DNA of 29,751 bases from IMG/VR virus record IMGVR_UViG_3300027489_000014, positions 1-29,751 of that record; one strand, given 5' to 3'. The translations under genes were made by a program, and so were the position numbers. Each line of letters begins with the position of its first letter. Within the stretch, counting starts at the first letter, position 1. This stretch comes from a virus. Shown here in pieces: positions 1 through 29,751 of this stretch. A model generated the notes under the pieces. That model was not told where the DNA came from. It did not search any database and was given only the letters and a program-made list of their open reading frames with translations.

Positions 1-284
1 AAAATAAACTCACCGAGAATACGGCCAAACTTATCGTCATTACCATCATCTCGTTGCGTATTAATCTTGACCCAAGATCCGGTAGGTAACTTTTCACCTA
101 GTTTCTTCTTAGAAAGTGTGCCGCGTACTTTTTCTTCTTTATTTGCAGTACGGGACTCGGGTGTGTCTACGCCGAGCATACGCACGCGCTGATTGGCAAG
201 CACAATATTGAAGCCTAAATCTAGATCGATGTCGACTGTGTCACCATCGAGCACCTTATTGATTCTGCATTTGTATTGGTACAT
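1..284 (-). CDS. Staphylococcal-nuclease-like (thermonuclease) protein, C-terminus cut by window edge
   Basis: The first 94 residues of a TNase/SNc-family nuclease are present and the rest lies beyond position 1. The family cleaves DNA or RNA with Ca2+. By comparison with staphylococcal nuclease, the metal and catalytic set is intact: DGDT at residues 13-16, R35, D40, T41 and E43 in RVRMLGVDTPE, and the second arginine, R88, in DKFGRILG. The start is the ATG whose complement is at 282-284, three bases after the tape-measure-like stop, so it is the last visible gene of the leftward tail operon. I see no signal peptide; the N-terminus is MYQYKCRINKVL. The spacing implies co-transcription with tail genes, so it may be made late. 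Its role (host or competitor DNA degradation, packaging or entry) cannot be read from sequence. The family call is strong. Confidence 0.9.
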   Translation of the reverse strand, partial: MYQYKCRINKVLDGDTVDIDLDLGFNIVLANQRVRMLGVDTPESRTANKEEKVRGTLSKKKLGEKLPTGSWVKINTQRDDGNDDKFGRILGEFI

Positions 285-287
285 AGA

Positions 288-2549
288 TTATATTCCGTAA
301 GGCGATGCTTTGAAGATCATTCCGGTTCTATCAGGAATTGACAGACCGCCGCCGTAAGTAACAGACTGATTGTTGTTCGTCACGTTGGTGCGGCTACTTG
401 CATCTACAACTGATGTATTATTTGCGATGCTTGCAGCATCCTTCATCGCCTGAGTTGATTGAGATGTTTCATTTAAAACTGTGCCCGTCGCATTAGTCAT
501 CGGTGTAATGCTTTCCATCGCCAAGCGCTTATCGAGCGCAGTTGTTGGCTTAAGAGTGCTCGCATATGCATCGATACGATCTAGTGCTGCTGCCTCAGCT
601 TGTGTACGAGCAGAAGATGTAGGCGCTGCTATAGCACTACCGCCGCCAGTAGCAGATGCCTCGCCGCCCAGGCCGAGCATATCCAATGCTTTGTTCGTGA
701 TATCAAATCCTACGAGTTTACCAAGTGAATTGACTGGCGCAAGTAATACCTTTATCAATCCAGCCACAATGCCCTTGAAGAAGTCTACGAAATCAATCTT
801 GCCAAGCAGCATATCCTTTAATCCTACGAATACGCCCTTGAAGTTTTCCCATACGCTTGTAAAGTAACCAGCAATTACATCGGTTATTTTACCGACTAAT
901 TCTGGCAGCGTATTCATAAAGAAATTGAATATGCCTTCGAACATTTCTTGTCCAACGTTTATGAACTCTCTAATGAAGTCCTTAAAGTTGAACATATCAA
1001 GTTCTTTTTCAATTTCTTTAAATCCAAGTTTGCCTGCAATCCAGCTGATGATGCTTTTTGGTATATCGACAAGCCATCCGATTAGGCCGTTGACTAATCC
1101 AACCATACCTTCTTTAAATTTATCACCGATGCTACCTTCCTTTTCGCTGAATCCTTTAAAGAAGTCCCAAATTCCCATTAGTATCGTCAGCGGCAAGAAT
1201 AGTTTGGCGGCAAGCTTACCTAAAAATCCAAACACCTTTCCTGCGAGTGATCCGAGCGCTTCGCCAAGCTGAAGGAATACCTTGAATGGCTTTGTGATCG
1301 CACCCCAGATTCCTTTCAGAGTATTGACTGCTTTGCCGATGATACCGATCGAATCGCCAGCGGCATCAGCGCCTTTTACCAGATTCTTGACAGAATTAAA
1401 CTTCGATACAACACTTGCGAATGCTTCCTTAACTGGCTTAAATGCATCTGCCACAAACGTAAAGAAATTCTTAACACCTGTCACCGCTGCAGTAATCTTA
1501 TTTCCCGCGGCGCTTAACAGTGTTCCAACTTTAGCAACTGTCTTTTCGATAGCTTTAAAGACAGGGTTGTCAGATATCAGGCGAATGTATGCTCTAAATC
1601 TAGAGATCATTCTTTCACCAGTCTTCATGAAGTTATCAAATGCAGTAGCTATATTCTGCCCTAAACGCGAAAACATCTCAGGTAGTTTAGATGCAATCAG
1701 TCTAGGGAGCGCCTTAATTCTGCTCCATGCGCGCTCGAATGATTTGCCGAGATCATCTATGAATTTGCCAATTGCTTTACCGAGCTTTGACTCCTTCACC
1801 ATCTTGATAATGTTTTTAAAGATAGAGCCCAGTTCCTTTGCAAGTCCAATGATGAAACCACTTGCTGCACCCAGCAATCCAGCAACCCAACCCATCAGTC
1901 CTAATTTACCATCTTCGTCTTTGTCCTTATCTTTCTTTTCTTCTGGTGGCCGCTTTGTTAATTTTTCAAGCAGCGCCATGAATTCTCGCCGATTTTCTTC
2001 TTCTTGCTGACGACGAGCGTTTGCAAGTTCCGAATCCTGCACCATCATATTAGCAATAAAACCAATATCATTAGCAATTGCTACGATTGGACGGTATAAG
2101 TCAATTACAATTGAAGATGTGGCAAATGATGTCCCCTTGATATCCACCAAGGAGCTTAGTATCTTATCAAATATTGCGACATCAAGTTTAGATTCTTCTT
2201 TTTCTTCGGCTGCTGGCGCTGCAGCTACAGCCGCCGCGATAGGAATAGATGTCGGGGCCGCCTTTGCCAAGAAATCAGAAATGTCTGTCGCTATCATTTC
2301 AGTCCATGTTGAGACATCATTCATCTCAATACGGAGCTTTTCCATCTTTTCTGTTAACTTCTTCAACCCATCACTCGATGACTTAGCTGCCTTGCTTGAT
2401 GTCGTTGATCCGCGTTTCTTTGCGGCAGGTGCTTTCTTTGATGCTGCCGCTCTTGTTTCTACTACAGGTGCAGCGGTGGGCGTGATGGACGAGGCCGTAA
2501 CATCGGGCGATGATACTATCGGATCTGTTGTCTTTTTTGTCTCGTCCAT
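288..2549 (-). CDS. Tape-measure-like tail protein, 753 aa
   Basis: This is probably the tail tape measure, which sets tail length and is threaded through the tube. The N-terminal 60 residues are rich in Ala, Thr and Lys. A predicted helical region with a charged coil follows at about 165-200, then a KDKDKDEDGK linker at about 206-215. The remainder is helical with glycine-rich hydrophobic segments near 217-237, 441-462, 483-505 and 590-614, as is usual for tape measures. The C-terminus is Asn/Ser/Thr-rich. I did not recognise clear similarity to T4 gp29 (590 aa), so the call rests on composition, size and position directly behind the gp26-like chaperone and its frameshift extension. The ATG is 6 bases after that extension's stop, suggesting coupled translation. 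At the usual 1.5 angstrom per residue it predicts a tail of roughly 110 nm. Alternatively it is another internal tail or baseplate hub protein. Confidence 0.7.
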   Translation of the reverse strand: MDETKKTTDPIVSSPDVTASSITPTAAPVVETRAAASKKAPAAKKRGSTTSSKAAKSSSDGLKKLTEKMEKLRIEMNDVSTWTEMIATDISDFLAKAAPTSIPIAAAVAAAPAAEEKEESKLDVAIFDKILSSLVDIKGTSFATSSIVIDLYRPIVAIANDIGFIANMMVQDSELANARRQQEEENRREFMALLEKLTKRPPEEKKDKDKDEDGKLGLMGWVAGLLGAASGFIIGLAKELGSIFKNIIKMVKESKLGKAIGKFIDDLGKSFERAWSRIKALPRLIASKLPEMFSRLGQNIATAFDNFMKTGERMISRFRAYIRLISDNPVFKAIEKTVAKVGTLLSAAGNKITAAVTGVKNFFTFVADAFKPVKEAFASVVSKFNSVKNLVKGADAAGDSIGIIGKAVNTLKGIWGAITKPFKVFLQLGEALGSLAGKVFGFLGKLAAKLFLPLTILMGIWDFFKGFSEKEGSIGDKFKEGMVGLVNGLIGWLVDIPKSIISWIAGKLGFKEIEKELDMFNFKDFIREFINVGQEMFEGIFNFFMNTLPELVGKITDVIAGYFTSVWENFKGVFVGLKDMLLGKIDFVDFFKGIVAGLIKVLLAPVNSLGKLVGFDITNKALDMLGLGGEASATGGGSAIAAPTSSARTQAEAAALDRIDAYASTLKPTTALDKRLAMESITPMTNATGTVLNETSQSTQAMKDAASIANNTSVVDASSRTNVTNNNQSVTYGGGLSIPDRTGMIFKASPYGI

Positions 2550-2555
2550 CGTAGT

Positions 2556-2753
2556 TTACTTTTTAGAATTGAGCTTTTGAATTCTTTCGTTTTCCTGCTT
2601 AACGTGTTCCGATAGCAGGTGAACGTAGATTTCCCTCTCCCATGGCAGCATGTCCTCAAGCTCTGTTAAACTGTAGTGGTGATGCTGCATCATTGCAAAA
2701 TTAGTCTGATAATAGTTCAGAAGATTGTCGTGAGAGAGGGCTAGTTGAAAAAA
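2556..2753 (-). CDS. -1 frameshift extension of gp26-like protein (chaperone GT-type)
   Basis: An open frame, -1 relative to the gp26-like gene, runs from the T TTT TTC heptamer near that gene's end to a TAA at 2556-2558. After slippage it adds 63 residues beginning QLALSHDN and including MMQHHHYSL, EDMLPWEREIYVHLL and a charged helical end, giving a predicted 295-residue fusion. The only internal start is an ATG pair at 2690-2693, which would give 45 residues. It has no Shine-Dalgarno sequence and would discard the NYYQTNF segment, which looks like part of the same domain. Short aromatic and His-rich extensions of this kind are typical of the T part of phage tail-assembly chaperones, which bind the tape measure. 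The tape-measure-like gene starts 6 bases after the stop. The frameshift is inferred, not shown. Confidence 0.68.
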   Translation of the reverse strand, partial: FFQLALSHDNLLNYYQTNFAMMQHHHYSLTELEDMLPWEREIYVHLLSEHVKQENERIQKLNSKK

Positions 2754-3442
2754 TTCTGCAAACCTGAGATCTCAAATTCGTTTTCCTTCTTGCACTTTTC
2801 GCACTTGAACTTGATGTCCATTTGTAGCTTAGGCATGCTGGAAATGAATTCCTGAATCTTCAGAAATTGTGCCTGATTCAGCGAATCTACGAATTCGGCA
2901 AGTTCTTCACGCTTATGCTCTGCCGCGTGATATACTCCGTCCTTATCGTAGATCGTATCGATGCAGGCGATGATGACGTTGGTGATAGCTTCTGGCGTAA
3001 GCTTAGTATCCTGGTCAGAAAGAAAGTCAGCCTTTGGATAGTTCAGCGTGATACCGACTTCGTCATTTAGCTGAATCTTCTTTTCGACCTTTTCAGGAAA
3101 CTGTACTTGTACCTCATCGAGATTGATCTCAATCTTATTGACGGCCTCACAGTGTTTGCACTTGATGCCCACACGAGAAACTTCACCAACAGATTTAGAA
3201 CGCAGCTTGAGGAACAAGTATTCGAGGTCGAACGTACACAACTTGTCAGGATCAATCTTGTTAAAAGTGCAAGAGGAAACGATGTCCTTCATTGCTGTCA
3301 TGATCTGTGAATTGCTCTTTGATTCGAGCGCGATCATCAGTATCTTCTCTTCCTTGACCAGATAAGGACGGTACATGACAGTCTTTCCGGTTGACGGAAT
3401 CTTCACTTCATACTTTGGTATATCGATTTTAGGTAGTGCCAT
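2741..3442 (-). CDS. 26: gp26-like baseplate hub assembly protein (T4_baseplate family), 233 aa
   Basis: The N-terminus, MALPKIDIPKYEVKIPSTGK followed by MYRPYLVKEEKILMIALES, matches the T4 gp26 family (Pfam T4_baseplate), which is needed to assemble the central hub. T4 gp26 is 208 aa. Two CxxC pairs, C95/C98 and C214/C217, could form a four-cysteine zinc site linking the middle and the C-terminus. The gene ends AAT TTT TTC AAC TAG, so the slippery heptamer overlaps its last codons and a longer -1 product is expected. It lies between the tube-like gene upstream (18-base gap) and the tape-measure-like gene downstream, where tail-assembly chaperones normally sit. A chaperone role is therefore inferred from context and the frameshift, and the family name from sequence resemblance. 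No Shine-Dalgarno sequence precedes the ATG. Confidence 0.85.
   Translation of the reverse strand: MALPKIDIPKYEVKIPSTGKTVMYRPYLVKEEKILMIALESKSNSQIMTAMKDIVSSCTFNKIDPDKLCTFDLEYLFLKLRSKSVGEVSRVGIKCKHCEAVNKIEINLDEVQVQFPEKVEKKIQLNDEVGITLNYPKADFLSDQDTKLTPEAITNVIIACIDTIYDKDGVYHAAEHKREELAEFVDSLNQAQFLKIQEFISSMPKLQMDIKFKCEKCKKENEFEISGLQNFFN
2747..2753 (-). promoter_or_regulatory. Candidate -1 ribosomal slippery site T TTT TTC
   Basis: Read on the minus strand in the gp26 frame, the heptamer is T TTT TTC. It fits X XXY YYZ exactly: both the P-site TTT and the A-site TTC re-pair as TTT after a -1 slip. Only AAC TAG remains in the zero frame. No strong stem-loop is obvious by eye just downstream, so a stimulator is not demonstrated. 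Confidence 0.7.
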
Positions 3443-3460
3443 AATAATTACGGGTTAAAT

Positions 3461-3982
3461 TCAATTCACTTCATAGTCAGTAAATGCCATAGTAACTGTC
3501 ATCTTCTGCACTGAATTCTCTGCAGCATTATCGAAGCCAATTGCGCTTACAGTAATTGGAAATGCTTCTTTTAGCTTTACTTCGTAGACAACAGTATTCT
3601 CTTTGTCAAGTTGCTGAATAACAACATCGGCCGAATAATCGTTCTTGTATGCTGCTCTATATCGATTGACGTTTAATACTGTGTCAAGCCATGATTCAAA
3701 TATTCTCTTCATCGAATATTGATTTGTCAGCAAGAACGTAAATACCACTTCCTCGTTCATATAACCAGTTGGCATTTTTTCTGTCTGGCGCAACAAGCCG
3801 TAATCGGCAGTCAATATTTGCTTTCCTGGAAAGCTTGCATTTTCGCAGAGGATAGTAAATTCTTGTGGAATCGATGCAATGCCTCGAGGAGGAGTCATAA
3901 TGACGTTGAACCGATTTGTAGCAGCAAGACCGTTGCCTCGCGAGATAGCTGCCTTTAGATCGTTAATAGAATTCAGCGCCAT
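3461..3982 (-). CDS. gp19-family tail tube or tube-initiator (gp54-like) protein, 173 aa
   Basis: The protein resembles the T4 gp19 tail-tube family, which gp54 also belongs to in fold. It begins MALNSINDLKAAISRGNGLA, then has NRFNVIMTPPRG, then EFTILCENASFPGKQI and a YGLLRQTEKMPTGYMNEEVV segment typical of these proteins, and ends with a beta-rich stretch (KMTVTMAFTDYEVN). The length is close to T4 gp19 (163 aa) and far below T4 gp54 (320 aa). Whether this is the main tube subunit or the initiator that sits on gp48 cannot be decided here, because no sheath gene lies beside it. Its place before the chaperone and tape-measure-like genes matches the tube-chaperone-tape order of most tailed phages. 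It starts 2 bases after the upstream stop. AAAAGG lies 7 bases before the ATG and is one of the few weak ribosome-binding candidates here. Confidence 0.75.
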   Translation of the reverse strand: MALNSINDLKAAISRGNGLAATNRFNVIMTPPRGIASIPQEFTILCENASFPGKQILTADYGLLRQTEKMPTGYMNEEVVFTFLLTNQYSMKRIFESWLDTVLNVNRYRAAYKNDYSADVVIQQLDKENTVVYEVKLKEAFPITVSAIGFDNAAENSVQKMTVTMAFTDYEVN

Positions 3983-3984
3983 AA

Positions 3985-4581
3985 TTATGCCTTTTGGTAA
4001 ATTGACTTAGAGTCTCGCCAGACAGCAGCCTTTTGAGCACCCTTGAAATGTTCTGTGGGCAGAAAGATTGCTGTTTCCCAGTCTGGAGCCATGATCTGCG
4101 CTGGGCGCGACTTCATCTGCTCAAACAAATAATGCTTTAAACACGGAGCAAAGTAACGCATCTTTCTTGCTCTGTTCAGCAATTCATATCGAACTCTTAA
4201 CCGAGTTCGTTCTGTCAAAACATCATCAGAAATTGTTTCAAGCAGACGATCTAGAAATATTGCACGAATGCGCGGGTGTAAGTAATGCAGATTCATCCCC
4301 AGAAATCCGCCCGGTGCTGGCGCAAGCATAATGACAAGCGGAAACCTATCAAAGTATGGCAGCGTTTCTTTGTACTTTGCATCATAAAGGAACATATACA
4401 TGAATCCCCATTTTGGAAGATTCTGTTGTTTGACCTCTGTGTCTCTGAGTAACTTATTGCGATTGATGCGACCGTTGAGTTCTTTGACTCTTTCTACGAA
4501 CCAGTCTCTCGCCTCTTTCGAGCGAGCAGCATAACCAGTGCCCTGAAGCTCCTGGCGAAGCGATGAGAATAGTGATGGCAT
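3985..4581 (-). CDS. Possible gp2-like DNA end-protector / phage structural protein, 198 aa
   Basis: This looks like a conserved family of T4-type phages, with a basic helical N-terminus containing ARDWFVERVKELNGRINR. A hallmark core follows: WGFMYMFLYDAKYKETLPYF, DRFPLVIMLAPAPGGFLGMN and LHYLHPRIRAIFLDRL. The C-terminus has FAPCLKHYLF and AIFLPTEHFK. Members of such a family beside gene 4 are, to my recollection, often annotated as the DNA end protector gp2, which caps packaged DNA ends; T4 also has gene 2 next to gene 4. T4 gp2 is longer (274 aa) and I cannot confirm homology, so the name is tentative. It starts 25 bases after the gp4-like stop, downstream of its own TATAAATA box, with no Shine-Dalgarno sequence. 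It is certainly a real gene, but its function is uncertain. Confidence 0.5.
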   Translation of the reverse strand: MPSLFSSLRQELQGTGYAARSKEARDWFVERVKELNGRINRNKLLRDTEVKQQNLPKWGFMYMFLYDAKYKETLPYFDRFPLVIMLAPAPGGFLGMNLHYLHPRIRAIFLDRLLETISDDVLTERTRLRVRYELLNRARKMRYFAPCLKHYLFEQMKSRPAQIMAPDWETAIFLPTEHFKGAQKAAVWRDSKSIYQKA

Positions 4582-4590
4582 CGTGGCATC

Positions 4591-4598
4591 TATTTATA
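4591..4598 (-). promoter_or_regulatory. T4-type late promoter box TATAAATA before the gp2-like gene
   Basis: An exact TATAAATA followed by G lies on the minus strand in the 25-base gap between the gp4-like stop and the next start. If transcription begins about 6 bases past the box, as in T4, the mRNA would start near 4585, only about 4 bases before the ATG at 4581. Confidence 0.6.
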
Positions 4599-4606
4599 GC
4601 CCATCT

Positions 4607-5047
4607 TCAAAGTATTTTAATCCCCAGTCCTTTCAGCGTTTCCTCAGTCCATACCTCAAACTTCCATCCTCTGTCAAGTGCATAAGCATTTGCAGCCTCC
4701 CACTTACTGATGTTTTTAGCGTATGTCATTACCTCAGTAATATACTTGCGCGTTTTCTTACCTGGGTTCTTAGGTGGCTGCGATTCTTTCTTAGGCTTGA
4801 TTTCGACAAGCAGTATGCGACCATCAGTAAACTCGATCTTTGCATCGACAAAGTAACGGTGAATCCGGCCATCTGTTTTGCAGCGGTATGGCACAATTAC
4901 TTCTTCTGATGACCATGTCTTTACAAAGTCTGCACAATCTAGCCAACGAAACAGTTGTCGCTCCCACAGAGATCGATACACAATATTGGTAATATCGCCT
5001 CGATACTTTGATGGATTCTGCGGTGAGAATTTACCCTTGTAAGACAT
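4607..5047 (-). CDS. 4: gp4-like head completion protein, putative PD-(D/E)XK nuclease fold
   Basis: This is the homologue of T4 gp4 (150 aa; here 146 aa), which completes filled heads before tail joining. The matching segments are NPSKYRGD, IVYRSLWERQLFRW, WSSEEVIVPY, HRYFVDAKIEF and LLVEIKPKKESQPPK, the last with the family's KP.K..QPPK pattern. The arrangement E29, D68 and E82-x-K84 is that of a TnsA-like PD-(D/E)XK endonuclease, so trimming of DNA ends is plausible but not proven. It is the first gene of the leftward arm. Its ATG overlaps the first base of the rightward late promoter, and its own promoter box lies 31 bases upstream, across the palindrome. No good Shine-Dalgarno sequence is seen; GAGGAA lies too far upstream. 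Confidence 0.9.
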   Translation of the reverse strand: MSYKGKFSPQNPSKYRGDITNIVYRSLWERQLFRWLDCADFVKTWSSEEVIVPYRCKTDGRIHRYFVDAKIEFTDGRILLVEIKPKKESQPPKNPGKKTRKYITEVMTYAKNISKWEAANAYALDRGWKFEVWTEETLKGLGIKIL

Positions 5048-5054
5048 ATAAATA
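5047..5054 (+). promoter_or_regulatory. T4-type late promoter box TATAAATA, rightward
   Basis: This is an exact match to the T4 late -10 consensus, followed by G. It lies 29 bases before the gene 48 ATG, with a predicted start near 5060. Its first base overlaps the last base of the divergent gp4 start codon. It probably drives the long rightward baseplate operon. Confidence 0.75.
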
Positions 5055-5085
5055 GTTTGATTCCTCGAGTCTTCTAACTATTTAT
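5048..5085. repeat. Perfectly centred inverted repeat between divergent operons
   Basis: ATAAATAGTT (5048-5057) is mirrored by AACTATTTAT (5076-5085). The midpoint falls exactly at the centre of CTCGAG (5064-5069), itself a palindrome. Each arm carries one late promoter box, so the palindrome is a symmetric divergent promoter. The bases between the arms and the central CTCGAG are not symmetric, so hairpin formation is less likely than protein recognition. Confidence 0.8.
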
Positions 5086-5086
5086 G
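5079..5086 (-). promoter_or_regulatory. T4-type late promoter box CATAAATA, leftward
   Basis: On the minus strand the sequence reads CATAAATAG. It includes the complement of the gene 48 start codon (5084-5086). The predicted start is near 5073, giving a leader of about 26 bases to the gp4 ATG. It is the likely promoter for the whole leftward arm. Confidence 0.72.
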
Positions 5087-5935
5087 CCCTCTAATTCAGA
5101 ATCTAGTTTGCAGAATATTGCGGCTGCAGCCACGAATATACTAGAGAACTCCGGTGCTCGAGTAACTGCCGAGGCGCGTGCTGTTAGAAACATCGAAAGA
5201 TACACCACAGCTGGAAGTTCGGGTATATTCGTTTTTCCTTCTAATATGCGTAATAGCTCTGCAGGTTATCCTCATATGGCATTCCGCACTGGATCAAGTT
5301 ATATTTACTTTCCAATTCCAGCCGGCCTAACATTTTCAGATCAGGCTGAATATTCGTCGGTTGACCTAGGTTTGCTTGGTATAGAAATTGACAAAGGTAT
5401 GGGGCCTACTGCAGGACAAGGAGCAGGCAAAGCGGTTGGCGTTACTGCTGGTATTGGCGCTTCAATTCTTGCTAAAGCAAAAGGATATCAAAAGACTTCA
5501 GATGCACTTACGCTAGGCACTGGGAGACTGATGTCGCCAAATAAAAGAACTTCGTTTCAGGGAATGTCAATTCGTACATTTGAGTTTGCATTTAAGATGA
5601 TGGCCAAAAATGAATCAGATGCCAAGATGATTCGTGATATCAATACTATTTTTCGTCTGAACATTTATCCAAGTACAGAATTGGGCGGCGCAATTCTCAA
5701 TTTTCCGCCTACTTGGTCAATTAAGTTTTACAATATAAACGGTTTAGAAAACACACACATTCCTAGAATTTATGATGAGTGCTTTTTGACTGCAGTAAAT
5801 TCAACTTATAATGCTGGCTCAAATCTATTTCATCCTGACGGATCACCCGTTGAAGTAGACATTTCGTTAAGGTTTGAAGAGGCCAAGGCTCTGACGCGCG
5901 ACGATCTATACAGACTTGCTGATTATTCATCTTAA
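5084..5935 (+). CDS. 48: gp48-like baseplate tail-tube cap protein, 283 aa
   Basis: This resembles the T4 gp48 family (T4_tail_cap), which caps the hub and starts tube polymerisation. The conserved stretch is NKRTSFQGMSIRTFEFAFKM and onward at about residues 152-182, which includes AKNESDAKMIRDI. It is followed by FPPTWSIKFY near 205-215 and a closing ILNFPP/DECFLTAV/NSTYNAG region. T4 gp48 is 364 aa, so this is a shorter version. An earlier segment, GIGASILAKAKG at about 125-136, is small-residue-rich. It is the first gene of the rightward arm, divergent from gp4, with the late promoter box 29 bases upstream and no Shine-Dalgarno sequence. gp53 follows 5 bases after its stop. In a virion it would contact the gp19-family tube protein encoded on the other arm. 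Confidence 0.85.
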   Translation: MPSNSESSLQNIAAAATNILENSGARVTAEARAVRNIERYTTAGSSGIFVFPSNMRNSSAGYPHMAFRTGSSYIYFPIPAGLTFSDQAEYSSVDLGLLGIEIDKGMGPTAGQGAGKAVGVTAGIGASILAKAKGYQKTSDALTLGTGRLMSPNKRTSFQGMSIRTFEFAFKMMAKNESDAKMIRDINTIFRLNIYPSTELGGAILNFPPTWSIKFYNINGLENTHIPRIYDECFLTAVNSTYNAGSNLFHPDGSPVEVDISLRFEEAKALTRDDLYRLADYSS

Positions 5936-5940
5936 AGCAT

Positions 5941-6750
5941 ATGCCATTCTTTCGTCAGTTTCCAAAAACTAATTACGATTTCTTTAATCGAGGAGTCAAT
6001 TATGAAATTGTAGATTTCTTTAGGTATGTTAATGCAGACCTTGCACTGCTTGATGATGTTTCCGTATACTCATACTATAAAGTTCAAAATGGCGAGCGAC
6101 CGGATGTAGTATCGATGAAACTATATGGAACACCAGAGTACTATTGGACATTCTTTATTATTAATGACCATCTTAAATCTGGGTTGGCAAATTGGCCAAT
6201 GTCCCCAGAGGTGTTTGAGGATTACATGAAGGAAGAGTACGGTGGATATGCTATTAGTTCTAAGGTCGATGTCGTTGTAAATTTAGATGGTGAAAAATTA
6301 GCAACGAACACGCTTGCAAATGAATTTCCTATAGGCACTCCTGTATCTGCCACTCATGAAGGAATCACTACCGCAACGGGAATAGTATACGCCAGAAATA
6401 CTCAATTGGCTCAGCTCATAATCAAAGATGTCGTTGAGTTAACTAATCCTCCATTTGTTGAAACTGGTAGAATTATAAGTGATACGCATGAATTACGAAT
6501 TGAGGAGTGGACAGAATTTAGAAATGCAGTTCATCACTACGAAGATGCGGAAGGCAATATATCTTATGATCCATATTATTTTGACTCCGTAGAAGTAGAA
6601 GGAAATTTAGAAAATCTTAATTTGACTCCTGTTAAGAATTATGAATATGAAAGCAAACTGAATGACGAGCGCGCTGACATTCGAATTATCAAGCCATCGC
6701 TCATCAATCAGTTTGCGCACCAGTATCGCACTCTGATCAATGCTAACTAA
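5941..6750 (+). CDS. 53: gp53-like baseplate wedge subunit, 269 aa
   Basis: The N-terminus matches T4 gp53: FFRQFPKTNYDFFNRG, then VDFFRYVNADLALLDD, YYKVQNGERPDVVSMKLYG and PEYYWTFFIINDHLKSGL. This is the LysM-like fold that joins the wedge to the hub. A beta-rich middle portion at about 105-170 (VVVNLDGEKL to LIIKDV) precedes a C-terminal tail with NDERADIRIIKPSLINQF. T4 gp53 is 196 aa, so the middle is an enlargement. The gene overlaps the gp27-like start by 11 bases, suggesting coupled translation. gp53, gp27, gp5 and gp25 together make the hub-wedge junction, so the clustering is functional. The assignment is confident. Confidence 0.9.
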   Translation: MPFFRQFPKTNYDFFNRGVNYEIVDFFRYVNADLALLDDVSVYSYYKVQNGERPDVVSMKLYGTPEYYWTFFIINDHLKSGLANWPMSPEVFEDYMKEEYGGYAISSKVDVVVNLDGEKLATNTLANEFPIGTPVSATHEGITTATGIVYARNTQLAQLIIKDVVELTNPPFVETGRIISDTHELRIEEWTEFRNAVHHYEDAEGNISYDPYYFDSVEVEGNLENLNLTPVKNYEYESKLNDERADIRIIKPSLINQFAHQYRTLINAN

Positions 6751-8146
6751 TGTCAATCTTTCTCCCGGAGGTTCTTCCGGTGTTAATCCGTCTGCGTATC
6801 GGATCAACAAGATTATACTGACTAACCACGGTGGAAGAGAAGTAGACATTGCTGGTTTAGTCACTGATTTCTTTATTACCGAAAGCATTTATTCTCCATT
6901 TCTGGCGCTTGAAATGAATGTCAGGGATGATGTTAACTTCATCGAGGAATACCAGATATCTGGTCAAGAAAAGATTCTCGTGTCATTCTCAAAAAACGAA
7001 TATCAAGAAGACATTTTTCCAGAAGAAGGTTATCTTGATGAGGTAACTATCGAACATACATTTATTGCAACTGAATATCCGGTATTTGCTAAAGCATCAA
7101 ATAACCGCTCGCAAGCATTTGTAATTCGCGCAATTTCTCCTCATGCATATCTTGCTAAATTTAAAAAGATATCTCGAGCATATAACGATAACGCAGTTAA
7201 TATTATTAAAAACATTTTAGTTAATGATCTAGGATACGAAGAGAATAAGATTATTGTATCAAACCTTTCCTCGCCTCAGATGCGAGTAATTATTCCTTAT
7301 CTTGATCCACTGAGTGCGATCGCATGGATATTGCGCCGCAGCTTTGATGAAAATTCTGCACCTATATTTTGCTACGAAACACTATCAGATAAACTGATGA
7401 TTCAGTCATACTCTGATTTTGTATCCTCAAATAACTATCCTCATCGGGAATATAGAGAAGGTAAGTTTTTTACAAATGAGTTATTCGATGACCATACGCA
7501 GGCATATCTGCAAATGTCCTCGAGAATTCTTGGAATATCTTCTGATATCCACTTATCTAAATTTGTGCCGGGATCACAAGGCGCGTATTCAAGTAGCACA
7601 AAATATGTAGATATAGCAAAGAAATACTTTTACGAAGATGCTTTTGATTATATCAGCGAATTTGATTCGATGGTATGGATTGATAAAGGTAAATCAATCT
7701 CATCAATGTTTAAAGTTATGCCAAATGAGCGATCATTAAATGAATATGATGAGTCTCATGTTAATAACATTTCGCTCAATACATTATCTTATGACGCTAC
7801 TTCTGGTGAAGTAAATTATCATCAGTCGACCACAGGAAATACACTGAACAAAGCTATTTCTTATATTGAAAATTTAGATTCGATTGTGCATGAACTACAG
7901 CTTTACGGAGACGCACTCATGCGTTCTGGCAAATGTGTCAATATACAGCTCGTAAAGCCTCAAGATCCGGATGTTGAAATAAGAGAAGACAAAGCCAAGG
8001 GCGGACAATCAAAAGATGAATTTTTATCTGGCCGCTATATTGTTACTGGAGTAAAGCATTCATTTGGAAACGAGTATTTCATGCAGATTAGAATAAAGAA
8101 GGATTCCTTCTCTTATATTTTTGAAGAATACGATGAATACGATTGA
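6740..8146 (+). CDS. 27: gp27-like baseplate hub protein, 468 aa
   Basis: Position, size and sequence pattern fit the gp27 hub, the trimeric ring that holds the gp5 spike and matches the sixfold tube (T4 gp27 is 391 aa). The N-terminus has YRINKIILTNHGGREVDIAG, then ITESIYSPFLALEMNVRDDV and EYQISGQEKILVSF, a hub first-domain pattern. Central segments include FVIRAISPHAYLAKFKKISR, IVSNLSSPQMRVIIPYLDPL and AIAWILRRSF. The last part (GRYIVTGVKHSF, EYFMQIRIKKDSF) is a typical hub C-terminal beta-domain. The ATG at 6740 lies inside the gp53 end (11-base overlap), and the gp5 ATG lies 14 bases before this stop, so three genes are probably translationally coupled. I rely on resemblance to marine T4-like hubs and on synteny. 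Confidence 0.78.
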   Translation: MLTNVNLSPGGSSGVNPSAYRINKIILTNHGGREVDIAGLVTDFFITESIYSPFLALEMNVRDDVNFIEEYQISGQEKILVSFSKNEYQEDIFPEEGYLDEVTIEHTFIATEYPVFAKASNNRSQAFVIRAISPHAYLAKFKKISRAYNDNAVNIIKNILVNDLGYEENKIIVSNLSSPQMRVIIPYLDPLSAIAWILRRSFDENSAPIFCYETLSDKLMIQSYSDFVSSNNYPHREYREGKFFTNELFDDHTQAYLQMSSRILGISSDIHLSKFVPGSQGAYSSSTKYVDIAKKYFYEDAFDYISEFDSMVWIDKGKSISSMFKVMPNERSLNEYDESHVNNISLNTLSYDATSGEVNYHQSTTGNTLNKAISYIENLDSIVHELQLYGDALMRSGKCVNIQLVKPQDPDVEIREDKAKGGQSKDEFLSGRYIVTGVKHSFGNEYFMQIRIKKDSFSYIFEEYDEYD

Positions 8147-9605
8147 CCATTTCGTAGGCGGCCATTTTAGTTGGTTTACTGGTGTTGTTGAAGACATACT
8201 TGATCCTTTGCAAATGGGGCGAGTAAGAGTAAGGTGCTTCGGTTATCATACTGCGAACAAAACAGAAATTGCTACGGAAGATCTTCCATGGGCTTCCGTG
8301 ATGACGCCAATTCATTCTGCATCGATGTCAGGAATTGGTTATTCTGCAACTGGTGTGCTGCAGGGATCATGGGTCGTTGGATTTTTCCGCGATGGCCCAT
8401 CTGCTCAGGATCCAATCGTGCTAGGAACTATTCCTGCTATTTCTACCGAGGTTGATCGCACAAAAGGATTTTGTGATCCGGATGAAGCTTATCCGCTTCC
8501 CGGATTAGTCGATCAACCGGATATGCCTCGAGAGTCAAGTGACAGATATAAAGATGCTCCCGCATATTCTCGTAGAAAAGATCTTCGGCAGGAAAGCATT
8601 GAAACAGCAATTCCGCCAAAGGTTGAATCAGTTGTTCCTGCAGATTCAGACAGCTATTACGAAAGAAAGACGTGGAGTGTTTGGGATGTAGATGATGTGG
8701 TAAATCCAGTTTACCCAATGAATCATTCTTATCATTCGGAGTCTGGACACGTCAAGGAAATCGACGATACTCCGTACTACGGTCGATTAATGGAAATGCA
8801 TCGCTCAGGTACATATACTGAAATCAATAATGCGGGCGATAAGACTACAACTATTGTGGGAGACAATTATGTAGTCGTGCTAGGCAACGATAACATCTAT
8901 ATCAAAGGCTCAGCAAATATCACAATCGATGGTGACCTAAGACAACTAATCAAGGGCAATTACCACATCGAGGTAGAAGGTAACAAGACAGAATATATTA
9001 AAGGAACGCGCCAATCAAAGATTGGTCAATCTGAGCATATCGAGATTGGTCAGGATTATGCATCAAACGTCATCAATGACAGAATCTCGCGCATCGGTGG
9101 AAATACAACAATCATTCGAGACGGAAATAAAGACGAAACGATTGCGGGAAACTCAGATGTTCTTGTTAACGGAAATGACGGTCATATCGTAATTGGCGAA
9201 CGGCAGGAATATACTGGGTCACACTTCGAATGCACTACAACTGGTCATTTGATTGTAGTATCAAATGAGTTTATGTCGTTAAGCTCAGCATCAACGCTGG
9301 AAATGGATATTACTGGAAATGTCACGCAGATATTTGGCGCTGCGCAGACAGTAAACGTCACTGGTGCGGTATCTGAAACAATCGGTGGTAATCAATCCAC
9401 GAGTGTCAGCGGTACTCAAACTATGTCGATTAGCGGTACGCAAAGTATTACTGCTTCTGTCACGAATATTGGTAATAACGTCAATGTCACCGGCGTACTT
9501 GCTGCAACATCAAACGTTACCGCAGGCGCAACATCAATTTCACTGACAACTCACAAGCACTCTGGTGTTGCAAGCGGATTAGCATTAACTGGCCTGCCGC
9601 AATAA
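8133..9605 (+). CDS. 5: gp5-like central spike protein without a lysozyme domain, 490 aa
   Basis: The N-terminal 110 residues form the gp5 OB-fold: GHFSWFTGVVEDILDPLQMG, RVRVRCFGYH, LPWASVMTPIHS and GSWVVGFFRDGPSAQDPIVL. A linker with SRRKDLRQES leads to TWSVWDVDD. From about 205 onward, repeated beta strands of V-x-G type (VVLGNDNIYIKG, ITIDGDLRQLIKGNYHIEV) indicate a trimeric beta-helix needle. T4 gp5 has a lysozyme domain between these parts; here there is only linker. The C-terminus, TTHKHSGVASGL, carries an HxH motif (H474, H476) like the iron-binding tip of P2 gpV. I prefer the ATG at 8133 over an upstream in-frame TTG at 8121, because GAAG lies 6 bases before it. This start overlaps the gp27-like stop by 14 bases. 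Confidence 0.9.
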   Translation: MNTIDHFVGGHFSWFTGVVEDILDPLQMGRVRVRCFGYHTANKTEIATEDLPWASVMTPIHSASMSGIGYSATGVLQGSWVVGFFRDGPSAQDPIVLGTIPAISTEVDRTKGFCDPDEAYPLPGLVDQPDMPRESSDRYKDAPAYSRRKDLRQESIETAIPPKVESVVPADSDSYYERKTWSVWDVDDVVNPVYPMNHSYHSESGHVKEIDDTPYYGRLMEMHRSGTYTEINNAGDKTTTIVGDNYVVVLGNDNIYIKGSANITIDGDLRQLIKGNYHIEVEGNKTEYIKGTRQSKIGQSEHIEIGQDYASNVINDRISRIGGNTTIIRDGNKDETIAGNSDVLVNGNDGHIVIGERQEYTGSHFECTTTGHLIVVSNEFMSLSSASTLEMDITGNVTQIFGAAQTVNVTGAVSETIGGNQSTSVSGTQTMSISGTQSITASVTNIGNNVNVTGVLAATSNVTAGATSISLTTHKHSGVASGLALTGLPQ

Positions 9606-9606
9606 T

Positions 9607-10467
9607 ATGCCAATCAAAATTCCAGATATACCGTCGACTCCGATTCAGGTTCCGCAGATTCCTGCTCCACCTAAGCTTCTGTGCGATGCCAATGCTGCGC
9701 TTACACAAGTTACTCAGGCAAAGAAACAGATCAAAGAACTACTTAAGAATAAAAAAGCTGCTGCTGCCACATTGCTGAGTTTAATACCAGAAGTGAACAG
9801 CGCAATGAACGATGTTAAGGCTATTCAAGAAACCGTAGTATCGTTTCAGTCGGAATTAAAAGCAATATCGACATCTAAAGATCCGGTACAAATTGCGCAG
9901 TTTATTGAAAAGTGGTCTGGATCTGTAAAGGGGCTTACTTCACTGGTTGCACAAGCGCAGTCAATTGCAAGAGATCCGCGGGCTATATTTGATTACTGCA
10001 CCGATGCTCCTAACTTTAATTTGAATCCGCTAACAGGCAAAATAAAACTGGGATCATTAGCGGCGGTCATACCGAATACGAATCCAGCTGCAGCAGAATC
10101 ACTGGTTAATAGTGTGATCGACAATACAAAGAAAGTAACATCTGGTGCGTCCGGTGCTACCTTTTCTGATATCAGAAAATACACGACCAGCGTGTCGGCA
10201 AAGATTAATGCGGTTGCTAAAACAATCACCGATCCGCGCGCGAGAAACAAATTGCTTACTTATGCGGATAGAAAAACGGCAGCAATTGGTGGAGTATTAC
10301 CTGAAGAAAACGTCGAGGCATACAGAGACAATATTGTATCGGACTCCGAGCATCCGGAGGATGCCAGCCTTGAAGGTAAATTGGACCAAATCGATGCTAT
10401 ACTGAAAGAAGAAGAAACTGTAGTTGCTCCATACGCCCGATATGTGCAAAACGAGAGTCAGGATTAA
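9607..10467 (+). CDS. Unrecognised structural protein in the hub-wedge cluster, 286 aa
   Basis: I do not recognise a family. The N-terminus is proline-rich (MPIKIPDIPSTPIQVPQIPA) and would be extended. Residues 25-110 look like two or three long helices with coiled-coil character (TQAKKQIKELLKNKKAAAAT, FQSELKAISTSKD). A middle helix pair and a short FDYCTDAPNFNLNPLTGKIK segment follow, and the C-terminal 60 residues are acidic (LPEENVEAY, DSEHPEDASLEG). No signal peptide or membrane segment is visible. It starts one base after the gp5 stop and is followed by gp25, so a virion or assembly role near the spike is likely. The place of T4 gp5.4 (PAAR tip) is vacant and this protein is far too large and helical to be a PAAR. 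It could be a hub chaperone or a tail-internal protein. Confidence 0.65.
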   Translation: MPIKIPDIPSTPIQVPQIPAPPKLLCDANAALTQVTQAKKQIKELLKNKKAAAATLLSLIPEVNSAMNDVKAIQETVVSFQSELKAISTSKDPVQIAQFIEKWSGSVKGLTSLVAQAQSIARDPRAIFDYCTDAPNFNLNPLTGKIKLGSLAAVIPNTNPAAAESLVNSVIDNTKKVTSGASGATFSDIRKYTTSVSAKINAVAKTITDPRARNKLLTYADRKTAAIGGVLPEENVEAYRDNIVSDSEHPEDASLEGKLDQIDAILKEEETVVAPYARYVQNESQD

Positions 10468-10481
10468 GCCTAGGAATTCCT

Positions 10482-10489
10482 GATAAATA
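10482..10489 (+). promoter_or_regulatory. T4-type late promoter box GATAAATA before gp25
   Basis: GATAAATAG lies in the 31-base gap before gp25, directly after a 10-base palindrome AGGAATTCCT (10472-10481). The box ends 9 bases before the ATG, so transcription starting 6 bases on would give a leader of about 4 bases. Confidence 0.6.
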
Positions 10490-10498
10490 GACAAACCC

Positions 10499-10951
10499 AT
10501 GAGTTCTGCACTCTCAGACTACAACGTAAACGAGCTTTACGTCAGCCGTCGATCATCGATTGTATCGAAGAAACGGTTGTATTCTGATCTGGACCTTTCG
10601 CTTGCTCTTAATCCTACTTTTCGAGATATTGTTCCGCTTGTTGATATTGACGCCGTTAAGAACTCAATTAAGAATCTTATTTTAAGCAATTTCTATGATA
10701 GACCCTTTCAGCCTGCGCTGGGGTCAAATGTGTCAGCATTGTTATTCGAGCCGGCTGATAACTTTACTATGTCAGCAATGCGCGAAGAGATCAAGCGTGT
10801 AATCAAAAAGTTTGAACCGCGCGCCGATAGTGTAGTTGTAGAGATCATTGATAATTCTGATAGAAATGCATACAATATCAATATCGGCTTTCGCGTCATC
10901 GCAATCGATCAAAGAGTGGACATAACTCTTTACCTTAAGAGAATCCGCTAA
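10499..10951 (+). CDS. 25: gp25-like baseplate wedge subunit, 150 aa
   Basis: This is a clear member of the GPW/gp25 family, the sheath initiator of contractile tails (T4 gp25 is 132 aa; homologous to TssE of type VI secretion). The family core is complete: SDLDLSLALNPTFRDIVPLV, AVKNSIKNLILSNFYDRPFQ with the N.....RPF..ALG signature, FEPADNFTMSAMREEIKRVI, and the C-terminal VVVEIIDNSD and beta hairpin. It plugs the sheath onto the wedge and hub. It lies 31 bases downstream of the unknown 286-residue gene with its own late promoter box, and gp6 starts 12 bases after its stop. No Shine-Dalgarno sequence is present. Confidence 0.95.
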   Translation: MSSALSDYNVNELYVSRRSSIVSKKRLYSDLDLSLALNPTFRDIVPLVDIDAVKNSIKNLILSNFYDRPFQPALGSNVSALLFEPADNFTMSAMREEIKRVIKKFEPRADSVVVEIIDNSDRNAYNINIGFRVIAIDQRVDITLYLKRIR

Positions 10952-10963
10952 TACTTTCTACCT

Positions 10964-12856
10964 ATGGCACAGATCAATGTTTCAGAACTAGACTTCGCGA
11001 CACTTAAAGAGTCGATCAAGTCACACTTCAAGAATCAAAGCAAGTACAATGACTGGGACTTCGACGGATCTGGCCTGTCAATTTTACTTGACGTTTTAGC
11101 GTACAATACGCACTACAATGCCGTCACAGCACACCTAGCGCTAAACGAAGCATTCTTGGATTCTGCACAATTGCGCGGCAACGTTGTTTCTCACGCTAAG
11201 CTTCTAGGATATGTTCCGCGTTCAACAATTGCATCTACTGCAGTAGTGGATGTGGTAGTAACGGCGCCAACATCGAATCCACCACCATTCTTGTCTTTGG
11301 ATAGAGGACATAAATTTAGTACTACAGTTGACTCTTCGAAGTATACATTTGTAGTACTAGAACCAAAACCAGCTGTTCCGCTAAACATAGCAACGAATAC
11401 TTACACATTTACTAGCGTAGTTCTTAAACAGGGCACGTTAAAGAAAATGATTTATCGTGTGGATGAATTGATCGAGAATCAGAAATATGAAATTCCTGAT
11501 ACTACTGTAGATTCTACTACAATGAGAGTTCGTGTCAACGATGGCGAGGAATTTTCCATCTATACTCAGTTCAGTACTCTGATCGGCTTAAATAATTCAT
11601 CAAAGGTTTATTTCTTGCAGGAAAATGCTGATGGCAAATACGAGGTTTATTTTGGCGACAATAATCTAGGCATCAAGCCTGGATCAAATAATATTGTCGA
11701 GATCGAGTATGTTTATACAAATGGCAGAATTGCAAATGGCGCTGCCAATTTTCAATCCGCACAAGCATTTACATACATAATACCAGGATCAACAACAGGC
11801 GCGACAGCAACTATTCCAGTAAATAGTGCGGTAATAACTACGATAACAAATTCGTACGGCGGTGCAGAAAAGGAAAGCACCGAATCGATTCGTTACAATT
11901 CTCCGCTGGCATTTATCACACAAAATCGTGCAGTAACTTCCGAAGATTACCGCGCGATCATTCTCCGCGAGTTTGGAGGAATCGATGCTATTTCTGTTTG
12001 GGGCGGCGAAACAGATCCTGAGCCAAATTATGGTAAAGTCTACATCGCAATTAAGCCTTCTGGTAAAGATTTCTTAAATGAAGCCGAAAAACTTCAGATC
12101 ACCGATAGCATTTTAAAAGGTAAAAACGTCGTATCAATTGAGCCGGTCATAATTGATCCAGAATTTACTTATTTGGAGGTCGAAGCCTTTATCAAATACA
12201 ATTCTAATTTAACTGACAAGACTACACCTGCACTTGAATCATATGTCCGTGACATCATTCGTAAGTACAATGACCAGAACTTACAAAAATTTGACGGCGT
12301 ATTTCGTTTCTCTCAGTTCCTAGGATCAATCGATAACTCTGAGCCATCGATTCTTAATTCGGTTGCTCGTCCGTATATGTTCAAGTGGATTACACCAAAA
12401 CCAAATGGTTTGACGAATTCATTTACACTCGATTTTCCAGTACCGACATATACCACACAATCGACAACAGCTGTTCTTTCTTCATCCGGGTTTATGATGG
12501 GAGGTTTAGAACACTTTTTTGGCGACGAACCAATTGCTGGTACAACTGATAGAAATGTTTACATTTATAGAGTAGTAGAAGGTAATCGAAAGAAGATTGC
12601 AAATGCTGGTAGAATATATTCTAGCGCTGGAAGAGTAGTGCTAAATCGTTTTACAGTAGATTACACAACAGTAAACGTAAATCCACCAGACATTCGCATT
12701 ATTGCTTTACCAAACTCGTTTGACATTGCTCCAAAAAGAAATCAGTTGCTCGAAATAGATCAGACATATGTTACTGTAAAAGCCGAAATTGATGCAATTG
12801 CTGTTTCAGGCGCAGCAGGAACAAGTTCATATACCACGACACCTCGACATCGCTAA
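10964..12856 (+). CDS. 6: gp6-like baseplate wedge protein (baseplate J family), 630 aa
   Basis: This is a strong match to T4 gp6 (660 aa), which forms the dodecameric wedge ring that links neighbouring wedges. The N-terminus [20 protein letters not shown], with [20 protein letters not shown] and [20 protein letters not shown], is the hallmark baseplate_J region. [16 protein letters not shown]-type sequence follows, then beta domains with [20 protein letters not shown] and [39 protein letters not shown], and [20 protein letters not shown]. It pairs with gp7 and gp53. The start lies 12 bases after gp25, preceded by the leader motif ATACTTTCTA and no Shine-Dalgarno sequence. The gp7-like gene begins 2 bases after its stop. 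Confidence 0.95.
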
Positions 12857-12858
12857 TT

Positions 12859-15186
12859 ATGTCCTACGTTGAGTCGACAGTCAGCGTCAAGAAAAAAACA
12901 AAAGAAGCAGTAAGAGTTGAGTCTCTTATACCTGATGCGCTGCGCGAAAAATCAGCAGTGCTAGTAGAATTTCTGAAAGATTACTATGACCTCGTAAATC
13001 GAGATGGTAAAACTTCGTTTTTTATTACTGTTCAGGCGGGTGCTGGCCAATATAAAATTGGCGAAGAAGTAGAAATGAGTACTTCCGCAGGAGGTATCAT
13101 TACTGCAACTGTTGCTAAGTTTGACAATAATATTCTATTAGTACACAATGCCGATGGTGAATTTGTTCGTGGAGAAGCTTTAGTTGGTACAGAATCAAAT
13201 TGCACCAGAAATATTTCTACTGTTCAGAACATTTACGATAATCCAAGCTTTGAGATTAATCGCATTATGGAAGAACGAGATATTGATAGAGCCACAAACA
13301 GATATCTCGAGGTACTACAACGTGAAACAGCTATTAACGTTCCGGGTAAATTTACTACAGATACAGTTAATCTGTATAAAAATCTACTAAAGTATTACTC
13401 TCTAAGAGGCTCGGAAAACTCAATCGAGCTTTTCTTCAGAATCATATTCCAACAAAGCGCTGAAGTATATTATCCATTTACCGATACTTTTAAGCCATCA
13501 TCTGGTAATTGGACCTCTGTTAATAGCAAATTTACTGGATCTATTTCTGGCACCACACTTACAGTATCATCTGTCGAATCTGGATCATTGGACGAAGATG
13601 TATTACTTACTGGAGCCGGAATTGCTCCTGGAACAATCATCAATGGTTTAGGAACTGGCATAGGATACACCGGAACGTATTCTGTTGGTGTAAGTCAGAA
13701 CATTGGTAAAACACCGATGAATAGTTCTGGAGCATATTTTACAGGATCTATTTCTGGAGATACTTTAACTGTTACTGCAGTAGAATCTGGTACAATAGCA
13801 GTAGGAATGGTTTTATCCGGTCCAGGAATCACATCAACTGTAAAAATTTCTGGATTAGGAACAGGATCAGGTGGTACAGGAACATATACCTTACTGTGGA
13901 CACCTAGTACTTTTACTGGGTCAATTTCTGGAACAACGCTAACAGTTACTTCAATGGGCGTTGGTTCTTCTGAAATTGAAATAGGCACTCAGATCATTGG
14001 TACCGGCGTTACTTCCGGCACTACTATCATAACACCCCCTGCAGTTGTTACAAGTGTTACTAATTATATTGCAAATGGAACAACTACTGTAACTGCAACA
14101 GTTGCTTCGACAAGTGGATATACTGCCGGAGATATTATTGAAATTTCTGGAGCTGTTGGCACAGAACAGTTGAAATTAAACGGATCTTGGACCATCGCAT
14201 CTATTCCAAATAGTACTACCTTTACGTTCGTAGTTTTTAATTCAATTGCTTCAGCAACTTATACATCGGATTTAGGTAGCGCATCAATAACCAAAACTAT
14301 AACTGGGTCTGGCGGAACTGGAACATATGTTGTCAACTTCAGCCAAACTGTAAGTTCAACTACTCTCACGCAAATTGTTAAATCTGGAACAACTTTCTCT
14401 GCGGCCGGGGCTGAATTTACTGGTAGTATATCTGGAGCAACATTAACTGTCAGTGGTATAAAATCTGGCGCAATCACTATTGGATCTAAAATTTACGGTG
14501 GTAGAGTTTTACCAGGAACAACGATCAAGCAATTTGGACCATCCACGACTGGGGGAGTAGGCACTTATGTAGTGGGCGTGGATCAAACCGTAGCTTCTAC
14601 ATCAATCAGCGGAGTTTCCTTGGTTGCTTCTCAATATTCTGATTCAAACGGGTTTACATCAAACATTAAGAAGCTGCACGATTCGTATTATTATCAAAGA
14701 TATTCTTATGTAGTTAAGACTGGCTTGAACGTCGATGCATGGAAAGATCCATTTAACCGTCTAGTTCATCCTGCAGGATTTATATTCTTTGGGCAGATCT
14801 TCCTGGTACTTGAGGCAATTCAGCAGCTATCCGAAAAGCTAAACAGTAGAATGCCACTTAATCAGCCTGGATTGATTTCTGCTGCCGATCTTGTCAATCT
14901 GATCGAACTTGCTTATGCCGATTATATCACTATCAATCCTGACGGAGATCCTGTTCTAAACTATCAGAATATGAGGGCATTGGCAGATTACGCCATCAAA
15001 CTCATACTTCAGTTCGAGGGCCAGAATCCTGGACTGCAATTTGCTACCCATAGAACACTAGAATCCACAAAGTTTATCAATGAAAATCCGATAGATCGTT
15101 TCATTCAATACACTATCCAGGACTCTATAAATAACGTCATTCCTTACTACAATACCGGAGCGGTAATTCTACAACGTAATTTCTAA
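12859..15186 (+). CDS. 7: gp7-like baseplate wedge protein with inserted beta-repeats, 775 aa
   Basis: By position after gp6 and before gp8, and by its flanking conserved segments, this is the gp7-type wedge protein of marine T4-like phages (T4 gp7 is 1032 aa). The N-terminal part has [37 protein letters not shown] and [20 protein letters not shown] followed by [11 protein letters not shown]. The C-terminal part has [33 protein letters not shown] and a helical end. Between them, from about residue 225 to 585, lie four [11 protein letters not shown] repeats and one different beta module. An SH3-like beta module ([21 protein letters not shown]) also sits at about 60-115. The ATG is 2 bases after the gp6 stop. 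Direct similarity to T4 gp7 itself was not visible, so the symbol leans on synteny. Confidence 0.72.
13531..14614 (+). repeat. Four FTGSIS-type beta repeats inserted in the gp7-like protein
   Basis: Copies begin at 13531, 13738, 13912 and 14416 (residues 225, 294, 352, 520). Each opens F-T-G-S-I-S-G-x-T-L-T-V and closes with a GTGTY-V sequence. Spacing is 69 and 58 residues, then 168 where an extra module ([31 protein letters not shown]) is interposed. At DNA level the copies differ at many third positions, so the duplication is not recent. Confidence 0.85.
15126..15133 (+). promoter_or_regulatory. Possible late promoter box inside the gp7-like gene, upstream of gp8
   Basis: An exact TATAAATA lies 59 bases before the gp8 start, within the last codons of the gp7-like gene. 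It is followed by A, not G as in the intergenic boxes, and is forced partly by the codons, so it may be chance. Confidence 0.4.
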
Positions 15187-15192
15187 GTCACT

Positions 15193-16887
15193 ATGTCAGC
15201 CATTATCACATCAGACTTTCGCAATTTAAACGCGAAGAACTTCAAGAATAACATCACGTCCGACTCCGAGAACGTATATCTTTTCATCGGAAAGTCTGAT
15301 AAGTGGTCAACGTCGCTTACGGGCACAACAGATGTTGCACCAAATAGTGGTAATCCAGTCGACTCACTTCTTACTACTCAGGATGCTGATCGCAATATGA
15401 TTGCTCTTAAGAGCATTACTGGAGTCGATGTCATCAATCTAATCCCTCGTTATAATTGGGTTTCTGGAGATACGTATTCTGCATGGGATGATAATAATCC
15501 GGACATTTTTGATCGCGGAAACGATGTACCATTTTATGTACTAACAGATTCGTTCACTGTATATAAGTGCCTCTATGCACCTCGTTCTTCTACAGGCACT
15601 CTTTTGCCTTCAACCGTAAAGCCAACACATAATCCTACTACACCAGGAGGAGTTCTTACTGGAGACCCCGTTGAATACTCAGATGGTTATATCTGGAAGT
15701 ACATGTATAAGGTCAGTGCCACAGAAGCTGCAAAGTTTTTAACGAATAACTATATTCCTATTAAGACAGTTATCGGTGGAAGCACAATTGTCTTAACCGG
15801 CAGTGGTACAGTTCCATCCGTAGGTGATACGATTGTGGGCGCAACATCTGGAGCAACCGCCAAAGTATTTTCTGTTAACACGAATACGTTAGTGGTCTAT
15901 AACGTCAGAGGCACATTTAACGCGGCAGAAGCAATCGTTGGCGCCGGCGGCAAAACAATCTCAAGTATTACTCTTAATAACGCTACAACTGTTGGTGAAT
16001 TTGGAACTATTGATACAGATGATACTGCTCGGTTAGAATTCCAAAATGCTGCGACCTCAACTATCAAAGGTAAGATTTACAGCATTGCGATTGATCCCGA
16101 TGATCCAACTGCCACGACACTTAACTTTGGCGGTAGCGGATACACTTCCGCTCCGACAGTAACTATTTTAGGAGATGGTTCTGGCGCCACAGCAACGGCC
16201 ACTGTTTCTGGTGGTAAGGTAGTAAGATTTGTAATTACTAACCCCGGATCAAATTATAACGTTGCATTCGTTGAGCTTAGTGGAGGAGGCGGCGCGGGCT
16301 GCGTGGCGCGTGCTGTTCTTTCGCCAAAGAATGGCCATGGATCTGACCCCTCCGCTGAACTTGGCGGCTATTATGTCGGCGTTGCTGCTACACTCACCGG
16401 CCAAGAAGGCGCCGGTGATTTTGCTGTTGATACACAATTCCGTCAGGTTGGATTGATTAGAAAGCCAAAGGAACTTTCCGGTGGAAATTCAATTCCTGCT
16501 ATAGCAAGTACTCTATCTGCAGTAACATACCTAACGCTTAACAGTGGTTCCACAGGAACATTTAGCGTTGGAGATTATATTACGAATGGCGCAAATCCAC
16601 CGGCAAGGGCATTCATCGATTCTGTGCAATCTTTATCTGGCGGTGTGAAGAAGCTAGGAATTCATCAAAACGATAAAACCGGATACGTTGCGTTCGCCAC
16701 TACCAATACAATCGAAGCATATACTGGTGCAGCGTCTACATCATCTGCAAGTGGGGTAATAAACACGATCACTCCTTCGGAGTATGTTCACTTTTCTGGA
16801 GATATCATATTCCTTGAAAATCGTACATCCCCAATTCAACGTACAGAATCTCAGATTGAAGACATTCGTATCATCGTTGAGTTCTAA
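15193..16887 (+). CDS. 8: gp8-like baseplate wedge protein, 564 aa
   Basis: The first 190 residues match the T4 gp8 family (Phage-Gp8): FRNLNAKNFKNNITSDSENV, YLFIGKSDKWS, NLIPRYNWVSGDTYSAWDDN, FYVLTDSFTVYKCLYAPRSS and SDGYIWKYMYKVSATEAAKF. The C-terminus YVHFSGDIIFLENRTSPIQR followed by SQIEDIRIIVEF is the family's usual end. T4 gp8 is 334 aa. The extra length is a beta module (VGDTIVGATSGATAKVF, about 215-260) and a glycine-rich GGSGYTSAPTVTILGDG repeat region near 310-360. gp8 decorates the wedge beside gp7 and gp6. It follows the gp7-like gene after 6 bases, with no Shine-Dalgarno sequence; a possible TATAAATA lies 59 bases upstream. Confidence 0.88.
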   Translation: MSAIITSDFRNLNAKNFKNNITSDSENVYLFIGKSDKWSTSLTGTTDVAPNSGNPVDSLLTTQDADRNMIALKSITGVDVINLIPRYNWVSGDTYSAWDDNNPDIFDRGNDVPFYVLTDSFTVYKCLYAPRSSTGTLLPSTVKPTHNPTTPGGVLTGDPVEYSDGYIWKYMYKVSATEAAKFLTNNYIPIKTVIGGSTIVLTGSGTVPSVGDTIVGATSGATAKVFSVNTNTLVVYNVRGTFNAAEAIVGAGGKTISSITLNNATTVGEFGTIDTDDTARLEFQNAATSTIKGKIYSIAIDPDDPTATTLNFGGSGYTSAPTVTILGDGSGATATATVSGGKVVRFVITNPGSNYNVAFVELSGGGGAGCVARAVLSPKNGHGSDPSAELGGYYVGVAATLTGQEGAGDFAVDTQFRQVGLIRKPKELSGGNSIPAIASTLSAVTYLTLNSGSTGTFSVGDYITNGANPPARAFIDSVQSLSGGVKKLGIHQNDKTGYVAFATTNTIEAYTGAASTSSASGVINTITPSEYVHFSGDIIFLENRTSPIQRTESQIEDIRIIVEF

Positions 16888-16907
16888 GATATCTTATACT
16901 TTCTAAC

Positions 16908-19900
16908 ATGGCGATCACTTATTTTAACGAATCACCCTACTGGGACGACTTTAATAAAGATAAGAACTATCTGAGAGTTCTTTTCCGTCCTGGTTATTCA
17001 GTCCAGGCTCGTGAACTTACGCAGCTGCAAACCTCGATTCAGGCTCAGATCGAGCGTTTCGGTAATCACTTCTTTAAGGATGGAACGAAGGTCATGGGAG
17101 GTTTGGCCACGATTAACAATAAGATTGCTTATGTTAAGGTGGAATCTTCAGCCCAAACTACCACATATCCTGCTCAAGGAGGTAATACGTATACTGGAAA
17201 TGAAAGCCTATACCTTGAAAAGGATGGAAACGGCAATTATGTTTTGATTGGTGCTACTTTATTTGGCGCAACAAATGGCTTGCACGCTAAGATTATCGAT
17301 ATTGTTCCACCAGAAGGTGCAGAACCGCTGACATTGTATGTCGAGTATCTTAATTCTGGTGGAACAAATGCCACGAATGCAGGATTAGTAAAAGCATTTG
17401 CGGCCGAAGAATATATTTTGCTTCAAAAATATGACTCTGATAGCGGTGCGGTAACAGGACGGGTTGCATTCCGCGCAAAGCCACTGGAAAACGGAAACAT
17501 CAATCCTACCGGATTTGGCACTCGCGTCTCGGTTGAAGAAGGCGTTTACTATATCAACGGATGCTTCGTGCATACTCCAGCTGCATCTATCATTGCATCT
17601 CGTTACCGCCAGAACCCATGGTGCAGAGTAGTATACCGCGTAGAGGAAAGAAAGGTCACTCCAGTTGATGATACTACGTTAAATGATAATGCGCTAGGAA
17701 CTCCAAATACCGGTGCCCCAGGAGCACACCGCTATCAGATTTTGATGAATCTGGATGTGGAAAATTGGAATCCTGCTCAGTACGATGATACTCTAGACAA
17801 CTTCATTCTCGTATTAACAGTTGAGGATGGAAAAGTAAAGAAACAGAATCGCACGGAATACACTGAGATCATGAAGACCATGGCTCAGCGTACCTACGAG
17901 GAATCTGGCAATTATGTCGTAAATCCTTTTGGTATTGACATTCGTGAATACCTAAATACCTACACGAATGGTGGTTTATACACTGCGAATCAAATTCAGA
18001 ATGCTGTTGCTGGCATTAATACGGCTAATCAAGCAGCAACTTATGCATCAAATAAGCTCGCTGCTGGCCTTGAACCTTCTGTCGCATACATCAATGGATT
18101 TCGAGTAGAATTGCAATCTACCGCATATGCGATTCTAAAGAAATCACGTAACTTTAAGAGTCTTACTAACGCAGTAATCGATGCTGGTTATGGTAATTAC
18201 CTAACTGTTTATAACGTAACTGGTCTTCCAGATATTACCAATTTTAGTTATGTCAATCTGAAGAGTGCGATCACCGGTGGTGGTACTACTATTGGCACTG
18301 CGCGTGTCCGTTCGATGGAACGCATTTCTGGCAGCAATTTTAAGTTATACCTTTTTGATGTTACTCTGAATTCTGGTAATTCGATGGCACAGGTAAGAAG
18401 TGTCACGAGTGCTACTGTAACATTTACCGCAGACACGTATATTATTGACGGAACTGGATCGCAGGTTGCTGGTGCAGAAATTCAAGATGCATCATCTGTT
18501 TCGCTACTTTATAAGTTGCCGTATGACGTTATTAAGTCAACAGCAGATTTGACATATACTGTTCGGCAGTCATTCGCTGGTACTATTGTTGATGGCACCC
18601 CAAATGACACAATTGTTTTAAATCCTCAGGTTAATTATCAATATTTTATTTCAGAATCTGCTTCGGACTATATTGTGGCAAAAGTCGATGGAACTATTAT
18701 TACGCCATCATCTGTTGATATCGAAAGCGTCAGCGGACAAAACTATAATAAAGTAACGCTTTATTTTGCTGCTGGCACAGTTGCATCAAATACATCTGTA
18801 ACAGTAATTGCATCAACGCAACGCTCGCTTTCGCCTAAGACAAAGACTTTACAGGCACAGACATTGGCAATCGCAAGCCCAAATACTGTTGCTAGCGCTA
18901 GCACATATGACAGCTTAAATACTGTCGATGTTGTTCGTATCAAAGCAGTTCATATGTCTGCCGATTTTAGCACAGCTGCTACAGAATCAGATCCTGATAT
19001 TTCTGATCGCTACGTTCTTGATACTGGCCAGCGCGATACTTACTATGATTACAGTACGCTGCAGCTTAAGGCTGGTGTAAATCCTCCAACCGGAAGACTG
19101 CTAGTCAAATTTGACAAGTATAACCATAGCGCAGATGGCGATTACTTTGCAGTTTCTTCATATACGAACTATGAAGATATTCCAACATTTACTTCATCGC
19201 GTGGCACAGTCGCATTAAGAGATTGCTTAGACTTCCGTCCTGCAGTGACGGCATTTTCATCTACGAAAATGTCTGCTCCTCGTCCAAATATTACTACCGA
19301 CATGGAGTATTATCTGGGACGAGTTGACAAGATATGCCTCGATCAATACGGTAACGTCAAGATTAAGGAAGGCGTGCCGTCTCTAAATCCAGTTGCTCCT
19401 CCTGATATTCAGGATGCGCTGACGATGTATATCCTGACGATTGCGCCTTATACTTTTGGAACGCAAGATGTAAAGGCGAAGAGTCTGGATCATCGCCGCT
19501 ATACGATGCGTGACATCGGTCGTATTGAAAAGCGTGTGCAGAAGCTTGAATATTATACTGCGCTTTCACTACTAGAAAAAGAAACAGCAAGCAAGCAAAT
19601 CTTGGATGCTGATGGAGTAGATCGCTATAAGAACGGATTCGTCGTCGATAGCTTTACTTCGCATGGAATTGGCGCAGTGGCGCACCCAGATTATAGCGTA
19701 GCTGTCGATAAAGTCAATGGACTGATTCGGCCTTTATTCTACGAAGAAAATGTTAACCTTCGTCTGAATACTGCTCTTTCGCAGAATTATCGCCAGACAG
19801 GACCGCTTGTTACTCTAAACTATTATTCTGCTCCGGTTATCACTCAGCCATTTGCTTCATACGAGCAGGACGTAAATCCATTTGCAGTAAATACTTGGAC

Positions 19901-21671
19901 CGGCAAAATTAAGTTGTATCCTGGTACAGACGAATGGAATGAAAACCATATCGCGCCAGATGTCAAGATCGATGCTGCCAATGGCGCATATGATTCACTT
20001 AAATTCTTCAGCACACCAGAACTTGCAACTGGCACGCTATGGAATTATTGGGAAACCAATTGGTACGGCACCGATCGCAATAACGGAACAGACACTGAAA
20101 ATATGTCTCCCGGACCAGTCGGCCCTGGAGGAATCGATCCGACATACAGAAATACAACGGCGCAACTGACTTCTGGTACCAGCGTGGGTCTTGCTCCAGG
20201 AACAACCGAATCGTACAATGCGGATCGAGCAGTCGAGATCAACGTTGTTCCATACATTCGTTCGCGCAAGATTTACTTCAAGGCTACGAACCTGCGCCCA
20301 AATACTAAGTTTTATGCATTCTTTGATGGAGCAAATGTTGGTAAGTATGTTCGTCAGGAGCACGTATTTCCAGCATATTTGCTAGCATATACTGGTACAA
20401 GTGATGCGATTGACCCATCGTATATCAATCGTAACGATCCAACATTCTTCCAGGATTACATTAATTATACTCAGCACCCTATGGGATATACTGAGTTATT
20501 CTCGAATGAATACGGAGAAATCGCTGGTTCATTTGTTATTCCAAACAACAGCCAGATGAAGTTCCGTGCTGGTCGTCGAGTGTTTACTCTGGTAGATATT
20601 GGAAATGCTGATAAGCGCTTAGCATCATCTTATGCCGATGTTGCATATGATGCCCGCGGCCAATTCACGCCAACACTTCGACCAGTTGAGCCTGCATATG
20701 AAGATCCACCAGTTGATATTCGTCAGGATGAACAGCCAATCGTAGCGCCGCCTCCAGCACCGCCACAGCCTGTAGGAAAACTCGTAGAGATGGATACTGA
20801 TGCAGAATCGGTAACACCAATTGTTCCACCACCAACACCGGTGGAAATCATCGATGTTATTCCGACAACGTTAGTAACTCCGCCAACTGTGCCAGCGAAC
20901 GAAGTAATACTTTGCCCTCCATCAAAGTATAATATTGTAGTTCAAACCAATACGGAAACTACAATTACTCCGCCAGTTACACCACCATCCACACCAGAAG
21001 CTCCATGGCAGCCACCAGCGGTTACAGTCAGTGTTCCGCCAGAAGAAGCAAGGAAGGGTTGGTATCCAATTGAGGCATATCCTCCATATACTAATAGATC
21101 TCCATATCTAGTATGGGATTATCCTCCACAGCCTCGCCCAGTCGAAGAATTGCACGAAGAGGCAGGAAAACAAGGATGGTATCCATCAGAAGCTTATGGT
21201 CAAGCACCTGGTGGTCTAGTATATGGATATCCACCTTCGCCAAATCAATTCTTTACTGGCATCGATACAACGAACAATACTCCAACGAACGTCGATAATC
21301 CAAATCTAACTACTACAACAGACGTCACAGAAGAATGCGATACCGCTATTGAAATTGTCGGTGATGCAATTTCTGATCCGAATGCAGAAAATCCAATCAT
21401 CGGATGTATTTCACCGGAAGAATTCATAATTCCAGAGATTAATCCTGAACAGATTAATTACGAATGCTGGCCAGGACCAACTATTGATGAAACTACTACA
21501 GATATTTTCTACGAAGAAACTGATGTTGAACAAGTAACTACAGAAACACCTGAGGCCGACTACTTCATGGAGTATGACGGAGAAACTATCTACAGCGATA
21601 ATGACGCACAGGTTGAATTTACAGACTTCCAGGCCGAATATGATGAGGCAGTAGATATCGGTAATGAATAG
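16908..21671 (+). CDS. DUF4815-type tail/baseplate structural protein with Pro-rich and acidic tail, 1587 aa
   Basis: The N-terminus is the DUF4815 pattern of marine T4-like phages: YFNESPYWDDFNKDKNYLRV, LFRPGYSVQARELTQLQTSI and AQIERFGNHFFKDGTKVMGG. These are large virion proteins at the baseplate periphery or fibre attachment. The body is beta-rich, with SLDHRRYTMRDIGRIEKRVQ, KLEYYTALSLLEKETASKQI near 860-900 and FRAGRRVFTLVDIGNADKRL near 1220. From about residue 1259 the character changes: proline-rich runs (PPPAPPQPVGK), then two copies of an EEA..GWYP.EAY repeat, then a very acidic last 80 residues. It begins after the gp8 stop, preceded by ATACTTTCTA and the palindrome AAGATATCTT (16886-16895). 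T4 gp9 to gp12 homologues are absent, so it and the next protein may take their places. Confidence 0.8.
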   Translation: MAITYFNESPYWDDFNKDKNYLRVLFRPGYSVQARELTQLQTSIQAQIERFGNHFFKDGTKVMGGLATINNKIAYVKVESSAQTTTYPAQGGNTYTGNESLYLEKDGNGNYVLIGATLFGATNGLHAKIIDIVPPEGAEPLTLYVEYLNSGGTNATNAGLVKAFAAEEYILLQKYDSDSGAVTGRVAFRAKPLENGNINPTGFGTRVSVEEGVYYINGCFVHTPAASIIASRYRQNPWCRVVYRVEERKVTPVDDTTLNDNALGTPNTGAPGAHRYQILMNLDVENWNPAQYDDTLDNFILVLTVEDGKVKKQNRTEYTEIMKTMAQRTYEESGNYVVNPFGIDIREYLNTYTNGGLYTANQIQNAVAGINTANQAATYASNKLAAGLEPSVAYINGFRVELQSTAYAILKKSRNFKSLTNAVIDAGYGNYLTVYNVTGLPDITNFSYVNLKSAITGGGTTIGTARVRSMERISGSNFKLYLFDVTLNSGNSMAQVRSVTSATVTFTADTYIIDGTGSQVAGAEIQDASSVSLLYKLPYDVIKSTADLTYTVRQSFAGTIVDGTPNDTIVLNPQVNYQYFISESASDYIVAKVDGTIITPSSVDIESVSGQNYNKVTLYFAAGTVASNTSVTVIASTQRSLSPKTKTLQAQTLAIASPNTVASASTYDSLNTVDVVRIKAVHMSADFSTAATESDPDISDRYVLDTGQRDTYYDYSTLQLKAGVNPPTGRLLVKFDKYNHSADGDYFAVSSYTNYEDIPTFTSSRGTVALRDCLDFRPAVTAFSSTKMSAPRPNITTDMEYYLGRVDKICLDQYGNVKIKEGVPSLNPVAPPDIQDALTMYILTIAPYTFGTQDVKAKSLDHRRYTMRDIGRIEKRVQKLEYYTALSLLEKETASKQILDADGVDRYKNGFVVDSFTSHGIGAVAHPDYSVAVDKVNGLIRPLFYEENVNLRLNTALSQNYRQTGPLVTLNYYSAPVITQPFASYEQDVNPFAVNTWTGKIKLYPGTDEWNENHIAPDVKIDAANGAYDSLKFFSTPELATGTLWNYWETNWYGTDRNNGTDTENMSPGPVGPGGIDPTYRNTTAQLTSGTSVGLAPGTTESYNADRAVEINVVPYIRSRKIYFKATNLRPNTKFYAFFDGANVGKYVRQEHVFPAYLLAYTGTSDAIDPSYINRNDPTFFQDYINYTQHPMGYTELFSNEYGEIAGSFVIPNNSQMKFRAGRRVFTLVDIGNADKRLASSYADVAYDARGQFTPTLRPVEPAYEDPPVDIRQDEQPIVAPPPAPPQPVGKLVEMDTDAESVTPIVPPPTPVEIIDVIPTTLVTPPTVPANEVILCPPSKYNIVVQTNTETTITPPVTPPSTPEAPWQPPAVTVSVPPEEARKGWYPIEAYPPYTNRSPYLVWDYPPQPRPVEELHEEAGKQGWYPSEAYGQAPGGLVYGYPPSPNQFFTGIDTTNNTPTNVDNPNLTTTTDVTEECDTAIEIVGDAISDPNAENPIIGCISPEEFIIPEINPEQINYECWPGPTIDETTTDIFYEETDVEQVTTETPEADYFMEYDGETIYSDNDAQVEFTDFQAEYDEAVDIGNE
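21042..21248 (+). repeat. Two GWYP repeats in the DUF4815 protein tail
   Basis: EEARKGWYPIEAY starts at 21042 (residue 1379) and EEAGKQGWYPSEAY at 21156 (residue 1417), a period of 38 residues. Both units continue through a tyrosine and glycine or proline stretch to Y-P-P-x-P (DYPPQPRP; GYPPSPNQF). Confidence 0.8.
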
Positions 21672-21693
21672 TTAAACCTGAAAGAATTTACAC

Positions 21694-23565
21694 ATGGCTA
21701 TACTACAACCTCTCGCTCAAACGTTCACCATCGATAGTCCCAGTGGCATTTTTGCTACTGGGCTTGACCTTTTCTTTTCAAGGGTCGATTATCGGTTTCC
21801 AGTAAATGTCGAGCTTCGCACAGTGAAAGATGGAATGCCGACTGATAAGGTAATCCCATTTTCGTTTGCGAGCCTGCGTGCAATTTCTCAGGATTTGACG
21901 ATCCCATTTATTGGTATTTCTTCTGATGCTACTGTTCCTACGCGCTTTAACTTTGAAGCGCCAGTATTTCTTGCTGGAGGAACAGAATACTGCTTTGTAA
22001 TACAATCTAATTCTGATCGATATCGAGTTTGGGCATCAGAAAAATTTGGATATGATATTACTGGTATTGGTTCAGTAGGAGCTGGTAGAAAAGTCATCGA
22101 TAATCCATACGGCGGAGTAATGTTTCGTGCCACAAATGCTTCATCCTGGACAGCGGATCAGATGCGCGATATTAAGTTTACTTTGCATCGCGCAGTATTT
22201 GATACCGCGAATGCTGCTACTATTATTCTAAACGAAGACGATAATATTCAGAAGCGCCTAGATGCTGATCCAGTAGAAACATACAAGAATTCAAATATTG
22301 TTAGAATTCACCATATCAATCACGGATTTTTTCCAATGGTTGGTAGTACAGCAAAATCTGCTGTTAAATTAACTCTACTCACTGGTAATCCTACTCTTAT
22401 CAATGGAATTCCGATTACCGAATTAAATGCTACACATAACGTAATCGATGTTGAGCCGGATTCATATACAATCAGAGTAACCACACTCGCAACTGCTTCT
22501 GGTTTAGGCGGCGGTGACGCTGCAGTTTCTACAGATTACGTTCCATTCGATGTTTTACGTCCATCTATCGATATGATGGGCATGCCGAATACTTCATCTG
22601 TCTGGAAGATGAAGAAGACATCAGGCCAATCATTGGGCGGAACCGAAATACCAAATCAGTTGGACACTGAATATACTCGAGTTGACATCAACAAGAACAT
22701 CAGTGTAGATGCTCCTGCAGTTGTATTGCCATCAGTAGGCCGTACATTTATGAATGTGGCTAATTCAAAGTCATTATTCCTAAAAGGCTTGCTGACATCT
22801 AAAGCAAATAATCTCTCGCCAGTTATCGACCTCGAGCGTAGTTCTGCTGTTGCTGTTAATAACCGTATCAATAATCCTGCTGCTGCAATTACACAGTATA
22901 CCAATGCTAGCACAACTACAGCAAATGGAGCAACGACGATTGTAATGGCCAGCGCTAGCGGAATCGTAGTTGGTTACAAGGTCCGCGGCCCGTATATTCC
23001 AAACGACGTTTTAGTGACTAATGTAAACTCAAACACTATTACTATTTCTTCTGCCACAACTGGTATAATTCCAGTAAGTACGCCAATATTCTTCCTGCCA
23101 AATAACAGCGATGCAAACTATGTGGTAAATTATGCAGATGAAACCGCTCCACTTGGCGGAGCAGCGCTATCGAAGTATATCACTCGTAAGGTTGAGCTAA
23201 ATGACCCAGCATCTGCAATCAAGGTTTGGGTTTCTTTCAATCGTCCTACCGGATCTAATATCAGCATATATTACAAGATTCAGCGCACGGACGATACCGA
23301 TGGTAACTTTGATACCGACTACGGATGGAATCTAGCAACCAATGATTCTGCAGACGGAATTCCTTACTCGGATAATCCTGACAAATACTCCGAGGTGTCA
23401 TATACCATCGATATTACCGACTTTAAGGCAGCGAATTTTGCTACTAGTGGCGCAGTAGATGGTGATGTTCAATTTACCGCATTTGCTATCAAGATTGTAT
23501 TTACTTCCAATAATTCTTCTCGAGTACCTTCATGCAAGGAATTCAGAGCGGTCGCGGTAAGTTAA
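21694..23565 (+). CDS. PLAQTF-type tail structural protein, 623 aa
   Basis: The N-terminus (LQPLAQTFTIDSPSGIFATG, LDLFFSRVDYRFPVNVELRT, PTRFNFEAPVFLAGGTEYCF, DNPYGGVMFRATNASSWTAD, IKFTLHRAVFD) is a beta-sandwich pattern I associate with the later part of DUF4815-containing proteins in marine T4-like phages. The middle is beta-rich with TTTANGATTIVMASASGI. The C-terminal 140 residues (ALSKYITRKVELNDPASAIK, VWVSFNRPTGSNISIYYKIQ, AFAIKIVFTSNNSSRVPSCK) form a second domain typical of the same proteins. It follows the DUF4815 gene by 22 bases, with a weak GAAAG before the ATG. The two are probably partners in one virion structure. The exact role, such as fibre attachment, is not shown. Confidence 0.75.
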   Translation: MAILQPLAQTFTIDSPSGIFATGLDLFFSRVDYRFPVNVELRTVKDGMPTDKVIPFSFASLRAISQDLTIPFIGISSDATVPTRFNFEAPVFLAGGTEYCFVIQSNSDRYRVWASEKFGYDITGIGSVGAGRKVIDNPYGGVMFRATNASSWTADQMRDIKFTLHRAVFDTANAATIILNEDDNIQKRLDADPVETYKNSNIVRIHHINHGFFPMVGSTAKSAVKLTLLTGNPTLINGIPITELNATHNVIDVEPDSYTIRVTTLATASGLGGGDAAVSTDYVPFDVLRPSIDMMGMPNTSSVWKMKKTSGQSLGGTEIPNQLDTEYTRVDINKNISVDAPAVVLPSVGRTFMNVANSKSLFLKGLLTSKANNLSPVIDLERSSAVAVNNRINNPAAAITQYTNASTTTANGATTIVMASASGIVVGYKVRGPYIPNDVLVTNVNSNTITISSATTGIIPVSTPIFFLPNNSDANYVVNYADETAPLGGAALSKYITRKVELNDPASAIKVWVSFNRPTGSNISIYYKIQRTDDTDGNFDTDYGWNLATNDSADGIPYSDNPDKYSEVSYTIDITDFKAANFATSGAVDGDVQFTAFAIKIVFTSNNSSRVPSCKEFRAVAVS

Positions 23566-23571
23566 TAAATA
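23564..23571 (+). promoter_or_regulatory. T4-type late promoter box AATAAATA overlapping a stop codon
   Basis: AATAAATAG begins within the TAA stop of the 623-residue gene. The ATG of the 74-residue gene is 5 bases beyond the box. With the T4 spacing the predicted transcription start coincides with that ATG, so the mRNA would be leaderless. Confidence 0.6.
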
Positions 23572-23576
23572 GACCG

Positions 23577-23801
23577 ATGCTTGAAACACGAGAAAAAGCA
23601 CTGGTCGAAGACAACCCGTCTCTGGAACGCGATATGTATTCCAAGGCAATCGTGTCTAAAGACCGAAGCGCTTATCATCGCCGCGTTGCAATCAAGAATT
23701 CTAAGAAGCAAAAGCAGGCAGAGATTGAAAGCTTAAAGTGCGAAATCACCGAGCTCAAGCAACTCGTCAAAACTTTGATCTCTTCACAGCAGAAGCAATA
23801 A
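23577..23801 (+). CDS. Small coiled-coil protein before the fibre gene, 74 aa
   Basis: I recognise no function. The start at 23577 (MLETREKALVEDNPSLERDM) is chosen because an upstream in-frame ATG at 23532 lies inside the 623-residue gene and codes an unrelated 15-residue extension. The protein is strongly charged. A basic middle (SKDRSAYHRRVAIKNSKKQK) is followed by a heptad-like helix, IESLKCEITELKQLVKTLIS, that should form a coiled coil, with one cysteine. Short proteins of this kind with a basic centre and terminal coil recur in T4-like marine phages; that is from memory. It has its own late promoter box immediately upstream, no Shine-Dalgarno sequence, and is followed 15 bases later by the fibre gene. 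It may be a fibre-assembly or attachment factor, but this is only an inference from position. Confidence 0.72.
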   Translation: MLETREKALVEDNPSLERDMYSKAIVSKDRSAYHRRVAIKNSKKQKQAEIESLKCEITELKQLVKTLISSQQKQ

Positions 23802-23816
23802 GCTTACTACCTATCC

Positions 23817-26800
23817 ATGTCCACACAAGTTCTACGTACTGACACATTTGAAGCATGGCGTCAAAAGGCCAACACCGTCGCCAAAAACCTGGGTGAGGTA
23901 GCATCAATTGACTCGCGCATCAGTTATCGCACTCTGACGCACAAGGGTGCTGCTGCCTATTCGGTAGGGAATACACTGACAGGATCAGTAACGGGAGCGA
24001 CTGCCACAGTTACTGCGGTAAATGGTGTCAATCTGGTTGTCACTCCAGTAAGCGGAACATTCGTCGGCGCAGACATCATCAAGAGCAGAATTTATTTTGA
24101 TGGAGCTGGAACTATTACTGCCGGTTCTACAATTACTAGCACACAGTCTGGTGCTACTGCAAAAATACTCTCGTATGATTCAGGCGATAATTCTGCTGTA
24201 GTATATGATATTACTGGCGCGTTTTCTGTAGGCAATACGATTAGCGGGACAAGCAAGACAATCTCGAACATCTCTCTCGATACTGTATCTGATATTGGTG
24301 AAAACATCACGAATGGTACCACAGTACGAGAGCTCAATACTTATTCTGCTAGTGCAGTTGCCGGTATCAATGAGCTTCAGGCAGAAGTAGGCACAATTGC
24401 ATCTCTCAGTGGATTCAGCGCGACAAATCTTGTCGCAGTTGCAAATGAGATCAAGAATAGTGCTATCACGTTCAACGGCGCAAAGACATTTTCAGAAAGC
24501 GTAAATCTTGCTGCTACCAAAGAATTAACAATTGCCGGCACATCTGTACTAAATTCTACCACGCTAGGATCCGGAGTTGTCAATTCTTCGCTTACAACTG
24601 TAGGCACGATTGGAACAGGCACATGGCAAGGCAGCATTGTGTCATCGACATACGGCGGTACTGGCGTCAATAATGCAGGCCGTACTCTGACAATTGCCAC
24701 AGGAAATCTGACGCTGACGACAGCATCAGGTGGGTCATCGCTTACTTTACCATCAACAGGCACAGTTGCTACCCTTGCTGGTACTGAAACACTGACTAGC
24801 AAGACTATCAATCTCACGAGCAATACGCTGACAGGAACACTTACCCAGTTCAACGCAGCGCTCAGCGATGACGATTTTGCTGCCCTTGCCGCTGTTCAAA
24901 CGCTGACGAACAAATCGATTGCACTGGGATCTAACACGATCACGGGTACGTTAGCTCAGTTCAATACTGCTTTAACAGATGACGACTTTGCAGCACTTGC
25001 CGCTGTTCAAACGCTGACGAATAAAACACTTTCTACAGGATCGATCTGGCAAGGTGGTGTTATTTCTTCAACGTACGGCGGCACTGGCGTAAATAATGGC
25101 GGTCGAACACTGACGATCAATACAGGAAACGTTGTTGTCACTGCACCTGCTGGTGGATCGACGTTGACTTTACCAGGCAGTGGTACTGTTGCTACACTTG
25201 CTGGTATAGAAACGCTGACGAATAAAACCGTCAATCTTGCAAGCAACACTCTGACTGGCACGTTCGCAGAATTCAATGCTGCGCTTACTGGTGAAGATTT
25301 CGTTGGTGTAGCTGCTATTCAAACACTCAGTAATAAGTCAGTTAGCTTAACTACAAATACGCTAACAGGAACACTCGCAGAATTTAATACTGCTCTAACA
25401 GATGACGACTTTGTAGCAATTAATGCTACTCAGACAATTTCCAATAAGACATTCGTCACACCAGTTCTTGGCATTGCTACTGCTACGTCAATCAATAAGG
25501 TAGCAATTACCGCGCCGGCGACATCTGCCACACTAACAATTGCAAATGGCAAGACACTTACTGCCAGCAATACACTCACATTTACTGGTACAGATGGATC
25601 ATCAGTTGCATTTGGCGCCGGCGGAACTGTAGTTTATACCTCGAATAACATCACTGCACTTTCCACGTTTAGTTCTGCCGATCTTGCAGGCAGATTGACG
25701 GATGAAACGGGCACGGGTGTTGTGGTATTTAATAGCAGCCCATCACTCACCACTCCAACAATTGGCGGCGGTGGCGCTAATTTCTCGGGTAGCACATCAG
25801 GTACAACTAACTTTAAGGCAGCAGCTGCTGCAGGTACCACAACAATCACGATGCCAGCAGCAACTGGTACGATGGCGCTCACGAGTGATATCGGAAATGG
25901 CACTCTGACGTTATCAACCGGTGTTGGTATTGTTTCTGCTTCAGCATCATTCTCTGCAAATCAATCTGGCGCGGCATCTTACTCAATTGCACACGCTGTT
26001 CCATCTGGCGCAACTGCTGCAACACTTGGAACAAATGGTATTTCGTCGATCACCACTGATCAATTTGGACACATTACTGCAGTTACTACTGCGACTTATC
26101 TGACTGCTGCAAGCGGCGTAAGTTCAATTGCTGGAACTGCAAATCAGATTACTGCATCTGCAAGTGTGGGTGCGGTAACACTTTCGCTGCCGCAGAATAT
26201 TCATACAGCCGCTGAACCAACATTCGGCGGAGCAACGCTGGGCAATATCACAGTTGGTGTATCGACAGACAACACGATTACCACATCATCTGGTAATCTG
26301 ATTCTGACTGCAGCTGGCACATCTACAGTAAATGCTTCGCGTCCTCTTGTAGCAGCTACAGCTCTTACAAATACTAATAAAGCAACTGTATTTTCGGTCA
26401 GCAATAGCAGCGCAGGTGCGGGCGCAGATTTCCCATACAATCCAACTCAATCAACACGCTTTAGCATTGATTCGACTGGTAACGTCACTATCAATGGTGA
26501 CCTTACTGTTGCTGGTACAACATACCTCCCAACAATCAGTGGTACCGTTGCATGGAGCACTCAGGTTACAGGAAAGACTTATTTCGGATCGATTACAGAT
26601 GGTACTACAGCTGCAGCACCCGGTGATGGTACCGCATTTAAGATCCGTACGAAGGACGGCCTGACAGCAGTCGTCACAAATGATGACGCAACTCACGGCG
26701 ACAATGTTCTGTTTGGGCATGGTAACTCTATAACAATTTACGGATCAACCAGCGGATCTGTTGTCCTGCAACCAGTGGCTGTCGCAGGCACAACCACTAT

Positions 26801-29751
26801 TACTCTTCCTGCAATTACTGGTACTGTTGTAACAACTGGAGATTCTGGTACAGTTACAAATGCGATGTTGGCTGGATCAATTGCCACTAACAAGTTAGTA
26901 AGTAGCTCGCTTACTGTATCTGCAGGAACTGGTCTAGGCGGTGGTGGATCAGTGTCACTTGGTGGATCTGTTACTCTGACTAATGCAGGAGTGCTGAGCG
27001 TCAATTCGCAAACTGGCGCAGTAACGATTGCTGGTGGTACTGCAATTTCTGTAACACAAGCAAGCGGCACAGTAACTATCACAAATACCGGTGTTACTTC
27101 GGCAGCATCCGGCACTGGTATTTCGATTTCTGGTACGGGTGTGGGCCCATATACCGGAGCAATCACGATCACAAATTCTGATAAAGGATCAGATCAGGCT
27201 ATCTTTAAGAATATTGCTGTTACTGGTCAAACAACAGTTAGTGCTGCATCAAACACTGCTACACTAAATCTAGTTGGTAGTAACATTACAATTACTACAG
27301 ACAATACCACAAAGACAGTTACTTTAACAGGTAATGCTGCTGCGAATAATGGAACAATTACTGTATCTGCTGGCACCGGAATGTCTGGCGGCGGATCATT
27401 TACCGTAAATCAAAGCGGCAATTCTACAGTAACGCTCACAAATTCTGATCCAGGATCTAGCCAATTTATCTTTAAGAACGTTGCTGTTCCTGGACAGACT
27501 ACAATTGTCGCAGATACCAACAATGATACTCTGACCGTACAAGCCGGCCAGGTTGATTCTACGACAGGTATCGTAATTACAACTGATGCTACAACTGACA
27601 CTCTGACAATTGCTCATGCTAATACGTCCGGGCAAGCATCGGTTGATAACGCAAATGGAACAGTAATTCAGGATATCACACTTGATACTTACGGTCATAT
27701 TACTGCAATTGCTAGCGTAGATCTAGATGCACGTTATGATGCTCGCTATACGCTCGACAAGGTCACAACAGCTGGCGCGACAACTGCGAATGCAATTACC
27801 GTCGGTGGTTTAACTGTCAACGGTAACGTTACTGTCAATGGTACCACAACTTCCGTTAATACTACAACAGCAAACCTAAAAGATCCAATCGTCACTCTGG
27901 GCGGCGCCGATAATGGCGGTAATGCTACAAGCGATGATGCAAAGGATCGCGGTATTGAATTCCGCTGGCACAACGGCACTATTGCAAAGACTGGATTCTT
28001 TGGATGGGATCGCAGCACAAGTTCATTCACATTTATCGCAGATGCTACAAATACAAACGAAGTATTTGCGCCTGTTTCTGGCGCTAGTTTGGGAGCAATT
28101 CGTGCAGGAAGTTTTTCTACCGGTGGTGCAGCAACCCAATTCCTAAAGGCTGACGGATCACTTGATAGCAACACATATCTGACAGCTTCAACCGGCGTTT
28201 CGTCGATTAATCTTGGTAATATTATTGGTGGTACATTTCAATCTGTTGGAAGTCTAAATGGTGGTGTCAATGTTTCTATTCTCAGTCCACTAACAGGAAG
28301 TCTAACAGGCCCCAATGCTTTAGTAATTGAAATGCTGACTCAGTCTGGTTTGACTGCCGGAGTATATAATAACGTTACTGTAAATACAAAGGGCATCGTT
28401 ACTGCTGCATCGAATGTTGCGTACCTGACATCCAATCCAAATCTGCAGACTGTCTGCAATGTCGGAAACACAACGACGACTAGCATTACAGCTGGATCAT
28501 TCGTTAAATCTGGTGCGTTCTCGACTGATATTCTGAAGGGCGACGGATCAACAGAAAGCGATAGCAATTACGTCAAAACTTCTGGAGTTCAAACGATTGG
28601 CGGGACTAAAGTATTCAGTGCTAATGTTGGAATTGGTACTTCTGGACTATCTAGTGTTCCATTACATATCAATCTTACTCTCGATCCAAGTTCATTGGCT
28701 GTTCCACCAAGATCAATTTGGGCAAGGCCAACATTTAGGTTAAGTAACACAAGTAATACTGGAGTTGAAGGAATTCAAGTTCAACCTACGGTTGATACTG
28801 CCTTCTGGGGAGAAACTACTAGCACCCAAATAACTTATAAAGGAATACGCATCGGAGGTGTTCTAAAGACCGGCACCACAGCAATTACTGAAACAGTTGG
28901 ACTTTATATCGATAACTCCACACAGGGTACTACAAATAATTATGCAATTTACAGTGCTCATACTGGAGCATCTGTTTTCTCTGGAAGTGTTACTGCTACA
29001 TCGTTGATTAAGTCCGGCGGAAGTTCTTCACAACTTCTACAAGCTGACGGCGGAAGTGATAGTGTGACTCAAACGAGAGCTTCTGTAGCATATCTCACCA
29101 CCTCTGCTATCAATGTAGTAAATGGAATTGTGAAATGCAACGGCGGCGGAACATATTCTGCAGCTGTTGCTGACACTGATTACCTCACACCAGCTGGGGC
29201 TAGCGCGGCGTATCAGCCAAAGGACGCCGACCTGACAGCAATTGCTGGATTAAGTGGAACGAGCGGATTACTTAGAAAGACTGCAGCTGATACCTGGTCA
29301 TTAGATACAACAGCATACCTGTCAGGAACAGTGGGAGTCGCAAATGGTGGTACTGGAGCAACAACATTTGCAGCAGGATATTTAAAGGCATCTGGTACTT
29401 CTGCGTTTACCACAGTATCATCGATATCATATGCAGATTTATATGGGACTCCATCTCTTCCAACCGATATTGCAACCAGTGCTACAATTTCTGCAGGAGC
29501 AATTACTGGTGGCGCAGAAATTGTAGTAAATTATGCAACGAAAAACGTTGCCTCTGGAACTACTGGAGGTGGCGGCACTTCAGTAAATTTACTGGGTGGA
29601 TCAGCGATCACTGTAACTCGTAGCAGTAATAATGTTACCATCACAAACTCCGGTGTCACTTCAGTTACACAGGGTACCGGTATTACTGTATCTGCCGGCA
29701 CCGGTGCAGTAACTATCACAAACTCCGGCGTCACTTCGATCACTGGCACAT
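23817..29751 (+). CDS. Very long tail fibre protein, 3' end beyond window (at least 1978 aa)
   Basis: I followed the reading frame by hand from the ATG at 23817 to the window end without a stop. The N-terminus, LRTDTFEAWRQKANTVAKNL, is an attachment-type start seen in marine T4-like fibre proteins. Two SGATA beta modules follow (about 50-155). A 141-residue unit (TWQG..SSTYGGTGVNN) is then duplicated at about 269-551. After that comes a mosaic of fibre motifs: GHITAV (about 750 and 1295), FKNIAVTGQTT (about 1130), LTVNGNVTVNGTTTSVN with DRGIEFRWHNGTIAKTGFFG (about 1330-1390), NNYAIYS (about 1708) and AYQPKDADLTAIAGLSG (about 1800). Composition is dominated by Thr, Gly, Ala, Ser and Asn. It is presumed to bind the host surface. 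The receptor-binding tip, if C-terminal, is not in the window. Confidence 0.9.
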   Translation, partial: MSTQVLRTDTFEAWRQKANTVAKNLGEVASIDSRISYRTLTHKGAAAYSVGNTLTGSVTGATATVTAVNGVNLVVTPVSGTFVGADIIKSRIYFDGAGTITAGSTITSTQSGATAKILSYDSGDNSAVVYDITGAFSVGNTISGTSKTISNISLDTVSDIGENITNGTTVRELNTYSASAVAGINELQAEVGTIASLSGFSATNLVAVANEIKNSAITFNGAKTFSESVNLAATKELTIAGTSVLNSTTLGSGVVNSSLTTVGTIGTGTWQGSIVSSTYGGTGVNNAGRTLTIATGNLTLTTASGGSSLTLPSTGTVATLAGTETLTSKTINLTSNTLTGTLTQFNAALSDDDFAALAAVQTLTNKSIALGSNTITGTLAQFNTALTDDDFAALAAVQTLTNKTLSTGSIWQGGVISSTYGGTGVNNGGRTLTINTGNVVVTAPAGGSTLTLPGSGTVATLAGIETLTNKTVNLASNTLTGTFAEFNAALTGEDFVGVAAIQTLSNKSVSLTTNTLTGTLAEFNTALTDDDFVAINATQTISNKTFVTPVLGIATATSINKVAITAPATSATLTIANGKTLTASNTLTFTGTDGSSVAFGAGGTVVYTSNNITALSTFSSADLAGRLTDETGTGVVVFNSSPSLTTPTIGGGGANFSGSTSGTTNFKAAAAAGTTTITMPAATGTMALTSDIGNGTLTLSTGVGIVSASASFSANQSGAASYSIAHAVPSGATAATLGTNGISSITTDQFGHITAVTTATYLTAASGVSSIAGTANQITASASVGAVTLSLPQNIHTAAEPTFGGATLGNITVGVSTDNTITTSSGNLILTAAGTSTVNASRPLVAATALTNTNKATVFSVSNSSAGAGADFPYNPTQSTRFSIDSTGNVTINGDLTVAGTTYLPTISGTVAWSTQVTGKTYFGSITDGTTAAAPGDGTAFKIRTKDGLTAVVTNDDATHGDNVLFGHGNSITIYGSTSGSVVLQPVAVAGTTTITLPAITGTVVTTGDSGTVTNAMLAGSIATNKLVSSSLTVSAGTGLGGGGSVSLGGSVTLTNAGVLSVNSQTGAVTIAGGTAISVTQASGTVTITNTGVTSAASGTGISISGTGVGPYTGAITITNSDKGSDQAIFKNIAVTGQTTVSAASNTATLNLVGSNITITTDNTTKTVTLTGNAAANNGTITVSAGTGMSGGGSFTVNQSGNSTVTLTNSDPGSSQFIFKNVAVPGQTTIVADTNNDTLTVQAGQVDSTTGIVITTDATTDTLTIAHANTSGQASVDNANGTVIQDITLDTYGHITAIASVDLDARYDARYTLDKVTTAGATTANAITVGGLTVNGNVTVNGTTTSVNTTTANLKDPIVTLGGADNGGNATSDDAKDRGIEFRWHNGTIAKTGFFGWDRSTSSFTFIADATNTNEVFAPVSGASLGAIRAGSFSTGGAATQFLKADGSLDSNTYLTASTGVSSINLGNIIGGTFQSVGSLNGGVNVSILSPLTGSLTGPNALVIEMLTQSGLTAGVYNNVTVNTKGIVTAASNVAYLTSNPNLQTVCNVGNTTTTSITAGSFVKSGAFSTDILKGDGSTESDSNYVKTSGVQTIGGTKVFSANVGIGTSGLSSVPLHINLTLDPSSLAVPPRSIWARPTFRLSNTSNTGVEGIQVQPTVDTAFWGETTSTQITYKGIRIGGVLKTGTTAITETVGLYIDNSTQGTTNNYAIYSAHTGASVFSGSVTATSLIKSGGSSSQLLQADGGSDSVTQTRASVAYLTTSAINVVNGIVKCNGGGTYSAAVADTDYLTPAGASAAYQPKDADLTAIAGLSGTSGLLRKTAADTWSLDTTAYLSGTVGVANGGTGATTFAAGYLKASGTSAFTTVSSISYADLYGTPSLPTDIATSATISAGAITGGAEIVVNYATKNVASGTTGGGGTSVNLLGGSAITVTRSSNNVTITNSGVTSVTQGTGITVSAGTGAVTITNSGVTSITGT
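24621..25454 (+). repeat. Tandem 141-residue duplication with inner 37-residue repeats in the fibre
   Basis: The unit starting at W270 (24624) recurs at W411 (25047), 423 bases later. Each copy has TYGGTGVNN, a TLTLP.(S/T)GTVATLAG segment and two 37-residue subunits of the type SNTLTGTL.(Q/E)FN.AL.D.DF..LAA.QTL.NK. Stretches such as GCCGCTGTTCAAACGCTGAC are identical between subunits, so exchange between copies is fairly recent. Confidence 0.85.

Follow-up and report, generated by a model that had tools for sequence, protein, structure and literature searches.

Sequence evidence for a predicted programmed -1 frameshift between a gp26-like gene and a gp51-like extension in an uncultivated T4-like phage

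In an IMG/VR virus contig of 29,751 bases (IMGVR_UViG_3300027489_000014), analysed here over its whole length and referred to as the window, a gp26-like gene ends beside a short run of T residues, and a second open frame continues past its stop almost to the tape measure gene. This raises the question of whether some ribosomes slip back by one base at the T run and so make a longer form of the gp26-like protein, or whether the second frame is a small gene of its own, the outcome of slippage during transcription, or an artefact of the sequence. The features needed for the argument are the following.

2741..3442, minus strand: gp26-like baseplate hub or putative tail assembly chaperone short form (TAC-N), 233 aa, matching PF12322 and phrog_150
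2753-2747, minus strand: slippery heptamer T_TTT_TTC, predicted -1 shift site, by direct reading
2743-2741, minus strand: zero-frame gp26 stop TAG, one codon (AAC) after the heptamer
2556..2753, minus strand: -1 frame extension, Phe-Phe plus 63 codons and the stop TAA (2558-2556), resembling the C-terminal part of gp51 (phrog_634)
2762..2766, minus strand: CAGGT, separated from the heptamer by 8 nt, a 5' SD-like stimulator that would be weak at most
288..2549, minus strand: tape measure protein, 753 aa, ATG at 2549-2547 (phrog_305, 2.4e-16)
3461..3982, minus strand: tail tube or tube initiator-like protein, the upstream neighbour (phrog_45, 3.1e-35)

Read on the minus strand, the 3' end of the gp26-like gene is ...CAG AAT TTT TTC AAC TAG. 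The preliminary description of this DNA had claimed a slippery heptamer near the gp26-like stop, a -1 frame open for 63 codons after the Phe-Phe pair, a predicted fusion of 295 aa and a tape-measure-like ATG 6 bases beyond the -1 stop. All of these were found as described, with correct coordinates and lengths; the predicted fusion (TAC-NC) consists of gp26 residues 1-232 plus 63 residues of the extension. The gp26-like gene matched PF12322 with E 3.1e-63 (213.8 bits, cut-off 24.5) and phrog_150, a baseplate hub family, with 1.8e-69. Given the phrog_305 match of the next gene, the putative chaperone locus lies directly upstream of a tape-measure gene, as do the lambda-type G/GT genes.

The upstream neighbour also matched PF06841 (6.8e-6), slightly under the Pfam cut-off. 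Beyond it, a DNA end protector (gp2-like; phrog_429, 2.1e-52) adjoins the tail genes at 3985-4581 (minus strand), and a head closure (gp4-like) protein at 4607-5047 (minus strand) showed a match to the TnsA-like endonuclease N-terminal family PF08722 (2.8e-15). A repetitive ORF, fibre-like by eye and 1978 aa long so far, runs off the contig end at 23817-29750 (plus strand).

We consider it very probable (roughly 93%) that this is a T4-like tail assembly chaperone locus, at which a programmed -1 slip yields TAC-N (gp26) and TAC-NC (gp26-gp51C), the two forms chaperoning the tape measure protein. Most ribosomes would finish gp26 and give the 233-aa short form. A minority, with Phe-tRNAs in both the P and the A site at T_TTT_TTC, would move back by one base, thereby escape the stop and continue through the extension to give the long form. 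The tape-measure protein from the neighbouring gene would then be coated by both forms, of which the long one would recruit tube or hub subunits. The slipping itself, its rate and the binding partners are what we infer from the sequence. As a precedent, the experiments described in passages of PMC3711429 measured slippage of 6% and 7% at two tail chaperone sites of the HK97-like kind. The preliminary description had assigned tape-measure binding to the extension, or T part. This appears to be the less likely assignment, because in lambda, according to passages of PMC5009743, the G part binds the tape measure and the T part binds the major tail subunit. By the same analogy, the expected partners of the extension are tail-tube subunits and not the tape measure.

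To place the window among its relatives, gp26 loci were collected from phage records and viral contigs. By tblastn, 659 phage records contained a gp26 relative at E up to 1e-3, including 462 named Synechococcus, Prochlorococcus or Cyanophage. The set comprised 195 loci and the window, and it is biased to nearer relatives because one viral-contig scan was limited to its best 80 of 333 and another to its best 80 of 597; queries with the gp26 of KVP40, RL2RES, YB07 and K475 returned 2, 1, 2 and 0 viral-contig loci, respectively. Two rows were dropped, namely L108, in which the ORF ran off the contig end, and L116, which is the window itself, and the second-hit rows of five loci (L091, L092, L111, L112 and L115) were left out as gp26. 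Fourteen loci were T4-type, of which 13, several of them near-identical, were counted.

Of the 182 non-T4-type loci, 180, among them the window, carried T_TTT_TTN in frame and no more than 60 nt from the gp26 stop, as did 14 of 15 named non-T4-type records that were read singly; the presence of the heptamer in 180 of 182 loci indicates that it is not there by chance. Carriers with names include KVP40, Aeh1, RL2RES, OLIVR5, DLP6, YB07, Milchi, Mosig, Melnitz-2 and several cyanophages, and the two loci without the heptamer were those of Vibrio phage K475 and L105. The 180 heptamer loci represent 145 distinct 80-nt contexts and 114 gp26 proteins under 85% identity. As a control, Phe-Phe codon pairs were counted in ORFs of at least 150 aa on both strands of the 114 loci, giving TTCTTT 229, TTTTTT 180, TTCTTC 80 and TTTTTC 60, and 47 of the 240 TTTTTY pairs among these other Phe-Phe pairs were preceded by T. 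One codon separated the heptamer from the stop in 148 of the 180 loci, and the stop was TAG in 129. In 12 loci, for example L082 and L144, the zero-frame stop lay 8 codons past the heptamer and not 0-2.

The heptamer was written TTTTTTC in 116 of the 180 loci, TTTTTTT in 55, TTTTTTA in seven and TTTTTTG in two. Since the site is a homopolymer run, and T_TTT_TTT is found in those 55 loci, slippage of the RNA polymerase on the T run could be imagined, producing a mixture of mRNAs some of which are in the other frame. However, the window has six T only, the commonest form of the site (TTTTTTC) ends in C, and the bacterial transcriptional slippage described in passages of PMC5009743 concerns runs of 9 A or T. 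Both the placing of the heptamer relative to the codons and the spacing of the SD-like element (see below) fit slippage by the ribosome. We consider a transcriptional origin very improbable.

Ribosomal slippage into the -1 frame was consistent with the reading frames that follow the heptamer. Measured from the slip, the -1 frame was 58-72 codons long in 175 of 175 judgeable loci, and the +1 frame after the stop stayed open for a median of 5 and a maximum of 45 codons. Five of the 180 loci were left out of this count: L003, L010, L035 and L037, which reach a contig end, and L100 (Synechococcus phage S-SCSM1, 2490-2680), in which the heptamer is kept, a stop ends the -1 frame 2 codons on and the extension is found in the +1 frame, a change of frame that is an indel or a sequence error. 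In L105, around 3241-3260, the slip run is one T shorter than in the Stenotrophomonas phage relatives L104 and L089, so that gp26 is in frame with part of the extension; the missing T is probably a sequence error and possibly a real change. These two loci show that indels do occur in the records, and one might suppose that the window likewise bears a sequencing error, or a decayed gene, in what was once a single gp26-gp51C frame. The same arrangement in all judgeable loci, from many lineages, and the selection acting on the -1 frame speak so strongly against this supposition that we give it hardly any credence.

Next, we analysed the extension itself. It matched phrog_634, the "baseplate hub assembly catalyst" family that corresponds to gp51, with 6.3e-27, and the very end of phrog_150 with 5.1e-8; judged by these matches, the extension is the C-terminal part of gp51. 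Its conservation as a protein was evident in an alignment of 111 of the 114 loci nonredundant at 85% identity, in which His8 was kept in 102 loci, Asn18 in 107, Pro37 in 110, Glu39 in 111 and Arg40 in 104.

The main alternative to frameshifting is that this extension is translated as a separate small gene, gp51, starting from internal Met codons (2693-2688 in the window) or by re-initiation at the gp26 stop. Annotators have made such a choice in S-RSM4 and Pelagibacter phage Mosig, where a 44-aa gp51 is called from an internal Met. Substitutions in the -1 frame bear directly on this point. In the 18 columns before the Met column they were distributed 3156/1955/5945 over codon positions 1/2/3 (820 pairs), and from the Met column onward 4797/2540/7773 (453 pairs). 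The third-position excess is present before as well as after the Met column, and therefore the segment between slip and Met is protein-coding in the -1 frame, which is a prediction of frameshifting and not of a separate start at that Met. In addition, the Met column holds Met in 75 of the 111 loci only, and in only 15 of 111 did one of the candidate starts tested have SD pairing that reached -5 kcal/mol. In the window, ATG occurs in the -1 frame first at codons 21-22 of the extension, and the best SD pairing over the candidate starts tested was -2.1 kcal/mol; for these two reasons the earlier statement that the extension has no credible separate start is right.

An ATG overlaps the gp26 stop in the -1 frame, in addition to the heptamer, in 8 of the 180 loci, from about four lineages (L085, L087, L089, L095 and L101-L104), including Vibrio phage KVP40, Rhizobium phage RL2RES and Stenotrophomonas phage YB07. 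In these eight loci re-initiation could therefore add free gp51C, and both routes, slip and re-initiation, might be in use. Vibrio phage K475 (L096, 3190-3405) goes further: it has no T_TTT_TTN, its sequence reads CTTTTTG and then TAATGATGG, and beyond the stop its -1 frame continues for 60 codons. The preliminary description had named a separately initiated extension in a slip-less homologue as evidence against its reading; this single record, with TAATG at the stop, is such a case, and the extension may start by re-initiation instead of a slip in the K475 lineage. The window has no ATG at its gp26 stop, and we consider a separate gene without frameshifting very unlikely.

In 15 annotated non-T4-type phage records that were examined, the two frames are never joined, and gp51 is given a later start, labelled hypothetical or omitted. 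A programmed slip would mean that gene calls at this locus are wrong or missing.

We then analysed the sequences flanking the heptamer for possible stimulators of the slip. For the SD tests, the 180 loci were reduced to 114 at 85% identity, and the observed pairing was compared with synonymous shuffles, which ignore relatedness. SD-like pairing 8-11 nt before the heptamer exceeded what synonymous recoding produces; at a spacer of 8 its mean was -5.02, compared with -4.15 after recoding (z -8.7), and none of 200 shuffles reached the observed mean with 114, 57, 28 or 14 representatives. At a control spacing of 14-19, it was reached by 43, 77, 70 and 15 of 200 shuffles at the same levels of redundancy. 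GGAG, GAGG, AGGA or AAGG ended 8-11 nt before the slip in 87 of the 114 nonredundant loci and was absent from 27, the window included, and pairing of -5 kcal/mol or better was found in 53 of 114. According to passages of PMC5009743, SD stimulators of -1 shifts sit 9-14 nt before the shift site; neither a 5' SD-like element nor a 3' structure is obligatory for such a shift. Several results speak against reading the element as a stimulator, among them the 27 loci without the 4-mer. A second SD-like peak was detected at a spacer of 23-26 (z -3.5 to -7.0); the next 18-nt interval upstream gave z -2.9, and four intervals further up were within 0.5. The motif AGAGG occupies the same place in the slip-less gp26 of T4, and therefore the SD-like motif may be partly driven by the protein or inherited.

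Downstream of the slip, predicted RNA structure in the family exceeded that of shuffled sequences on average (mean z -1.51, compared with -0.39 and -0.23 in control stretches), and no hairpin common to the whole family was seen. Five loci (L175, L185, L190, L191 and L195) share a strong predicted hairpin about 5 nt after the slip, where the folded stretch began. By eye, L190 differs from the others by one matched pair change on both arms, and L166 is without the hairpin. This hairpin looks like a lineage-specific stimulator. The stimulators of the window itself look weak: its SD-like pairing was -3.2 kcal/mol, compared with a family mean of -5.3, and folding without pseudoknots found no unusual downstream RNA structure in it (z -0.51 and +0.61).

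The fold of gp26 was also predicted. The AlphaFold2 model of gp26 had a mean pLDDT of 88.1, and its residues 1-94 matched three structures: 3fgx_A (Z 7.9, the top row), 2ob9_A, the HK97 tail assembly chaperone (Z 7.5; 83 residues, within gp26 residues 1-85, superposed at 3.9 A, with 8% identity over the aligned part), and 3klu, YqbN (Z 6.8). The next row had Z 2.6, about 4 Z units below these three. Like 2ob9, 3fgx and 3klu are tail chaperones, of prophage origin. Foldseek alone placed 2ob9 second with E 1.0. Since the match spans the N-terminal 94 of 233 residues, and Z below 8 can reflect a common arrangement, the model supports with moderate strength a tail assembly chaperone fold in the N-terminal part of gp26. 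In the model of T4-type gp51 (mean pLDDT 87.5), VIA-align gave no tail chaperone row, the best being C1QBP with Z 5.0; these rows mainly cover residues 103-174 and 206-245, and the N-terminal part is barely covered. Against PDB sequences, the best E values were 0.015 for the gp26 alignment and 0.1 for the gp51 alignment, both to unrelated proteins. A possible zinc-ribbon part of gp26 had Pfam matches below cut-off. Together with the conservation of the heptamer and frame and the phrog_305 match of the following gene, the HK97-chaperone-like model supports the proposal that a G/GT-like pair is made here by a predicted -1 slip before the tape-measure gene.

Finally, we compared the window with T4, in which genes 26 and 51 lie on opposite strands, as they also do in FBB1, AS-gz and STP4-a. 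T4 gp26 and gp51 both matched PF12322 (8.8e-64 and 3.9e-52) and phrog_150, which T4 gp51 matched over residues 3-248, extension included. Direct BLASTP of the two T4 proteins gave E 2e-6, and by eye the C-terminal end of T4-type gp51 lines up with the extension of the window. On this evidence, T4 gp51 is a single-frame paralogue of gp26, made up of a gp26-like domain and the extension. None of the 13 T4-type gp26 genes carries a slip heptamer; in nine of the 13, several of them near-identical, Phe-Phe is kept but written TTC TTT.

These observations may be combined in a wider reading, which we offer tentatively and at slightly less than even odds. The frameshift arrangement would be ancestral in T4-like phages and tuned by the SD-like element 8-11 nt upstream and by lineage-specific hairpins. 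The T4 group would have replaced it by duplication, with gp51 as the frozen single-frame form of the frameshift product and with gp26 losing slippage while mostly keeping Phe-Phe (TTT TTY to TTC TTT). The comparison amounts to a natural experiment, in which one phage group would make the two forms by ribosomal slippage and another makes them by two genes, and it would give the essential but puzzling gp26 and gp51 of T4 a clear role as tape-measure chaperones.

How far this has been anticipated can be judged from the literature. An abstract of 2022 by Vladimirov and colleagues reportedly states that several T4-like groups have kept the frameshift and that T4 genes 26 and 51 provide the two forms. 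Passages of PMC12846349 cite that work (Vladimirov, Gautam & Davidson 2022, Virology 566:9-15) for T4-like phages whose TAC-N genes carry polyT slip signals, and passages of PMC10885494 cite it for a division, in some T4-like phages, between a short gene and a long fused one; in 2016, the corresponding passages of PMC5009743 had described G-T frameshifting as conserved in long-tailed phages except T4. The unification of T4-type and lambda-type chaperones proposed in the preliminary description is therefore not new: as far as these passages go, the principle of a frameshifted chaperone in T4-like phages is already published, and the window adds one member. An SD stimulator for T4-like gp26 does not appear in the passages of PMC10885494, PMC5009743 and PMC3711429, which treat SD elements in general or for other genes; since the literature covered was openly licensed papers only, neither the SD-like 4-mer nor the TTC TTT recoding can be called new.

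Among the known systems, the T4-like chaperones of Vladimirov et al. are the closest, the window being a contig of an uncultivated T4-like phage that shows the frameshift form of the locus. T4 gp26/gp51 (Straboviridae, Tevenvirinae) belong to the same protein families as the window pair. Unlike the window, T4 has separate genes, its gp51 has a gp26-like domain of its own and its gp26 has no slip; this arrangement fits the view, given in passages of PMC10885494, that some T4-like phages have one short gene and, apart from it, a long fused gene. The HK97 tail assembly chaperone (2ob9) has a fold like that predicted for the N-terminal part of gp26; beyond that part, gp26 has about 140 more residues. 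In lambda, the G/GT genes lie upstream of the tape-measure gene and the slip site is G_GGA_AAG. The lambda pair gpG/gpGT and its P2 counterpart resemble the window pair in that two forms arise through a -1 slip close to where the short form ends (passages of PMC5009743). Lambda-type chaperones are absent from the virion in both forms. Compared with G/GT, the gp26 of the window is longer, has a possible zinc-ribbon part and has T_TTT_TTC as its predicted slip site.
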